Shown in pieces: positions 1 through 64,000 of a stretch of 64,000 nt of DNA (position 1 is the first letter of the stretch; the number at the start of each line of letters is the position of its first letter). The stretch is from an uncultured Porphyromonadaceae bacterium (lineage in GTDB: Bacteria > Bacteroidota > Bacteroidia > Bacteroidales > Muribaculaceae): the NCBI GenBank assembly GCA_947175605.1, contig CAMWNH010000001.1:62001-126000 (forward strand). The letters run 5' to 3'. A program made the translations under genes and the position numbers. The notes beneath the pieces were generated by a model. The model did no database searches. It had not been told where the DNA came from and was given only the letters and a program-made list of their open reading frames with translations.

Positions 1-1
1 T

Positions 2-328
2 GACTGGTTGGCAGAGAAAGCTCTCGGCTTGCGCATTTTCGCCGATGAGGCGGGAGTGATGAATCGATCGGTGCTTGATGTTGGAGGCGAGATTATGGCC
101 GTGAGCCAGTTTACGCTCACTGCTTCGACGAAAAAGGGGCGGCGTCCAAGTTATATCCGTGCCGCCGGACCCGGAGAGGCCCGGCCGATATATGAGTATT
201 TTTGCGAGCTACTGGATCGGGCACTCCCTGCTCCGTGCGCAAGAGGAGTGTTCGGTGCGGACATGCAGATTTCATTCACAAATGACGGTCCGGTGACTAT
301 TATCATCGATTCAAGGCTCCGCGAATAG
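2..328 (+). CDS. dtd: D-aminoacyl-tRNA deacylase, 5' truncated
   Basis: The enzyme removes D-amino acids mischarged onto tRNA (and glycine from tRNA-Ala), recycling the tRNA in the cytoplasm. The visible 108 codons hold the family signature segments VSQFTL, with the active-site threonine context, and NDGPVT near the C-terminus. The family is usually about 145-150 residues, so roughly 40 N-terminal residues lie before the window. The reading frame is open from base 2; the TTG used by the ORF track at base 8 is not a real start. It ends with TAG, followed by a 240-base gap before dnaX. Confidence 0.93.
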   Translation, partial: DWLAEKALGLRIFADEAGVMNRSVLDVGGEIMAVSQFTLTASTKKGRRPSYIRAAGPGEARPIYEYFCELLDRALPAPCARGVFGADMQISFTNDGPVTIIIDSRLRE

Positions 329-512
329 CTGTTTCAGATTTTCTCAACAAACCCCCAAATTTCTATAAACTACTAATTAATAGTGGTTTATGTAAATGTT
401 AAGTCTCTGAGGTTTGCAAATTCACAATTTATCCGAACGGGAGGGCGTAAAATTGGCCTTCTCACAGGGATTGGGGCATTGGTTTAAGTTTGCAGAAGTT
501 GAGAGTATTTTG

Positions 513-520
513 TATCTTTG
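513..520 (+). promoter_or_regulatory. Bacteroidota -7 promoter box for dnaX
   Basis: TATCTTTG fits the Bacteroidota housekeeping sigma -7 consensus TAnnTTTG. It lies about 50 bases before the dnaX ATG, in an AT-rich gap after dtd. No other signal was seen between dtd and dnaX. Confidence 0.6.
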
Positions 521-569
521 CGCGTGAGGGCAAGCATCTCACCGGACGCTTTCCTTCTCTTGGATTTTT

Positions 570-2366
570 ATGGAACAATATATAGTATCTGCGCGAAAGT
601 ACAGGCCATCGACTTTTGCTACGGTCGTGGGTCAGCAGGCGCTGACGGAAACGCTGAAGAATGCTATTGCGACCAACAAGCTGGCGCATGCATATCTTTT
701 CTGCGGATCACGTGGCGTGGGCAAAACCTCGTGTGCCCGTATCTTCGCCAAAACAATCAACTGTGAGCACCCGACTCCGGATGGCGAGGCTTGCAACGAG
801 TGCGATTCGTGCCGCCAGTTCAACGAGAACCGTTCGCTCAATATCATCGAGCTTGATGCGGCCTCCAACAACGGCGTGGACGATATTCGTACGCTCATCG
901 ACCAGGTGATGGTGCCTCCCACGCAGGGGCGCTACCGCGTGTTCATCATCGACGAGGTGCACATGCTCTCGTCGGCTGCGTTCAACGCCTTCCTCAAGAC
1001 CCTCGAAGAGCCGCCGGCGCATGCTATTTTCATTCTTGCAACGACCGAGAAGCACAAGATCATTCCCACGATTCTATCCCGCTGTCAGATCTATGACTTC
1101 AGCCGTATCACCATCTCGGATATGGTGAAACATCTTGGTATGGTGGCCGAGAAGGAGGGTGCGACTGCGGAGCCTGCCGCGCTCAATATCATTGCACGCA
1201 AGGCCGACGGCGCCATGCGCGACGCTCTGTCGATTTTCGACCAGGTGCTGGCCTCAAGCCGTGGCAACATCACCTATGCTTCGACTATCGCCAATCTGAA
1301 TGTGCTGGACAACAGCTACTACGAGCGGCTCGTGGATGCCTTCCGTAAGCAGGACGTGTCAGGTGTGCTGCTGATCTACAAGGAAGTGCGCGACAAGGGC
1401 TTCGATTCACTTTTCTTCATAAACGGGCTGGCGCAGTATCTGCGCGACCTGATGGTGGCCTCGGATCCTTCGACCATCGTGCTCCTTGACGCAGCCGACG
1501 AAGTAAAGAAAGCAATGGCTGAACGTGCCCGTGAGCTCAAGCCCGATTTTCTATATCGGGCTATGGACCTGTGCAACGATGCCGATTTCAATTATCGCAC
1601 AGCCTCGAACAAGCAATTGCTCATCGAATTGACACTGATCAAACTGTGCCAACGATTGAGCCCCTCGACCAAGCGTAGCGGACACGTCGGGGGGCATCTG
1701 AAGCCTCTGCCCGCGCCTGATGCCGACCCCCTCGGCCTCGGGGCTCCGGAGGCGTCCGCACCCAAAACCAATGCGGCGATAACACCCGCCGGGCCGCCAC
1801 AGCGCCCGGCGCCCGCTGTGAGCACCGCTCCGCGCGAACCGGTGAATTTGCCGCCTCCCGTGCGCCACAGGCCGCGCACCACCGCCGTGCAGATAGAAAC
1901 CCCGGCGGCCGAGCCGCAAGCGAATTACGGGCCTGCAAATAGCGTCGGATCCACGCAGACACGCGACAATGCCCCGGCGGCTGCCGCAGAAGCGCAGGTA
2001 ATGGCGGCACGATACAGCGATGCGGCATTCCGCGATGCATGGAGCAGATTCATCGAAGCGCATGCTTCCGCCCGCATCCTTACAAGTGCGATGTCTACAG
2101 CAAAACTTGAGCGGGGAGCTGACGAGAAATGGGATGTGACCGTAGACGGCGAGCTCGCTGCCCAGGCTATCCGCGAGGGAATGCCCGAAATTCTGGAGTA
2201 TCTGCAGACCGTGCTCGCCAATTCATCCGTGTCGCTCAACCTGATTGTAAACGGCGGCGAGGAGTCTCCGCAAATGTGGACGGACAGTCAGGTGCTGAGC
2301 CATTGGATGGAGACACAGCCCGAAGTGGCGGAAGTTATTGAAAAATATAAATTAAGACTGTTATGA
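570..2366 (+). CDS. dnaX: DNA polymerase III subunit gamma/tau
   Basis: This is the clamp-loader ATPase of the replisome, loading the beta clamp and tying together polymerase cores. The AAA+ N-terminus shows Walker A GSRGVGKT near residue 50, the four-cysteine zinc module around residues 67-82 and Walker B/sensor DEVHML near residue 129, followed by a lid domain to about residue 370. A Pro/Ala-rich linker (about 380-470) leads to a small C-terminal domain ending in KYKLRLL, as in other Bacteroidales. At 598 aa it has normal length. I saw no obvious A-AAA-AAG slippery run that would make a separate gamma form. Its TGA overlaps the proB ATG (ATGA), implying translational coupling. Confidence 0.97.
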   Translation: MEQYIVSARKYRPSTFATVVGQQALTETLKNAIATNKLAHAYLFCGSRGVGKTSCARIFAKTINCEHPTPDGEACNECDSCRQFNENRSLNIIELDAASNNGVDDIRTLIDQVMVPPTQGRYRVFIIDEVHMLSSAAFNAFLKTLEEPPAHAIFILATTEKHKIIPTILSRCQIYDFSRITISDMVKHLGMVAEKEGATAEPAALNIIARKADGAMRDALSIFDQVLASSRGNITYASTIANLNVLDNSYYERLVDAFRKQDVSGVLLIYKEVRDKGFDSLFFINGLAQYLRDLMVASDPSTIVLLDAADEVKKAMAERARELKPDFLYRAMDLCNDADFNYRTASNKQLLIELTLIKLCQRLSPSTKRSGHVGGHLKPLPAPDADPLGLGAPEASAPKTNAAITPAGPPQRPAPAVSTAPREPVNLPPPVRHRPRTTAVQIETPAAEPQANYGPANSVGSTQTRDNAPAAAAEAQVMAARYSDAAFRDAWSRFIEAHASARILTSAMSTAKLERGADEKWDVTVDGELAAQAIREGMPEILEYLQTVLANSSVSLNLIVNGGEESPQMWTDSQVLSHWMETQPEVAEVIEKYKLRLL

Positions 2367-3496
2367 GCAATACAGGAGGCGGCATATTCGAGAAGCGTCC
2401 CGAACGCGTGGTGGTGAAAGTTGGAAGCAATGTGCTGACAAGGCCTGACGGCTCGCTGGACGTCACGCGCATGAGTGCGATTGTCGATCAGCTTGCGGCT
2501 CTCCATTCCGCAGGCCTGGAAATCGTGCTTGTTTCCTCGGGAGCCGTGGCAAGCGGTCGCGGCGAATTCAGACGGCGTGGCCTTGCGCCGGCCGATCTGG
2601 ATCAGGTGTCCGCGCGCCAGCTTTTCAGTGCCGTGGGACAGGCCAGGCTCATCAACAGATACTACGAATTTTTCCGCGATCATTCGATAATATGCGGCCA
2701 GATTCTGGCTACGAAAGAAAATCTGGCCACCCGGCGCCACTATCTGAATCAGAAGCACTGCATGGGCGTTATGCTCGGTGCGCGCATAATACCTGTGGTC
2801 AATGAGAACGACACCGTGTCCGTGACCGAACTTATGTTCACGGACAACGACGAACTGTCGGGCCTCATAGCCTCGATGATGGATGCCGATGCACTCATCA
2901 TCCTTAGCAATATCGATGGTCTCTACACCTGTGATCCCGCTCTGCCGGAGGCGCGTCTTATCAGGCGCGTGGGCCGTGGAGAAGATGCGGCCGGAGGGAT
3001 CAGCGACCGTCGTTCGTCGCTCGGACGGGGTGGCATGGCTACAAAATATCGTATTGCCGGACGCGTGGCCGATGAAGGCATCGCCGTGGTAATAGCAAAC
3101 GGCACACGCGACCATATCCTCACCGATCTGCTCGGACTCACGCCCGGCGATGCGCCCTGCACGCTGTTCGAGCCGGCGCCGCGCGAGGCCTCGAGCCTCA
3201 AGCGTTGGATAGCTCATGGCGAAAGTTTCGCCAAGGGTTCCGTCACCGTGAATCAGGGAGCCGCGGAAGCACTGCTGCGCGGAGGTGCGAGCCTCCTGCC
3301 TGTGGGCGTGACGGATGTGGAGGGCGCATTCGAGGCCGGAGACATCATTACGGTGGTGACGGAAGATGGGCGGGTCATAGCCTGCGGACGCGCAGCCATT
3401 GGAGCTGCTGCCGCTGAAAGGGCTCTGGGACGCAAGCGCAACGGCTCGCCCCTGATTCATGCCGATTATCTGTACGTCTACGACAACGGCGAATGA
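2363..3496 (+). CDS. proB: Glutamate 5-kinase with C-terminal PUA domain
   Basis: It catalyses the first step of proline synthesis, phosphorylating glutamate to gamma-glutamyl phosphate. The amino acid kinase fold starts with VVKVGSNVL; it continues through LVSSGAVASGR, NENDTVS and DNDELSGL, and GRGGMATK lies near residue 220. A PUA domain occupies roughly residues 280-360, giving the long form (377 aa). It starts four bases inside dnaX and is followed by proA, so it is cotranscribed with both. Feedback inhibition by proline is known for the family and is not visible in the sequence. Confidence 0.97.
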   Translation: MSNTGGGIFEKRPERVVVKVGSNVLTRPDGSLDVTRMSAIVDQLAALHSAGLEIVLVSSGAVASGRGEFRRRGLAPADLDQVSARQLFSAVGQARLINRYYEFFRDHSIICGQILATKENLATRRHYLNQKHCMGVMLGARIIPVVNENDTVSVTELMFTDNDELSGLIASMMDADALIILSNIDGLYTCDPALPEARLIRRVGRGEDAAGGISDRRSSLGRGGMATKYRIAGRVADEGIAVVIANGTRDHILTDLLGLTPGDAPCTLFEPAPREASSLKRWIAHGESFAKGSVTVNQGAAEALLRGGASLLPVGVTDVEGAFEAGDIITVVTEDGRVIACGRAAIGAAAAERALGRKRNGSPLIHADYLYVYDNGE

Positions 3497-3572
3497 ACCG
3501 TTGTCAGTCCAAGAGTGTTTTCATTTATATTGTTTATCGCGTCCGAGTGGACGCCTTTATACGTTTCTGACT

Positions 3573-4886
3573 ATGAATCAAGATAATCACACTACAGAAC
3601 ATGTATATGATTTTGTGAATTCGCGCCTGGCGGCCGAAAAGCTTTCGGAGCTCTCCGACTCTGCAAATGCTGCAACACTATTGGCTGTGGCCGACGCCGT
3701 GGAGAGTCGGGCTGACGAACTTCTGCAGGCTAATGTCGCCGACCTTCAGCGCATGGACTCCTCCGATCCCAAGTACGACCGACTGCTGCTCACCCCCGAT
3801 CGTATAGCCTCAATCGCGGAAGGAATGCGTGCCGTAGCCGCCCTCCCGTCACCCGTCGGTGTTGAGCTTGAGCGCCGCCAGCGCCCCAACGGCATGCTGA
3901 TCCGTAAGGTCACGGCTCCGTTCGGCGTTATAGGCGTGATATATGAGGCTCGCCCCAATGTGAGCTTCGACGTGTTTGCGCTCTGCTTCCGTTCCGGCTC
4001 GGCCGTTGTACTCAAGGGGGGGCATCAGGCTTCTGAAACCAATGCCAAGGCGGTGGAAATCATTCGTAGCGTGCTTTCGGAGCGCGGAGTGGATCCGGAT
4101 GTCGTGCACCTGATGCCCGATGGCCACGAGGCAACGGCAGCTATGTTGCAGGCCCGTGGATTTATAGACCTTATCATTCCCCGCGGAGGCCGCGGCCTCA
4201 TTGATTTCGTACGCGAGAATTCACGCGTGCCTGTCATCGAGACCGGTGCCGGTGTATGTCACACCTACTTCCACTACTCCGGCGATATAGCCACGGGCTC
4301 CTCCATCATACTGAATGCCAAGACACGCCGCGTGAGCGTGTGCAACGCGCTCGACACACTCGTCCTCGACCGGAGCCGTCTGGATGTGCTCCCCGCGCTG
4401 TGCTATGCCCTGGCCGATAAGAAGGTTGAGATTTATGCAGACGAAGAAGCCTACGCGGCTCTCGAAGGCGCATATCCATACCTGCGCAGGGCCACGGATG
4501 AAGACTTCGGCCGCGAGTGGCTCGACTACAAGATGAGCATTCGCACCGTTGAGAATTTCGACGAAGCTATCGACTTCATCAATGCTCACGGATCGCGCCA
4601 CAGCGAGTGTATCGTGGCAGAAAATAAACAGGCGGTGGACGAATTTCAGCGTCGCGTGGACGCAGCCTGCGTCTATGCCAACGTATCCACGGCCTTTACC
4701 GACGGCGGCGAATTCGGTCTCGGAGCCGAAATCGGCATCTCCACGCAGAAGCTCCATGCCCGCGGCCCCATGGGATTAGCCGAAATCGTCACGTATAAGT
4801 ACCTTATCAGCGGTGCCGGACAGATACGACCGGGCACTGTATCACAGCCACAAAGCGTGCAGACTCGAAAAAATTCGGAGAAATAA
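3573..4886 (+). CDS. proA: Gamma-glutamyl phosphate reductase
   Basis: This NADPH-dependent reductase converts gamma-glutamyl phosphate to glutamate-5-semialdehyde, the second step of proline synthesis after ProB. The aldehyde-dehydrogenase-like fold shows GVIGVIYEARPNV, LKGGHQA, and the catalytic-cysteine segment ETGAGVCHTY. The ORF track extends to 3459, but that part overlaps the proB end in another frame. ATG at 3573 (MNQDNHTTEH) gives a normal length of 437 aa. It lies 76 bases after proB, and a tRNA-Pro gene follows on the same strand. Confidence 0.96.
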   Translation: MNQDNHTTEHVYDFVNSRLAAEKLSELSDSANAATLLAVADAVESRADELLQANVADLQRMDSSDPKYDRLLLTPDRIASIAEGMRAVAALPSPVGVELERRQRPNGMLIRKVTAPFGVIGVIYEARPNVSFDVFALCFRSGSAVVLKGGHQASETNAKAVEIIRSVLSERGVDPDVVHLMPDGHEATAAMLQARGFIDLIIPRGGRGLIDFVRENSRVPVIETGAGVCHTYFHYSGDIATGSSIILNAKTRRVSVCNALDTLVLDRSRLDVLPALCYALADKKVEIYADEEAYAALEGAYPYLRRATDEDFGREWLDYKMSIRTVENFDEAIDFINAHGSRHSECIVAENKQAVDEFQRRVDAACVYANVSTAFTDGGEFGLGAEIGISTQKLHARGPMGLAEIVTYKYLISGAGQIRPGTVSQPQSVQTRKNSEK

Positions 4887-4908
4887 TTGAAATATCAAAA
4901 AAAGTTTG

Positions 4909-4916
4909 TAACTTTG
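4909..4916 (+). promoter_or_regulatory. -7 promoter box for tRNA-Pro
   Basis: TAACTTTG matches TAnnTTTG and lies about 30 bases before the mature tRNA-Pro 5' end, just after the proA stop. Confidence 0.65.
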
Positions 4917-4946
4917 CACCTGCATTCGGCCACCGAATAGCCAACT

Positions 4947-5019
4947 CGGGGTGTAGCACAGTTGGCAGCGCGCCACGTTCGGGACGTGGAGGTCGGAAGT
5001 TCGAGTCTTCTCACCCCGA
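4947..5019 (+). tRNA. tRNA-Pro (anticodon CGG)
   Basis: A cloverleaf can be folded by hand. The 7-bp acceptor is CGGGGTG/CACCCCG, the anticodon stem CCACG/CGTGG surrounds loop TTCGGGA (anticodon CGG, codon CCG), and the T-arm is GGAAG-TTCGAGT-CTTCT. The CCA end is not encoded. It sits just downstream of the proline biosynthesis genes proB and proA. Confidence 0.95.
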
Positions 5020-5024
5020 CAAAA

Positions 5025-5068
5025 CAGGACAACCTTTCAGACCGCTCGGCCTGTGAGGTTGTTTTTAT
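5025..5068 (+). terminator. Terminator after tRNA-Pro
   Basis: The inverted repeat ACAACCT...AGGTTGT is followed directly by TTTTTATTT, a Rho-independent terminator shape right behind the tRNA. Confidence 0.75.
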
Positions 5069-5167
5069 TTATTTCCGGGAAGAATTGAATGAAACCCGCC
5101 AACTGATTTAGGGTTATGGAAATAGAAGATACGAATGATGCAATTAAACGAGATATAATATTGATAT

Positions 5168-5461
5168 ATGAACACAATTCATGTTTTAAAACTGGAAGCG
5201 ACAGGCACATTCCACTGCAAAATGGAGGACGGATCTTTTTACGCTCCTTCAAAAATAATAGAAAAGGGGACACAAATATCTATTAATGTCCCTAAGGCTA
5301 TTACCAAAACAACTATCTTTAGCCTACCGGATAAATCTAAATATATTGACGATATTATCTCCCAGTTCCACGAAAATAAACTAATGATTTCCAAAAATCA
5401 ATTAGCGTCGGGCTACTGGAAGGTAATAGAAGATCTTGACAACACTGACAGTTCTAAGTAA
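5168..5461 (+). CDS. Hypothetical small AT-rich protein
   Basis: I do not recognise this 97-residue protein. It starts MNTIHVLKLE, is hydrophilic, has no signal peptide or membrane segment, and ends with an acidic tail. Its base composition is clearly more AT-rich than neighbouring genes, which suggests a transferred islet behind the tRNA-Pro. A second open frame starting ATG at 5116 (MEIEDTNDAI...) overlaps it in another frame for about 56 codons, so either the start or the frame could be wrong. A real gene is likely but not certain. Confidence 0.5.
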   Translation: MNTIHVLKLEATGTFHCKMEDGSFYAPSKIIEKGTQISINVPKAITKTTIFSLPDKSKYIDDIISQFHENKLMISKNQLASGYWKVIEDLDNTDSSK

Positions 5462-5572
5462 GCTCTGAAAAAGTTGTTTCTCGCACCGCAAAAGGATTGA
5501 AAAAATAGTTGTATTTTTTTATATTTCAGGGTTTTTATCTTTCGTTGTCTGTCGGGGTGGGGGATTTGTGTG

Positions 5573-5580
5573 TATTTTTG
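5573..5580 (+). promoter_or_regulatory. -7 promoter box
   Basis: TATTTTTG followed by CGGC matches TAnnTTTG and lies 24 bases before the ATG of the carboxypeptidase-regulatory-like gene. Confidence 0.55.
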
Positions 5581-5603
5581 CGGCATAATTCTAATCCTCT
5601 GTT

Positions 5604-6896
5604 ATGCCTGTGTTTCGTTTTGTCGCTTTGTTTTTGTCTGCCTTGTGTGGTGTCGTGGCCTGGGGGCGCTCGGTGGTGGTGGCGGATGCGGAGACTCACG
5701 AGCCTCTGCCGGGGGCTTCGATTTTCGACTGCCGCGGGCGAGCCCTGGGCGTGAGCAATCAGCGGGGGCGTTCGCCACTGGTGGATGAGGCTGATTTCCC
5801 GCTTACGGTGCGATATATCGGCTACCGGGAGCGCAGGGAGGCGCGCCCCGGGGTGGATACTATTTTCCTGACGGCTACCGTGGCGGAGCTGCCGGAGCTG
5901 GTGATCGAATCGCGCCGCCAGCGCGTACTGCACATTCTGGGATATGTGCGCGAATATTCCACGCTGGCCACTTACGGCGACACTGTGTCGCTTTTCCGCG
6001 AGAAGATGGTGGACTATATGATTCCTACGGATGCGAAAAGCAAGTTCCGGGGCTGGACGAGCCCGCGGGTGCTGGCAAGCAAGTCGTACTACCGCTTCAC
6101 CAACTCGGCGGGGCTGGACAGCGTGAGCTCCGAGAGCTACAATCATTTTTCGTGGTCGGACTGGGTTGGGGTGGTGCGCGAGGCTGCTATTCCGCCACGG
6201 CTGCGTGCCGCGGAGGCGGCCTCCGATACTGTTCACGGCAAGTACAGCGCGGCGGAGATCTGGACGCGCACGCCCGAGCGCATTGCCGTGGAGGTGGATG
6301 TGTTGGCGGACACGGCGGCCTGGCGATGGGTGCCGAATCTGGCGGGCCTCTTCCGTCGCGATCTGGATTTCGACAGCTTCCGTCTGCATCTCAATTACGA
6401 AAGTCTGCCGGGTGCAACGCTCTCGGCCGAAGACATCAGCGGCTATTCGTTCAATATCGAATCCCGGGGCCGCGGCCATGATATATTTTGTTTCCATCGC
6501 GATGACGAGCCATATTTCGTGAATACATACGCTGAGGTGCACGTGCTCGACAAGGAATATATCACGCCCGCCGAGGCGCGCCGCTGGCAGAGCCGCAAGC
6601 TGCAGGAGATGGAGCTCGACATCCTCCGCCCGGCGGATATGGAAGCACTCGACCCGGCCGTGGAGGAGCTTATAGCGCGTGTCGAGGGCATCGACCGCGA
6701 GGCCGTGCGACTCGCCCGCGTTCCTGACGCGCGCCTGGGTGGCATAGACCTCTACGCCCGTAACCGCAATTTCAATATCGGCGTCCGCGCCCTGAATATG
6801 CTCAAGTATCTCACGGGCATTTCGGCTATCGCCAGCCGTAGGAACGACAACCGCACGTGGCGCGAATTCCGCGGCCGCGTGCGCAAAATCAGATAG
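5604..6896 (+). CDS. Carboxypeptidase-regulatory-like domain protein (exported)
   Basis: The 430-residue protein begins with a signal peptide (MPVFRFVALFLSALCGVVAWG). A beta-sandwich of the CarboxypepD_reg-like type follows at about residues 22-95, with VVVADAETHEPLPGASIFD, GVSNQRG and VRYIGYRERR. The remaining ~330 residues are a Bacteroidales-specific region I cannot assign. Such N-terminal domains are common in TonB receptors and envelope proteins, but no TonB plug or barrel is seen here. It is probably periplasmic or outer-membrane associated. It has its own promoter; the 474-aa ORF on the opposite strand is a GC-driven shadow. Confidence 0.8.
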   Translation: MPVFRFVALFLSALCGVVAWGRSVVVADAETHEPLPGASIFDCRGRALGVSNQRGRSPLVDEADFPLTVRYIGYRERREARPGVDTIFLTATVAELPELVIESRRQRVLHILGYVREYSTLATYGDTVSLFREKMVDYMIPTDAKSKFRGWTSPRVLASKSYYRFTNSAGLDSVSSESYNHFSWSDWVGVVREAAIPPRLRAAEAASDTVHGKYSAAEIWTRTPERIAVEVDVLADTAAWRWVPNLAGLFRRDLDFDSFRLHLNYESLPGATLSAEDISGYSFNIESRGRGHDIFCFHRDDEPYFVNTYAEVHVLDKEYITPAEARRWQSRKLQEMELDILRPADMEALDPAVEELIARVEGIDREAVRLARVPDARLGGIDLYARNRNFNIGVRALNMLKYLTGISAIASRRNDNRTWREFRGRVRKIR

Positions 6897-6934
6897 CTCC
6901 GCGGGCAGTGCTTGTCGGTTTGAAGGATAATTTG

Positions 6935-6942
6935 TACCTTTG
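6935..6942 (+). promoter_or_regulatory. -7 promoter box for nadA
   Basis: TACCTTTG matches TAnnTTTG and lies about 48 bases before the nadA ATG. Confidence 0.6.
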
Positions 6943-6989
6943 TAGGTTAGAATCCACAATTATCGTTTAACCTGACTTGACAGAGCTTT

Positions 6990-7970
6990 ATGAGCAGTGA
7001 AAAGTGCGGGCGCGAGTCCCGCGAAGCGTTGATAGAGGAAATTCGCCGTCTGAAGAAGGAGAAGGGGGCCGTGGTGCTCGCTCACTACTACACCGAGGGC
7101 GATGTGCAGGACCTGGCGGACATCATAGGCGATTCGCTGGCGCTGGCGCGCAAGGCTGCCGAGCTGGGTCCGGAGGTCAAGACGGTAGTGATGTGCGGCG
7201 TACACTTCATGGGCGAGACCGTGAAGGTGCTCTGCCCCGACAAGACTGTCCTCATGCCCGACCTCTCGGCCGGCTGCTCGCTGGCCGACAGCTGTCCCGC
7301 CGACGAGTTTGAGGCCTTCATCAAGGCTCATCCGGGCTATACGGTCATTTCGTATGTCAATACCTCGCTGGGCGTCAAGGCCCTGAGTGATGTGCTCGTA
7401 ACGTCGGGCAACGCTCGCAAGGTGGTGGATTCCTTCCCCAAGGACGAGAAGATAATCTTCGGTCCCGACCGCAATCTGGGAGCCTACCTCAACGCCGAGC
7501 TGGGCCGCGACATGCTGCTGTGGGATGGCGCCTGCCATGTGCACGAGCGCTTCTCGGCCGAGGGCATACGCGCCCTCAAGGCCCTGCACCCCGATGCGCC
7601 CGTATTGGTGCATCCCGAGTGCAAGAGGCCTGTCGTACTGCTGGCCGATAAGGTTGGTTCCACGGCTGCACTGCTCGATTTCGCGCGCAAGTCGGATGCC
7701 CGCAAATTCATCGTGGCCACGGAAAGCGGCATTCTCCACGAGATGCGCAAGTCCTGTCCAGAAAAAGAATTCATCGCCGCGCCCCCGGCCACGGGCGAGG
7801 GCGGCGAAGGCGCGCCCGGCTGCGGATGCAACGACTGCGCTTACATGAAACTGAACACCCTGCGCGCCCTGCGCAACTGTCTCCGCGACGGCCGTCCGCA
7901 AATCGAGATCGATCCCGAACTGGCCCGGGGCGCACTCCGCTCCATCGACAGGATGCTGGCGCTTTCCTAA
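6990..7970 (+). CDS. nadA: Quinolinate synthase
   Basis: NadA condenses iminoaspartate (made by NadB) with dihydroxyacetone phosphate to give quinolinate for NAD synthesis. [19 protein letters not shown] near the N-terminus is the substrate-binding signature. The three 4Fe-4S ligand cysteines appear in [16 protein letters not shown] and the CGCNDCAYM region. At 326 aa it has family length. The partner nadB lies on the opposite strand at 30-32 kb, so the pathway is split. LeuS follows after 44 bases. Confidence 0.96.
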
Positions 7971-8014
7971 GCTTCAGGCATCGTCCGCAAAATCTGATAA
8001 AATCATCATTCACA

Positions 8015-10795
8015 ATGGAATACAAGCATAAAGACATCGAAGCCCGCTGGCAGCAGAAATGGAAAGACGCCGGCATATACAAGGTCGACAACAAGAGCGA
8101 CCGTCCGAAATACTATGTTCTCGACATGTTTCCCTACCCCTCGGGTGCGGGCCTGCATGTGGGACATCCCTTAGGCTATATCGCTTCGGACATCTATGCC
8201 CGCTACAAGCGCCTCAACGGCTTCAATGTTCTCCACCCCATGGGCTATGACGCCTATGGCCTGCCCGCCGAGCAGTATGCCATTCTGACCGGACAGCATC
8301 CCGAGATCACCACGCGCCAAAACACCGCGCGCTATCGCGAGCAGCTCGACAAGATAGGATTCTCCTTCGACTGGAGCCGCGAGATCAAGACCTGCGATCC
8401 CGAGTTCTACCGCTGGACGCAATGGGCCTTCCTGCGCATGTTCGACCACTGGTATAACAAGCGCACCGCCAAGGCCGAACCCATTTCCGAACTCGTGGCA
8501 CATCTGGAAAAGCACGGCACGGAAGGCCTTGACGCGGCGCAGACCCGCGAACTCAACTTCACCGCCGCTGACTGGGCCGCGATGACCGACAAAGAGCGCT
8601 CCGACGCGCTGATGAACTGGCGTCTCGCATTCCAGGCCAATACGATGGTGAACTGGTGTCCCAAGCTCGGCACGGTGCTGGCCAACGATGAGGTGTCCGA
8701 GGGCCTGAGCGTACGCGGCGGCTATCCCGTGGAACAGAAAATGATGTATCAGTGGTGTCTGCGTGTCTCGGCCTATGCCGACCGCCTCTTGAAGGACCTT
8801 GAGACTATCGACTGGAGCGACTCCATCAAGGAGACGCAGCGCAACTGGATTGGCCGCAGCGAGGGCGCCGAGATGCGCTTCAAAGTTGCCGACAGCGATG
8901 TGGAACTTGAAATATTCACCACGCGTGCCGACACCATTTTCGGTGTCACCTTCATGGTCCTCGCTCCGGAGAGCCGCTATGTTGACATGATCACCACGCC
9001 CGAACAGCGTGCCGCCGTCGAAGAATACGTCACGGCCACCAAGCATAAGACCGAGCGCGAGCGCATGATCGACAAGAAAGTGTCCGGCGTGTTCACCGGT
9101 GCTTACGCCATTAATCCGCTCACGGGTAAGAAGGTGCCCGTGTGGGTGAGCGATTACGTGCTCGCAGGCTACGGCACGGGCGCCATCATGGCCGTGCCCG
9201 CGCACGACAGCCGCGACTATGCCTTTGCCCGCCATTTCGACCTTCCCGTGATTCCGCTTATCGAGGGCGCCGACGTGTCCGAGAGTAGTTTCGACGCCAA
9301 GGAGGGCCGCATGATCAACTCCGAAGGCCCCGAGCTGAATCTCAACGGCCTGGAAGTCAAGGACGCGATTGCCAAGACCAAGGAATTTATCGCTGCCAAG
9401 GGCATAGGTAAGGTCAAGGTCAACTTCCGTCTGCGCGACGCCATCTTCAGCCGTCAGCGCTACTGGGGCGAACCTATTCCCATTTACTACAAGGACGGCA
9501 TCCCCACCGCCTACGAGGAAGGTCTGCCCCTGGCTCTGCCCGAGGTGGACAAATACCTGCCCACCGAGAGCGGCGAGCCTCCCCTGGGCCGCGCCAAGAA
9601 CTGGACTACCCCCGACGGCTATCCGCTGGAACTGAACACGATGCCGGGCTTCGCAGGCTCCTCCGCCTACTACCTGCGCTACATGGATCCCCACAACTCC
9701 GAAGCCCTCGTATCCCCCGAGGCCAACGGATACTGGCGCAATGTCGATCTCTACATCGGCGGCAGCGAGCATGCCACAGGCCACCTCATCTACAGCCGTT
9801 TCTGGAATAAATTCCTCTATGATCTTGGTCTCGTATGCGAGTCCGAGCCCTTCCGCAAGCTCATCAACCAGGGCATGATTCAGGGCCGCAGCAACTTCGT
9901 GTATCGCATCAAGGACACCAATACCTTCGTGAGCCACGGCCTGAAGGATCAGTACGACACGACGCCCATCCACGTGAATGTGAACATCGTAAGCAACGAT
10001 ATCCTCGACCTCGACGCCTTCCGCAAGTCGCAGCCCGAATACGAAACGGCCGAATTCATCCTCGAGGATGGCAAGTACGTGTGCGGCTGGGCGGTCGAGA
10101 AAATGTCCAAGTCCATGTTCAACGTGGTGAATCCCGACGATATAGTCGAGCGTTATGGTGCCGACACCCTGCGTCTCTACGAAATGTTCCTCGGACCGCT
10201 GGAGCAGAGCAAGCCCTGGGACACCAACGGCATCGACGGCGTGAACCGCTTCATCAAGAAGCTCTGGAGTCTCTACTGGAAGGGCGATACATGCCTTGTG
10301 GACGATTCCAAGCCCTCGCCCGAGTCGCTCAAGAGTCTCCACAAGCTCATCAAGAAGGTGACGGGCGACATCGAGAATTTCTCCTTCAACACGTCCGTGG
10401 CCGCGTTCATGATTTGCGTCAACGAGCTCTCGTCGCAGAAGTGCCATAGCCGCGAAGTGCTTGAGCCTCTGCTGATTCTGCTTGCGCCCTTTGCGCCTCA
10501 CGTGGCCGAAGAGCTGTGGCACAGCGCAATAGGCCACGCCGATGAAGAAAGCATCGTGCGCGATGCACAGTGGCCGTCTTTCAACGAGGACTTCCTCAAG
10601 GAGAGCACCGTGACGATGGCCGTAAGCTTCAACGGCAAAGCGCGTTACAACATCACCGTACCCGCCGGTACCTCCCGCGAGGATGTTGAGAAGGCCGCCC
10701 TCGAGCATGAAGGTGCCGCAAAATGGCTCGATGGCAAAACCGTGCGCAAAATTATCGTTGTGCCCGGAAAAATCGTCAATATTGTTGTAGCTTGA
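8015..10795 (+). CDS. leuS: Leucyl-tRNA synthetase
   Basis: This class I synthetase charges tRNA-Leu. Visible signatures are the HIGH-type motif HVGHPLGY near residue 50, the CP1 editing domain ([17 protein letters not shown] and [12 protein letters not shown]) and KMSKS ([10 protein letters not shown]) near residue 705, then the anticodon-binding C-terminus. I chose ATG at 8015 ([16 protein letters not shown]), giving 926 aa. The ORF-track start at 7826 runs through nadA in another frame. The 895-aa antisense ORF is a shadow. Confidence 0.97.
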
Positions 10796-10829
10796 TAATA
10801 AAACGCTTGTTTCTCCGTTCTCTATAGAC

Positions 10830-11414
10830 GTGAAAAAGATAGTATTCGCAACCAACAACGCTCATAAGCTCGATGAATTGCGCCGCATGGCCGGTGACCG
10901 ATTCGAGATTCTGAGCCTCAAGGACATCCGTTGCTTCGACGATATTCCCGAGAACGAAACCACGTTCGAGGGCAATGCTCTTGCAAAAGCACGGTGGGTG
11001 CGCGATCGCTATGGCTACGATTGTCTGGCGGACGACTCGGGTCTGGAAGTGGATGCGCTCGACGGCGCTCCCGGTGTCCTGTCGGCGCGCTTTGCCGCCG
11101 AGCACGACGATGCCGCCAACAACAAGCTCCTGCTGGCCAAGCTGCAGGGCGTGCCTGCGCAGAAGCGCACCGCCCGGTTCCGGACCGCCATCTGCCTGCT
11201 TGAGGGCGATGCCGAGCCCCGTTTCTTCTCGGGCGCCGTGGAAGGCCGGATTCTGGACGCTCCCCGCGGCGAAGGAGGCTTCGGATACGACCCCCTTTTT
11301 GTAGCCGATGGATATACCCGCACTTTCGCGGAAACATCCGCAGCCGAGAAGGATGCCGTGAGCCATCGCGGACGGGCCGTCAGAGCCTTGCTCCACTATC
11401 TCCACGCCGAATAA
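10830..11414 (+). CDS. rdgB: XTP/dITP diphosphatase (RdgB/HAM1 family)
   Basis: It hydrolyses non-canonical purine triphosphates (XTP, ITP, dITP) to monophosphates, cleaning the nucleotide pool. Family motifs are present in order: FATNNAHKLDELR at the N-terminus, DDSGLEVDALDGAPGV near residue 70, GGFGYDPLF and SHRGRAVRAL at the end. At 194 aa it has typical length. The start is GTG (GTGAAAAAGATAGTA), 34 bases after leuS, so it is likely cotranscribed. Confidence 0.95.
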   Translation: MKKIVFATNNAHKLDELRRMAGDRFEILSLKDIRCFDDIPENETTFEGNALAKARWVRDRYGYDCLADDSGLEVDALDGAPGVLSARFAAEHDDAANNKLLLAKLQGVPAQKRTARFRTAICLLEGDAEPRFFSGAVEGRILDAPRGEGGFGYDPLFVADGYTRTFAETSAAEKDAVSHRGRAVRALLHYLHAE

Positions 11415-11460
11415 GAATAATCATACCTCTCCTCAACCAATACATTCCATTAAACCAACC

Positions 11461-14046
11461 ATGAACAAAAAGATTACTCTCCTTCTTGCACTTGTCCTTG
11501 GGGCTGTGTTCAGTGTAGCTGCGCAATCTTTCAGCGGGCGCTGGAGCCTCTTCCCCACGGTCGGAACGTCGATCGACAGGGTCGTATGCTCTGACTCAAA
11601 GGTGTTCTTCACGAACTCCTCGCGCCTCTCGCACTACTCCGAGGACGATGCGGAAACATATCATTACGCCAATTCCGACGCCGTTGCAAGCGTGGATGTA
11701 AGCAGCATCCACTACAATCCCGACACGCGTCAGCTTCTGGTGGTGTATTCCGACTACAACATCGACATCATCGATGCCGATGGCTCGGTGCATAACATGT
11801 CCGCAATCCGCGATGCCGTGCTTACGACGGCAAAGGACATCGAGGACGTGGCGTTTTACGGCGATGAAGCCTACATCGCCACCAACTTCGGCCTTGTGGT
11901 CGTGGACATGAAGTCCGCTACCGTCAAGCAGTCTGGCATCTATGGTTTCGGTCCCTCGCTCGTAGGTGTCACCGAGAAGTTTGTCGTGCTCTATTTCTAC
12001 TCCCCCATCGCTTCGGCCGGAATCCCCAAGGAGTCGTTCTACGTTGCGCCGCGCAATGCCAAGCTCAGTTCCTTCTCCGCCTTCAAGAATGTATTCAGTC
12101 AGGGCATCATGGATATTCAGGAACTTAACGGCACCAATCTGGTAACGCTCAGCAGCGACGGCTGGCGTACGCGTATCGTGTCGATAGATCCCGAGACGCT
12201 CGCGATGAAGGCCGACAACCGTCTCACCACGGTCGTGTCGCAGCTTGTCCGCGGCGCCGACGGACGGGTGTATGCCGTAAGCTCAACCGATGTCAAGGTC
12301 ATTGATCCCGAGACAACTCAAGTTGCCGAGACGGTGCAGCTTCCCGCCGGTCTTAATGGTCGGGCATTCGGTTTCGGCAAGAAGGGCCTGGCGGATGCGT
12401 GGATTTCCAATGCCTCCGGTCTTGGAAAATACGATCTAAAGACCTCGACTGTCCTTATGAGCCCCTACTTCCCCGAGGGATTGTCCGTGAAGCATCCGCA
12501 CTATATGGAGTGGGACTCGCAGGGCCGTCTGTGGGTCACCAATATCAGTCTGTCCGAGTCGAAGAGCATACCCTCCGGCAAGAACGCCTATTACGATGAA
12601 AAATACGTTGCCCTTATCGACGGCAACAGACTCGAGGACCGCACGCCCACGACAGGCATGACCAGTTTCGGCATCGCATCCGGCTGGTATGACTTCTTCG
12701 AGCCCTCCGAGGAGGAAAAAGCCCGCTATCAGGAGGAAATGTGGCGCATGCAGTGGTCGCAGATGGCTAAGGACAACTACGCCAAGACAAAGCAGCTTTG
12801 CGGCGTTCACAACCGCCTGCTCCCCGACCTTGACGATCCCGACAAGTTCTGGGTTGCCGGTGGCTCCGAGGGTATTGTGCTGTGCGAGAAGGGCGAGGGA
12901 TACTCGGCGGATAATGTTCAGGGCGATGCGCTGGCCATCTACAGCCGAATCAACATGCCCTATCTCCCCACCAAAGACTGGAGTGATACCCGAGTTTATA
13001 ATCTCGACTACGATCCCGAAGGTAATTTGTGGGTGTTCTTCTGGACCTATGCCGATGGCTCCATCGGTCCGCGTAATGCCATAGACATCTTGCCGGCCAA
13101 GATCCGGAAGGACCGTCCGGCACGCGTGAAGTATGCCGACTGGGTTGTCTACCCCGAGATGCCCGGCTACGATGTCAAGTACGATATCGTGTCCTGTTTC
13201 TCCCATAAGTCGAACATGCTTTTCGTGTTGAGTTCCACGTATGCCGGCTCTCTGCATGCGATAGACACGAAGGGTACTTATCTCAATCCCAACGACGATG
13301 TGCTGACGATACACCCCACAGTCATCGACCAGGACGGTAATGTAATCTCGCCCCTCGTATATACGGATATCAAGGAGGACAAGACCGGTATGATCTGGGT
13401 TGGCACCTCCTCGGGCCTTTATGTGATTCCCGATCCCCAGTCCGCAGCATCTGAAAGCATGCGTGTGCGCCGCCCTGTTGTTCCGCGTAACGACGGCACC
13501 AACTTCGGCGACTATCTGCTCGACGGTGCCGACATCTCCTGCATTGCGGTGGATCCCAACAATCGCAAGTGGATCGGCACGGCAGATGCCGGTGTGTATC
13601 TCGTAAGTGCCGACGGCACCAAGATCATCTCGCATTTCGACAAATCCAACTCGCCCCTGGTGAGCGACGAGGTTTATTCCATCGCCGCCGATCCTAATTC
13701 CAACCGTGTTTACATCGGCACGAGACTCGGCGTGATGTGCTACGAGAGCGATGCATCTCCGGCCAAGGACGATTTCTCCGAAGTCTACGTCTACCCCAAT
13801 CCCGTCCGTCCCGAATATACGGGCTGGATCACGGTGGCCGGCCTTATGGATAATTCCCTCGTGAAGATTGCCGACATCAACGGCAATATCGTCTTCCAGG
13901 GCAAGTCCTCGGGCGGCAGCTTCATCTGGGACGGCTGCAATGCCGGCGGCGAACGCGTCCGCACGGGTGTTTACCTCGTGCTCGCATCCGCAGGCGACGA
14001 CAGCAGCTCTATGGCTGTAGTCTCTAAAATCATGATTATGAATTGA
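11461..14046 (+). CDS. porZ: PorZ-like beta-propeller protein (T9SS-associated)
   Basis: This 861-residue exported protein has a signal peptide cut after about VAAQ-22. Two regions of propeller-like repeats follow, including two-component-regulator-propeller motifs such as GMIWVGTSSGLYVI and NRKWIGTADAGVYLVS. It ends in an Ig-like type IX C-terminal domain (VYVYPNPVRPEYTG to KIMIMN). This order matches PorZ, the surface component of the type IX attachment complex in Porphyromonas, which helps deliver anionic lipopolysaccharide to cargo. It is followed after three bases by an unknown gene and then a DUF4369 lipoprotein in one run. The assignment rests on architecture; other propeller proteins with a C-terminal sorting domain remain possible. 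Confidence 0.72.
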   Translation: MNKKITLLLALVLGAVFSVAAQSFSGRWSLFPTVGTSIDRVVCSDSKVFFTNSSRLSHYSEDDAETYHYANSDAVASVDVSSIHYNPDTRQLLVVYSDYNIDIIDADGSVHNMSAIRDAVLTTAKDIEDVAFYGDEAYIATNFGLVVVDMKSATVKQSGIYGFGPSLVGVTEKFVVLYFYSPIASAGIPKESFYVAPRNAKLSSFSAFKNVFSQGIMDIQELNGTNLVTLSSDGWRTRIVSIDPETLAMKADNRLTTVVSQLVRGADGRVYAVSSTDVKVIDPETTQVAETVQLPAGLNGRAFGFGKKGLADAWISNASGLGKYDLKTSTVLMSPYFPEGLSVKHPHYMEWDSQGRLWVTNISLSESKSIPSGKNAYYDEKYVALIDGNRLEDRTPTTGMTSFGIASGWYDFFEPSEEEKARYQEEMWRMQWSQMAKDNYAKTKQLCGVHNRLLPDLDDPDKFWVAGGSEGIVLCEKGEGYSADNVQGDALAIYSRINMPYLPTKDWSDTRVYNLDYDPEGNLWVFFWTYADGSIGPRNAIDILPAKIRKDRPARVKYADWVVYPEMPGYDVKYDIVSCFSHKSNMLFVLSSTYAGSLHAIDTKGTYLNPNDDVLTIHPTVIDQDGNVISPLVYTDIKEDKTGMIWVGTSSGLYVIPDPQSAASESMRVRRPVVPRNDGTNFGDYLLDGADISCIAVDPNNRKWIGTADAGVYLVSADGTKIISHFDKSNSPLVSDEVYSIAADPNSNRVYIGTRLGVMCYESDASPAKDDFSEVYVYPNPVRPEYTGWITVAGLMDNSLVKIADINGNIVFQGKSSGGSFIWDGCNAGGERVRTGVYLVLASAGDDSSSMAVVSKIMIMN

Positions 14047-14049
14047 TTG

Positions 14050-14589
14050 ATGGCACAGACTGACGATTCCTTACGCTATATCGACGAGCGCGATAAGGCC
14101 TACGGCCTCACGGGCATGGCCATTACGCTGGTGGCATCCGAGAGCGGTGCCTTGCTCGCCGGAATCTCTCTCGACGGCGATGAAGAGACGGATTTCGAGA
14201 TGTCGCATGACTTCTTCTTCCGCGGCAATCCGCGCATGGCTCCCAAGTATATGTGGATCACCGGAGTGCGCCATCTCAACCTCGCCACGCGCATGATACT
14301 CGGCAATGCCGTATGCCGCACTTACGTGCTCCGCGGACAGCCGCAACTGGCCGATTCCCGCCGCGCTGCCATCCGCGAGCTCGTGAACAGCGTGGCCCTC
14401 GAGCAATGCGCGCTCGCCGAGGACGAGGCCGATGCGCTTTTCGAAGACTCGTTCAGATATGTGCACAGGCTCTTCTCTCATATCGGTGTGCATTCCGTGG
14501 CCGACCGTTTTGCCGATGAGCTGCGCAAGAGGCGCGCTATGAGTGCCGCCGAGGCCGTGGAGCTTCTTGGTCAGCTGGGTGTGAGATGA
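14050..14589 (+). CDS. Conserved hypothetical protein
   Basis: I do not recognise a named domain in this 179-residue protein. It has no signal peptide and mixed alpha content, with a segment around MWITGVRHLNLATRMILGN. The ORF-track start is a TTG at 14047; the ATG three bases on (MAQTDDSLRY) is preferred. It sits 3 bases after the porZ-like gene and overlaps the next lipoprotein gene by four bases (ATGA). This tight packing suggests translational coupling and a shared envelope-related role, which is inference only. Confidence 0.75.
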   Translation: MAQTDDSLRYIDERDKAYGLTGMAITLVASESGALLAGISLDGDEETDFEMSHDFFFRGNPRMAPKYMWITGVRHLNLATRMILGNAVCRTYVLRGQPQLADSRRAAIRELVNSVALEQCALAEDEADALFEDSFRYVHRLFSHIGVHSVADRFADELRKRRAMSAAEAVELLGQLGVR

Positions 14590-15611
14590 AACGCTTAAGA
14601 CTTTTTTTAGCTCTGATTTTAACCGTGCTGTCGCTGGCATCATGTGCCGACGACAGCCGTTTTGTTGTCAGGGGCACCACACCGGGCACTGACAACATGA
14701 ATCTCCGTTACGCCTACGAGAGCCCCGAAGGCTTCCGTCAGGGCATAGTGGCCGTGCGCGACGGCAAATTTGAGTTTGCAGGCTCGGTTTCGCAGCCTGT
14801 GCTTGTGGAGATGTACACGCACGACTTCAAACCGCTCGGCAGCCTGTGGCTCGGAGGTGGCGAAACGGTGGAGTGTACGCTCACACCCGGACACCCCGAG
14901 CGCATGAAAGCCCGTGGGACGCAAATAAATGAGTGCTGGACGGCGTTTCTTGCACAGAATGAATCAACCCTCACGGAATCGCCCGAGGCGGCAAATAAGG
15001 CTATTTCTGCGTTCGTAGAGGCCAATCCGGATGACCTGCTCTCCACGCTCCTGCTCGTCACGCTATACGACTCCTCCGTCGACCCCTCCGGTGCTGCGGC
15101 GCTTATGGCGCTTTTGCAGCCTTCCGCCAGGCCCGAGCGCCTTGCCGGAGCCTCGGACTTTCTTCTCTCCCTGGCCGTGCCCGCGAATCCTGCCCAGCCG
15201 GTCGATTCGATGGCTTATATCTCGACTTCCAATGCAGTCCGCACGCTTGTTCCCGCCGGCCATCGTGCCACGCTCCTGCTCTTTACCGATGCCGAGGCGC
15301 AGCGCAGCGATACGCTGCTCTCGAGTCTGCGTCGAGCTGCTGCGGCTAAGGACGTGCAGGTGACGGATGTCTACCTCTCGTCCGACACTTTGGCTTGGCG
15401 CCGCATGCTTCGCTCCGAAAAGCAGCGAGGCTTCGACAGCGACGAATGGACACGTGCGTGGCTTCCCGGCGGACTCGCAGCCCCGCAGCTGCGTAAGCTC
15501 GGCCTGCCGGAGCTCCCATATGCCATTGTCTGCGATTCGGCAGGCTATACCCTATTCCGCGGGTCCGAACCCGACAGCGCCCTGACCGTTCTCCGCGACA
15601 TACTGAAATAA
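14586..15611 (+). CDS. DUF4369-domain lipoprotein
   Basis: A type II signal peptide with lipobox LASC puts the lipidated cysteine at residue 20. The N-terminal third (FVVRGTTPGTDNMNLRYAY through GGGETVECTL) resembles DUF4369, which in Bacteroidota usually precedes a thioredoxin-like TlpA/ResA domain. The C-terminal half looks thioredoxin-like in layout (ATLLLFTDAEAQRSDTLLSSLRR), but I see no CxxC motif, so redox activity is doubtful. The protein has 341 aa and the gene overlaps the previous one by four bases. Confidence 0.8.
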   Translation: MKRLRLFLALILTVLSLASCADDSRFVVRGTTPGTDNMNLRYAYESPEGFRQGIVAVRDGKFEFAGSVSQPVLVEMYTHDFKPLGSLWLGGGETVECTLTPGHPERMKARGTQINECWTAFLAQNESTLTESPEAANKAISAFVEANPDDLLSTLLLVTLYDSSVDPSGAAALMALLQPSARPERLAGASDFLLSLAVPANPAQPVDSMAYISTSNAVRTLVPAGHRATLLLFTDAEAQRSDTLLSSLRRAAAAKDVQVTDVYLSSDTLAWRRMLRSEKQRGFDSDEWTRAWLPGGLAAPQLRKLGLPELPYAIVCDSAGYTLFRGSEPDSALTVLRDILK

Positions 15612-15638
15612 TATCTCCAATCATCCCGCCTCTCCTCA

Positions 15639-17183
15639 ATGCTCGTAAAAACTTATGGAGCCGCCGTCTGCGGCATAGATGCGATAATTGTTACGGTCGA
15701 GACTGTGCTCGACCGCGGATTTCAGTACTGCATCGTCGGACTGCCCGACACGGCCGTGAAGGAGAGCCACGAACGCGTGCGCTCAGCGCTCAAGCAGAGC
15801 GGATTCGACATTCCGCGCCGCAGCGTCACCATAAACATGGCGCCGGCTGATGTGCGCAAGGAGGGCGCGGCCTACGACCTTCCTATAGCCGTGAGCCTGC
15901 TGGCTGCATCCGAGCAGATCGATGCTTCGCTACTTGCCGACTATGTGATCATGGGCGAACTGTCGCTCGACGGCGGCATTCAACCCGTGCGCGGTATTCT
16001 GCCTATGGCCATCGAGGCCCGTGCCCGCGGTTTCAAGGGCATCATCGTACCGGCGGCCAACGCGGCCGAGGCTGCCGTGGTGAATAATCTCGAAGTCTAT
16101 GGCGCATACTCTCTGGAAGGTGTCGTGGCCCACTTCAAAGGCAACCGGCCCCTGCAGCGCACTGTCGTGGACACGCGTGCGGAATTCGCTTCCGCGGCCA
16201 ATGTTTTCGAGTACGACTTCTCCGAGGTGAAGGGGCAGGAGAATGTCAAGCGTGCATTCGAAGTGGCTTGTGCCGGTGGCCACAATATCATTCTCATCGG
16301 TCCTCCGGGCTCGGGCAAATCCATGATGGCCAAACGGCTGCCGTCGATCATGCCTCCGCTCACACTTGGCGAGGCTCTGGAGACGACCAAGATCCACTCC
16401 GTGGCCGGCAAGCTCCGGCGCGGTTCGCGGCTCATGACCATGCGCCCCTTCCGCGCGCCGCACCACACCATGTCTGCAGTGGCCATGGTGGGCGGAGGCA
16501 CCAATCCCATGCCCGGCGAGATATCCCTGGCCCATAACGGTATACTCTTCCTGGACGAGTTTCCCGAGTTTCCGCGCACCGTGCTTGAGGTCCTGCGTCA
16601 GCCGCTCGAAGACCGCGAGATCACCGTGTCGCGCGCACGCTATTCCGTGGACTATCCCGCTTCATTCATGCTTGTGGCGTCCATGAATCCATGCCCCTGC
16701 GGCTATTACAACCATCCCCGGCGCGCCTGTAGCTGCCTGCCCGGGCAGGTGCAGAAATATTTAGGACGCGTTTCAGGACCTCTGCTCGACCGTATCGACA
16801 TACAGGTCGAGATCCTGCCTGTAGATGTCGATGAGCTTGCCGCACGTCCCACGGGCGAGACAAGCGCGCAGATACGCCAGCGCGTGGTGGCTGCGCGCGA
16901 AATCCAGAGCCGACGCTTTGCCGGCGAGCGCTACACGCACTGCAATGCGCAGATGACTCCTCGCCACATGGCCCAATACTGCACGCTCGATGCCGCCGGA
17001 GAAGCGATGCTGAAAAAAGCGATGGTCAAGTACGACATGAGCGCCCGCGCCTTCGATCGCATTCTCAAGCTCGCGCGCACTATTGCCGACCTTGCCGGCT
17101 CGCCCATGATCGAAGCCCGTCACATAGCCGAAGCCATCGGTTACCGCACCCTCGACCGCGGCACCTGGGGCAAAAGCTTCTGA
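15639..17183 (+). CDS. YifB/ComM family Mg-chelatase-like AAA ATPase
   Basis: This cytoplasmic AAA+ ATPase belongs to the ComM/YifB family; ComM promotes branch migration during recombination of incoming DNA in naturally transformable bacteria. The N-terminal Lon-protease-like S5 fold covers about residues 1-180. Walker A GPPGSGKS lies near residue 222, Walker B ILFLDEFPEF near 305, and the Mg-chelatase C-terminal domain with CPCGYYNHP, LLDRIDIQ and the final RTLDR follows. The length of 514 aa is typical. It lies 27 bases after the DUF4369 lipoprotein gene. Confidence 0.94.
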   Translation: MLVKTYGAAVCGIDAIIVTVETVLDRGFQYCIVGLPDTAVKESHERVRSALKQSGFDIPRRSVTINMAPADVRKEGAAYDLPIAVSLLAASEQIDASLLADYVIMGELSLDGGIQPVRGILPMAIEARARGFKGIIVPAANAAEAAVVNNLEVYGAYSLEGVVAHFKGNRPLQRTVVDTRAEFASAANVFEYDFSEVKGQENVKRAFEVACAGGHNIILIGPPGSGKSMMAKRLPSIMPPLTLGEALETTKIHSVAGKLRRGSRLMTMRPFRAPHHTMSAVAMVGGGTNPMPGEISLAHNGILFLDEFPEFPRTVLEVLRQPLEDREITVSRARYSVDYPASFMLVASMNPCPCGYYNHPRRACSCLPGQVQKYLGRVSGPLLDRIDIQVEILPVDVDELAARPTGETSAQIRQRVVAAREIQSRRFAGERYTHCNAQMTPRHMAQYCTLDAAGEAMLKKAMVKYDMSARAFDRILKLARTIADLAGSPMIEARHIAEAIGYRTLDRGTWGKSF

Positions 17184-17234
17184 CCCCCGTCTCCCCTTCC
17201 CGGGGAAAAGAATTGTTGCTTGCTCTGAAATTAC

Positions 17235-18338
17235 ATGACTATGAACTATAAGTATTTTGCTTTTATAAGCTACAGCCATAGCGATATGCGCTTTGCGAGG
17301 TGGCTGCAGGGAAAGCTGGAGGGATATAAGCTCCCCACGCGGCCCGTGCGAGTGAATAATGAAATCAAGCACGGCTGCCGCTATCTCCAGCCCGTGTTCC
17401 GCGACCAGACCGACATGAATTCCGGCGTCCTCGACGAGGAGCTGCAGAAGAACCTCGAGAGCAGCAAGTATCTTGTGCTTCTATGCTCCAAGAGTTCTGC
17501 AGCCTCTACCTGGGTCAATGGCGAGGTGCAGTCCTTTATCGACATGGGTCGTTTCGCAAACATCATTCCCGTGCTGATTCCTTCGCCCGGAGTGCCTGAA
17601 ACGGAGCTCTTCCCCGCTGCGCTCCGCGAGTATTCTCGCATGCATGGCAAGGAGCTGCGTGGAATAAACATTGCCGAGGGGCGTGAAAAGGCGTTCATAC
17701 AGGTTGTGACGCGTATGCTCGGGCTCGACTTCGACGAGCTGTGGCAGCGCTACCGCCGCGCGCGCAGGCAGCGCATCGCGGCAATTACGGCCTTTTCCGT
17801 CGTGGCTGCTTTGTGCGCATATACTTTTGCTCTGCCGGTGAAGCTGGATGTGAATGTCCTGCCCGAGCCCTCACAGCTTCCTGTGGGTGAGGAGCTGCAT
17901 CTTACGGTCGACGGGGCCGAATATACGGTGCCCGTGAATGAGCCGCACGTTGCGGGCATATCCGTTCCGGGCTACCGCCGGCTGGGGCGGATAGATGTCT
18001 CCCTCTCCTCGCAGTTTTTCACAAGCGTGGATACGAGCGTGGCCACGGGATTCGGGCTGCGCAGGCAGCTCGCGCTTGACCTCCGTCGCGACGATAGTTT
18101 TGCCCTATACGCCGGGGTCGTATATACCGATGATATGGAGCCCCTCGAGGGTGTGGCGGTGAGTGTGGCCGATTGTACGGTCGCTACTGATTCCGATGGC
18201 CGCTTCGCCATCACGCTTCCTCTTGCCGAGCAGCGAGCCGAGCAGTGCATCACGCTCACACGCTCGGGCTATCGCACCATAGTCCGCGAGGACGAATCTC
18301 CCTCCGGCGATCTGCGCTTCATCCTTCACAAAGACTGA
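17235..18338 (+). CDS. TIR domain - transmembrane - carboxypeptidase-regulatory-like fusion protein
   Basis: Three parts are visible in 367 residues. Residues 5-170 are a TIR domain: YFAFISYSHSD, VFRDQTDMNSG, YLVLLCSKSSA, and STWVNGEV whose Glu97 sits where TIR NAD hydrolases carry the catalytic glutamate. An Arg-rich stop precedes one hydrophobic helix at about 181-201. The rest contains a CarboxypepD_reg-like beta-sandwich at about 287-345 (LYAGVVYTDDMEPLEGVAV, DSDGRF). The positive-inside rule puts the TIR domain in the cytoplasm and the C-terminus in the periplasm. ATG at 17235 or 17241 could be the start. Signalling or defence roles are inference; no partner effector gene lies beside it. 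Confidence 0.85.
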   Translation: MTMNYKYFAFISYSHSDMRFARWLQGKLEGYKLPTRPVRVNNEIKHGCRYLQPVFRDQTDMNSGVLDEELQKNLESSKYLVLLCSKSSAASTWVNGEVQSFIDMGRFANIIPVLIPSPGVPETELFPAALREYSRMHGKELRGINIAEGREKAFIQVVTRMLGLDFDELWQRYRRARRQRIAAITAFSVVAALCAYTFALPVKLDVNVLPEPSQLPVGEELHLTVDGAEYTVPVNEPHVAGISVPGYRRLGRIDVSLSSQFFTSVDTSVATGFGLRRQLALDLRRDDSFALYAGVVYTDDMEPLEGVAVSVADCTVATDSDGRFAITLPLAEQRAEQCITLTRSGYRTIVREDESPSGDLRFILHKD

Positions 18339-18351
18339 CCCACGCCCAAGC

Positions 18352-18410
18352 GTTTTTGCGACCTGTACGGACATGCCTTTGGCCTGTCGCCGACAGGTCG
18401 CAAGTTTTTG
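18352..18410 (+). terminator. Terminator after the TIR gene, carrying a REP-like core
   Basis: GCGACCTGT and ACAGGTCGC pair to form a stem followed by AAGTTTTTG. The loop side contains GTACGGACATGCCTTTGGC, a sequence repeated near 21.8 and 22.4 kb. Confidence 0.65.
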
Positions 18411-18441
18411 CGTTTGTCATAAGGGATAATGAAAATAGGCA

Positions 18442-18490
18442 TAAAAAAAGAATGAGAAACGAAGTCCGAAGGCTTGCTGTTTCTCATTCT
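18442..18490 (-). terminator. Terminator after tRNA-Asp
   Basis: On the minus strand the perfect stem AGAATGAGAAAC/GTTTCTCATTCT is followed by TTTTTTT. It lies just past the tRNA-Asp 3' end. Confidence 0.85.
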
Positions 18491-18504
18491 CCTCTCTCCT
18501 CTTG

Positions 18505-18578
18505 CGGTATGGACGGGACTCGAACCCGCGACCCCCTGCGTGACAGGCAGGTATTCTAACCAGCTGAACTACCACACC
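18505..18578 (-). tRNA. tRNA-Asp (anticodon GTC)
   Basis: On the minus strand, acceptor GGTGTGG pairs with CCATACC (one G-U pair), anticodon stem CCTGC/GCAGG holds loop CTGTCAC (anticodon GTC), and the T-arm is GCGGG-TTCGAGT-CCCGT. The CCA is not encoded. Confidence 0.96.
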
Positions 18579-18621
18579 ATTTTTTTGTGGGAGAGACATC
18601 AGCTCTTTTGCTTTTGCGATG

Positions 18622-18629
18622 CAAAGTTA
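18622..18629 (-). promoter_or_regulatory. -7 promoter box for tRNA-Asp
   Basis: Read on the minus strand the sequence is TAACTTTG(C), matching TAnnTTTG, 44 bases before the mature tRNA. Confidence 0.65.
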
Positions 18630-18717
18630 CGACCTTTTTTTCGCTTCTCCAAATTTTTTTCAAAAAAAATAAAATAAAATTTCGATTTCTGACTGGCGCA
18701 GGGTATGTATGTCTATT

Positions 18718-18758
18718 GAAAAACACACCTGCAAGCGATTCAAACGCTTGCAGGTGTG
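18718..18758 (-). terminator. Terminator after the CotH-like gene
   Basis: A perfect 14-bp stem (CACACCTGCAAGCG/CGCTTGCAGGTGTG) is followed by TTTTTC on the minus strand, 23 bases past the CotH-like stop codon. Confidence 0.9.
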
Positions 18759-18780
18759 AAGTCTATGTGTCGGAAATATC

Positions 18781-20721
18781 TTAGAGCCGAATGCGGCGGG
18801 CGGAGGTGCCTTTCACTTCGATGTAGATGTTGCCGCAGCGCGGATTCTCTACACGCATACCCTGAAGGTTGTAGTACTCGGCTTCGGCATCGGGAGTTTC
18901 CACCACCACGGGAGCTACGCCCGAAGGATCAGGCTTGGCATAGTCGGGCAGGGGAGCGGCCACGGTGGCGTCGCGTGCGGGCTCGGTGGCATTGGGCGAG
19001 GCAAGATAGTTGCCGAAACGCTCCTTGAGCCAGTTGGTCTTGTCATTCAGATGCCGGAGTACGCGGTTCAGACAGCCGTCCATGTCCGTATTGTCCACAA
19101 CCGGACGTGCGCCGTCAATGTCGGGCTGGCGTGCATCGTGCCAGCGCTTTCTGTCGGCCTTGGCTGCGGCCTTCAAGTGCGAGGCATATTCGCGCAGGGC
19201 CGGTTCCAGACCCTTGTAACCGTTGTTCATGAACCACAGCCACGTGGCCTTGACCTTATCGTTGAAGGTCTTGTTCTCGCGCATCGATGGAATCCATGTG
19301 TTGCCGAAAGGATCGCAGTTGTAGAAGAAGTCGCTCGTAGAACCATTGAAGGCATTGCCGCAGTCCCACAAGGGCGAGAAATGCCATTTCTGACCCTCGC
19401 CGCGGTCGCGGAAAAGGTAGGTCGAGCCGTGGTAGGATTCGTGGTGCGAGATGATTTCTTCCACCAGATAGTAGCGGGCGGCATCATCGAGATCCATATA
19501 GCGCCAGAGCTCGTCGGACTGATTGGCGGCGCCCACGGCATCGTTCATGGCCGTGAACTGGTCCGTGATGAAGCGCTTCTGCAGGTCGGAATATTCCTCG
19601 GGCGTATCCCAGGTCACGCGCAGGAGGTCGAGGTGATGTCTGTCGCTTGCGCAGGACTTTTCCTCGAGCTTAATTTGATTGTCCTCATCGTAGTTGTCGA
19701 GTTCCACGAGGTATCCGCCCGACACGAGCGCCGGATCGTCCACGAGATCGTCGAGCTCGGTGATATTCACGCGCTTCTTCTCCACGCGGATGCTCTCGGT
19801 GAGGAAATACAGGCCGCGGTAGTTGCCGTTGATCACAACTTCTACAGGCTGATGGCTGGGAGTCCAGGGCAGCCCTATGGCGCGGCCCAGCCAGAAGCCC
19901 GTGAAATTGCGCATGTAGCCATGCGTGTCGTCCGCATGGGCCAGCAGTGCGAAGTGCTTGCTGTTCGAGAGGCCCAGAAGGCTCTGCTTTTTGTCGAGTT
20001 TGAGCTTGAAGGGCTTCTTGGCATATGCCGTGCGCGTGTAGTTGCCGCGCGCCTTGATCTGCAGGGGCAGGGGCTCGTCCTTTGAGCCGATGGATTCCGC
20101 GCCCTCGGCCGCCATCCATTCGCAGCCATTGAGGTCAAGCCAGTATTCGGCATACGTGAAGTAGTTCTTGTGCCCCAGGTTGCGGTCGATCACTTCGTCG
20201 TTCAGCGCCGTATGCTCCTCGTCGGTGTAGACGTTGATGTAGAGCACGGGCAGTGTGCCCGAGAGCGACGGATCGGTTGGCATGTCGGGAGCCTGGTGGC
20301 CGTTGGCCGAAATGCGCATATAGGTAGGGCACAGTGCTGTGCCGTTGAGCTCGATGTCGAAGGTCAGCGTCACGTCGCGCAGGCCGTTGGCCTGGAAATT
20401 GCCGTTGGTGGGCACCATCTCCACGGTGGCCGCATCCGAGATTTCCACCAGGGGCTCGCCCTTGGCGTTGGCCGAACCGTAGTCCATGCCCCATTCTTCA
20501 TCGGCGATCTTGAACTGGCCGTCCAGCTCGTCGAGATGCAGAGTGTATTGCTTGTCGGTGCGTGTGAAGCGGAAGGCCTCGCGTGCATCCCACACGCCTC
20601 CGGTCATGCTGCCGCGCAGATACATCACCGGATAGCCCTGAGAGTCGACCGTCTCTGCCATAGCATAGCTCACGCCGGCGACGACACACAGCAGGGCAAC
20701 AAATATTTTTTTGAAATTCAT
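18781..20721 (-). CDS. CotH kinase family protein with T9SS-type C-terminus
   Basis: This 646-residue exported protein has a signal peptide ending at about AMAE. A beta-rich N-terminal region (about 25-150) may bind carbohydrate, judging from YLRGSMTGGVW. The CotH kinase-like domain follows at about 160-560, with LQIKARGNYTR, KKPFKLKLDKK, GLYFLTESIRVEKKR and the DCGNAFNGS segment. CotH enzymes are atypical protein kinases known from spore coats. The last ~35 residues (EYYNLQGMRVENP...IYIEVKG) match the short C-terminal sorting tail of Bacteroidales secreted proteins. It stands alone with its own promoter and terminator; the substrate is unknown. Confidence 0.88.
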   Translation of the reverse strand: MNFKKIFVALLCVVAGVSYAMAETVDSQGYPVMYLRGSMTGGVWDAREAFRFTRTDKQYTLHLDELDGQFKIADEEWGMDYGSANAKGEPLVEISDAATVEMVPTNGNFQANGLRDVTLTFDIELNGTALCPTYMRISANGHQAPDMPTDPSLSGTLPVLYINVYTDEEHTALNDEVIDRNLGHKNYFTYAEYWLDLNGCEWMAAEGAESIGSKDEPLPLQIKARGNYTRTAYAKKPFKLKLDKKQSLLGLSNSKHFALLAHADDTHGYMRNFTGFWLGRAIGLPWTPSHQPVEVVINGNYRGLYFLTESIRVEKKRVNITELDDLVDDPALVSGGYLVELDNYDEDNQIKLEEKSCASDRHHLDLLRVTWDTPEEYSDLQKRFITDQFTAMNDAVGAANQSDELWRYMDLDDAARYYLVEEIISHHESYHGSTYLFRDRGEGQKWHFSPLWDCGNAFNGSTSDFFYNCDPFGNTWIPSMRENKTFNDKVKATWLWFMNNGYKGLEPALREYASHLKAAAKADRKRWHDARQPDIDGARPVVDNTDMDGCLNRVLRHLNDKTNWLKERFGNYLASPNATEPARDATVAAPLPDYAKPDPSGVAPVVVETPDAEAEYYNLQGMRVENPRCGNIYIEVKGTSARRIRL

Positions 20722-20775
20722 GGTTGGTAAGTTGGTTTATTGTTGTTTCGAATCATGGGTTTGCAAACCCGCATA

Positions 20776-20783
20776 CAAAAATA
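20776..20783 (-). promoter_or_regulatory. -7 promoter box for the CotH-like gene
   Basis: On the minus strand TATTTTTG, followed by TATGCGG, lies 55 bases before the ATG. Confidence 0.55.
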
Positions 20784-20852
20784 CGAAAATTCGGCGCCAA
20801 ATCCAAATAAATCTCTGCTGCCGGGGGGCTTGCACAGACGGAATTTAAGTCG

Positions 20853-20860
20853 TAACTTTG
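20853..20860 (+). promoter_or_regulatory. Orphan -7 promoter box
   Basis: TAACTTTG(CACC) is as good a box as those before the tRNAs, but no protein gene follows on the + strand. Confidence 0.5.
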
Positions 20861-21318
20861 CACCAAAGGCTGAAAGCAGAAGCCTCGCAGGTCGAGGCAT
20901 TCACCGTAGGCCGCAAAGGCCGGCCATGCGGCTTGCCACGACATATGGAAAAGCGTTTATCGGCGCTCTTTTCTGACATCTTGAAATCTGGAAAATTTCT
21001 TTGGTATAGTCAGAACTGCAGCAAACGGTAGATGCCTTGCGGATATGTACGGATCCGGGAGGTAGGGCGCAAGGCGCCCGCGCTCCTTTCGGTGTAGTCA
21101 TCATATTCTGCGTGAGGTTTCTGCAAGTTTGCTCGTTCTTCTATACCGGGCATTCCAGAGCCTCAAGATGTGGAACGGGCAGCAAGTATGGCTCTCACGC
21201 ATTTTCTTTTTCCCACAGGTATAACAAAGCACGCACGCCCCGGGAGCCGGCGACCGAACTGAAAACAGAGCATCGCCAATATAGCCCTGCGCGGCGCCCA
21301 GTGTGTCGCAGAAAAGTG

Positions 21319-21360
21319 AAGTGGAGACCCCTGCACTGAGGCCTCCACTTCGTTTGTTTT
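21319..21360 (+). terminator. Probable bidirectional terminator
   Basis: AAGTGGAG and CTCCACTT form a stem followed by CGTTTGTTTT. It could end a + strand RNA from the orphan promoter at 20853 or the minus-strand lipoprotein transcript. Confidence 0.55.
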
Positions 21361-21404
21361 GCGTGTCCGCACGGATGCATGTCCGGGCAGACGATGCTGA
21401 GGAT

Positions 21405-21791
21405 TTATCGGATTTTGGTCCACTCCCACAGCTCCGACTTGTCGTCGTCAATGGATTTTATCACGAGGGTTCTGGACGTGAGCGTGTAGATGCGATATCT
21501 ACTCACATCGCCGTAACTTTCATCGTACAAGGTGAGGATATCACCTCGGAGCGTATAGCTGCCATACTCGTCCCAGTCGCCTGAGCCGCCAACCGAAATC
21601 CAGGTGTAGCTGCCGTTTTTCTTAAAAGTCAGGGTCTCGTAAATGTCATAATTGCTGAAGCCCCACGAGCCGACCAGCAGGGATTTCTCCGTGTCCTTGT
21701 CGCCTTTGGGATCATCGTCGTCGTCCTTGTCGCAGGCTGCGAAGACGAAGGGCAGCATGGCGATGAGGAGGTATCTGAGAATCTTTGTCAT
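21405..21791 (-). CDS. Small acidic-tagged lipoprotein (copy 1)
   Basis: The 128-residue protein has a type II signal peptide MTKILRYLLIAMLPFVFAAC and lipidation at Cys20. The acidic run DKDDDDD right after the cysteine resembles the lipoprotein export signal for surface display described in Capnocytophaga and Bacteroides. The mature part (LLVGSWGFSNYDIYETLTFKKNGSY...) looks like a small lipocalin-like beta barrel. The signal peptide is identical to that of the neighbouring lipoprotein at 21957 while the mature domains have diverged. Function is unknown. Confidence 0.85.
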   Translation of the reverse strand: MTKILRYLLIAMLPFVFAACDKDDDDDPKGDKDTEKSLLVGSWGFSNYDIYETLTFKKNGSYTWISVGGSGDWDEYGSYTLRGDILTLYDESYGDVSRYRIYTLTSRTLVIKSIDDDKSELWEWTKIR

Positions 21792-21830
21792 TAATTCGTG
21801 TGATTTTTTTATTTCGAAATTCGATTTAAT

Positions 21831-21910
21831 GTAGGGACATGCCTTTGGCTCGTAGCAGTAAAGAGCTCATTCTTTGAGTGTTGGCGACATGCCGAAGGCA
21901 TGTCCGTACA
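21831..21910. repeat. REP-like palindromic element, copy 2
   Basis: It begins GTAGGGACATGCCTTTGGC and ends with an inverted copy GACATGCCGAAGGCATGTCCGTAC that itself forms a hairpin. Related units lie at 18364-18392 and 22412-22474. Confidence 0.7.
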
Positions 21911-21956
21911 CGTCGCGGGCAATCTGCGTGCCTGAACACGCCCCTGCATTCCGGAT

Positions 21957-22373
21957 TTACTTCTTCTTCAGCGTGATTCTGTCACCTCCGGCGGTCAAAG
22001 TCATGTTTTTCCCGGAAATTTTGCAGCCGAAGTATTCCATCTCAGGTTCGTCATACCTTTCATCTTCGTCTTCAGTGATGTATAGGTAGAGGATTTCAAT
22101 ATCGCTATCATACTCATAGTAGCCCTTGCAATATCCGAAATCTCTTTCGTCATCATCCCAGTATTTCCATGTGAAATTACCGTTGGATTTGAAATCCATA
22201 GACCATAGTTGAGAGGTGCTGTCGTAGCCATCGTCATATGTGTAGGTGCCGGTCCATGTACCGACGATATTTGCATCGCTACCCTTGGGATCGTCTTTAT
22301 CGTCGTCCTTGTCGCAGGCCGCGAAGACGAAGGGCAGCATGGCAATGAGGAGATATCTGAGAATCTTTGTCAT
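21957..22373 (-). CDS. Small acidic-tagged lipoprotein (copy 2)
   Basis: The 138-residue lipoprotein shares the signal peptide MTKILRYLLIAMLPFVFAAC with copy 1, followed by DKDDDKDD. The mature domain (NIVGTWTGTYTYDDGYDSTSQLWSMDFKSNG) has the GTWTG opening typical of lipocalin-like lipoproteins and is closer to copy 3 at 24323. It is probably a surface lipoprotein. Leader DNA, start region and the downstream REP element are shared with copy 1, pointing to tandem duplication. Confidence 0.87.
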   Translation of the reverse strand: MTKILRYLLIAMLPFVFAACDKDDDKDDPKGSDANIVGTWTGTYTYDDGYDSTSQLWSMDFKSNGNFTWKYWDDDERDFGYCKGYYEYDSDIEILYLYITEDEDERYDEPEMEYFGCKISGKNMTLTAGGDRITLKKK

Positions 22374-22411
22374 TGATTTGTATGAATTTTTAATTTGAAA
22401 TTCGATTTAAT

Positions 22412-22474
22412 GTAGGGACGAGCCTTTGGCACGTAGCAGGCGCAAAAAGCTCATTCTATGCATCTGCTACGTGC
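22412..22474. repeat. REP-like palindromic element, copy 3
   Basis: GTAGGGACGAGCCTTTGGCACGTAGCAG opens the element and CTGCTACGTG closes it (10-bp stem CACGTAGCAG/CTGCTACGTG). The flank AATTCGATTTAAT is identical to copy 2. Confidence 0.7.
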
Positions 22475-22477
22475 TGA

Positions 22478-23176
22478 TCAGAATGCGAAACCGAGGCCCA
22501 GATGTAGATTGCCCGTGTTGATCTTATCCTTCTTATACGACCAGGCAGGAATGAAATCAGTGCCGTATTGAACCGTCAGGTACACGCGTGAGTATTGGAA
22601 GGTTGCGCCTATTTGCCAGCCCATCTGGAAGCGATTATATACGCCATCTTTACCCATCTTATCTTTGTCGAAGTAGCTCCATTTGTTGTCGTATATTTTC
22701 TCGCCATCGGAATCTTCTTCTACTTCCTTGCCGTTCATCAGGGCGTGTATCTTGAAGTTGATGCCAATGAAGGGGGCGATGCTGAATTCGTCCATGATGG
22801 CGAAGCGATAGCTGTAGTTTACGGGCACCTGGAAGTTCATGTTTGTAAATTTTTCGTACTCGCGGCCATAGCGGTCTTCATCCGAATAAGGGGTGGCGAA
22901 GTCGAAGTTTACATTCAGGCCCGCTTCAACGAACATGGGCAGCGAGCTGCTGAGGCTGAAGCCGTGCAGATAGTTGATGCCGATGCCGTTGGCAGAGTAG
23001 TTGCCATCTTTCTCTTTCCAGTTGTTGTGATAGCTGGTGTTGTTGTAGGTGATACCCAGGCGATTGTAACCCTTGATGTCGTCGGACGAGCGGAGATCAT
23101 ACTCTCCGGCGCGCTGTGCGCTGACGCTTGTTGCAGCCATGAGAGCCGTCAGGGCAAGAATAATAGTCTTTTTCAT
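22478..23176 (-). CDS. Outer membrane beta-barrel protein
   Basis: The 232-residue protein has a signal peptide cut after SVSAQ. Alternating aromatic/hydrophobic beta strands follow (LGITYNNTSYHNNW, FVEAGLNVNFDF, QVPVNYSYRFAI) and it ends on LGLGFAF with a C-terminal phenylalanine, as expected of a small outer-membrane barrel (OMP_b-brl type). It lies 33 bases after the TolB-like gene and is probably cotranscribed with it. The ligand or role is unknown. Confidence 0.87.
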   Translation of the reverse strand: MKKTIILALTALMAATSVSAQRAGEYDLRSSDDIKGYNRLGITYNNTSYHNNWKEKDGNYSANGIGINYLHGFSLSSSLPMFVEAGLNVNFDFATPYSDEDRYGREYEKFTNMNFQVPVNYSYRFAIMDEFSIAPFIGINFKIHALMNGKEVEEDSDGEKIYDNKWSYFDKDKMGKDGVYNRFQMGWQIGATFQYSRVYLTVQYGTDFIPAWSYKKDKINTGNLHLGLGFAF

Positions 23177-23209
23177 ATCGTTGTTTTTGAGAGGTTTGTG
23201 TTGTCGGGT

Positions 23210-24223
23210 TTAGAGTGCGAAATCCATTTTCCAGACGTTATACACGCCATCCTTCGAGCCTCGCTGCGACACGAAGTAGAAGCTCTTGCCGTCGGGAGCC
23301 CATACGGCCGAGAGGTCGTTGCCCGGATGATAGGTGAGCTGGGTGAACTGTGTACCGTCCGTGCGGATTGCGAAGATGTCGGTGTTGATGTTTTTGCCCT
23401 TCTCGTCCATCGAGGTGCCCGTCACCAGCAGCCAGCGGCCGTCGGGCGAGAGGCGCGGGGTAGTGAAGCTGCGTCCGGGCATCGACAGGAGGATTTCCTC
23501 AACGCCGGTCTTCAGGTTCACACGCCAGATCTCGCTCTCGTGCTTGTCGGTATAGCGTGCGCAGTAGATCACATCCGGATTGCCCGGGATGAGGCAGGGC
23601 GTCATGCCGCGCGAATAGTTGGAGAAGAGGTTTTTCTTGCGGTCGTAGCTCCAGATGCTGTAGTTGCCCATGCCCTCGCCGCGATGGAAAAGGATGGTGT
23701 TGTTGTCCTTGGTCATCTGGCCGGAGAAGTCATTGTCCATGCCCTGCGAGATCTGGCGCACTACGTTGCCTTCCTCGGCTTCGATGAGATATACGCCGTA
23801 GTGGCCCGAGCGGTATTCCGTGAAGCACAGAGTTTTGCCGTCGGGACTCCAGTTGAAGTCCGATACATTGGTGCGGAAGGTGCGCTGGGTACTTGCGCCG
23901 CCGCGCGCCGCGTCCTTCACCATCACGTTGGACGTCTTGTTCTTCCAGTTGAGGTAAGCGAGTTTCTTGCCGTCGGGTGAGACGGCGATGCGCGGATTCA
24001 CCCACCAGTCGATTTTCGAGAGGTTCTTGATGCCAAGAATGCCTTTTGCGGTGCTTACGAGATTCTCGGAATTCACGCAGTCGGCGTCCTCGGTGATTTT
24101 CTCGAACTTATTGCCGCCTTCCTCGGGCACATATACCTCAGACAGGTCCGTGACAACGCGTTTGGCGTCAGCCACACCGGCGCAGCAGAGTGCGGCAAGT
24201 GCCGCGATAATGGTTTTTTTCAT
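23210..24223 (-). CDS. TolB-like / PD40 beta-propeller exported protein
   Basis: The 337-residue protein has a signal peptide (cut near AGVADA). At least five propeller repeats of the WD40-like PD40 kind follow: AVSPDGKKLAYLNW, NWSPDGKTLCFTEY, RLSPDGRWLLVTG and VWAPDGKSFYFVSQRG. These repeats resemble the TolB propeller, but the N-terminal TolB domain is absent, so it is not the Tol-system protein itself. It is probably periplasmic or surface bound. It is sandwiched between a lipoprotein and a barrel gene on the same strand. Confidence 0.87.
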   Translation of the reverse strand: MKKTIIAALAALCCAGVADAKRVVTDLSEVYVPEEGGNKFEKITEDADCVNSENLVSTAKGILGIKNLSKIDWWVNPRIAVSPDGKKLAYLNWKNKTSNVMVKDAARGGASTQRTFRTNVSDFNWSPDGKTLCFTEYRSGHYGVYLIEAEEGNVVRQISQGMDNDFSGQMTKDNNTILFHRGEGMGNYSIWSYDRKKNLFSNYSRGMTPCLIPGNPDVIYCARYTDKHESEIWRVNLKTGVEEILLSMPGRSFTTPRLSPDGRWLLVTGTSMDEKGKNINTDIFAIRTDGTQFTQLTYHPGNDLSAVWAPDGKSFYFVSQRGSKDGVYNVWKMDFAL

Positions 24224-24242
24224 TTGCTGAATCCTGATAAAG

Positions 24243-24297
24243 GGCCGGAAGCGGGACCGCCGGTTTTTGACTTGGCGAGGGGCTCCGGCTTCCGGCC
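24243..24297 (-). other. Intercistronic hairpin
   Basis: GGCCGGAAGC and GCTTCCGGCC form a strong stem between the third lipoprotein gene and the TolB-like gene. No T-run follows directly, so it may be a processing or stability element rather than a terminator. Confidence 0.5.
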
Positions 24298-24322
24298 GCA
24301 GGTTAGAAAAGCATCCGGTGTG

Positions 24323-24787
24323 TTATTTTTTTCTTGTCAGCGTGGCTGTACCGTCGATGTCGTTGCCGCTGAGATACATCTTGTTGCCCGATATGCGGCA
24401 TCCGAAAGTCACCGTTTCCGAGTCTTCGCCCCAGTCGCCTTCTTCGTCGTCTCCCTGGACGGTCAGGCGCAGCTTCTCACGGTCTTCGTCGTAGGTGTAG
24501 ATGCCATAGAGACTATATTCATCATCATAGTCCAGCTCCACGCAGTCAAGGGTGAACTTACCGTTGGTCTTGAGAACGAGTGTCCATTTTTCGGACCACA
24601 TGTCGTAGCCTTCACCGTCTTCATCGAAATCAACGGTTCCGGTCCATGTGCCGGCTATTTCAACGTACTCGGTGCGGTCGTCGTCATTGTTGTCATCGTC
24701 CTTGTCGTTCTTGGGTTCGTCCTTGTCGCAGGCTGCGAATGCCAGGGGAAGCATGAAAATTAGCAGATACTTGAGCAGTTTTGCCAT
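24323..24787 (-). CDS. Small acidic-tagged lipoprotein (copy 3)
   Basis: ATG at 24787 (MAKLLKYLLIFMLPLAFAAC) gives 154 residues with a clear type II signal peptide; the longer ORF-track start runs into the upstream RNA-like region. After Cys20 come DKDEPKNDKDDDNNDDD, a long acidic tether matching a surface export tag. The mature domain (EIAGTWTGTVDFDEDGEGYDMWSEKWTLVL) aligns by eye with copy 2 at 21957. It is the first gene of a five-gene minus-strand run. Confidence 0.88.
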   Translation of the reverse strand: MAKLLKYLLIFMLPLAFAACDKDEPKNDKDDDNNDDDRTEYVEIAGTWTGTVDFDEDGEGYDMWSEKWTLVLKTNGKFTLDCVELDYDDEYSLYGIYTYDEDREKLRLTVQGDDEEGDWGEDSETVTFGCRISGNKMYLSGNDIDGTATLTRKK

Positions 24788-24832
24788 TTTATTTGTTGGG
24801 TTGTTTTGGCCGAGCCCATTCCTTGCTTGGCA

Positions 24833-25088
24833 ATAAAAAAAGAAAAAGCGTGGAATGACTCCTTGTCTATCTTCTCGGAGGCATCGCCAAACGCCCAACA
24901 CAAAATAAACGGTTCATTTCCACGCCTACGTATATAGCCGGACCTCCGCACAATGCGGGCCCGTGTATATGCGCGTGCTGCATAGCAAGGTTGAAAATGC
25001 TGTGTCCTTTGTGTTCTTGAAATTTGGCGATTTCCGAGAAAGGATAAAGCAAGTTACGCTTTCAAAATGTCTTGTCCGGCTTCCCGAA
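24833..25088 (-). ncRNA. Candidate structured non-coding RNA
   Basis: A promoter box (TATCTTTG, 25095-25102) starts it, and the end is a long hairpin closed by GCGTGGAAATGA/TCATTCCACGC followed by TTTTTCTTTTTTT. Inside are small hairpins such as CCGCA-TTG-TGCGG. Total size is about 255 nt. The only ORF (about 60 codons) does not look like a protein. It could instead be a long attenuator leader for the lipoprotein gene that begins 45 bases further on. I cannot name an RNA family. Confidence 0.5.
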
Positions 25089-25094
25089 CGGCTG

Positions 25095-25102
25095 CAAAGA
25101 TA
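25095..25102 (-). promoter_or_regulatory. -7 promoter box for the candidate RNA / lipoprotein run
   Basis: Minus-strand TATCTTTGC matches TAnnTTTG, about 310 bases before the lipoprotein start. It is divergent from the + strand box at 25237. Confidence 0.6.
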
Positions 25103-25236
25103 GTGAATATTTTTATTTCTGCAAAAAATAAAGTGCTGACTGTGTGCGCATCGTAAAGCAAAATTGCGCCATATGTGAAAATGCATTAAAAACAATTAAA
25201 TAGTGCGTATTTGTGTTTTTAATCCCAAAATTTGCG

Positions 25237-25244
25237 TACCTTTG
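25237..25244 (+). promoter_or_regulatory. Orphan -7 promoter box
   Basis: TACCTTTG on the + strand, with no + strand protein gene downstream before the terminator at 25340-25390. Confidence 0.55.
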
Positions 25245-25250
25245 TATGCG

Positions 25251-25390
25251 GATAGTTTGCGCGAGCGTCTCACGCCGGAATGGTGCCGGATTCCCGACGC
25301 GGCTTCCGTCAGACAGAAAGTATAAGTGAATCATAGGTTAAAAAAACACGTGCAGCAACTCGGGAGAGTCGCTGCACGTAAGTTTTTTAT
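25251..25390 (+). ncRNA. Candidate small RNA
   Basis: A ~140-nt stretch runs from the + strand promoter box to the hairpin CACGTGCAGC...GCTGCACGT followed by AAGTTTTTTAT. It has a GC-rich core with a small stem-loop (GCCGGAATGGTGCCGG). No protein is encoded. It may equally be a fortuitous promoter facing the thiamine operon terminator. Confidence 0.35.
25340..25390 (-). terminator. Bidirectional terminator at the end of the thiamine operon
   Basis: The stem ACGTGCAGC/GCTGCACGT has a T-run on both sides: TTTTTTT on the minus strand after pnuC, TTTTTT on the plus strand. Confidence 0.85.
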
Positions 25391-25411
25391 GCGGGGAGAA
25401 GTCGAGGGGCG

Positions 25412-26008
25412 TCAGTGGCCCATGGCCATGAGGCGAATCCATTTGCGGTAGCCCAGCAGGGCTATTACGGTATAGATGCCGTAGAGGATGCCGTAGAGCG
25501 GAATGCCCTTGTAGAAATACAGGCCGCACGACACGATGTCCACCACAGCCCACACAAGCCATTGCTCGAGATATTTCCGTGCCAGCATCCATGTCGCTGT
25601 CATGGAGAGGGCCGTGGTCAGGGCATCCAGCCAGGGCACCGTGCTGTTGGTGAAGTTTATGAGCACGAAAGCTATCAGCAGATACACCGCGGCCGTCACG
25701 ACGCCCGTTGCCGCCAGACGCCGGAGCGGAAAGTGCGAAATGCGCAGCGTCTCGTGCGCCTTGTCGCGCTTTGCCTTGTCGCGGCCGCTCCATGCCAGGA
25801 GGCCGTAGACGGCCATGACAAGGTAGTAGATATTCATCGTGAAGTCGGCATAGAGCCCCGCGCGGAAGTAGACCCACATCGACATGCAGGGCATCAGCAG
25901 CCCGGCCAGCCAGAGCAGGCGGTTGGCCTTGAATTCCCAGTAGAGATAGAGCAGCCCTATGAGAAAGCCGCCGAGCTCCATCGCGTTGTCAAATGTGAGC
26001 CACGTCAT
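25412..26008 (-). CDS. pnuC: PnuC-family transporter, probably thiamine (PnuT type)
   Basis: The 198-residue inner-membrane protein has about seven hydrophobic segments. It shows PnuC-family features such as IGLLYLYWEFKANRLLW near the N-terminus and QWLVWAVVDIVSCGLYFYKG in the middle. PnuC proteins facilitate uptake of nicotinamide riboside; PnuT relatives carry thiamine. Here the gene is second in an operon led by a TPP riboswitch and a TonB receptor, so thiamine is the likelier substrate. Its ATG overlaps the receptor TGA by one base (TGATG). The thiamine pyrophosphokinase that often follows in Bacteroidetes is not present; a terminator comes next. Confidence 0.88.
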   Translation of the reverse strand: MTWLTFDNAMELGGFLIGLLYLYWEFKANRLLWLAGLLMPCMSMWVYFRAGLYADFTMNIYYLVMAVYGLLAWSGRDKAKRDKAHETLRISHFPLRRLAATGVVTAAVYLLIAFVLINFTNSTVPWLDALTTALSMTATWMLARKYLEQWLVWAVVDIVSCGLYFYKGIPLYGILYGIYTVIALLGYRKWIRLMAMGH

Positions 26009-28248
26009 CAGAATTTCACGTTGAGGGTTGCCATGAAGTGTGCGGGCGCCTGTGCGGCATAGCCGCTGTAGCGGTAGATAACTTTCTGGCCTTCGTCGTC
26101 CACGTAGTAGCCCGAGCCGGCATATCCGTTGCTCTCATACTTGGCGTTGAACACATTGTAGACCGTGGCGCCCAGGCGCACTTCCTTCAGCCCGAGAAGG
26201 CCGCGGAAAGTCCAGGAAGCCGAGAGATTGCTGAAGAAGTAGTGGGGCAGCGTCTGCTCCTCCACGCGGGCGTTGGTCATGTATTGTTTCGACACATAGT
26301 GGCTCTCGAGCGAGGCGTCGAGGCCGCGCCAGTGGAAGTTGAAGGCATTGTTGAGCGTGAAGTCGGGCGAGAAGGCGATGGGCGTGTTGCCGCAGTCGAT
26401 GGAGATGGGATTGGTCCACTCGTCCTCGTAGATGTATTCCACGAAGTTCTTGATGCGGTTGCGCGACAGCGTGGCGTTTATCTGCCAGTCGAACCATTTC
26501 ACGGGGCGTACACCCGCTTGCAGCTCGATGCCCGCGCGGTAGCTGTCGGGCACGTTCACGCTCATGGCGTTGCCCGTGTCGGAGAGCTGGCCCGTAAGCA
26601 CGAGCTGATTCTTGTAATCCATCCAATAAAGATTGACGCCACCCGTGAAAATATGGTGCTTGAAAGTATAGCCCAGCTCGTAGTCGAACATGCGCTCGGC
26701 CTTGGGCTCGTGGCCCGGGTCGGCATCCGTGAAGTTGTCGTGTGTAGGCTCCTTGTGGGCCACGCTCCATGACGCGAATGCACGGTGGCGCCCGTCGTTC
26801 GAGGCCCAGTTCAGGCCCAGCTTCGGGTTGAAGAAATTATACCGCTTGTCGATGTCGAGCTGCTGGGGCGCCGAGGTGTTGTAGTCGTAGGTGTCGGACG
26901 TGCCCTTGATCGTGTAGTGTATGCCACGGTACTGCAGGTCGGCGTAGGCCGTGAGGCCGTGGCCGGCGTCCACGTTCGCGCGGGCGTAGATGTTGCCGTC
27001 GAGCTTTTCGCCCAGGTGGCGGTAGTATTCCTGCGAAGGATTGAGCGCGCCCACATAGTTGCGCACCCATTCCACCGTGCCGAAGTGATGGCCTCGGAAA
27101 TTGTTGAGCGCTCCGCCCAGGGTGGCGTGCACGCGTCCGTGGTGCCAGTTGAGCGAGAACATGCCTCCGCCGAATCCGTTGGCGAGACTCTTGTCGCGGA
27201 TGAGGTCGCTTTTCTTCACCACCGTGCCGTCCTCGAGCGTATAAGGCTCGAGACCGTATTCGATCAGCGTGCGCTTGGTCTTGTACTGCTCGTAGTAGCC
27301 GTTGCCCTTGGTATAGTGCAGGGCCACGTTCAGATGCCACTCCGAGCCTATGTCCTGTCCCCAGTGCAGCTGGAAGTGGTGTTGCGTGTAGTTGTCCGTC
27401 TGGTTGGGATAGTAGGCCGTGTTGCCGTCGCTGTCCGTGTACTCGCCGCAGGGATTGTAGCGGCGCCCGTACTTCTCCATGTCCTCGCGCGAGGCGTAGT
27501 CCCAGGCCATGTAAGTCTGCTCCTTGCCGCCGAAGGCCAGCAGGCGCACGTTCGTGCCCCCGTTCGTGTAGGCCGCCTGTCCAAAGTAGCTCCAGAGCTT
27601 CGAGAACGCGCGGTCGATGTAGCCGTCCGTTCCCGCGTGCGATATGCGCGCATCGGCGCTCCAGTGCTCGCCCAGCAGGCCCGTGCCCACGCGCAGGCTC
27701 TCCTTGTTGGTGTTGTACATGCCGTAGCTGCCCGCAAATTCCGCATAGGGCTCGTAGGAGGGAGCGTCTGTAATCAGGTTTATCGAGCCGCCGAAAGCTC
27801 CCGCGCCGTTGGCGCTCGTGCCGGCGCCGCGCTGAATCTGCACGTCGCGCACGCTTGCCGCTATGTCAGGCATGTTCACCCAGTAGACGTTGTGGGTCTC
27901 GGCATCGTTCACCGGCACACCGTTCGTGGTGATGTTGATGCGCTGGGAGTCAGAGCCGCGTATTCGCAGGCCCGTATAGCCCATGCCGGCGCCGGCATCG
28001 CTCGTAGCAAGCAGCGAAGGCGTCATGCCCAGCAGAAAGGGCATGTCGCGGCCGTCGTTGGCGCGGTCGAGTTCTGATTTCGTAACGTTGGTGAAGGCCA
28101 CGGGAGTCGTGGCGGTGGCGCGGTTGGCCAATACTTCCACATCCTGCAGACGGATTACGGATGAGTCGGCGGCCGTTTCGGCCCCGACAGCGTGAACACA
28201 CGGCACAATAGCCGCCGTGGCCACGACGAAGAACAGATGTCTCTTCAT
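26008..28248 (-). CDS. TonB-dependent receptor, probably for thiamine
   Basis: The 746-residue outer-membrane receptor has a signal peptide, a TonB-box-like start (VIRLQDVEVLANR), a plug domain (GLRIRGSDSQRINITTNGVPVNDAE) at about residues 50-170 and a 22-strand barrel ending in HFMATLNVKF. TonB receptors import scarce ligands using proton motive force passed on by TonB. The TPP riboswitch directly upstream and the coupled pnuC gene identify thiamine or a phosphorylated form as the probable ligand. No SusD partner is present, which fits a vitamin receptor rather than a glycan system. Confidence 0.93.
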   Translation of the reverse strand: MKRHLFFVVATAAIVPCVHAVGAETAADSSVIRLQDVEVLANRATATTPVAFTNVTKSELDRANDGRDMPFLLGMTPSLLATSDAGAGMGYTGLRIRGSDSQRINITTNGVPVNDAETHNVYWVNMPDIAASVRDVQIQRGAGTSANGAGAFGGSINLITDAPSYEPYAEFAGSYGMYNTNKESLRVGTGLLGEHWSADARISHAGTDGYIDRAFSKLWSYFGQAAYTNGGTNVRLLAFGGKEQTYMAWDYASREDMEKYGRRYNPCGEYTDSDGNTAYYPNQTDNYTQHHFQLHWGQDIGSEWHLNVALHYTKGNGYYEQYKTKRTLIEYGLEPYTLEDGTVVKKSDLIRDKSLANGFGGGMFSLNWHHGRVHATLGGALNNFRGHHFGTVEWVRNYVGALNPSQEYYRHLGEKLDGNIYARANVDAGHGLTAYADLQYRGIHYTIKGTSDTYDYNTSAPQQLDIDKRYNFFNPKLGLNWASNDGRHRAFASWSVAHKEPTHDNFTDADPGHEPKAERMFDYELGYTFKHHIFTGGVNLYWMDYKNQLVLTGQLSDTGNAMSVNVPDSYRAGIELQAGVRPVKWFDWQINATLSRNRIKNFVEYIYEDEWTNPISIDCGNTPIAFSPDFTLNNAFNFHWRGLDASLESHYVSKQYMTNARVEEQTLPHYFFSNLSASWTFRGLLGLKEVRLGATVYNVFNAKYESNGYAGSGYYVDDEGQKVIYRYSGYAAQAPAHFMATLNVKF

Positions 28249-28258
28249 ACTTTTTTCT

Positions 28259-28351
28259 CTACGCCGGTATTACCCGGATCAGGTTCAAAGGGTATGATCT
28301 CAGCTTCGGCGCCGTGTCCCTCCGGACTGCGGCTACTGCCGTCGCACCCCT
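28259..28351 (-). promoter_or_regulatory. TPP (THI-element) riboswitch
   Basis: On the minus strand the conserved THI core is present: GGGGTGC, then CTGAGATCATACCC, TTTGAACCTGATC and GGTAATACCGGCGTAG. It lies between the promoter and the receptor ATG. Only about 10 bases separate the 3' end of the aptamer from the start codon, leaving no room for a terminator, so control is probably at translation initiation. Confidence 0.95.
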
Positions 28352-28370
28352 AAAATTTTTCTTGTCGCCG

Positions 28371-28378
28371 CAAAGTTA
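28371..28378 (-). promoter_or_regulatory. -7 promoter box for the thiamine operon
   Basis: Minus-strand TAACTTTGC lies just before the riboswitch aptamer. Confidence 0.65.
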
Positions 28379-28484
28379 CAACATTTCTCCGAAACTTCCG
28401 CACGATGGAGGGAGGAGATTTTTAATATCAATTGAATGAAGGGATCTAAGTATCCTTAATACAGGAAGCCGAAGAGCCAGAGGG

Positions 28485-28568
28485 GAATTTTGTTCCGAGA
28501 TTGGTGCAAAAAGTGAAATTGTTCCTTCGATAGTACAATTTGCAAAATTGTTCCTTTGATGGACCAAT
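28485..28568. repeat. Three degenerate ~26-base tandem repeats
   Basis: AATTTTGTTCCGAGATTGGTGC, AAATTGTTCCTTCGATAGTACAAT and AAATTGTTCCTTTGATGGACCAAT are spaced by about 30 bases between the thiamine promoter and the xerD stop. The surrounding gap shows nothing else. Confidence 0.6.
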
Positions 28569-28583
28569 CCGGGCTGGTAAGGG

Positions 28584-29483
28584 TCAGCTGCGGATGTTGC
28601 GCGGATGGTGGAGCAGTATTTCCTCGCGCAGCTGCGTCGTGTCGAGGTGGAGATATATCTCCGTGGTGGCTATGGATTCGTGGCCCAGCATCTGCTGGAT
28701 TGCGCGCAAGTTGGCTCCTCCTTCGAGAAGATGGGTGGCGAAGGAATGCCGCAACGTATGGGGCGAAACCGTTTTCTTCACGCCGGCGGCTGCCGCCAGG
28801 TCGCGAACGATGTAGAACACCATCACGCGCGAAAGCCTGCGTCCGCGTGAGTTCAGAAACACGATTCCCTCCTCGCCCGGCTTGGCGTCGGCCTGCATAC
28901 GCTCGGGCATATAGTCAGCCAGCGCGCGACGGGCAGTGGCGCTCAGAGGCACCAGACGTTCCTTGGAGCCCTTGCCCTCCACAAGCACTATGCCCTCGTC
29001 GATGTGCACCCGGCCCAGTGTAAGGTTGCAGAGCTCGCTCACACGCAGCCCCGAGCCATAGAGCATTTCGATGATGGCACGGTTGCGCGCGTCCAGCGGC
29101 GGAGCCAGCGCGTTGCAGGCCTCTATCATGCCTTCTATCTCCTCCAGCGAGAGCACGGCCGGAAGACGGCGCGTGCCTCGCGGCGTATCGAGCTGGGAGG
29201 CCGGGCTTGAAGCAATGTATCCCTCGAGCTCGAGCCATGCGTAGAACGAGCGTATGCCCGCCAGAATTCGGGCCGTGGATGTGGCCGAGATGCCCAGGTC
29301 GCAGAGCTCGTCAAGAAAGGCTCGCAGATCATCGGTCGTGGCTTCCGCTTCCTCCATGCCCCGGCTTTCGAGCCAGCCGTGAAGCTTGGTCAGGTCCGAG
29401 AGGTAGGCTTCGCGCGTATTCTCGGCCAGGCCGCGTTCCAGCAGCAGATATGCCGTGTATTCCTTCAGGTGGCGCATGGGCAT
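28584..29483 (-). CDS. xerD: Tyrosine recombinase XerD
   Basis: XerD resolves chromosome dimers at the dif site with a partner recombinase. The N-terminal SAM-like core-binding domain (residues 1-90) and the catalytic domain are complete: Arg in GSGLRVSEL, Lys in GKGSKERLVPL, HTLRHSFATHLLEGG, LGHESIATTEIYLH with the nucleophile Tyr. The length of 299 aa is standard and there is no sign of an integrated element, so it is a housekeeping copy rather than an integrase. It is the last gene of the nadB-DUF4294-xerD run, 13 bases after DUF4294. Confidence 0.92.
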   Translation of the reverse strand: MPMRHLKEYTAYLLLERGLAENTREAYLSDLTKLHGWLESRGMEEAEATTDDLRAFLDELCDLGISATSTARILAGIRSFYAWLELEGYIASSPASQLDTPRGTRRLPAVLSLEEIEGMIEACNALAPPLDARNRAIIEMLYGSGLRVSELCNLTLGRVHIDEGIVLVEGKGSKERLVPLSATARRALADYMPERMQADAKPGEEGIVFLNSRGRRLSRVMVFYIVRDLAAAAGVKKTVSPHTLRHSFATHLLEGGANLRAIQQMLGHESIATTEIYLHLDTTQLREEILLHHPRNIRS

Positions 29484-29496
29484 AGGGTGGGCGCGC

Positions 29497-30192
29497 TTAT
29501 ATCGTGCCCTGTTCCACGAGGCTGGCTATACGCTCCAGCGTGGCGTCCTGCTCGTTCTTTTCGGGGCGGAAATCACTCTTCAGACTCACGCCGAAAAGCT
29601 TGCCGAATCCCTGCCAGAAGCCCGCGCGGAAAGCCCCCAGAAAAGCCTTTACGATGTCGTAGGAACTCTGGTGCGTCTCGCGTTGAACGAGCTTCACCAG
29701 CACGCGGGCCTGACGCTTCGAAAAGCGCCGCAGAATGGGCTTGTACTGCTTGTAGAGCGCCCCCTCCATCTGTTTCAGATATGCCTCGCGCTCCTTCTGC
29801 GTCGGGAAGGTCTCGAGATACTCGTAGGTTTCGATTAGAGTCTCGGCTATCAGCTTGGCATAGGGCAGCGTCAGCTTCACGTCGCGCACCGTGCGCCAGT
29901 ACTCCTGCTCCTGCTTCTTGTTCTTGAACTTCATGGCCGGATACACCGTGAGTTCGCGCAGGTAGAAGTGTATTATCGAGTCTCCGTTTTCATCGAAACG
30001 CCAGTTGAAGCCGCGGATATACTGAGGCTTGTACTCACCTATGGCGTCGATAGGCGTGTCGGAAGTCATCACACGTGCCTCAGTCGCCTCAGTGCTTTTT
30101 TTCTTTACCGCGCGGGCGGATGCAGGCTGAGCCGACGCTACGAGCGACAGCACAGCCACGACAAACACTATGACACCTCGGGTAATGCTCAT
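29497..30192 (-). CDS. DUF4294 domain protein, exported
   Basis: I take the start at 30192 (MSITRGVIVFVVAVLSLV), which overlaps the nadB stop as ATGA and gives 231 residues with a signal peptide cut near ASARA. The longer ORF-track version reads back through nadB. The mature part has the Bacteroidota DUF4294 pattern: FYLRELTVYPAMKFKNKKQEQEYWRTVRDVK, then ETYEYLETFPTQKEREAYLKQ. The domain has no known function. It is translationally coupled to nadB and followed by xerD. Confidence 0.88.
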   Translation of the reverse strand: MSITRGVIVFVVAVLSLVASAQPASARAVKKKSTEATEARVMTSDTPIDAIGEYKPQYIRGFNWRFDENGDSIIHFYLRELTVYPAMKFKNKKQEQEYWRTVRDVKLTLPYAKLIAETLIETYEYLETFPTQKEREAYLKQMEGALYKQYKPILRRFSKRQARVLVKLVQRETHQSSYDIVKAFLGAFRAGFWQGFGKLFGVSLKSDFRPEKNEQDATLERIASLVEQGTI

Positions 30193-31772
30193 AGGCCCGG
30201 CTCCTTCGCTGCAGGCGGATAGTCGAGCGTATAGTGCAGTCCGCGCGATTCCTTGCGCTCCTTGGCCTGGCGCATGATGAGATAGCCCACGTTGATGATG
30301 TTGCGCAGCTCGCATATTTCGCGCGACACCTTCGAGCGCTTGAAGAGGTCCTCCGTCTCCTCGTAGAGGATGTCGAGGCGGTTCCATGCGCGGTCAAGGC
30401 GCAGGTCGGAACGCACGATGCCGACGTATGTGCCCATGATCTGGCCCACTTCGCGGGCGCTCTGCGTGATGAGCACCATCTCCTCGGGCGAGCGCGTGCC
30501 CTCGTCGTTCCATGCCGGCACGTCGTCGCGCAGACTCACGTATTTCACCTCCTCGCGGGCGTGGCGTGCGGCCGCGTCTGCATAGACCACCGCTTCGATC
30601 AGCGAGTTCGAGGCGAGACGGTTGCCCCCGTGCAGCCCCGTGCACGAGCATTCGCCCAGTGCGTAGAGGTGGCGTATGCTCGACTCCCCGTTGCCGTCCA
30701 CCTGGATGCCGCCGCATAGATAGTGCGCGGCCGGTGCGACGGGGATGTAGTCGCGGGTGATGTCTATGCCCAGTTCAAGACACTTGCGGTAGATGTTCGG
30801 GAAGTGGCGGCGCGTTTCCTCGGGGTCCTTGTGCGTCACGTCGAGATACACGTGGTCGTCGCCGTTGAGTTTCATCTCCGAGTCGATGGCGCGTGCCACT
30901 ATGTCGCGCGGAGCCAGCGAGAGACGAGGGTCATACTTGTGCATGAACTCCTCGCCGCGCAGATTGCGGAGCACGGCTCCGTAGCCGCGCATGGCCTCGG
31001 TTATGAGGAAGGAAGGACGGTCGCCGGGATGATACAGCGCCGTGGGGTGGAACTGGATGAACTCCATATCCTTGACCGTGCCCTTGGCGCGGTACACCAT
31101 GGCTATGCCGTCGCCTGTGGCCACAAGGGGGTTGGTCGTGGTCTGATATACGGCGCCACAGCCACCCGTAGCCATGATGGTGACCTTCGAAAGGAAGGTA
31201 TCTACCGTCCCCGTGGCCATGTCCAGCACATATGCGCCATAGCAGCGGATGTCCTTGGTGCGTCGCGTCACGCGCTTGCCCAGGTGGTGCTGGGTGATGA
31301 TTTCGATGGCGAAATGATTCTCGAACACGTCGATATCCGGATTCTCACGCACGGCCTTGATCAGGCTCTGCTGGATTTCGAAGCCCGTGTTGTCGGCATG
31401 GTGCAGGATGCGGAACTCGCTGTGGCCGCCCTCGCGGTGCAGATCGAAGCTGCCGTCCTCGCGCTTGTCGAAGTCCACGCCCCATTCCAGGAGTTGACGT
31501 ATCTGCTCGGGAGCGCCCTTCACCACTTTCTCCACGGCCGCCGGGTCGCTGATCCAGTCGCCCGCCACCATTGTGTCGTGGATGTGTTTGTCGAAGTCAT
31601 CGACTTCGAGATTCGTCACGGAAGCCACGCCGCCCTGTGCCAGGGCGGTGTTGGCTTCGTCGAGAGTTGTCTTGCACACAAGTGCCACCCGGCCCGAGCC
31701 TGCCACTTTCAGGGCGAAGCTCATGCCGGCAATACCGGAACCTATGACGAGATAGTCGTATTTTCTTTCCAT
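30189..31772 (-). CDS. nadB: L-aspartate oxidase
   Basis: This FAD enzyme oxidises aspartate to iminoaspartate for NadA in de novo NAD synthesis, and can use fumarate as acceptor in anaerobes. The FAD-binding Rossmann motif VIGSGIAGMSFALKVA is at the N-terminus. It is followed by the flavoprotein segments ALAQGGVA, HREGGHSEFRILH, LASNSLIEAVVYA and the C-terminal helical domain. At 527 aa it has normal length. NadA is encoded 22 kb away on the other strand, and nadC is not seen in the window. Confidence 0.96.
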   Translation of the reverse strand: MERKYDYLVIGSGIAGMSFALKVAGSGRVALVCKTTLDEANTALAQGGVASVTNLEVDDFDKHIHDTMVAGDWISDPAAVEKVVKGAPEQIRQLLEWGVDFDKREDGSFDLHREGGHSEFRILHHADNTGFEIQQSLIKAVRENPDIDVFENHFAIEIITQHHLGKRVTRRTKDIRCYGAYVLDMATGTVDTFLSKVTIMATGGCGAVYQTTTNPLVATGDGIAMVYRAKGTVKDMEFIQFHPTALYHPGDRPSFLITEAMRGYGAVLRNLRGEEFMHKYDPRLSLAPRDIVARAIDSEMKLNGDDHVYLDVTHKDPEETRRHFPNIYRKCLELGIDITRDYIPVAPAAHYLCGGIQVDGNGESSIRHLYALGECSCTGLHGGNRLASNSLIEAVVYADAAARHAREEVKYVSLRDDVPAWNDEGTRSPEEMVLITQSAREVGQIMGTYVGIVRSDLRLDRAWNRLDILYEETEDLFKRSKVSREICELRNIINVGYLIMRQAKERKESRGLHYTLDYPPAAKEPGL

Positions 31773-31874
31773 CGCAGAATCAGAAAACTGGGGAGAATTT
31801 GAACTGTTCCTCGCGTTGAGGCGTGGCCGTGGCTTTCCGCGGCGCGGTCGTGCCGGCGTGGGGAGGGTGTAGTA

Positions 31875-32435
31875 TTATACGGTGAGAATTTCCTTCTCCT
31901 TGGCGGCGAAGATATCGTCGATGCGCTTCAGATACTTGTCGTGAAGTTTCTGCACGGTGGTCTCGGCGTCCTTCTCCACGTCCTCGGGCATGCCGTTCTT
32001 CACGGCCTTCTTCAGTCCGTCGATAGCCTCGCGGCGAGCATTGCGCACGCTCACCTTGGCATTCTCGGCCTCGGCCTTGCACTGCTTCACAAGGGCCTTG
32101 CGGCGGTCTTCCGTGAGCGGCGGAATCGACAGGCGGATCACCTCGCCGTTGTTCTCGGGCATGATGCCCAGCTCCGAGTTGATGATGGCCTTCTCGATTT
32201 CCTTGAACATGCTCTTTTCCCAGGGGGTGATGGCGATGGTGCGTGCGTCGGGCACGGACACGTTGGCTACATTGGAGATCGGAGCGGCGGACCCGTAATA
32301 GTCCACGCGTATGCCTTCAAGGATTTTGGCGTTGGCTTTGCCCGCGCGGATGCGCGCCAGTGTCTCGTCGAGATATTCCACGGCCATTTCCATCTTTTCT
32401 TCCGCGGGATTGATGTAGGTGCTGACTTCGCTCAT
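31875..32435 (-). CDS. frr: Ribosome recycling factor
   Basis: RRF splits post-termination ribosomes together with EF-G. The 186-residue protein shows the typical three-helix pattern: [49 protein letters not shown], and [16 protein letters not shown]. It lies 52 bases after pyrH on the same strand, the conserved pyrH-frr order. Confidence 0.97.
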
Positions 32436-32487
32436 ATTGTTTGTGTTTTTGGGGGTTAGAGGGTTTGTAATGGCTTGGGGTGGGGTG

Positions 32488-33198
32488 TCAGTAGACCAGC
32501 GTGCCTATCTCGTCGCCGGACACTACCTTCAGAAGATTGTCGGGCGTGTCCATGTCGAAGACCACGATTTTCATGCCGTTTTCCTTGCAAAGTGTGGTAG
32601 CCGTGAGGTCCATGATGCGCAGGCCGCGGTTGTAGATTTCGTCGTATGTGATTTTGTCGAATTTCGTGGCCGTTGGGTCCTTCTCCGGATCCGCAGTGTA
32701 GATGCCGTCCACGCGGGTGCCCTTGAGCATCACCTCCGTGCGAAGCTCCACAGCGCGCAGGGCCGATGCCGTATCCGTGGTGAAGAACGGATTGCCCGTA
32801 CCGCCGGCGATTATCACAACACTGCCTGCATTCAGCAGCGCGTTGGCGCGATCGGTGGAATACTGCTCGCCCACGGGGAACATGCCTATGGATGTGAGCA
32901 CCGCCGCACGCTGGCCCGCATTCTCCAGAGCCGAGCTCAGAGCCAGGGAATTGATTACGGTGGCAAGCATGCCCATCTGGTCGCCCTTCACGCGGTCAAA
33001 GCCCTTGGCTGCGCCCGAAAGGCCGCGGAAGATATTGCCGCCGCCGATGACGATTGCCACTTTCACGCCCGCAGCCGCGAGTTTCGCGATCTGCGACGCA
33101 TACATATCGAGACGCTCCGTGTCGATGCCGTAGCCCTGGGCACCCATCAGCGATTCACCGCTGAGCTTGAGGAGGATTTTGCTGTATTTGGTTTCCAT
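32488..33198 (-). CDS. pyrH: UMP kinase
   Basis: It phosphorylates UMP to UDP in pyrimidine synthesis. The amino acid kinase fold starts [11 protein letters not shown] and continues with IGGGNIFRG, the [13 protein letters not shown] region, [13 protein letters not shown], and LMDLTA-like [10 protein letters not shown] near the end. I chose ATG at 33198 ([12 protein letters not shown]), 236 aa; the longer ORF-track form reads into the phospholipase gene. The promoter box TATCTTTG ends only four bases before this ATG, so the mRNA is probably leaderless. Confidence 0.96.
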
Positions 33199-33202
33199 GT
33201 TG

Positions 33203-33210
33203 CAAAGATA
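33203..33210 (-). promoter_or_regulatory. -7 box four bases from the pyrH start
   Basis: Minus-strand TATCTTTG-CAAC-ATG. Transcription would begin at or next to the start codon. Confidence 0.6.
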
Positions 33211-33272
33211 GTATATTAATCGGACATTCTGCAAAACTTTACCTCCGAAAAACAGCCGTTTCTCCCGTGAGA

Positions 33273-34142
33273 TCAATATTCGCTGAAGAGTTTGGGCTTG
33301 ATGCAGATGCCTGCGCGGAGCTGTGAGTGGAATTGCTTGTAGTCCAGCAGGCCTTCGCCATAGCCGTTGTAGTATTGCACGAAGAAATACTGATTGTCGC
33401 CGCGCAGAATGCGCCACGCAAATTCCACAGTCGTATTCATATTCAGATTCCAGCCCTGACGTTTGGTCACGGTCACACCACCCACGAAACGCCGGTCGTT
33501 GCTCATTACTTGGAAGCCCGTCTGGAACAGGCCCGTATATTTGAGTAGGTCGCGGTTGTTGCCGCTGTCCACGATCGGAATCCATGCCTTCCCGTGCACC
33601 ATCAGGTTGGGAGTCACTATGATGTTTGCGGCCAGCGACACCTTGTTCCACGAGCGGCTCTCGTCGCCGTCGCGCCCGTTGCTCTCGTGTTCTATTATCA
33701 GCGAGAGCTTGCCTATGTAGCGGTTCTTCACGAAAAGTGGCTTCGTCAGGCCTATACCCGGATTGAAGTTCAGGTCCGTCATAGGCATGGACTCCTGAAG
33801 CACGTTCCAGAAGCATTTCTGCGAGTAGAACAGATACAGGTATGTTCCCCACGGAAGCGTGCTGCGCGTAAGCCTCTGCGCGATGGAGATTTGGAATTTG
33901 ATATTCGTGTTCATCTTCGTGGGCTTGGGGCCTATCGAAGGTCCGAAGATGAAGTAATTGTCCTTGTATAGCCCGAAGTACGGCTGATTGGAAAAGTCGC
34001 GTAGCACGCTATCCGTGGTCAGGGGCTCGAAGTCGTGGGTGGTCAGGATCTGTGCCCCGGTCTCGCGCGGACACACGAGACTCATAAAAGCCAACAGCAG
34101 AAGTGCGCTCAGGTGGTGCGTGGTGCAATATTTTCGGGCCAT
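33273..34142 (-). CDS. Outer membrane phospholipase A (PldA family)
   Basis: This 289-residue barrel enzyme hydrolyses phospholipids in the outer leaflet of the outer membrane. A signal peptide precedes beta strands, and the catalytic elements of OMPLA are visible: His152 and Ser154 in EHESNGR and Asn166 in SRSWNK. A further family segment QYYNGYGEGLLDYKQF lies near the C-terminus. The gene starts five bases after pdxB and closes the purD-membrane protein-pdxB run. Family activity needs dimerisation and calcium. Confidence 0.92.
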   Translation of the reverse strand: MARKYCTTHHLSALLLLAFMSLVCPRETGAQILTTHDFEPLTTDSVLRDFSNQPYFGLYKDNYFIFGPSIGPKPTKMNTNIKFQISIAQRLTRSTLPWGTYLYLFYSQKCFWNVLQESMPMTDLNFNPGIGLTKPLFVKNRYIGKLSLIIEHESNGRDGDESRSWNKVSLAANIIVTPNLMVHGKAWIPIVDSGNNRDLLKYTGLFQTGFQVMSNDRRFVGGVTVTKRQGWNLNMNTTVEFAWRILRGDNQYFFVQYYNGYGEGLLDYKQFHSQLRAGICIKPKLFSEY

Positions 34143-34147
34143 ATGCG

Positions 34148-35182
34148 TCAGTCGATTTTTCCTTCGGGAGCTTCCCGGCGGAGAGGATAATTGTTTCTGA
34201 GAAGTTCGAAATTCTCCGGATTGGCACGCAGGGCTGCCGTATCGGCTTCCGGATCATAGCTTTCGGCCACGCCAGTGGCTGTCACGGCGCGGGCGCAGGC
34301 CGGGGGCTGCGGCTCGTTGAGATGCACGCGCGGCAGATAAAACATGGTTGTTACCGCGTCGGCCACCTCCTGCGAGGCACGCACCTTCCCCGCGGCCGAA
34401 TAGCCTGCGATGTGTGGTGTGGCTATTGCAGCGCGCTCGAGGAGCTCGCGCGAGATTTCGGGTTCGTTTTCCCAGCAGTCTATTATAGCGCTCCCCACCA
34501 ATCCCTTGTCCAGCGCCTGGACAAGTGCCGGGGTGTCCACTATGGCCCCGCGGGCGCTGTTTATGAGAATCGGAGCGCGGCGCAGTTTGCCGAAGAATGC
34601 TTCGTCCGCCATGTGGTAGGTAGCGTGCTCGCCCTCGCGGGTCAGGGGAGTATGGAAGGTGATGATGTCCGCCTCGGCTGCTATCTCGTCAAGGGTTGCC
34701 CAGTCGTCGCCCCCTTCGGCTGCCTGGCGCGGAGGGTCGTAGCGAAGCACACGCATATCCAGCGCGCGGGCCCAGCGCTCAACGATGCTTCCAACGTGGC
34801 CCACCCCGATTATGCCGATGGTATGAGCGCCTATAGGCTTGCATATCACACGCATGAGCGATGCGAACACATACTGTGCCACAGCCGGTGCGTTGCAGCC
34901 CGGAGCATTCACTACAACGATGCCTCGCGAGGCGCACCATTCCGTGTCGATATGGTCCGTGCCTATCGTCGCCGTGGCCACCAGGCGGCAGCGCGAGCGC
35001 CCCAGCAGAGCCTCGTCGCAGCGTGTGCGCGTGCGCACGATCAGCGCGTCGCAGTTTTCCACAGCCTTGGGCGTGATTTCCTCCGAGGGAAGATAGCGCA
35101 CGTTCGAGGCATACTGTTCCAGCACGCCCCGCAGGTAAGGCACGTTTGCCTCCACGATGATATTCAGAAAAGGATTTGGCAT
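34148..35182 (-). CDS. pdxB: Erythronate-4-phosphate dehydrogenase
   Basis: PdxB oxidises 4-phosphoerythronate in the DXP-dependent pyridoxal phosphate pathway. ATG at 35182 (MPNPFLNIIVEANVPYL) gives 344 residues. The D-2-hydroxyacid dehydrogenase fold shows the NAD-binding GIIGVGHVGSIVERWARAL, FHTPLTREGEHATYHM, INSARGAIVDTPAL and the catalytic-histidine segment ATPHIAGYSAAGK. The C-terminal extension after about residue 280 fits PdxB more than other family members. The ORF-track upstream extension is an artefact reading through the membrane protein gene, which it overlaps by 19 bases. Confidence 0.93.
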   Translation of the reverse strand: MPNPFLNIIVEANVPYLRGVLEQYASNVRYLPSEEITPKAVENCDALIVRTRTRCDEALLGRSRCRLVATATIGTDHIDTEWCASRGIVVVNAPGCNAPAVAQYVFASLMRVICKPIGAHTIGIIGVGHVGSIVERWARALDMRVLRYDPPRQAAEGGDDWATLDEIAAEADIITFHTPLTREGEHATYHMADEAFFGKLRRAPILINSARGAIVDTPALVQALDKGLVGSAIIDCWENEPEISRELLERAAIATPHIAGYSAAGKVRASQEVADAVTTMFYLPRVHLNEPQPPACARAVTATGVAESYDPEADTAALRANPENFELLRNNYPLRREAPEGKID

Positions 35183-36144
35183 AGGAAGAGGATAATGTAG
35201 GAGGCAACGATTATCAGCGGGCCCAGACCCGTGCGTTCGCCGCGATGTGAGCTGAAGTAGCCCGCCACTTCGAAGGCCGCGCAGTAGTTGAGCAGCGGTA
35301 TATAGAGTATGATGGTCTGGTAGTCCACGACCATGCCCGCGAGCGTGGCCAGCGACACCGTGGCTATCGCGCCGCTGTACGCACGGGCCCGTGCGTTGTA
35401 TGCTATGGTCTTCATTACGTTCATGACGAACGAGCCCACCGTGAGCAACGAAGTCAGTCCCACCGTAATCAGCAGCAGGCCGGCGGTTGTGGAAGTGAGT
35501 CGGCTGAAGATGTTCACAAGCTCCGGCATGTGCAGTTGCTCGAGGCTCACGAGCCCGAAGGCAGCCATTATCCACCAGGGGGTGATGAGGCCCAGTATGG
35601 CAGCTGTTATGGTGCGCCCGTTGAAGATGCGCATCTGTCCGCAGCCCAACAGGAATATCGGGATATACACCAGAAAGCAGTACTGCGTGGCGCTGCATGC
35701 GCTTAGGGCAAGAAAGACCAGGAAAATGCGTCGCGTGCGCACGGCCGAGCGGTAGCAGCTGAACAGCAGCATCATGCATCCCGCCACTACAACGGCCAGC
35801 AGAAGTCCGGTATAGACCTGTCCGCTTAGTCCGGGTGTAGCCAGCTGGAAGGCCGCGAACAAGGCCATAGGCAGCGCCGTCTGCGAGCGCAGAACATTGA
35901 AGAACCGCGAAGTCAGCGCCGCTGCAAGCACCAGAAGGCAGTTGCCCGCAAGCGCAAATACGAAGTTGGGCCATCCCGGTGCAACCCATTCCGCCGCAGA
36001 TGGCAGGATGAAGCCCGCATCGCCCGTCAAAGCCGGATATTCGTGCAGACCATGGGCCGCCAACATACCTCCGAAGGCCAGCGTGAGCATCAGCACGGCA
36101 AAGCCTTTGGTGTGTATATAGCGGGTGAGGTCGGCGTATTTCAC
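35164..36144 (-). CDS. Polytopic membrane protein of unknown function
   Basis: A GTG start at 36144 (read KYADLTRYIHTKG after the initiator) lies 20 bases after the purD stop and gives 326 residues; the ORF-track start lies inside purD. About eight to ten hydrophobic segments cover nearly the whole chain, with few charged loops, ending LIIVASYIILFLCQILF. I see no transporter signature. Its place between purD and pdxB recalls DUF6427-type membrane proteins near purD in Flavobacteriia, but that is a weak guess. Confidence 0.8.
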   Translation of the reverse strand: MKYADLTRYIHTKGFAVLMLTLAFGGMLAAHGLHEYPALTGDAGFILPSAAEWVAPGWPNFVFALAGNCLLVLAAALTSRFFNVLRSQTALPMALFAAFQLATPGLSGQVYTGLLLAVVVAGCMMLLFSCYRSAVRTRRIFLVFLALSACSATQYCFLVYIPIFLLGCGQMRIFNGRTITAAILGLITPWWIMAAFGLVSLEQLHMPELVNIFSRLTSTTAGLLLITVGLTSLLTVGSFVMNVMKTIAYNARARAYSGAIATVSLATLAGMVVDYQTIILYIPLLNYCAAFEVAGYFSSHRGERTGLGPLIIVASYIILFLCQILF

Positions 36145-36163
36145 TTCGGGGGGGCGGTGTGGC

Positions 36164-37459
36164 TTAGTTCTGTTTGTCGGCCAGAGCCTGCAGGTCACGG
36201 CCTATGTCGCGGCGGAAGTACATGCCGTCGAAACGTATGGTGTCCAGAGCGGCATAGGAGGCTGCGAGCGCCTCGCGCGGTGTAGCGCCATAGGAGCTCA
36301 CGGCAAGCACGCGGCCGCCGGAGGTCAGAAGCACGGGGCCGTCAAGGCGCGTTCCGGCATGGAACACTACCGTGGTGCCGTCGGGTGCGGGCACGCCTTC
36401 GATTTTCTTTCCCTTCTCGTAGGCCTCGGGGTAGCCGCCACTCACGGCCATGACCGTAGCTGCCGCACGCGGATCTATGTCCAGGGGAAGGGTCCCCAGC
36501 GAGCCGCGGGCTGCGGCTGCCATGAGTTCAACCAGGTCGGAAGCCACGCGCAGCATCACTACTTCAGTCTCCGGGTCGCCCATGCGCACGTTGTACTCGA
36601 TCACCATCGGCTCGCCGTCGACATTGATAAGGCCGAAGAAGATGAATCCGCGGTAGTCCGTACCGTCCTTGATGAGGCCCTCGACAGTCGGGCGCACGAT
36701 GCGCTCCTCCACTTTCTTCATGAACTCGGCGTCAGCGAACACAACGGGGCTCACGGCACCCATGCCGCCCGTGTTGAGGCCCGTATCGCCCTCGCCTATG
36801 CGCTTGTAGTCCTTCGCCACGGGCAGGAGACGGTAGCCGCCGTGTCCGTCCGTAAGGGCGAACACGCTGCATTCTATGCCCTTGAGGAACTGTTCGATGA
36901 CCACACTCGCGCTGGCCTTGCCGAACTTGCCGCCAAGCATCTCGGCAAGAGTCTTGCGGGCCTCCTCGAGGGTCTCGGGAATGATTACGCCCTTGCCTGC
37001 GGCAAGGCCGTCGGCCTTCAGCACGTAGGGCGGATTCAGTGTTTCGAGGAAGGCGTAGCCTTCTTCGATTGTCTCGGGAGTGAAGGTGCGGTATGCCGCC
37101 GTGGGGATGCCGTGGCGCGCCATGAAACGCTTGGCGTGGTCCTTGCTGGCCTCAAGCATTGCACCGGCCTGCGACGGGCCAACCCATAACGGCTTCTCCG
37201 CATCGATGGCGCGGAAATGGTCCACGATGCCGGCTACCAGCGGGTCTTCGTTGCCCACCACTACCATGTCGATGTTCTTTTCGGCGATAATCTTACCTAT
37301 GGCATCGAAGTCGAGGGGCGAGGCGGCGATGTTTGTGCCGAAAGCACCCGTCCCGCCGTTGCCGGGGGCTATGTAGAGCTGTTCGCAAAGCGGACTTTGA
37401 CTGATTTTCCATGCCAGGGCGGCTTCGCGGCCGCCACTGCCGAGCAGAAGTATGTTCAT
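36164..37459 (-). CDS. purD: Phosphoribosylamine-glycine ligase
   Basis: PurD joins glycine to phosphoribosylamine in purine synthesis, using ATP. The N-terminal domain begins ILLLGSGGREAALAWK; most PurD proteins have His where this one has the first Ala after Glu. The ATP-grasp domain shows PPYVLKADGLAAGKGVII, GGMGAVSPV and FGLINVDGEPMVIEYNVRMGDPETE. At 431 aa it has normal length. It heads a minus-strand run of four genes ending with the phospholipase gene. Confidence 0.96.
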   Translation of the reverse strand: MNILLLGSGGREAALAWKISQSPLCEQLYIAPGNGGTGAFGTNIAASPLDFDAIGKIIAEKNIDMVVVGNEDPLVAGIVDHFRAIDAEKPLWVGPSQAGAMLEASKDHAKRFMARHGIPTAAYRTFTPETIEEGYAFLETLNPPYVLKADGLAAGKGVIIPETLEEARKTLAEMLGGKFGKASASVVIEQFLKGIECSVFALTDGHGGYRLLPVAKDYKRIGEGDTGLNTGGMGAVSPVVFADAEFMKKVEERIVRPTVEGLIKDGTDYRGFIFFGLINVDGEPMVIEYNVRMGDPETEVVMLRVASDLVELMAAAARGSLGTLPLDIDPRAAATVMAVSGGYPEAYEKGKKIEGVPAPDGTTVVFHAGTRLDGPVLLTSGGRVLAVSSYGATPREALAASYAALDTIRFDGMYFRRDIGRDLQALADKQN

Positions 37460-37495
37460 CGCTGTGGGTGTTGGGTATATATGGTGGGTAAATTA

Positions 37496-39109
37496 TTAAT
37501 CTTCAGTCTTGTTTTCCTGAGCTGCATCGCCGCCTCTCTTGCGCCAGCCCATGGCCGGGCGGAAGCTGGCCCGCTCCTCCTTGTCGGGCGATATGGATGG
37601 CCCGCGTCCGAAGCTCTCGAGCCGCAGGCGTCCGCGCGCACCGATATCGCCCGTATCGCGGCGTCCGAAATGGCGCGGCTCGCGCTCCTTGTCGAATGTC
37701 TTGCGCTCACGGTCGAAAGGCTTGCCTCCCTTCTCGAAAGGCTTTCTGTCCTTGCCGGATGGCTTCCGTTCTCTGTCGAAAGGTTTGCGTTCTTTGTCGA
37801 AAGGCCTGCGGTCCCGCTCGCCGGGCTTGCGGTCGCGGCCGAAGGGCTTGCGATCCTTATCGAATTTCTTTCGTTCAAAGCCGCCGCTCTTCTTTGCAGG
37901 GCCATCGGGTTTTTCGTCCTTGATTCTGCCGCCGGCAGCGCGGAAATCGCGTTTCGACCCCTCGAATATCACGTATTCGCGAAGCTCGCAGTCCAGACCG
38001 CCGTTGTTCACGGCTTCCTTTTGCGAGGGCGCAAGGCCTATTTCGTGGAAGTATTCGTCTTTATATCCGATTATCCAGGCGTGATAGCCCGTGAACACGT
38101 GCTTCAGCTTGGTTCCGATGGTGCGATACAGTGCTTCCATGTCCGGGGCTGAAATACGCTGGCCGTAGGGCGGGTTGGTCACGAGGATGCCGCTCGGACG
38201 GGGCGCGTCTGACTCCTCCCATTTGCTCAGCGGTTTTACTTCTACCGTGACATATCGCGACACACCCGCCCCCTTTAGGTTCTCGCGGCTTATCTCCACG
38301 GCCTTGGGCGAGATGTCCGCGCCCACGATGGGATGGCTTGGCGTGCGTTCGGCGCTGTCGTCGTTGTAGAGCGTTTCGAAAAGCTCTTTATCGAAGTCGG
38401 GCCATGTTTCGAAAGCATAGTGCTGGCGGAAGACGCCGGGGAAAATATTGGCTGCGATCAGGGCCGCTTCCACAAGGAAAGTGCCCGAGCCGCACATGGG
38501 ATCCACGAAAGGCGTGTCGCCGCGATAGCCGCTCTTGAGGATTATGCCGGCGGCAAGCACTTCGTTGATGGGAGCTTCCGTCTGTCCGCCCAGACGGTAG
38601 CCGCGCTTGTGCAGGCTCTCGCCCGAGGAGTCGAGCGACACCGAGACGTCGCGGCCATGGATGTGCACGTTCAGTATGATGTCTGCATTTTCGAGGCGTA
38701 CGCGCGGCCGGCTGTCAGGTCCGTAGTGGTCGCGGAACCAGTCAACGATGCCGTCCTTCACGCGATAGGTGGCGAAGCGCGTGTGCGTGAACTCATCGCC
38801 GAATGCCACCGTGTCGATGCTGAATGTCTTCTCCTGATCCAGCAGCGTGCTCCAGTCGTAGGCCTTGATGTGTTCATAGAGTTCGTCGGGCGTGGATGCC
38901 TCGAACTTGTAGAATGGCTTCAGGATGCGTAGTGCCGTGCGGCAGCAAAGGTTCGCGCGATAGAGGGTCTCGAGTGTGCCCTCGAAGCTCACCATACGGC
39001 GTCCCGGTTCTACATTTGTGGCTCCTATGCCGCGAAGCTCCTCGGCCAGTACGTCTTCAAGCCCCTGAAAGGTCTTGGCAACCATTTCGAATGCGGGTGC
39101 AGTTGTCAT
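37496..39109 (-). CDS. THUMP-domain class I RNA methyltransferase (RlmL/YpsC-like) with repetitive basic tail
   Basis: The protein probably methylates guanine in 23S rRNA using SAM. The THUMP/N-terminal domain spans about residues 1-160, and the Rossmann-fold methyltransferase contains FVDPMCGSGTFLVEAA and the catalytic NPPYG loop (ILVTNPPYGQRIS). After about residue 405 there is a low-complexity tail of degenerate KPFDRER-type units up to residue 484, then a conserved end (FRPAMGWRK). The tail is highly charged and likely disordered, perhaps for RNA binding. Several shadow ORFs overlap the tail. It has its own promoter and stands 36 bases before purD. Confidence 0.9.
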   Translation of the reverse strand: MTTAPAFEMVAKTFQGLEDVLAEELRGIGATNVEPGRRMVSFEGTLETLYRANLCCRTALRILKPFYKFEASTPDELYEHIKAYDWSTLLDQEKTFSIDTVAFGDEFTHTRFATYRVKDGIVDWFRDHYGPDSRPRVRLENADIILNVHIHGRDVSVSLDSSGESLHKRGYRLGGQTEAPINEVLAAGIILKSGYRGDTPFVDPMCGSGTFLVEAALIAANIFPGVFRQHYAFETWPDFDKELFETLYNDDSAERTPSHPIVGADISPKAVEISRENLKGAGVSRYVTVEVKPLSKWEESDAPRPSGILVTNPPYGQRISAPDMEALYRTIGTKLKHVFTGYHAWIIGYKDEYFHEIGLAPSQKEAVNNGGLDCELREYVIFEGSKRDFRAAGGRIKDEKPDGPAKKSGGFERKKFDKDRKPFGRDRKPGERDRRPFDKERKPFDRERKPSGKDRKPFEKGGKPFDRERKTFDKEREPRHFGRRDTGDIGARGRLRLESFGRGPSISPDKEERASFRPAMGWRKRGGDAAQENKTED

Positions 39110-39147
39110 ATCTCAAACGTCAGTTTTTTCAATAGTCTATTCTGCTG

Positions 39148-39155
39148 CAAAAGTA
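39148..39155 (-). promoter_or_regulatory. -7 promoter box for the methyltransferase gene
   Basis: Minus-strand TACTTTTG matches TAnnTTTG, 38 bases before the ATG. Confidence 0.55.
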
Positions 39156-39174
39156 ATCAAAATCCCACAAACCG

Positions 39175-39216
39175 CAAAAATAAAACGTCCTCCCGGACAA
39201 TGCAGGAGGACGTTTT
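39175..39216 (-). terminator. Terminator after the subtilase gene
   Basis: A perfect 12-bp stem AAAACGTCCTCC/GGAGGACGTTTT is followed by a short T-rich run (ATTTTTG) on the minus strand, 28 bases past the subtilase stop. Confidence 0.85.
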
Positions 39217-39243
39217 AGCGAATAATTTTAATTTAGTCGAGGC

Positions 39244-41541
39244 TTAGCGGATAACCACCTTGCGTGCGTCGGTGCGGCCGTTGTCGGCGGTGCTGCGGAG
39301 CACATACACACCGGGAGCAGCGCCTTCGGCGTCGAGCACGGCAGTGTCGCCGCCGGCGCTTGCGGTTGCTGCGAGGCTGCCGCTCAGGCTGTAGAGTTCT
39401 ACGCGGATACCGGCTGCGCCTGCTGCGAACACTTCGAATGCACGGCGTCCTGCGGGGCTTACGACAAAGTCGGAAGCGTCCACCGCTACGTCAGCCACGC
39501 CGGCGGGATCAAGCACCATCTTAAGGCCTTCGAGAGCGTTGATGCGGCCTGCGCCGAAGCGGTAGGGTGCGGCGTAGTAGTACTGATCCTTAACTGCGGT
39601 AGCGTCGATGATCTTCAGCACGTCGGTCGAGGTCAGCGTGGGATCGGCCTGCAGCCAGGTGGCGATTACGCCGGCCACGAAGGGCGATGCCATCGACGTA
39701 CCCGACATCTCGGACCAGTAGTAGTTGCGGTTGGTTTTGTTGACGCTCTTCGTTACCAAGCCCGAAGCTTGTGCGATTTCCGGAGCCTTCGCCGGGTCGA
39801 GCTTTTCGGTGTAGTAGGAGCTGATGGACGAAACTACACCCAGGCCGGGACCGGCCACATGGGGCAGCTGGCGACCGTCGAAGCTCGTACCGTACGACGA
39901 GAAGTCCGTGATGTCGTTGTCCGTATAAGCGCGATAAGTGAGTTTGCCGCCGAAGGAGGGGATGACGTTCGAGGCGGTGTAGGCGCCCACTGCAATCACA
40001 CCCTTGGCCGTGGCGATGCCGTTGATGGAGTTCGCGGGCGAACCGCTCACATAGCCGTCGACATTAAAGGAGTTGAAGGCGAAATTGCCTGAGGCGAAAA
40101 TGTCCACACTCTTGCCGTTCGTACCTTCTACCACGATGCCGGGCATGTAGGCGCTGCTACCGCCATTGGGCTGGAAGGAAACCATCACGTTATAGCGGTT
40201 GTTGTTGGGGTCGATCTTCGAGGAGAAGAACACTGCGCCCTGCTTGCCGTATGCCACGTCGAAGAATTCGTTGTGGATGTAGCCGGAAGCGGTGTAGTAG
40301 GAGCCCGTGATCACTTTCATGGTCGACTGCTCGTCGGTCGAGTTCAGGTTCTGGTCCAGAGTATAGCTCCAGTCCACCTTGCCCGTGTTTCTGTTGTAGA
40401 GCTGCAGCGTAACCTTGTAGATGCTGGCGTCAGCGCCCCAGATGTCCACGCGGCCGGCAGAGGTGGCGGAGGCTGCGGGGAAGGTCTTCACCTGATTGGA
40501 GGCTGCGGTGAAGTCCTTGTGGATCGATACATTGTCCGCACCTTCGTTACCGGCCGATACGCAGATGATCATGTCGTTGGCCACACTCGAAAGATAGCGC
40601 GAGTTGGCATCCGAGCCATCGTGAGGACCGTAGTTGTGGCCCAGAGAGATGTTCATTACGGCCGGCTTGCCCTGGCTTTTGGCGTAGCTGTAGATCTTTT
40701 CGGCGGCAACGAGGATGTTCTGACCCTCGGTGGTGCCGCAGGCAATGGCGATGTCGGCGCCTGCAGCCGGACCACGGTAGTCCGTGTCGGAGGTCCAGCG
40801 GTTTGTGCCCGTCTGGTTGCCGCCGGTGCGCGAGTTGAGGAATGCTACCTTCGAGAATTTCTCGCCGTGGCTGCCGAAACTGCCGGCCATGCAACCTAAC
40901 ACGTGTGTGCCGTGGGTGTCGCCGGTGGGGTCGGTCGTGAAGTTGGCGATCTTCGTGGGGGTGTCGTATGTGCTCACGGCGCTGTTGGAGCCCGTGATCA
41001 CGAACACACGCGACGCACGCGACTTACCGTCTGCGCCCAGGAAGTTGGGATGGTTGGGGTCGAGACCCGAGTCCATCAGGCCGACGATTACGCCCGTGCC
41101 GTCATACGACTTGCCGCCGATTTCGGCCGAGCCGTTTATGACTTCATTTGCCTGGGTGTTTTTCTTGGCCGAGAAAAGCAGAGGCTGCGCATCATAGCTC
41201 AGGGAGATGGAGCGCACCTCGGGCATTTCCGAGGCGAGCAGCATTTCGGGTGCCGACATGCGCACGATGGCCATATCCTCGCGTGAAGCGATGATTTCAT
41301 AGCCGCGCGCTTCAAGCGAGGAGAGGTCCTCGCCGGGAGCGAGCGTCACGATTACGCTCACCTTGTCCTCTATACCCATAGGTGCCGGAACGGCAAGCTC
41401 TCCGCTGCGGCTCTGGACCTGAGATTCCATTACGCGGGCGGCAAGAGTTGCAGCCGAAAGGTCAAGCTTCGACTGGGCCGACGAGCCCAGCGCAGCTGCG
41501 GCTGCGAGAGAGAGAAGTAATATTTTTTTCATATCTGTCAT
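39244..41541 (-). CDS. Secreted S8 (subtilisin-like) serine peptidase with T9SS C-terminus
   Basis: The 765-residue protein has a signal peptide cut after SSAQ; the real start may be the second Met (41532, MKKILLLSLAAAAA). A propeptide-like inhibitor region (about 45-120) precedes the catalytic domain with the full triad: Asp in GLMDSGLDPNHP, His in THGTHVLGCMAG and Ser in SGTSMASPFVAGV. The last ~75 residues (VELYSLSGSLAATASAGG...VYVLRSTADNGRTDARKVVIR) form a type A T9SS sorting domain. It is probably exported to the cell surface or medium as a protease. Confidence 0.94.
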   Translation of the reverse strand: MTDMKKILLLSLAAAAALGSSAQSKLDLSAATLAARVMESQVQSRSGELAVPAPMGIEDKVSVIVTLAPGEDLSSLEARGYEIIASREDMAIVRMSAPEMLLASEMPEVRSISLSYDAQPLLFSAKKNTQANEVINGSAEIGGKSYDGTGVIVGLMDSGLDPNHPNFLGADGKSRASRVFVITGSNSAVSTYDTPTKIANFTTDPTGDTHGTHVLGCMAGSFGSHGEKFSKVAFLNSRTGGNQTGTNRWTSDTDYRGPAAGADIAIACGTTEGQNILVAAEKIYSYAKSQGKPAVMNISLGHNYGPHDGSDANSRYLSSVANDMIICVSAGNEGADNVSIHKDFTAASNQVKTFPAASATSAGRVDIWGADASIYKVTLQLYNRNTGKVDWSYTLDQNLNSTDEQSTMKVITGSYYTASGYIHNEFFDVAYGKQGAVFFSSKIDPNNNRYNVMVSFQPNGGSSAYMPGIVVEGTNGKSVDIFASGNFAFNSFNVDGYVSGSPANSINGIATAKGVIAVGAYTASNVIPSFGGKLTYRAYTDNDITDFSSYGTSFDGRQLPHVAGPGLGVVSSISSYYTEKLDPAKAPEIAQASGLVTKSVNKTNRNYYWSEMSGTSMASPFVAGVIATWLQADPTLTSTDVLKIIDATAVKDQYYYAAPYRFGAGRINALEGLKMVLDPAGVADVAVDASDFVVSPAGRRAFEVFAAGAAGIRVELYSLSGSLAATASAGGDTAVLDAEGAAPGVYVLRSTADNGRTDARKVVIR

Positions 41542-41595
41542 TGAATAATCGAAGTGTGATAATCAAAACGAAAGGAAAAATTCCGAATTAGTTTG

Positions 41596-41603
41596 CAAAG
41601 ATA
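41596..41603 (-). promoter_or_regulatory. -7 promoter box for the subtilase gene
   Basis: Minus-strand TATCTTTGC lies about 55-64 bases before the start. Confidence 0.6.
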
Positions 41604-41762
41604 ACACATTTTTTCGTCATTTCCATGTTTTCGGACCAAAAAAATCTAAAAAACCATGATTTATCGCCATAAAATTGCTTCGAAATGTGAAAATGGAGTT
41701 GTGATATTTATGTTTTATGGTTGTGAACGCAACCATTTTCCTGTTTCAAGCGTTATAAGGAC

Positions 41763-42197
41763 ATGAAAAAGGAAAACAAAATGTATGGAATGCCCAATGT
41801 GGGGTGCATGATCGGTACGGCCTATCAGTGTTTGGTAGGGCAGCTCGATGAAATACTGCGGGAGGAGCTGCCTGAAGTGACTGTCCCGGAGTACATGATC
41901 CTGCGTTCCCTCTATTTCCGCGACGGTATGCAGCAATGCGATATCGCGGAGATGGTTGGAAGAGATAAGGCCGTAGTATGTCGCACGGTGAAGGCTATGG
42001 TCTCAAAAGGTTATGTGCGCACGGAATCCGAAAGCCACAAGTGCCTGAGGGTGTTCCTCACATCAAAAGCCGAGTCCGTAAAGGCCAAGGTCCTGCAAAT
42101 AGCGGCCGGCCGACAGAAGGCTCTGGAAAGCGTTATCGGGCCTGAATGTGTATCCGTGTTTTCCGATTGTCTGAAAAAAATAATTGAGTCAAAATAA
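41763..42197 (+). CDS. MarR family transcriptional regulator
   Basis: The 144-residue winged-helix protein shows the MarR pattern: a dimerisation helix at the N-terminus, helix-turn-helix QCDIAEMVGRDKAVVCRTVKAMVSKGYVRTE and a wing (SHKCLRVFLTSKAE). Cysteines at several positions could sense oxidants or electrophiles, though that is inference. It is 21 bases upstream of the FrnE-like gene, and autoregulation of that operon is the simplest reading. The next start ATG at 41784 is also possible. Confidence 0.9.
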   Translation: MKKENKMYGMPNVGCMIGTAYQCLVGQLDEILREELPEVTVPEYMILRSLYFRDGMQQCDIAEMVGRDKAVVCRTVKAMVSKGYVRTESESHKCLRVFLTSKAESVKAKVLQIAAGRQKALESVIGPECVSVFSDCLKKIIESK

Positions 42198-42218
42198 ACT
42201 TTTAATGAAAGGAATACT

Positions 42219-42947
42219 ATGTTTAACCTAACTGTTTGGAGCGACTTCGCTTGTCCCTATTGCTACATTGGAGAAACCCGTCTTGAGAAGGCTGTCGAGG
42301 AACTGGGCCTGAAGGATAAGGTGCAGATTGATTATCGGGCTTTTGAATTGGACCCGACAGCATCCAAGGAAGTGGTCGGCGGCACGCCCGAGCGCTTTGC
42401 CATGAAGTATCGTCTGAGCCTTGAAGACGCGAAAAAGCAGATCGAGGAGATTTCGAGTCTCGGTCGCGAGTCGGGAATCGACTTCCGCTATGCCACAACG
42501 CAATACTCCAACACCCGCGATGCCCACAGGCTGATGAAGCTCGCCGAGGCAAAGTACGACCGCAACACGGTGGAGCGTCTGAACAAGGCTCTGTTCGATG
42601 CCTATTTTACAAAGAACCTCGTGCTGGCCGACCATGAGGTGCTGCTGAAGCTTGCAGAATCCGTGGACATGGATGCCAAGGAAGTCAAGGCCGTGCTCGA
42701 TTCCAACGAGTACGACGATGAGGTCCGTTTCGACGAGCGCGAGGCCGCCATGCGTGGTGTTCGCGGTGTGCCCTACATCGTCTTCGGCGGCGAGTTTGCC
42801 GTACCGGGTGCGATGTCCGTCGAAGGATTCAAGGATGCGCTTGAGCGCATGTCGCGGCTTCAGGCACAGAAAGTGGAAGCTGAAGCCCCGCAGGACAAGG
42901 CCGAGCGTCCGCACGTCTGCGGCCCCGATGGATGTCAGTTGCTCTAA
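42219..42947 (+). CDS. FrnE-like DsbA-family oxidoreductase
   Basis: The 242-residue cytoplasmic protein lacks a signal peptide and carries the CPYC active site in WSDFACPYCYIGE, typical of FrnE/2-hydroxychromene isomerase-like thioredoxin folds. A cis-Pro loop RGVRGVPYIVFGGEF lies near residue 185. The C-terminus ends HVCGPDGCQLL, a second cysteine pair common in this subfamily. FrnE relatives protect against oxidative or thiol stress. It lies between the MarR regulator and an MBL hydrolase in one transcript. Confidence 0.92.
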   Translation: MFNLTVWSDFACPYCYIGETRLEKAVEELGLKDKVQIDYRAFELDPTASKEVVGGTPERFAMKYRLSLEDAKKQIEEISSLGRESGIDFRYATTQYSNTRDAHRLMKLAEAKYDRNTVERLNKALFDAYFTKNLVLADHEVLLKLAESVDMDAKEVKAVLDSNEYDDEVRFDEREAAMRGVRGVPYIVFGGEFAVPGAMSVEGFKDALERMSRLQAQKVEAEAPQDKAERPHVCGPDGCQLL

Positions 42948-42972
42948 TCTTTGATTGTAAAGGAGATCGAAT

Positions 42973-43599
42973 ATGATAAAAGAATTGCAGGTTCAGGGTG
43001 TCTTCACGGAAAACTGTTATTTCTTTATCGATGCCCACACGAAATCAGGATTCATAATCGACCCGGGCGCACAGGCCGGCCTCATCTACGACACGGTGCG
43101 GCAAAATGGATGGACCATAGAGAAAATTCTTCTGACACACGGCCATTTCGATCATCTCGGAGCGGCGGAAGTCCTTAGGGAAAAGCTCGTAGCGCCTATC
43201 TATATCTATCCGTCCGACGCACGCTACCTCACTGATACGTATCTCAATCTGAGTGGTAACTATCCCAACCCGGTCACGGTGCCGCATTATGAGGAAATAT
43301 ACGATGGCGAGACTATCCGTTTGAAGGCAAACTCGGGCTTTTATCTCAAGGTGATCCATACGCCGGGACATACGCCCGGTTCTGTCACCTATTGGGCGCC
43401 CGAGGAAAAAGCGGCCTTCGTGGGCGATACGCTTTACGAGCATGGTCCGGGTCTTACGCACTTCCCCGGCGGCAACCGCAGCGAGCTCGCCGATTCGATC
43501 ATCAACAAGATTCTGACCTTGCCGGATGATACGGTGCTCCTCTCGGGTCATTCTACCCCAATCACGGTAGAGCAAGAGCGCAGAATCCTCGGTGTATAA
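42973..43599 (+). CDS. MBL-fold hydrolase (glyoxalase II-like)
   Basis: The 208-residue metallo-beta-lactamase-fold protein shows the metal-binding motif LTHGHFDHLG, HTPGHTPGSV, the bridging aspartate in VGDTLYEHGPG and the final histidine in LLSGHSTPITVE. These are the features of glyoxalase II-like thioester or ester hydrolases. Its place after MarR and FrnE suggests detoxification of reactive electrophiles or peroxides, but the substrate is unknown. It begins 26 bases after the FrnE-like gene. Confidence 0.92.
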   Translation: MIKELQVQGVFTENCYFFIDAHTKSGFIIDPGAQAGLIYDTVRQNGWTIEKILLTHGHFDHLGAAEVLREKLVAPIYIYPSDARYLTDTYLNLSGNYPNPVTVPHYEEIYDGETIRLKANSGFYLKVIHTPGHTPGSVTYWAPEEKAAFVGDTLYEHGPGLTHFPGGNRSELADSIINKILTLPDDTVLLSGHSTPITVEQERRILGV

Positions 43600-43680
43600 G
43601 CATTCATTTATCGGCTGATAAAAAAGGGCGCGGCATTGTTGTCGGGCTCTTTTTGCATATGATGTGCAGTGGATTAGACG

Positions 43681-43688
43681 TAATTTTG
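43681..43688 (+). promoter_or_regulatory. -7 promoter box for the metal ATPase gene
   Basis: TAATTTTG(C) matches TAnnTTTG and lies 28 bases before the start. Confidence 0.55.
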
Positions 43689-43715
43689 CAGTGAACTTGG
43701 AATAGATTTGAATAT

Positions 43716-45620
43716 ATGTGCGATTGCAAACATAATTGCTGCCACGATCACGGACATGAGTATTGCCATTCGAAAGCGGCGAGATTCGTCCCCGAGATTG
43801 CCTCGGCCTCGCTGCTCATTATCGGTGCGGTATGTGCTCGGTTTTTTTCCTCGATGTCGTGGATCAGTCTTGTACTGTATGTCTTTGCCCTCTTGCCCGT
43901 GGGGCTGCCTGTTTTGCGCGAGACACTCGAGGAGTGGCGTCATGGCGATGTCTTCAATGAATTCACGCTGATGGTGCTCGCTGCCGCCGGGGCGTTTGTG
44001 TTGGGCGAGTATCCCGAGGGCGTGGCCATACTGTTGTTCTATTCTTTTGGCGAGAAGCTCGAGGACGTGGCCGCCGAGCGGTCGCGCCGGCGCATCCGGG
44101 CCATGCTGAGCAATCTGCCGAAGCTGGCCCTCGTGGAAGGACGGGGCGCTGTGGAGCCCGAGAGCGTACGGCCCGGAGATATTCTGATCGTGAAACCCGG
44201 CGAACGTGTTGCTCTCGATGGTGCTCTGCTTGCCTCGGATGCTATGGATTTCGACACATCGGCCTTCACGGGGGAGAGTTTGCCCGTGAGTGTCTTGCCC
44301 GATGGCGAGGTCGCCGCAGGTGCGATACCGGTCGACCGTGAGGCGCGTGTGCGTGTCACCAAGCCCTATGAGGACAGCTCAATGAGCCGTGTCATGGCAA
44401 TGATTGAAGATGCCGCGTCCAGGAAGTCGAAGTCAGAGACGCTGTTGCGGCGCATCACCCGCTGGTATACGCCCGTGGTGTTTGCCGCAGCGGCTCTGCT
44501 GTTCCTTTGTCCGCTGGTAGTGGGGTTTCTCGGCGGATCGGCCTTCCAATGGAGGCTGTGGTTGGAGCGTGCGCTTGTGCTTCTTGTCTGCTCCTGCCCC
44601 TGCGCTCTTGTCGTTGGCGTGCCCTTAAGCTATTTTCAGGCTATCGGTGTGGCGTCGGCCCGAGGAATTCTTTTCAAAAGCAGTTCGGCGCTGGATGCTC
44701 TTAGACGCTGTTCCACCCTGTTTCTGGATAAGACGGGCACTCTCACCACCGGCCGTTTCTCTGTGCTTGAACTGCGTCCCGCGCAGGGATTCGCCCCCTC
44801 ACGCTTGCTGGCACTTGCTGCAGCGGCCGACTCGGGGAGCGCTCATCCGCTGGCCCGCGCCATAGTCGAAGCTGCCGGAGGGGATCTTCCCGAGGTGCAG
44901 GATGTGCGCACGGTGAGTCACGGAGTAGAGGCTCGTCTGGACGGACAGATCCTTCTCGTTGGTTCGCGCAAGCTTTTGGAGACGGAATGCGTTGAAGCAC
45001 CTGAGGCCACGGCCGGAGGGTCGGAGGTGTGCGTGGCACTTGACGGCCGTTTTGTCGGAGCCATTTATCTCGGCGATACTCTGAAGGATGGCGTGCGCGA
45101 AATTCTCGCTCGACTTCGCCGCCTTGGTGTCAAGAATATAATAATTCTCTCCGGCGATCGCCGTGAGGCCGTCGAGGCTGTTGCCGAGGCTGTTGGAGCC
45201 GACTGTGCCCGCTGGGAATTGCTGCCCGGCAGCAAGGAGGAAATCGTTCGGGCCGCCACATCCGCCCGTAGCGAGACTGCATTCGTGGGCGACGGCATAA
45301 ACGATGCTCCGTCGCTGGCGGCTGCAACAGTAGGAGTGGCCGTTGGCACAGGCGGCACGGATCTTGCTATGGAGACGGCCGGCGCCGTGATGACTTCGCC
45401 GACTCTCGAGCCGCTCGTGGCCGGATACGAACTCTCGCGTAAAGTGAAACGGACCGTCGCGGCAGTCGTTTCGTTTGCCATCGGGGTGAAGCTCGCCGTC
45501 ATGGTTCTCGGTGCCATGGGTCTGGCCTCACTCTGGGCTGCGGTTTTCGCCGACACGGGCATAACGCTGCTCACGGTCTTTTTTACTCTGCTTGCCATCC
45601 GTCCCGGAAAAAATCGCTAA
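43716..45620 (+). CDS. Zn/Cd-type P1B ATPase with Cys/His-rich N-terminus
   Basis: This inner-membrane pump of 634 aa probably exports zinc, cadmium or lead. Instead of an HMA domain the N-terminus is a short metal-rich segment, MCDCKHNCCHDHGHEYCH. The transmembrane CPC motif is in LLVCSCPCALVVGVPLSYFQAIG, the phosphorylation site is DKTGTLTTGRF, and the ATP-binding and hinge motifs (SAHPLARAIVEAAG, VGDGINDAPSLAAA) are intact. CPC followed by VVGVPLSYF fits the Zn/Cd subgroup. The TAA stop is part of the -7 box for the next gene. Confidence 0.93.
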   Translation: MCDCKHNCCHDHGHEYCHSKAARFVPEIASASLLIIGAVCARFFSSMSWISLVLYVFALLPVGLPVLRETLEEWRHGDVFNEFTLMVLAAAGAFVLGEYPEGVAILLFYSFGEKLEDVAAERSRRRIRAMLSNLPKLALVEGRGAVEPESVRPGDILIVKPGERVALDGALLASDAMDFDTSAFTGESLPVSVLPDGEVAAGAIPVDREARVRVTKPYEDSSMSRVMAMIEDAASRKSKSETLLRRITRWYTPVVFAAAALLFLCPLVVGFLGGSAFQWRLWLERALVLLVCSCPCALVVGVPLSYFQAIGVASARGILFKSSSALDALRRCSTLFLDKTGTLTTGRFSVLELRPAQGFAPSRLLALAAAADSGSAHPLARAIVEAAGGDLPEVQDVRTVSHGVEARLDGQILLVGSRKLLETECVEAPEATAGGSEVCVALDGRFVGAIYLGDTLKDGVREILARLRRLGVKNIIILSGDRREAVEAVAEAVGADCARWELLPGSKEEIVRAATSARSETAFVGDGINDAPSLAAATVGVAVGTGGTDLAMETAGAVMTSPTLEPLVAGYELSRKVKRTVAAVVSFAIGVKLAVMVLGAMGLASLWAAVFADTGITLLTVFFTLLAIRPGKNR

Positions 45621-45625
45621 ATTTG
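45618..45625 (+). promoter_or_regulatory. -7 box four bases from the Fur-family start
   Basis: TAAATTTG-CGGT-ATG. The box starts with the stop codon of the preceding ATPase gene; the transcript would be leaderless. Confidence 0.55.
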
Positions 45626-45629
45626 CGGT

Positions 45630-46037
45630 ATGGAAATTGAAGAGATACTGAAGAGTGCGGGCATGCGTCCGTCGCCGGTGCGGGTGCTCGTGGTGCGTGA
45701 GATCAAGCGCGCCGGACGTCCCGTGTCGTCGCTCGAGCTGGAGCGCGCGCTGGAAACGGTGGATCGCTCGTCGATCACGCGTACTCTTGTGCTCTTCAGC
45801 GCCAAGGGGCTCGTGCACAGTGTGGACGACGGCTCCGGTTCGGTGAAGTATGAGCTGTGCCATCATCCGGGCTGTGAGAAGGACGAGGACCTGCATCCCC
45901 ACTTCCATTGCACCGCCTGCGGGCGCACCTTCTGTATTGAAAACGAATCGATTCCGTCTGTGGCCCTTCCGCAAGGCTTCACGGCAGTTTCGGCCAACTA
46001 CGTTATAAAGGGGCTCTGTCCCGAGTGTCATGAGTGA
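45630..46037 (+). CDS. Fur-family metal-dependent regulator
   Basis: The 135-residue protein has the Fur-like winged helix in residues 1-80 (RPVSSLELERALETVDRSSITRTLVLFSAKGLV) and a metal/dimerisation domain rich in His and Cys: CHHPGCEKDEDLHPHFHCTACGRTFC and a final CPECHE, giving two CxxC structural-zinc pairs. Whether it is Zur, Fur or another type cannot be told from sequence alone, but its position between two heavy-metal ATPases points to zinc or copper control. It overlaps the copper ATPase gene by 8 bases. Confidence 0.92.
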   Translation: MEIEEILKSAGMRPSPVRVLVVREIKRAGRPVSSLELERALETVDRSSITRTLVLFSAKGLVHSVDDGSGSVKYELCHHPGCEKDEDLHPHFHCTACGRTFCIENESIPSVALPQGFTAVSANYVIKGLCPECHE

Positions 46038-48477
46038 GACGAATAAAATCAGCTGTCCGGTCGCGGGTATGAGCTGTGCCGCCTGTGCCGCAAGGGTCGA
46101 GAAGGCCATTGCCGGTGTGGAGGGCGTGAGCAATGCCGCCGTGAACTACGCTGCGGCCAAGGCAAGCTTCGAGCTCGCCGAAGGTGTGGCGCCGGAAAGG
46201 GTGCGCGATGCCGTACGCAACGCCGGATATGACCTTATTTTCGGTGAAGAGGCTGCTGCAAAAGCTGAAGACGTTGCGGACAAGACCTACCGCCGCCTTC
46301 GCCGGCGCACGCTTTGGGCATGGCTTTTCTGTCTGCCGCTCGTGGTCGTGGGTATGGCGTGGATGCATGACGAGTGGGCCAAGTGGTTCTCGCTTGTGGC
46401 TTCCTCGGTGGTGCTTTTCGGTTTCGGCCGCGGTTTCTTCACGGGAGCATGGAAGCAGCTGCGTCACCGCTCGGCCAATATGGATACGCTTGTGGCCCTG
46501 TCCACCGGTATTGCATGGGTTTTCAGCCTGTTCACGCTTATTTATCCAAGCTTCTGGACCGCGCGTGGAATCGAACCTCACGTTTATTTTGAGGCAGCCG
46601 GCGTGATAATAGCATTCATATTGCTGGGGCGGACTCTCGAAGCCCGGGCAAAGAGCAATACTTCGACAGCGATACGCCGGCTCATGGGCCTGCAGCCTCG
46701 CACTGTGACGGAAGTTATGGCCGACGGGTCGGAACGAACATGCGATATATCCGAAATCCGCCCCGGAAGTCTTCTACGTGTGCGCGCCGGCGAGCGAATC
46801 GCCACCGATGGCACCGTCGAATCCGGTATCTCTTTTGTGGACGAAAGCATGCTGAGCGGCGAGCCCATGCCTGTGGACAAGGCTCCCGGCTCCAAGGTCT
46901 ATGCCGGTACGGTCAACGGCACGGGGTCCTTCACATACCGGGCCGTGAGCGTCGGGGCCGATACCCTTTTGTCACGAATCATACGCATGGTGGAGACGGC
47001 CCAAGGCTCCAAGCCTCCGGTACAGAGGCTTGTCGACCGCATTGCAGCCGTGTTCGTTCCCGTGATTATGGGTGTTGCGTTGCTGTCCTTCATCTGCTGG
47101 CTTGTATTCGACGGTGAAGCCGGACTTGTGCATGGTCTCTTAGCTGCTGTCACGGTGCTGATTATAGCTTGTCCTTGCGCGCTCGGGCTTGCCACACCTA
47201 CCGCCCTGATGGTTGGAATAGGACGTGCGGCCTCTTATGGTATACTCGTCAAGGATGCCGACAGCCTCGAAACAGCCCGTAAGGTAAATACGATTTTGCT
47301 GGACAAGACAGGCACTATCACTGCCGGAAAACCTCGTGTGGTGGAGGCGGTTTGGGCTCCGGGGGAAGATACTCCCGAACACAGCGCCATTCTCGGCGCA
47401 CTCGAAAAGGCCTCGGGACATCCGCTGGGCGATGCCGTGGCCACGCATTATCCTGCAGGAGAAAGTGCCTTCGAAAGCACGGAAGCTATGGCAGGAATGG
47501 GTGTGCAGGGTGTGTGCGCCAATGGATGCCGATATTTCGCGGGCAGTCTGCGACTTATGCGGTCTGAAAGCGTGGAAATAGAGCCGGCATTGCTGTCTGC
47601 TGCCACCCGCATGGAGGGCGCCGGTTGCACTGTTGTGGCCTTTGCCGACAGCAGACGCGTCCTGGCCGTACTTGGCCTCGCGGATACCGTGCGTCCCACG
47701 GCCGTGCAGAGTATTGCCACACTGAAGGCCGCGGGAATAGATGTGTGGATGCTTACCGGCGATAATGCGGCCGCTGCGGCCGTGGTGGCCCGTGATGCCG
47801 GGATAGAACATGTCGAGGCCGGTGCGCTTCCGCAGGACAAGGCTGCTCTGGTGGAGCGTTTGCGCTCGCAGGGGAGGGTCGTGGCCATGGTTGGCGACGG
47901 TATCAACGATTCGGCCGCACTTGCGGCGGCTGATCTTTCGATAGCCATGGGCACGGGGTCGGATATTGCCATGGAGGTTGCGGGCATGACTATTGTCGCT
48001 GCCGACCTTGCCAAAATTCCGGTTGCGCTGCAGCTCTCGCGCCTTACCATGCGCACGGTGCGTCAGAATCTTTTCTGGGCCTTTATTTACAACATCATAG
48101 GAGTGCCCATCGCCGCAGGTGTGCTGTATCCGGCTTTCGGATTCCTGCTCAATCCGATGATTGCGGGTGCAGCTATGGCTTTTTCGAGCGTTAGTGTCGT
48201 CACCAACTCGCTGCTTCTAAAAAGAAAGAAACTTATTGAAATACATAATCCAAAAACCAAGACAATGACAAAAACATACACCGTAAGCGGCATGATGTGT
48301 CAGCACTGCCGCGGCCACGTAGAGCGTGCGCTCAACAGTATTCCCGGCGTAAAGGCCACAGTAACACTCGAACCCGCTGAAGCCACCGTCGAGTTTCTCG
48401 CCGAACCTCTCACCCTGGCTGAACTCCAGAAAGCCGTCACCGACAATGCCGGCGACTACACCCTCGCCGAGAAGTAA
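46030..48477 (+). CDS. copA: Copper P1B ATPase fused to a C-terminal HMA (CopZ-like) domain
   Basis: The 815-residue pump has an N-terminal HMA domain with GMSCAACAARVEKA (Cys16, Cys19), eight transmembrane segments, the CPC metal site in ACPCALGLATPTAL, DKTGTITAGKP and GDGINDSAAL, the copper-exporting pattern. The ATPase would normally end near LLLKRKKLIEIHN, but the frame runs on without a stop into MTKTYTVSGMMCQHCRGHVERAL (residues 746-815), a complete second HMA domain with its own in-frame ATG at 48265. A separate CopZ chaperone could be translated from it. It follows the Fur-family gene with an 8-base overlap. Confidence 0.93.
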   Translation: MSETNKISCPVAGMSCAACAARVEKAIAGVEGVSNAAVNYAAAKASFELAEGVAPERVRDAVRNAGYDLIFGEEAAAKAEDVADKTYRRLRRRTLWAWLFCLPLVVVGMAWMHDEWAKWFSLVASSVVLFGFGRGFFTGAWKQLRHRSANMDTLVALSTGIAWVFSLFTLIYPSFWTARGIEPHVYFEAAGVIIAFILLGRTLEARAKSNTSTAIRRLMGLQPRTVTEVMADGSERTCDISEIRPGSLLRVRAGERIATDGTVESGISFVDESMLSGEPMPVDKAPGSKVYAGTVNGTGSFTYRAVSVGADTLLSRIIRMVETAQGSKPPVQRLVDRIAAVFVPVIMGVALLSFICWLVFDGEAGLVHGLLAAVTVLIIACPCALGLATPTALMVGIGRAASYGILVKDADSLETARKVNTILLDKTGTITAGKPRVVEAVWAPGEDTPEHSAILGALEKASGHPLGDAVATHYPAGESAFESTEAMAGMGVQGVCANGCRYFAGSLRLMRSESVEIEPALLSAATRMEGAGCTVVAFADSRRVLAVLGLADTVRPTAVQSIATLKAAGIDVWMLTGDNAAAAAVVARDAGIEHVEAGALPQDKAALVERLRSQGRVVAMVGDGINDSAALAAADLSIAMGTGSDIAMEVAGMTIVAADLAKIPVALQLSRLTMRTVRQNLFWAFIYNIIGVPIAAGVLYPAFGFLLNPMIAGAAMAFSSVSVVTNSLLLKRKKLIEIHNPKTKTMTKTYTVSGMMCQHCRGHVERALNSIPGVKATVTLEPAEATVEFLAEPLTLAELQKAVTDNAGDYTLAEK

Positions 48478-48629
48478 AGCAGGGGTTAGGCTTTGGCTAC
48501 TTGCTCCGCAAGCGACAAGTCGATTAGCTTTGTCCATATTTCGTAACGAGAAGAAAGCCTCCGGCTATTACTTTTGAAAACTTTTTGAAAAATTTGCTCG
48601 TTATATTTGTGCGGATGTAATTTATTAAT

Positions 48630-48637
48630 TACCTTTG
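48630..48637 (+). promoter_or_regulatory. -7 box four bases from the HigB start
   Basis: TACCTTTG-CGGC-ATG; the transcript would be leaderless. A second box, TATATTTG at 48603-48610, lies upstream. Confidence 0.6.
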
Positions 48638-48641
48638 CGGC

Positions 48642-48992
48642 ATGAAAGTCAGAGAGGTTGTTACCTACAAAAATTATTTCGAGGATTTCTTCAAGGTGCA
48701 AACTCGAAAGGTACAAGACAAGATTATTAAGGTTCTTGATATTCTTGAACAGGTTGAGCGTGTGCCTTCGACTTACTTGAAATATATTGAGGGCACCAAC
48801 GGCTTGTTTGAGGTTCGTGTTCAATTGGGCAATAATATATTTCGAATATTCTGTTGCTTTGATGGCAACAAAATGGTGGTTCTTTTCAGTGGATTCCAAA
48901 AGAAAACACAGAAAACTCCACCGGGTGAAATTGCACGAGCAGAGAGAATTATGACTGAATACTACAACGATAAGAATCAGGGAAATGGATAA
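48642..48992 (+). CDS. higB: HigB-family toxin (RelE/ParE superfamily)
   Basis: The 116-residue protein fits the HigB/Gp49-like toxins, ribosome-dependent mRNA endonucleases: KVQDKIIKVLDILEQVERVP, then KYIEGTNGLFEVRVQLGNNIFRIFCCFDGNKMVVLFSGFQKKTQKTP. The toxin gene comes first and the antitoxin second, the usual higBA order, overlapping by 8 bases. The two genes are more AT-rich than the surroundings, so they were probably acquired. A leaderless start is likely. Confidence 0.92.
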   Translation: MKVREVVTYKNYFEDFFKVQTRKVQDKIIKVLDILEQVERVPSTYLKYIEGTNGLFEVRVQLGNNIFRIFCCFDGNKMVVLFSGFQKKTQKTPPGEIARAERIMTEYYNDKNQGNG

Positions 48993-49278
48993 CATACAGA
49001 CACTCGATCAACTTAAAAGTAAATACTACGGAGAAATCGGCACTCCCGAACGAGACCGTTTAGAAAACGAACTTGAGGTCCTCCGTATCGGTTACAAAAT
49101 CAAGACTGCTCGTGAAAAACTCAACCTCACTCAGGAGCAGTTAGCTGAACGTGTTGATAAGAAGCGACCGTTCATTTCCAAAATTGAAAATGACGGAGAA
49201 AACATCACTCTCCGCACCCTCTATGACATTGTAGAGCGTGGTTTGGGCGGACGTCTCAAAATCAGCTTTGAGTTCTGA
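48985..49278 (+). CDS. higA: HigA-family antitoxin, XRE helix-turn-helix
   Basis: The 97-residue protein carries an XRE-type DNA-binding domain in its C-terminal half (IKTAREKLNLTQEQLAERVDKKRPFISKIENDGEN). It begins inside the toxin gene and would neutralise HigB and repress the shared promoter, judging from the family. A terminator follows, so the pair forms a self-contained unit. Confidence 0.92.
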   Translation: MDNIQTLDQLKSKYYGEIGTPERDRLENELEVLRIGYKIKTAREKLNLTQEQLAERVDKKRPFISKIENDGENITLRTLYDIVERGLGGRLKISFEF

Positions 49279-49297
49279 AACTTTGCCACTCCATAAT

Positions 49298-49335
49298 AGT
49301 CGGTCACTTATTCAGGTAGGTGGCTGATTTTTTTG
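49298..49335 (+). terminator. Terminator after higBA
   Basis: AGTCGGTCAC can pair with GTGGCTGATT through several G-U pairs, followed by TTTTTTT. Confidence 0.6.
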
Positions 49336-49361
49336 TGCGAGGGTGGTTGAGGGGTTGGGGA

Positions 49362-52157
49362 TCAGTGGGCTTCGAGCCAGTTTGAGGCTACGCCGGATGA
49401 TACTTCCAGTGGCACGCGGCATTCGGGGAAGGCGTGTTCCATCTCCTCCGTGACCATACGCTGCAGGGTGGGGAGCTCCTCGGGCACGACATCGAACACG
49501 AGTTCGTCGTGCACCTGAAGAATCATGCGCGAGCGCAGTCCCATCTCGCCGATGCGACGGTAGATGCGCACCATTGCTATCTTGATAATGTCGGCTGCCG
49601 AGCCCTGCAGCGGAGCGTTCACGGCATTTCGCTCGGCATACCCGCGCACCACGCTGTTGCGCGAATTTATGTCGGGCAGATAGCGTTTACGCCCGAGAAT
49701 AGTCGATACGAATCCGTCCTCGCGTGCACGCTCGATGGCCTCGTTGATGTATTTCTCCACATCCGGATAGCTGCGCAGATAGCCGTCGATGAGTGCCTTG
49801 GCTTCCGAACGCGGAATGCCCAGACGCTCCGAGAGTCCGAAGGCGCTGATGCCGTAAATGATGCCGAAATTGGCGGTCTTGGCATTGCGGCGCTGCTCAT
49901 CGCTCACCTCGGCCAGCGGGAGGTGGTATATCTTGGCCGCCGTGGCGCGGTGGATATCCTCGCCGGAATGGAATGCTTCGAGCATGCCGGGATCGCCCGA
50001 GAAGTGGGCCATGAGGCGCAGTTCGATCTGCGAGTAGTCCGCCGAGAGCATGACATGACCGGGATCGGGTATGAAGGCCCGCCGTATCTCGCGTCCGTCG
50101 GCCGTGCGGATGGGGATGTTCTGGAGGTTGGGGTTGGTGGACGATATGCGTCCTGTTGCCGTCACCGTCTGGTTGAAGGTGGTATGGATCTTGCCCGTAC
50201 GCGGATTCACCATGCGCGGGAGTGCCTCGACATAGGTGGAGAGCAGCTTGCGCAGCCCGCGGATATCAAGTATGATCTGCACCAGCGGCACTGTGGCCTT
50301 GTATTTTTCGAGCACTTCCTCGGTTGTACTCCACGCGCCGCCCTTGGTTTTCTTTGCTTTCGGGTCAATGCCAAGTTCGCCGAACAGCACCTGTCCGACC
50401 TGCGAGGGCGAGCCCGGGTTGAAGCTGTGTCCGGCTATTTCGAATGCCTGAGCCTCCAGCTCCGCTATGCGTTCAGATAAGCCTCCGGCCATGGCGTGCA
50501 ATACGTCCGAATCGATGCGCACACCGGTCCATTCCATCTCGGCCAATACGCGCACGAAAGGCAGCTCGACGTCGTCCAGCAGCGAAGTCTGGCCCTTCAT
50601 GGCAATCTCCGAGCGCAGCGGGGCCTCGAGCCGTAAGGTTGTCTCGGCCAGTTCGCTCATCAATGGTGCTGCCAGCTCGGGCGTCGAGGCAGCAGCGAGC
50701 TGCTTGCGCCTATCGGTAGCGCTCAGATCGTAGCCGGAGGTGCGGTAGCCCAGATAAATCATGGCCAGCGTGGGGATGTCGTGCTTCATTTCGGGAGCCA
50801 CGAGGTAATGGGCCACGGAGGTGTCGAACCAGGCCGTGCGTTTCCATTCCAGACCTTCGCGACGCAAGAGGATCATGTCGCGTTTCACATCGGCGCTGAC
50901 AAGCGTGAGCTCGGGGCTGTCGAGAAGCGTGCGCAGAGGTGCGAGAAGTTCTTTTCGGGTGGTGGCATCAGCGCCATGCAGGGTGATGTAGAGCGTTTCG
51001 TAAGCATCGCCTTCCTTGTGGCGGCATAGTGCCACACCGCGCAGGATGTCCGTGAAGGCCTCTTCGCCCGGAGCATCGGTAGCGATGGAGGTGGGGCGCC
51101 CATCGTGGAGCACGCGCTGCACGAAAGAGGCCACGGCAGCAGGTGCCGTGGTGATTTCAGCAGAGTCGATGGTGAAGGTCGCGGGCGCCGCGGGTTCCGG
51201 TTCCACGAGGTCGAACAGGCCGCCCAGAGATTCGGCGTGCTCTTCCTTTTTGGGCGCCGTGTCCTTTTTCGCAGGCGCCGGGCTTTCCAGTCCGAGCTTG
51301 GCGGCCATTGTGCGGAACTCGAGTTCGTTGAAGATGGCCGCGAGAGCCTCGCGGTCGGGCTCGCGCCTTGCGAAGTCCTCGGGCGCGATGTCCACGGGCA
51401 CATCGGTGCAGATGGTCACGAGCTCCTTCGACATGCGTATCTGCGCCTCGTTGTCTACGATTTTCTGTTTCAGGGCTCCTTTCAGGTCGGCCGTATGTGC
51501 CAGAAGATTTTCCACCGAGCCGAATTCGGCAATCAGTTTTGCGGCCGTCTTCTCGCCCACGCCGGGACAGCCGGGCACATTGTCCGAGGCGTCACCTTCG
51601 AGCGCCAGAAGGTCTATCACCTGTCGCGGCGAGGATATGCCGTAGCGCTCGCACACCTCGCGCGGAGTGCGGATCTCGAAGCCCTGTCCTCGCAGCGAGG
51701 GGCGGTACATGTAGACACGGTCCGTCACGAGCTGGCCATAGTCTTTGTCGGGCGTCATCATGTAGGTCGTGAAATCGGTAGTGCGTTCGGCTATGCGCGA
51801 GAGGGTGCCTATCACATCATCGGCTTCGTAGCCTGCAATTTCAACTGCAGGGATGCGATAAGCTTCCAGTATCCTGCGGATGAAGGGAATGGCCAGGGTT
51901 ATGTCCTCGGGCTGCTTGTCGCGTCCGGCCTTATATTCGGGGTACTGCTCGTGGCGGAATGTCTGTCCGTGGGCCGGATCGAAGCACACGCCGATGTATT
52001 CCGGATTCTCCTTGCGCAACACCTCTTCGAGGGTGTTGCAGAATCCGAATATGGCCGAAGTGTTGAGGCCGTATGAGGTCACGCGGGGCGAGCGTACGAG
52101 GGCATAGTATGCGCGGTAGATGAGCGCGTAGGCATCGAGTAGGAAGAATTTTGGCAC
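49362..52157 (-). CDS. polA: DNA polymerase I, degenerate proofreading domain
   Basis: The 931-residue protein removes RNA primers and fills gaps. It starts with GTG (MPKFFLLDAYALIYRAY). The 5'-3' nuclease domain (1-290) is intact (AGYEADDVIGTLS, TPDKDYGQL). The polymerase domain (about 520-931) has all motifs: SADYSQIELRL, RRNAKTANFGIIYGIS and QVHDELVFDV. The middle 3'-5' exonuclease region (about 325-510) has lost the expected DxE (IATDA instead of a FDTET-type motif) and the YxxxD motif, so proofreading is probably dead. It is divergent from recQ with its own promoter. Confidence 0.96.
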   Translation of the reverse strand: MPKFFLLDAYALIYRAYYALVRSPRVTSYGLNTSAIFGFCNTLEEVLRKENPEYIGVCFDPAHGQTFRHEQYPEYKAGRDKQPEDITLAIPFIRRILEAYRIPAVEIAGYEADDVIGTLSRIAERTTDFTTYMMTPDKDYGQLVTDRVYMYRPSLRGQGFEIRTPREVCERYGISSPRQVIDLLALEGDASDNVPGCPGVGEKTAAKLIAEFGSVENLLAHTADLKGALKQKIVDNEAQIRMSKELVTICTDVPVDIAPEDFARREPDREALAAIFNELEFRTMAAKLGLESPAPAKKDTAPKKEEHAESLGGLFDLVEPEPAAPATFTIDSAEITTAPAAVASFVQRVLHDGRPTSIATDAPGEEAFTDILRGVALCRHKEGDAYETLYITLHGADATTRKELLAPLRTLLDSPELTLVSADVKRDMILLRREGLEWKRTAWFDTSVAHYLVAPEMKHDIPTLAMIYLGYRTSGYDLSATDRRKQLAAASTPELAAPLMSELAETTLRLEAPLRSEIAMKGQTSLLDDVELPFVRVLAEMEWTGVRIDSDVLHAMAGGLSERIAELEAQAFEIAGHSFNPGSPSQVGQVLFGELGIDPKAKKTKGGAWSTTEEVLEKYKATVPLVQIILDIRGLRKLLSTYVEALPRMVNPRTGKIHTTFNQTVTATGRISSTNPNLQNIPIRTADGREIRRAFIPDPGHVMLSADYSQIELRLMAHFSGDPGMLEAFHSGEDIHRATAAKIYHLPLAEVSDEQRRNAKTANFGIIYGISAFGLSERLGIPRSEAKALIDGYLRSYPDVEKYINEAIERAREDGFVSTILGRKRYLPDINSRNSVVRGYAERNAVNAPLQGSAADIIKIAMVRIYRRIGEMGLRSRMILQVHDELVFDVVPEELPTLQRMVTEEMEHAFPECRVPLEVSSGVASNWLEAH

Positions 52158-52201
52158 GTCGGTAATGGAATTTTAGTTTTGGCGCTTGCGGGTTCGCATC
52201 G

Positions 52202-52209
52202 CAAAGATA
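52202..52209 (-). promoter_or_regulatory. -7 promoter box for polA
   Basis: Minus-strand TATCTTTG lies about 45 bases before the polA GTG and about 30 bases from the divergent recQ box. Confidence 0.6.
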
Positions 52210-52234
52210 TAACAAATTATTCAAAAAATTGCTT

Positions 52235-52242
52235 TATCTTTG
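52235..52242 (+). promoter_or_regulatory. -7 box five bases from the recQ start
   Basis: TATCTTTG-TGGCT-ATG; transcription would start at or next to the start codon. Confidence 0.6.
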
Positions 52243-52247
52243 TGGCT

Positions 52248-54095
52248 ATGATAGGGCAAAATACATCGGATACATCCATGACGGAGCTGCGCGAGCGCGC
52301 ACTGGCGCTTCTGCGGCGCTTCTATGGCTACAAGTCGTTCCGCCCGGGACAGTGGGGCGTGATCGAAGCAGTGATGTCGGGTCGCGATGCCGTGGTGCTA
52401 ATGCCCACTGGTGGCGGCAAGAGCATGTGCTATCAGATGCCTGCCCTTCTGGCATCCCGGGGATGCGTCGTGGTAGTGTCGCCGCTTATTGCGCTGATGA
52501 ACGATCAGGTGCAGGCTCTGACGGCCAACGGCATCCCTGCCGCGGCCGTGCATTCCAATAACCCGGACAGCTACAACCGCGAGGTGATGGACGGTGTTTA
52601 TGCGGGAAAAATCAAACTGCTATACATATCGCCGGAGCGTCTGATGGCCGATATCGACCGCTGGAGCCCCGATATGCCCGTGGCGATGTTTGCCATCGAC
52701 GAGGCTCACTGCATCTCGCAGTGGGGCCATGATTTCCGCCCGGTATACACCTCGCTCTCCGGCCTTAAGGAGAGGCGTCCCGATGTGCCGGTGCTTGCAC
52801 TTACGGCCACGGCCGACCGCCTGACGCGCGATGATATTGTGGCGCAGTTGCGCCTGCGGAATCCATACTGCTATCTCGGCTCTTTCGACCGTCCGAACCT
52901 CACGCTTCGGGCTTTTCCCAATCCGGGACCTGCAGGGCGTGTGCGCTATATCATCGATATGGTGCGTAAGTACCCGCAGGATTCGGGCATGGCCTACTGC
53001 CTGTCGAGGAAGTCGGCCGAGACGCTGGATGCCAAGTTGCGTGCGCGCGGCATACGGTCGTGCGTATATCACGCCGGGCTCGACCCGGCGGCCCGTGACG
53101 CCGCTCACAAGGCTTTTCTGAACGGGACGGTTCAGGTGGTGTGTGCCACGGTTGCCTTCGGCATGGGCGTGGACAAAGGCAATATTCGTTGGGTGGTGCA
53201 CAACAATATGCCGGCCAATATAGAGAGCTACTATCAGGAAATAGGCCGTGCGGGCCGCGACGGGCTTCCGGCCGAGGCGACTCTCTTCTACAGTTATGGC
53301 GATATCGTCACCTTGCGCCAGTTCATAGCCGAGAGCGGCCGTGTGGCTGTGAATCAGGAGAAGCTACGGCGTATGGATTCGTATGCACATTCAAGGGTGT
53401 GCCGCCGGCGCGTGTTGCTGAGCTATTTCAGCGAGGAGGCCGTGCACGACTGCGGCAACTGCGACATCTGTCTGAATCCGCCGGTGCGTTTCGACGGAAC
53501 GGTGCTTGCGCAGAAGGCGCTTTCAGGCGTGATGCGCACACAAGCATCAGTTGGCGTGTTTACGCTCGTCGATATTTTACGAGGCTCGCAGCGTCAGGAA
53601 ATACGCCAACGCGGTTTTGACCGCCTGAAGACCTTCGGCGTCGGTGCGGACCTAAGCCGGGAGGAGTGGATGGATTATCTGGGTCAGATGATCCAACTCG
53701 GGGTATTCGAGGTGGCGTATGAGCGCGGCAACGTATTGCGGCCCACCCCCTTGGGCATGCGCATACTGCGCGGAGAGGAGCAGCTGGAGCTTTCGCGCTA
53801 TGTGGATCCGCAGACAGCCGGAGAGCACGAAGCAGCCCGGGGGGCGCTTGCAGCGCGTGGCGCGGACCGCCCTGTAGATAAGGCTCTTGTGGAGTATCTG
53901 AAAGGCGTGCGCAAGGAGCTGGCCGCAGAGTATGGCTGCCCGGCATTCATGATTTTCTCGGATGCGACGCTCGAGGATCTCGCACGCCGTCGTCCGCGGA
54001 CAATGGACGAGCTGCTCGATGTGCACGGCGTGGGCGAGAAGAAAGCATCGCGCTTCGGACATCGGATGCTTCGGGCACTCGACGCGTACCGTTAA
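52248..54095 (+). CDS. recQ: ATP-dependent DNA helicase RecQ
   Basis: RecQ unwinds recombination and repair intermediates. ATG at 52248 (MIGQNTSDTSMTELRERA) gives 615 residues; the ORF track extends into the promoter. Helicase motifs are complete: YGYKSFRPGQW, LMPTGGGKS (Walker A), DEAHCISQWGHDFRP, YYQEIGRAGRDG. The zinc-binding RQC part shows CGNCDIC, and an HRDC domain (DKALVEYLKGVRKELA to HGVGEKKASRFG) ends the protein. It overlaps the convergent GNAT gene by four bases. Confidence 0.96.
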   Translation: MIGQNTSDTSMTELRERALALLRRFYGYKSFRPGQWGVIEAVMSGRDAVVLMPTGGGKSMCYQMPALLASRGCVVVVSPLIALMNDQVQALTANGIPAAAVHSNNPDSYNREVMDGVYAGKIKLLYISPERLMADIDRWSPDMPVAMFAIDEAHCISQWGHDFRPVYTSLSGLKERRPDVPVLALTATADRLTRDDIVAQLRLRNPYCYLGSFDRPNLTLRAFPNPGPAGRVRYIIDMVRKYPQDSGMAYCLSRKSAETLDAKLRARGIRSCVYHAGLDPAARDAAHKAFLNGTVQVVCATVAFGMGVDKGNIRWVVHNNMPANIESYYQEIGRAGRDGLPAEATLFYSYGDIVTLRQFIAESGRVAVNQEKLRRMDSYAHSRVCRRRVLLSYFSEEAVHDCGNCDICLNPPVRFDGTVLAQKALSGVMRTQASVGVFTLVDILRGSQRQEIRQRGFDRLKTFGVGADLSREEWMDYLGQMIQLGVFEVAYERGNVLRPTPLGMRILRGEEQLELSRYVDPQTAGEHEAARGALAARGADRPVDKALVEYLKGVRKELAAEYGCPAFMIFSDATLEDLARRRPRTMDELLDVHGVGEKKASRFGHRMLRALDAYR

Positions 54096-54670
54096 GTTAT
54101 CTGCAGATGGTCCATCACCGTGCCGGCGAATAGACGCTCTCCCATGCAGCGGAAGCCGCAGCTCTCGTATAGATGCCGGGCCTTGACGTTGTCTTTGTCG
54201 CACAGCAGGCCCAGGGGCTTTCCGGCAGCGCGGGCCCTGTTGCGAGCATCGTCTATCAGCGCTCGTCCTATGCCTTGCCCCCTGAACTCGGGGAGAACCA
54301 TCAACGTATCCAGATAGAATTCATCCGAGTCGGTCTCTCCGGGGAAGTTGTCCATTTCTTCGCTTGTCATTTTCCATCCCAAGGTGGTGCATGCCTCGTG
54401 GAAAAAGTGCACACGCAGACGCTTGAGCTCCGCGCCGTCATAGCTGACGCATACACCCATAGGCCGGCCGCTGTCGGTGCGGGCGATACGGGCGTTGGTG
54501 TAGGAATACTGTGTGTCCTTGCGGGAGGCAAGGCGCATGAAGAGGTCGTGAACATCCTCACGGCTGCATCTATCGCCGGCAAGACCGTCGGAGATCTCGT
54601 CTCCCACAGCCGCAAGTATAGCATCGGCAATCAGAGACGCATCCTCGGGGCTTGCATTCGCTATTTTCAT
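54092..54670 (-). CDS. GNAT family N-acetyltransferase
   Basis: The 192-residue acetyl-CoA-dependent transferase has the GNAT motif A VLPEFRGQGIGRALIDDA near residue 130 and the motif B segment ARHLYESCGFRCMGERLF. An N-terminal region (GLAGDRCSREDVHDLF) is unusual and not assignable. The substrate cannot be predicted. It is convergent with recQ, sharing the last four bases. Confidence 0.9.
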   Translation of the reverse strand: MKIANASPEDASLIADAILAAVGDEISDGLAGDRCSREDVHDLFMRLASRKDTQYSYTNARIARTDSGRPMGVCVSYDGAELKRLRVHFFHEACTTLGWKMTSEEMDNFPGETDSDEFYLDTLMVLPEFRGQGIGRALIDDARNRARAAGKPLGLLCDKDNVKARHLYESCGFRCMGERLFAGTVMDHLQIT

Positions 54671-54697
54671 GATATTGTGTGTTTGTCTACCGATAAG

Positions 54698-56286
54698 TTA
54701 TAGTACTTCCCAATGTCCGCCTTTATCCGGACCTACTCGCTTTATTCTCCTTGACTCTTTTAAAGATTTGATAATCTTCTTTACGCCCGATGGTGACATC
54801 TTAAGCTTTGTCGCCATTTCAGATATGGAGATTTTCGAATCGGCTTCTAAAAGTGAGATTAATTTCTGGCTACTCGTTAATGTTTTCTGGTTACTTAAGC
54901 CGGGTTCCTGGTTACTTTGATGCCTATTTTGGGTATACTCGTCTGTTTTCTGGTTACTTTTCTGGCCACGATGTATAGAATCTTGGTCGGTTTGAAATTT
55001 AGGAGGAGTGATCAAGGCATCGTAAAGTTCGAGCATGGCTTTTACGTCTTGTTCATGACCTCCGGTGGATAGTGTCAGTACTGTGCGGTCAACACCATCT
55101 TTGTGGGTTTCCTCAATAGTTACGGGCGTATGATAAACTTTTTCCCATTGTTTACATATACCACTCAGACCACTTCCGGCTCGTTCTCCGAAATCTATGA
55201 GAGAGAAGATTTTAAGCATTATGCCGTTACGTGGATCAGAGATACCGCCTTCGATAGCATCGGAAATGGAGATGCGCACTGTGCCGGGATTTGAGAGTCG
55301 ATACCCTTCTTCAGATTTATGGATAACCAGTCCCTGACGGCCATAAAAATCCGCGTGAACACAGGCATTAGTTAAAGCTTCACGTAATAGCTTGTGGATG
55401 GGGGTATCATCTACGCGAATATTACCTTTCAACACAAATGGAACCTTAAGCCCCTGTTGCATACGTCGCAGAACTTCAATCACAAAGTCGAATACATTGC
55501 CGCTCCAGTCACCGGATGTGGAGATAATACGGTCGGTCCAACGAGTTGCTCCCAAAGAGCGATTCTCTTGATAATCAAGAAAGTAATTTGGGAACTCACG
55601 TGTTATCTCATATTCGTAGCCGAACATCAACAGTCCAGCGGCCGTGGGATGGTATTTACCATCTTCGCCGATTCCGATAGCCCCGATTTTACGTAAAAAC
55701 ATTTCATCGTCCTCGTTGTTCCAGAGATGGTTCGTATGAGAGGAACGGAAAAAGTTACGATAGCCTTTGATTGTATCCTTACAGAATACCGACATATCCA
55801 TTTTCTCAAGGACCTTTGCATCTTGAGTGACATAAGCGGCATCACGAAACATGAGCGACATTTCATCGAGTGAGCAATGATAATCACCTTCATGGTTGCG
55901 ACGGTAGGTGCCCGATTTAGGGTCCATACCGACATAGACCGGTCGAGCCATGCGTTCAGCGCGAGGAACGTGAATAACAAGTATATTTTTACCGTCAATC
56001 ACCTCCGTCTGAACCATATTATGGGTAATGATGTTTGCGCTTATCTTTTGACGATTGTTGACCATGTTCCAGAAATCTTTCTCCAACTTCTCAATATCGA
56101 CATCTTCAGGCACAAGCTTTCCGTCCTTTTCCTCCCTTACGCCGAGCAGAATGACACCGATCGGTATTGGCAAAGGCCGAATAGGTCTCCCAAAATGATC
56201 CTGGGAAACCGCCTTTTTGCCTCCTTGGCTTCGAGTTGATTATGTTCTCGGTATTCTGCTAACTTGCTTAAATCGAATTCTGCCAT
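54698..56286 (-). pseudogene. AlbA_2/Schlafen-type ATP-binding regulator broken by two small frameshifts
   Basis: The intact part (54698-56173) encodes an AlbA_2 ATP-binding domain (GVILLGVREEKDGKLV), an ATPase-C4-like region (EALTNACVHADFYGRQGLV, DFGERAGSGLSGI) and a C-terminal winged helix (ISISEMATKLKMSPSGVKKIIKS). The expected N-terminus MAEFDLSKLAEYREHNQLEAKEAK starts at 56286 in another frame. After AAAAA the sequence [18 protein letters not shown] is read in a second frame, and then a two-base loss moves it to the main frame. A sequencing error is possible. The internal ORF would lack the start of the ATP-binding fold. Base composition is lower than the neighbours, suggesting acquisition. 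Confidence 0.75.
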
Positions 56287-56307
56287 GATTATGAGTCTAT
56301 TTAAATG

Positions 56308-56315
56308 CAAAGATA
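56308..56315 (-). promoter_or_regulatory. -7 promoter box for the AlbA_2 gene
   Basis: Minus-strand TATCTTTGC lies 22 bases before the ATG at 56286, supporting that upstream ATG as the original start. Confidence 0.6.
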
Positions 56316-56439
56316 GTAAAAAACATCCGCGCAGGTCCAACAGGCAATAGCAAAATTAAGATATACTGAATTGATGTGTGAAAATTCGCGAAAAGTGCGG
56401 ATTTTTAAAGATTTATTTGGTGGTGTGCGGGGAAAAACG

Positions 56440-56447
56440 TATCTTTG
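56440..56447 (+). promoter_or_regulatory. -7 promoter box for rpsA
   Basis: TATCTTTG(CGCC) matches TAnnTTTG, 73 bases before the rpsA ATG. Confidence 0.65.
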
Positions 56448-56520
56448 CGCCGCAAAGCGTCCGGCCCTGTCGGGACCGGGCTAAGCGAATTAATAAACCC
56501 TATTTACTAACTAATTTTAA

Positions 56521-58305
56521 ATGACAGAATTGAAAAATTCTCCCATCGAAGATTTCGACTGGGCAGCGTATGAGAACGGTGAAACCGTCGCCGACCAGAG
56601 CCGCGAACAGGTCACCAAAGCTTATGAGGATTCCCTCAACTCCGTGAAGGACAAGGAAGTGATCGAAGGTACGATCATCGCCCTGAACAAGCGCGAAGCC
56701 GTTGTGAACATCGACTACAAGTCGGACGGCATCATCCCCATGAGCGAATTCCGCTACAATCCCGACATCAAGGTCGGCGACAAGGTGGAAGTGTTCATCG
56801 AGAACCAGGAAGACAAGAAGGGCCAGCTGATCCTGAGCCACAAAAAGGCTCGCGCAGCCCGCTCCTGGGACCGCATCAACGCCGCTCTCGAGAACAACGA
56901 CATCATCCAGGGCTACATCAAGTGCCGCACCAAGGGCGGTATGATCGTGGACGTGTTCGGTATCGAGGCTTTCCTCCCCGGCTCGCAGATCGACGTGAAG
57001 CCCATCCGCGACTACGACGTGTTCGTGGGCAAGACCATGGAATTCAAGGTTGTGAAGATCAACGAAGAGTTCAAGAACGTGGTTGTATCGCACAAGGCGC
57101 TCATCGAAGCCGAACTGGAGGCTCAGAAGCGCGAAATCATCTCTCACCTCGAAAAGGGTCAGGTGCTCGAAGGCACCGTCAAGAACATCACTTCCTATGG
57201 TGTGTTCATCGACCTGGGCGGTGTGGACGGTCTTATCCACATCACCGACCTTTCCTGGGGCCGCGTAAATCATCCCTCGGAAGTTGTGGAACTCGAGCAG
57301 AAGCTCAACGTTGTTATCCTCGACTTCGATAACGAGAAGAAGCGCATCGCTCTGGGTCTCAAGCAGCTCTTCCCCCATCCCTGGGAGGCTCTCAACCCCG
57401 ACCTCAAGGTTGGCGACCGCGTGAAGGGTAAGGTAGTCGTTATGGCTGACTACGGCGCATTCCTCGAAGTTGCTCCCGGCGTCGAAGGTCTCATCCACGT
57501 CAGCGAAATGTCGTGGAGCCAGCACCTCCGCAGCGCTCAGGACTTCCTCAAGGTTGGCGACGAGGTTGAAGCACAGATTCTTACGCTCGACCGCAACGAC
57601 CGCAAGATGAGCCTCGGTATCAAGCAGCTCAAGAAGGATCCCTGGGAAGACATCGACACCAAGTATGCCATCGGCAGCCGCCACACGGCCAAGGTGCGCA
57701 ACTTCACCAACTTCGGTGTGTTCGTTGAGATTGAAGAGGGCGTTGACGGCCTCATCCACATCTCCGACCTCTCCTGGACCAAGAAGATCAAGCACCCCAG
57801 CGAATTCACGCAGATCGGTGCCGACATCGACGTTGAGGTTCTCAACATCGACAAGGACAACCGCCGTCTCTCTCTCGGCCACAAGCAGCTCGAGGAGAAT
57901 CCCTGGGATGTATTCGAAACCGTATTCACGAAGGATTCCGTACACGAAGGCACCATCGTCGAGATGCTTGAGAAGGGTGCTGTTGTAGCTCTGCCTTACG
58001 GTGTCGAGGGCTTCGCAACGCCCAAGCACCTTGTGAAGGAAGACGGCACCACCGCCAAGGTGGACGAGAAGCTCCCCTTCAAGGTTATCGAATTCAACAA
58101 GGACAACAAGCGCATCATCGTAAGCCACAGCCGCACCTTCGAGGATCCGGCTCGTGCAGAGAAGAGCGCAGAGCGCAAGGCTGCAAAGCGTCCCGCCAAG
58201 AAGCAGGAAGAGCCCGCTGCCGCTGCTCAGACTACTCCGCTGGAGAAGACCACGCTGGGCGATCTCGCTTCGCTGGCTGCTCTCAAGGAGAAGCTGTCCA
58301 AGTAA
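56521..58305 (+). CDS. rpsA: 30S ribosomal protein S1
   Basis: S1 helps mRNA bind the 30S subunit. The 594-residue protein contains six S1 RNA-binding repeats. Good examples are EGTVKNITSYGVFIDLGGVDGLIHITDLSW (repeat 3) and HTAKVRNFTNFGVFVEIEEGVDGLIHISDLSW (repeat 5). A short acidic N-terminus and an Ala/Lys-rich C-terminal tail (AERKAAKRPAKKQEEPAAAAQ) flank them. Codon choice is strongly biased to optimal codons, as in highly expressed genes. The antisense 650-aa ORF is a shadow. Confidence 0.97.
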   Translation: MTELKNSPIEDFDWAAYENGETVADQSREQVTKAYEDSLNSVKDKEVIEGTIIALNKREAVVNIDYKSDGIIPMSEFRYNPDIKVGDKVEVFIENQEDKKGQLILSHKKARAARSWDRINAALENNDIIQGYIKCRTKGGMIVDVFGIEAFLPGSQIDVKPIRDYDVFVGKTMEFKVVKINEEFKNVVVSHKALIEAELEAQKREIISHLEKGQVLEGTVKNITSYGVFIDLGGVDGLIHITDLSWGRVNHPSEVVELEQKLNVVILDFDNEKKRIALGLKQLFPHPWEALNPDLKVGDRVKGKVVVMADYGAFLEVAPGVEGLIHVSEMSWSQHLRSAQDFLKVGDEVEAQILTLDRNDRKMSLGIKQLKKDPWEDIDTKYAIGSRHTAKVRNFTNFGVFVEIEEGVDGLIHISDLSWTKKIKHPSEFTQIGADIDVEVLNIDKDNRRLSLGHKQLEENPWDVFETVFTKDSVHEGTIVEMLEKGAVVALPYGVEGFATPKHLVKEDGTTAKVDEKLPFKVIEFNKDNKRIIVSHSRTFEDPARAEKSAERKAAKRPAKKQEEPAAAAQTTPLEKTTLGDLASLAALKEKLSK

Positions 58306-58331
58306 TCTGACAGTCTCAGATAAAGGCCTAT

Positions 58332-58374
58332 ACGGGCGCCACATTTCCCATCGGGAGTTGTGGCGCCCGTTTTG
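58332..58374 (+). terminator. Terminator after rpsA
   Basis: The 11-bp stem ACGGGCGCCAC/GTGGCGCCCGT is followed by TTTT, 26 bases past the rpsA stop. Confidence 0.88.
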
Positions 58375-58431
58375 TGATTTCGCGCTTGGCGATTTTAGTC
58401 GGGGAGGCTTGGTTTTGGTTTTTGAACTATG

Positions 58432-58439
58432 TATATTTG
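58432..58439 (+). promoter_or_regulatory. -7 promoter box for the amidase gene
   Basis: TATATTTG(CAC) matches TAnnTTTG, about 25 bases before the ATG. Confidence 0.6.
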
Positions 58440-58463
58440 CACTATAATTCAAAATCCGTGACC

Positions 58464-59912
58464 ATGAAACGATTTCTATCCATTGCCTTCGCGTCGGCTG
58501 CCCTTTGTGCAGGCGCCCAGGAGGCTCCCATGTTGAAGATATATTCCGGAGCGCCGGACACGATCCGCTCGGCGGAAACGACTTTGGTGTGCGTCACCCA
58601 GCCGGGTGCGCGTGCGAGCATTGCCGACGAGGCCGTGCATGTTTACCGCACAGGGTCGTTCGGCAGCAAAGTGGCGCTCCGGCCGGGGCTGAACCGCGTG
58701 AGCGTGGATGTCGAGAAGGACGGCAAGAGCACCAAGCGGGTGCTCGAGATATACCGCGATACGGTGGCAGCACCGAAGCGTGTGGCTAAAGAGACGCCGG
58801 AGACGAGATTCGTGGAGGGGCGCTGGGTGGAGACCCTTCCCGGGGCTTACCTGCAATACGGCAACGGCGATGACCGGCTCGGAGGCTCGAAGATGGGCTT
58901 TATTGACGAGGGGATAGTGCTCAAGGCCGTGGGCGAGAAGGGGAGTCTGTATTGCGTTCAGCTCGGCGATAACCGCCGTGCGTATCTGCCCAAGGAGTAT
59001 GCCTCCGACGCCGTGGCGCCTGCCGTGGCCGGGGCTGTGAATACGGGCAGCTGGAGTGTGGCTGATGCGGGCGATGTGGATCGCGTGACTATTTCGCTGC
59101 CTCGCCGTCTGGCATACAGCTACGCCACGGAGCTCGACCCTTCGACCATTACGGTGGATGTGTATGGCGCTACGGACAATAGCAACTGGATAACGCAGCG
59201 AACGGCAACGTTGGGCATAATCGATTATGTGGATTTCCGTCAGGTGGATTCGGATGTCTACCGCGTGATTCTGCGTCTGAAGCCAGGTGTGCAGTGGGGT
59301 TTCCATGTGGGCTATCAGGGCACGAGTCTGACGATTGACGTACGCCACCGTCCGGTCTCGCTCGCTCTGAAAAATCTCACCATTGGTCTGGATGCAGGTC
59401 ATGGCGGTCCGTACCCCGGGGCCTACTCGCCCTCGGGCCTGAAGGAGAAGGAAGTGAATCTCGATATCGTTCAGCACATCAGAGAGATTCTCGAGGCCAA
59501 GGGCGCGAAGGTGGTGATGACGCGCACGGGAGATACCGGTCCGTCGATGGCCGAGCGCAAGCGCATCTGGCGTGAGGCGAAGGTGGATATGGCCGTGTCC
59601 GTGCATAATAACTCGGGCGGCGGTGCGCTCTCATCGCCCGGAACAGCCGTGCTCTACAAGCATCTCTTCTGTCGTCCTATGGCGCAGGCTGTCACGGCGC
59701 GCTTGCTTGAGACGGGGCTGCCGCTGTTCGGTATCGTGCAGAATTTCAACTTCTCGCTGAACGGGCCGACGGAGTTTCCGGAGGTGCTTGTCGAGGGTAT
59801 GTTTATGAGCTCGCTCGTGGAAGAGGAGAAGCTCGCTGATCCCGCGTTCCGGCGTCTGGTGGCGCAGAAGATCGTTGCCGGAATTGAAGATTATCTGAAG
59901 TCTGCCCGCTGA
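58464..59912 (+). CDS. N-acetylmuramoyl-L-alanine amidase (Amidase_3)
   Basis: This secreted zinc enzyme cleaves the amide bond between MurNAc and the stem peptide, probably at division. ATG at 58464 (MKRFLSIAFASAALCAGAQ) starts 482 residues with a signal peptide. A beta-rich region of about 300 residues comes first. The catalytic domain then starts TIGLDAGHGGPYPGA (zinc His), with the zinc Glu in LKEKEVNLDIV and the second His in VSVHNNSGG; a further glutamate is in PEVLVEGMFMSS. The ORF-track start lies before the promoter. Confidence 0.94.
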   Translation: MKRFLSIAFASAALCAGAQEAPMLKIYSGAPDTIRSAETTLVCVTQPGARASIADEAVHVYRTGSFGSKVALRPGLNRVSVDVEKDGKSTKRVLEIYRDTVAAPKRVAKETPETRFVEGRWVETLPGAYLQYGNGDDRLGGSKMGFIDEGIVLKAVGEKGSLYCVQLGDNRRAYLPKEYASDAVAPAVAGAVNTGSWSVADAGDVDRVTISLPRRLAYSYATELDPSTITVDVYGATDNSNWITQRTATLGIIDYVDFRQVDSDVYRVILRLKPGVQWGFHVGYQGTSLTIDVRHRPVSLALKNLTIGLDAGHGGPYPGAYSPSGLKEKEVNLDIVQHIREILEAKGAKVVMTRTGDTGPSMAERKRIWREAKVDMAVSVHNNSGGGALSSPGTAVLYKHLFCRPMAQAVTARLLETGLPLFGIVQNFNFSLNGPTEFPEVLVEGMFMSSLVEEEKLADPAFRRLVAQKIVAGIEDYLKSAR

Positions 59913-59923
59913 AAGAAGGACTT

Positions 59924-61264
59924 ATGAGAAAGATATTTGCAGTAGTATTAGCATGCTTCGCGGCCATTGCTGCTTTCGGGTCCGGTGGTATCCGCGGCGT
60001 ATGGAAGGGCACGCTCATGGGGCGAATTCCGGTAGTGTTCAATGTCGTCAACGATAGCACGGCCACGATGTCCTCGCCTGCGCAGGGAGTGTCGGAGATT
60101 CCATGCGATTATGCACGGGTGAATGCTGCGGGCGACAGTCTTGAGGTGTATATAAAACGTCTGCAGTTGAGTTTCCGAGGGGCCTATAAGCCGGCGAAGG
60201 ATGAGATTGGCGGGGTGTTCATGCAGGGTGTGATGATGCCTCTGACGCTGGTGCGCGGCAAGGAATCGGATATGTATCCGGAGCGTCCGCAGACGCCGGT
60301 CGGGCCCTTCGATTATCGCGAGGAGGAGGTAAGCTTCCGGAACGGCGATGTTACGCTGTGCGGAACACTGACTATGCCGTCGCAGCCGGTGAGCGGCGGT
60401 TTTCCCGCTGTAGTTTTGGCCTCGGGAAGCGGCGCACAGAATCGCGATGAGGAGCTTTTCGGGCACAAGCCTTTTGCTGTGCTGGCTGATAAGCTTACGC
60501 GTTCGGGCGTGGCTGTGCTGCGTTTCGACGACCGCGGTGCGGGCGAAAGCGATGCGCTGAGAGGCGATGAAACGACGATGGATTTTGCCGGCGACGTCAT
60601 GGCCGGTCTGCGCTATCTGCGCGAGCGCCCGGAGGTGGACGATGCGCGTGTGGGTATCCTCGGCCATAGCGAGGGAGGCACGGAAGCGCTGATCAACGCC
60701 GGGCTGTACCCTCGTGAGGTGAATTTCGTGGTCAGCCTTGCAGGTATGGCCGTGAAGGGCGAGGAGCTGATGGTGAAGCAGAATGAGGATATTTGCGAGG
60801 TGTCGGGGACGCCGCTGAAGGATGGAGAAGTGGACATTCTGCGCAGGATGTTCCGCGTGATTGCCGAGAGCAGCGATTCGCTGGAGCTGGCAAATACGCT
60901 AAGGCCGCTTGTGGCCGAACTGCATCCGGCATATACGCCCGAGCAGGTGGAGGCTGACTTGCGAGTGCCCACGATGCCTTGGTATGTCGCTTTCGTGAAG
61001 CTCGATCCGGGGCCTTATCTTTCCAGGATTGAGTGTCCTGTTCTGGCGCTGAACGGCACATGGGATGCGCAGGTGAACTGCGAAATGAATCTCGGTGCAA
61101 TCGAGGCCGCGGTGCCCACGGCGGAAGTGGTGCGGATGGAGAATCTGAACCACATGTTCCAGCGTCCTTCCTCGAGCTCCGAATCGATGAAATACGGCAC
61201 CATCACCCAGACCATCTCCCCCGAAGTCCTCGACCTCATCGCCCGCTGGATCGTGGAGCGATAA
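59924..61264 (+). CDS. Exported alpha/beta hydrolase
   Basis: The 446-residue protein has a signal peptide, then a beta-domain of about 100 residues (WKGTLMGRIPVVFNVVNDSTATMSSP) found before some peptidase-like hydrolases. The hydrolase fold follows, with nucleophile elbow GHSEGGTEAL, Asp in NGTWDAQV and His in LNHMFQ. The RFDDRGAGES segment is typical of serine hydrolases of the COG1073/prolyl-oligopeptidase side. Substrate unknown. It starts 11 bases after the amidase, likely in the same transcript. Confidence 0.9.
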   Translation: MRKIFAVVLACFAAIAAFGSGGIRGVWKGTLMGRIPVVFNVVNDSTATMSSPAQGVSEIPCDYARVNAAGDSLEVYIKRLQLSFRGAYKPAKDEIGGVFMQGVMMPLTLVRGKESDMYPERPQTPVGPFDYREEEVSFRNGDVTLCGTLTMPSQPVSGGFPAVVLASGSGAQNRDEELFGHKPFAVLADKLTRSGVAVLRFDDRGAGESDALRGDETTMDFAGDVMAGLRYLRERPEVDDARVGILGHSEGGTEALINAGLYPREVNFVVSLAGMAVKGEELMVKQNEDICEVSGTPLKDGEVDILRRMFRVIAESSDSLELANTLRPLVAELHPAYTPEQVEADLRVPTMPWYVAFVKLDPGPYLSRIECPVLALNGTWDAQVNCEMNLGAIEAAVPTAEVVRMENLNHMFQRPSSSSESMKYGTITQTISPEVLDLIARWIVER

Positions 61265-61271
61265 GGCGGAG

Positions 61272-61321
61272 CAAAAAAATCACCGGCCGACGAGACGTTG
61301 AAACGTGCTCGGCGGCCGGTG
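61272..61321 (-). terminator. Terminator between two convergent hydrolases
   Basis: CACCGGCC/GGCCGGTG form a stem followed by ATTTTTTT on the minus strand. It may serve both converging transcripts. Confidence 0.8.
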
Positions 61322-61325
61322 TCGT

Positions 61326-62180
61326 TTATTCGGAGAGGGTGGATTTGAGCCATTCGGCTACGAGGGTGGGGGTGGATTGTGTGGTTTCGGTGAACATGTG
61401 GTTGTCGGTGGGGATGAGCTGTAGCCGGCTGTTTTTGAGTTTCTCGTGATAGCGCTCGGCGTAAGTGTAGGGCACGACACGGTCTTGCATGCCGTGCACG
61501 ATAAGGGCCGGTCCGTCGTATTGTGCTGCGGTTTCGTAGATGGGAAGCTTGATGGCGCTTTCTATGTAGTTCTTGCCTAACTGCAGGGCCCGACTGCCGG
61601 GAAAGTGGGGGAGCTCGACGTATTCGTCCTGGAAATTCCACGGGTCGTAGAATGCACCCATGGTGTTTCCGCGCAGGGCGTCGTCGCGCAATACTGCGGC
61701 CGGGGCGAGGAGTACTTCGGCTTTAATGGTCGGATATCCTAATTCGCCGGCGGTCATGCTGACAACGACACCTCCCTGTGAATGTCCGACGAGTGCGATG
61801 TCTTTTACCCAGGGCTGCTGTTGTGCCCATGCGATTACGCTTTTGAGGTCGGCAATTTCGTTGAGAACGGTCATGTTCTTGAATTCGCCTTCGCTTCGGC
61901 CGTGGGCATTGAAGTCGAACCTCAGTGTGGCCATGCCTTGACGGACGATGCTTTGGGATATGGAGGAGGGGAAGGCGCCGAGGCCGCTGTCGTTGAAGCC
62001 GTGTGCGATTATGACGAGGGGAAGGGGTTGTGGGGATTCCGAGGGTCTGTCGATCACGGCAAAGAGTTTGCCGACGGATCCTTGCAGGCAGAGGGTATCG
62101 GGCTGCAAGGCGGCCACGGCGGCGTGTGTTGTGAAAATTGATGCGGTAAGCGCGATGATGGCTGAAATCAGTTTTTTCAT
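61326..62180 (-). CDS. Exported alpha/beta hydrolase (esterase-like)
   Basis: The 284-residue protein has a signal peptide (MKKLISAIIALTASIFTTHAAVA) and a compact alpha/beta hydrolase fold. Catalytic Ser is in VGHSQGGVVV, Asp in HGMQDRVVPY and His in DNHMF. The IIAHGFNDSG and RFDFNAHGRSEG segments resemble bacterial cinnamoyl/feruloyl esterases, so hydrolysis of plant-derived esters is possible but not proven. It is convergent with the preceding hydrolase gene. Confidence 0.9.
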   Translation of the reverse strand: MKKLISAIIALTASIFTTHAAVAALQPDTLCLQGSVGKLFAVIDRPSESPQPLPLVIIAHGFNDSGLGAFPSSISQSIVRQGMATLRFDFNAHGRSEGEFKNMTVLNEIADLKSVIAWAQQQPWVKDIALVGHSQGGVVVSMTAGELGYPTIKAEVLLAPAAVLRDDALRGNTMGAFYDPWNFQDEYVELPHFPGSRALQLGKNYIESAIKLPIYETAAQYDGPALIVHGMQDRVVPYTYAERYHEKLKNSRLQLIPTDNHMFTETTQSTPTLVAEWLKSTLSE

Positions 62181-62302
62181 GTTGGATTCAGGGTGTATGG
62201 TATGATCATATGTTTTTCATACAACGGCATTCGGAAGAAATTAGTATTCCGGGGTGATGAGAAAAATTTTCTTAATTGTTTGGTTTTTAGAAATTAAATG
62301 CG

Positions 62303-62310
62303 TAACTTTG
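62303..62310 (+). promoter_or_regulatory. -7 promoter box for the str operon
   Basis: TAACTTTG(CGG) matches TAnnTTTG and lies about 148 bases before rpsL. The long leader between them holds no ORF I trust. Confidence 0.65.
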
Positions 62311-62457
62311 CGGTGAAAAAGTGGGCTCATCGACGGATGGCTATCGCAAGTGTCTGAAAGACAAAGCGATGGGCCGTCGTTTGGTGGGCGCCTGGATTGA
62401 CGAAAAAATAAAAAGAAATACATTTAATCAACTCAAGTCACAAACAAAAGAACTAAG

Positions 62458-62847
62458 ATGCCTACTATTCAGCAATTAGTAAGAAAAGGACGTGTGGCCC
62501 TCGAGGACAAGAGTAAGTCGCCCGCACTTGATTCGTGCCCTCAGCGTCGCGGCGTCTGCGTGCGTGTGTACACGACTACTCCCAAGAAGCCTAACTCGGC
62601 AATGCGTAAGGTTGCGCGTGTGCGTCTGACCAACGGCAAGGAGGTTAACTCCTACATTCCGGGTGAAGGTCACAATCTTCAGGAGCACTCGATCGTGCTG
62701 GTTCGCGGTGGCCGTGTGAAGGATCTTCCCGGTGTACGCTACCACATCGTACGCGGCACGCTTGACACCGCAGGTGTGAAGGACCGCACTCAGCGTCGCT
62801 CGAAGTATGGAGCGAAGCGTCCCAAGGCCGGTGCAGCCAAGAAGTAA
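62458..62847 (+). CDS. rpsL: 30S ribosomal protein S12
   Basis: S12 lies at the decoding centre. The 129-residue protein is highly conserved: [54 protein letters not shown], and [29 protein letters not shown]. In the PNSA and GGRVKDLPG regions, where streptomycin-resistance changes occur, the sequence has the usual residues. It heads the rpsL-rpsG-fusA order. Confidence 0.98.
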
Positions 62848-63060
62848 TCCGGGCCGTGTGCCGGCGTGAACCGGCTAAGGCGCGGGTGAAGACGATCACT
62901 GAACGCACCGCGAGATTTTAAACAAAAAAATTAAAACTCGTTTTTTGATTTCTTGCAGCTAACAGACAACGGTTGAGTAAGCTTAGGGACAGAGGTCCGG
63001 GCTGAAGACGAAAAGAAACAGGCAACCAAGCAATCCGAAAACACATTCCGAAAAGAACAA

Positions 63061-63537
63061 ATGAGAAAGGCCAAGCCTAAGAAGCGTGTGATCCTTCCGG
63101 ATCCTGTCTTCGATGACGTGAGAGTGACCAAATTTGTGAACCACCTCATGTATGACGGTAAGAAAAATACCGCTTTTGCAATTTTCTACGACGCCCTTGA
63201 CACGGTCAAGGCAAAGATGCCTAACGAGGAGCTGACGGCTCTCGATATCTGGAAAAAGGCTCTTGAAAACATCACTCCTACCGTAGAGGTAAAGAGCCGC
63301 CGTGTGGGCGGTGCTACCTTCCAGGTTCCGACCGAAATCCGCGCGGATCGCAAGGAGTCGATATCCATGAAAAATCTGATTCTCTATGCCCGCAAGCGTG
63401 GCGGCAAGACTATGGCTGACAAGCTTGCCGCTGAAATCGTTGACGCTTTCAACAATCAGGGCGGCGCTTACAAGCGCAAGGAGGATATGCACAAGATGGC
63501 CGAGGCAAACCGCGCCTTCGCACACTTCCGCTTCTAA
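63061..63537 (+). CDS. rpsG: 30S ribosomal protein S7
   Basis: S7 binds 16S rRNA and organises the 30S head. The 158-residue protein shows [19 protein letters not shown] and [17 protein letters not shown], with [10 protein letters not shown] at the end, as in the family. It follows rpsL after an unusually wide 213-base gap and precedes fusA by 42 bases. Confidence 0.98.
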
Positions 63538-63579
63538 TATTGATTTTTCAAGGAACATATTTATTTTCCATATACCGTA

Positions 63580-64000
63580 ATGGCAAAAATTGACGAACAT
63601 TTAAAATATACGCGCAACATCGGCATCATGGCTCACATCGATGCCGGCAAGACCACCACGTCGGAGCGCATTCTGTTCTATACCGGTCTGACACACAAGA
63701 TCGGTGAGGTGCATGATGGCGCCGCTACCATGGACTGGATGGAACAGGAGCAGGAGCGCGGCATTACTATTACTTCGGCTGCCACCACCACATTCTGGAA
63801 GTATCTTGACGAGAAGTTCAAGATCAATCTTATCGACACTCCGGGACACGTGGACTTCACGGTGGAGGTGGAGCGTTCGCTCCGCATTCTGGACGGTGCT
63901 GTGGCTACGTTCTGCGCCGTTGGCGGCGTTGAGCCTCAGTCCGAGACCGTATGGCGCCAGGCCGACAAGTACAATGTGCCCCGTATCGGCTATGTGAACA
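63580..64000 (+). CDS. fusA: Elongation factor G, 3' truncated by window end
   Basis: EF-G drives translocation with GTP and works with RRF in recycling. ATG at 63580 ([26 protein letters not shown]) opens 140 codons that run off the window. The G-domain P-loop (AHIDAGKTT), switch region [12 protein letters not shown] and [17 protein letters not shown] are present. It is missing from the ORF track because it has no stop inside the window. Confidence 0.98.

Follow-up and report, generated by a model that had tools for sequence, protein, structure and literature searches.

A TIR protein with one membrane helix and two predicted periplasmic beta-sandwiches, and its associated genes in Bacteroidales

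Domain organization of component A

The window, i.e., the whole stretch of 64,000 nucleotides of a gut bacterium analysed here, contains an open reading frame on the forward strand (17235-18338) that encodes a protein of 367 amino acids, termed component A. As seen from the reading frame, the alignment of a 21-member family and an AlphaFold model, it consists of a TIR domain, a transmembrane segment and two beta-sandwiches; all its features are on the same strand. The TIR domain (17262-17720; residues ~10-162) matched the Pfam profiles TIR_2 (PF13676; residues 10-135, E value 4.7e-13, 50.1 bits versus a cut-off of 28) and ThsB_TIR (PF08937; E value 1.7e-8, also above cut-off). In Foldseek searches, its fold matched the TIR domains of MAL (TM 0.67) and TLR15 (TM 0.63) as well as plant RPP1. 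By fold and by a profile score above the curated cut-off, component A belongs to the TIR domain superfamily, as had been proposed in an earlier, sequence-only reading of this DNA. TIR enzyme domains serve immunity in organisms ranging from bacteria to humans.

In the AlphaFold model, which was built on a shallow alignment of 21 homologues and has a mean pLDDT of 89.1, the TIR fold is followed by one long helix (residues 166-199) and the two sandwiches (residues 202-283 and 291-363). The single transmembrane helix that had been noted previously was recovered at residues ~179-199 (17769-17831; hydropathy 2.02). Sandwich 1, delimited in the model (17838-18086; residues 202-284), is the most variable part of the protein. 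Sandwich 2 (18102-18326; residues 290-364) matched Pfam CarboxypepD_reg (PF13620; residues 294-350, E value 0.001) with 19.8 bits, i.e., below the cut-off of 32.3, so that this assignment is a fair but unproven call by sequence. The modelled domain aligned to the transthyretin-like domain of human carboxypeptidase D (5aq0; TM 0.78, rmsd 1.8 Å) and to the N-terminal extension of a SusC protein (9hfj; TM 0.78). According to the model, sandwich 2 is carboxypeptidase-regulatory/transthyretin-like by fold, although the Pfam cut-off was missed. The sequence-only reading was thus right about the fold of this domain, with a profile score that stays below cut-off, and had recognized one of two sandwiches. 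Downstream of the gene, a pattern scan revealed a terminator-like hairpin (18380-18400), a weak indication given that four such hairpins were found versus 1.7 expected in the region.

The motif W93-x3-E97 (17511-17525) corresponds to the predicted catalytic glutamate motif of TIR NADases. All 21 homologues have both residues, including the glutamate of the STWVNGEV segment that had been singled out before (E97). In the alignment with the plant TIR domain 3jrn, E97 coincides with the glutamate of the SSWCLDEL motif, which we take to be the catalytic residue of TIR NADases. Judged from these conserved residues, it is quite likely that the TIR domain of component A acts as an NADase.

Charges flanking the helix were counted in the pooled sequences of the 21 homologues. 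The 15 residues on its N-terminal side comprise 109 lysines plus arginines and 21 aspartates plus glutamates, and the 15 residues on the C-terminal side comprise 17 and 42, respectively. As the flanks obey the positive-inside rule, this charge bias places, with high probability, the TIR domain in the cytoplasm and the sandwiches in the periplasm, which bears out the earlier suggestion that they lie on opposite sides of the membrane. Mean pairwise identity among the homologues is 51% for the TIR domain, 27% for sandwich 1 and 30% for sandwich 2. Faster divergence of the sandwiches is as expected of a fast-evolving sensor, and the proposed sensory role of the periplasmic part is plausible.

Other features were found elsewhere in the window. 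Three small lipoprotein-like genes on the reverse strand (21405-21791, 21957-22373 and 24323-24901) have closely similar starts (MTKILRYLLIAMLPFVFAACDKD or near) and form a local gene family, one member of which matches Pfam Lipocalin_4. A TPP riboswitch (28239-28361, reverse strand) directly precedes an ORF of 746 amino acids (26008-28248, reverse strand) whose product looks like a TonB-dependent receptor and probably functions in thiamine-related uptake.

Distribution and genomic setting

The full architecture of component A is kept across many genomes at 28-61% identity; it is therefore neither a chance ORF nor a one-off fusion. Among 297 genomes of the family, 28 genomes from 10 of 30 genera contained a full-length copy. 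Most of the genomes are draft assemblies, and longest ORFs served as gene calls everywhere outside the window. An order-wide sample yielded full-length copies in a few other families as well, and a class-wide sample gave no further ones. Distribution is patchy within the genus of the window genome (four of the sampled genus genomes). A contig search returned one relative, in which the match was limited to the TIR and helix part. Phages and plasmids were dismissed as carriers: zero matches were obtained in 50,697 phage records and in viral contigs, and the plasmids searched gave partial TIR matches only, none of them full-length.

In the window genome, the gene for component A is located between yifB and tRNA-Asp. 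The run of porZ-like, DUF4369 and YifB genes, previously regarded as its context, turned out to be incidental, since all 29 other yifB loci examined in the genus lack the TIR gene and since, in the relative closest to the window genome (component A 61% identical), it precedes nadA at the opposite end of the nadA-leuS-porZ-yifB block. An operon with yifB, DUF4369 and porZ was ruled out by the same two observations. A tiny mobile island at tRNA-Asp was likewise rejected, with no direct repeats, no integrase seen and a GC content of 58% versus 57%. Profile searches with PADLOC and NCBIfam gave weak TIR similarity only, which dismissed a known defence system as the identity of component A and agrees with the earlier statement that its layout is not a standard named defence type.

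Two further TIR genes were seen in the window genome. The first (contig C5, 55020-55631) encodes a TIR domain and helix 48% identical to those of component A, with a C-terminal part of about 1,100 amino acids that has no Pfam match. The second (contig C70) is a SIR2-TIR fusion adjoining a gene for a putative STAND-type NTPase; it is likely a separate defence locus. Similar pairs of SIR2-TIR and NTPase-like genes lie near the gene for component A or B in two loci (L046, L162).

Putative partner proteins B, C and D

In other Bacteroidales genomes the same architecture is found in clusters with up to three further components, B, C and D. Component B, in relatives usually the product of the adjacent gene, begins with a stretch resembling a signal peptide, which is followed by a CarboxypepD_reg-like beta-sandwich with a sub-threshold score, a coiled segment and, in most cases, TPR repeats. 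Among the 297 genomes, 27 have both A and B, one has A only, three have B only and 266 have neither (Fisher p = 7e-34, shared ancestry ignored). In the single A-only genome the A gene is at a contig end, and two of the three B-only genomes have weak matches. Of 37 fetched loci, 30 have B no farther than 6 kb from A, and in 26 the distance is at most 200 bp. Three B genes lie elsewhere in the window genome (C41:749-1522, C62:300-1070 and C4:45315-46049), along with a degraded copy on C38; all are unlinked to A, and the TIR protein of this genome does, therefore, have partners. In all likelihood A and B work together, and they presumably do so by physical contact.

One B gene contains a 126-base repeat of 73-77% identity in its TPR-encoding part and another contains none, which rules out arrays of nearly identical DNA repeats. 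B is multiplied in some genomes, with up to nine matches. Two family genomes (G279, G267) have eight to nine B matches together with one or two A genes, a ratio that suggests several sensors per receptor.

In other Bacteroidales families, the helix and sandwiches of the A type are joined to different N-terminal parts. Four loci (L137, L138, L140, L141) have, in place of the TIR domain, a domain that starts with KIFLASSAELD; it had no match in Pfam, NCBIfam or PADLOC and is possibly an enzyme of the Rossmann type. The same position is taken by a C39-peptidase-like domain in L139 and by a short segment in L142. As B is near these non-TIR versions too wherever the contig allows, the helix/sandwich module and B make up the constant pair while the cytoplasmic output varies, which suggests a swappable receptor platform.

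Component C, present in many clusters of relatives, is an RyR-domain protein of about 95 residues; the example from locus L048 scored 116.7 bits with PF02026 (cut-off 27.4). The phage protein RyDEP, also an RyR-domain protein, cleaves 2'/3'cADPR, which it binds through H, W, H and D residues (PMC13232231, preprint). These ligand residues (H-x2-W...H...D) are kept in nearly all small RyR proteins; that of L048 has T for the second H.

Component D, likewise found in many clusters, is an RCK-channel-like membrane protein of 650-890 residues with two to four hydrophobic helices and an RyR-like tail at its end. Its AlphaFold model (pLDDT 83.6; shallow alignment of 22 sequences) matched the TrkA gating ring, GsuK with NAD and Slo1 in Foldseek, with E values of 6e-7 to 1e-4 and modest TM scores of 0.25-0.49 on the target. 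D, with an RCK-ring-like body in this model, is a probable ion channel. Its tail is mostly below the PF02026 cut-off of 27.4 bits: two D proteins scored 15-17 bits, and a few others pass. Tail residues H718, W721, H746 and D773 are conserved in at least 90% of the sequences; by our reading of the alignment they correspond to the ligand residues of RyDEP, and most D tails keep them. In one genome of the same genus that holds A (G322), D is fused to a true canonical RyR domain, and in another locus (L153) an MscS-type channel domain adjoins a D-like RyR tail.

Complete clusters have the gene order C-A-B-D (L166), B-B-A-C-D (L154) or B-A-D-C (L171). A co-occurred with D (p = 3e-16) and with RyR (p = 3e-12), and D with RyR (p = 8e-31; all Fisher tests, shared ancestry ignored). 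D and RyR are not exclusive to A, as they occur in 26 and 33 sampled genomes, respectively, that lack full-length A, some of which have other TIR proteins; other TIR architectures accompany D and RyR in L127, for example. Conversely, neither D nor RyR is present in two genomes with A (G073, G179).

In the window genome, D runs off the end of contig C62, which carries B as well, and resumes at the end of C35 across a contig gap, with all four tail residues intact. A is unlinked to both B and D, and a search of this genome for a separate RyR protein (C) gave none. The view that RyR, and hence an output, is absent from it was revised when D turned up split between contig ends, carrying an RyR-like tail that scores below the Pfam cut-off. 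The earlier remark that component A has no neighbouring effector is true locally yet misleading, because B and the channel-like D are encoded elsewhere in the genome and are clustered with A in relatives.

Several other genes were observed in these loci. Locus L127 encodes a C39-peptidase-like domain fused to an RyR domain (10605-11567), next to or near D and with a sigma-factor-like gene beside it; RyR proteins of similar size are located next to or near D in four further loci (L172, L174, L175, L178). Genes for calcineurin-type phosphoesterases are near A in three loci (L055, L060, L061), in L055 with a PQQ propeller, and a gene resembling this type is also on C62 of the window genome, the contig holding B and D. 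Between B and A, L055 contains a gene for an apparently secreted LRR and caspase-like protein (7439-8953). A caspase-like protease is the effector of type IV Thoeris (PMC12847820); a signal peptide would be unusual for such an effector.

Proposed pathway and comparison with known systems

Taken as a whole, we read component A as the periplasm-sensing TIR receptor of a multi-gene Bacteroidales system in which an NAD-derived signal gates D, and we give this reading a probability of about 0.5. Catalysis, the identity of the signal, gating of D and the biological purpose of the system are what we infer. Component A would be a receptor that spans the inner membrane once, with its TIR enzyme domain in the cytoplasm, and its two periplasmic sandwiches would work with secreted B. 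An event at the envelope, possibly damage or a phage that attaches or injects, would alter the A-B assembly such that the TIR domains gather and cleave NAD+ with E97, yielding an ADP-ribose-type signal. This signal would act on D and open the channel in most relatives and probably in the window genome too, and the opened channel would arrest or kill the cell. Where present, C would be a helper to D, as co-receptor, buffer or off-switch. By analogy with phage RyDEP, which cleaves such signals, RyR might switch the signal off or soak it up instead of receiving it. That D is the output of the system is slightly favoured, and for an anti-phage role the odds appear even.

Alternatively, component A could be a self-contained receptor whose periplasmic part, together with B, triggers a TIR domain that destroys NAD+ and thereby stops the cell; C and D would then be ancillary, or would form a system of their own that frequently accompanies it. 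Direct NAD depletion occurs among bacterial TIR defences (PMC12847820), and the invariant W93 and E97, the lack of an effector next to A in the window and of a separate RyR gene in that genome, and the two genomes with A and B but neither D nor RyR would fit such a mode of action. It is nevertheless rather unlikely, as the clusters joining A, B, C and D and the association of A with D and RyR point to a messenger, and D is present in the window genome.

The system could also serve envelope-stress or surface sensing and not phage defence, with sandwiches and secreted TPR proteins monitoring envelope assembly and the TIR domain adjusting NAD metabolism or ion balance. The fold that component A shares with SusC N-terminal extensions, the secreted-looking and in some genomes multiplied B proteins, the absence of A from phage records and viral contigs and of full-length matches from plasmids, and the sigma-like or C39-peptidase genes in some loci are in line with this idea. 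The patchy presence of A within one genus, a sensor that diverges faster than the TIR domain, and the caspase- and CHAT-like genes that co-reside in some loci look more like a conflict system, and we consider this reading unlikely. Finally, it is highly improbable that the TIR domain is a non-enzymatic scaffold recruiting other proteins as in animal Toll-like-receptor adaptors: TIR domains can serve as scaffolds and the fold matches MAL, but W93 and E97 are strictly kept in proteins down to 28% identity and A is associated with RyR-type nucleotide-binding domains.

A literature search for a combination of TIR with RyR, or of A, B, C and D, returned no description; only the RyDEP preprint (PMC13232231) was directly relevant, and an earlier mention in Burroughs et al. 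2015 is possible. The A-B-C-D system is apparently undescribed, although its underlying kind, TIR-based nucleotide signalling, is known. The paper by Burroughs et al. (NAR) reportedly discusses nucleotide-centred conflict systems. We propose only tentatively that the pathway as such is undescribed, i.e., a two-protein periplasmic sensor, a TIR domain making a messenger of the cyclic ADP-ribose type and, as its receiver, a host-encoded RCK-like channel with an RyR domain. If this is true, the action of cyclic ADP-ribose on ryanodine-receptor-type domains of channels would have a direct precedent in bacteria. With genes for a TIR enzyme and an RyR-type channel-like protein in one cluster, the old question of a direct action of cyclic ADP-ribose on RyR domains becomes testable with small soluble bacterial proteins.

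Among known systems, Thoeris combines a ThsB TIR protein with SIR2-SLOG, TM-macro or caspase-like effectors, and its membrane-active and caspase-like outputs provide precedents (PMC12847820). The TIR domain of component A is similarly expected to make an NAD-derived signal. It differs in being membrane-tethered with periplasmic sensing domains and in having the near-obligate secreted TPR partner B. The output candidates are RyR and RCK-like proteins; a SIR2-SLOG or macro effector was not recognized beside A in relatives. Pfam ThsB_TIR passes its cut-off, and the PADLOC ThsB matches are weak and partial and do not span most of the ThsB profile. No ThsA-type effector (SIR2-SLOG, TM-macro or caspase-like) adjoins A in the window, and its neighbours in relatives are B, C and D; at least one of these relatives (L055) has a caspase-like gene in the vicinity of A. 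Our best reading is a system that is Thoeris-like in its TIR logic but not Thoeris.

Likeness to RyDEP lies in the 2'/3'cADPR ligand residues H, W, H and D of the small RyR proteins and most D tails. RyDEP itself is a viral counter-defence enzyme, whereas the RyR domains described here are encoded by the host next to a TIR gene, and those of D form part of a channel-like membrane protein. RCK-gated potassium channels and TrkA (GsuK, Slo1) resemble D in that its model aligns to RCK rings, and GsuK was solved with NAD bound; D, channel-like by model, differs from them in its low sequence similarity, its extra RyR-like tail and its association with a TIR gene. SpbK and Cat1 likewise combine, in one protein, a TIR enzyme domain with a domain for sensing or assembly, but are cytoplasmic with internal triggers, whereas component A is predicted to face the periplasm. 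To our knowledge, known bacterial TIR defences sense inside the cell; a periplasm-facing TIR receptor would be an early-warning layer with a receptor layout comparable to that of Toll-like receptors. Like the animal Toll-like receptors, component A would be a single-pass protein with its sensing domain outside and its TIR domain inside; the resemblance is one of analogy only, as the TIR domain of component A is N-terminal (reversed order), its sensor is unrelated and it is a predicted enzyme rather than a scaffold.
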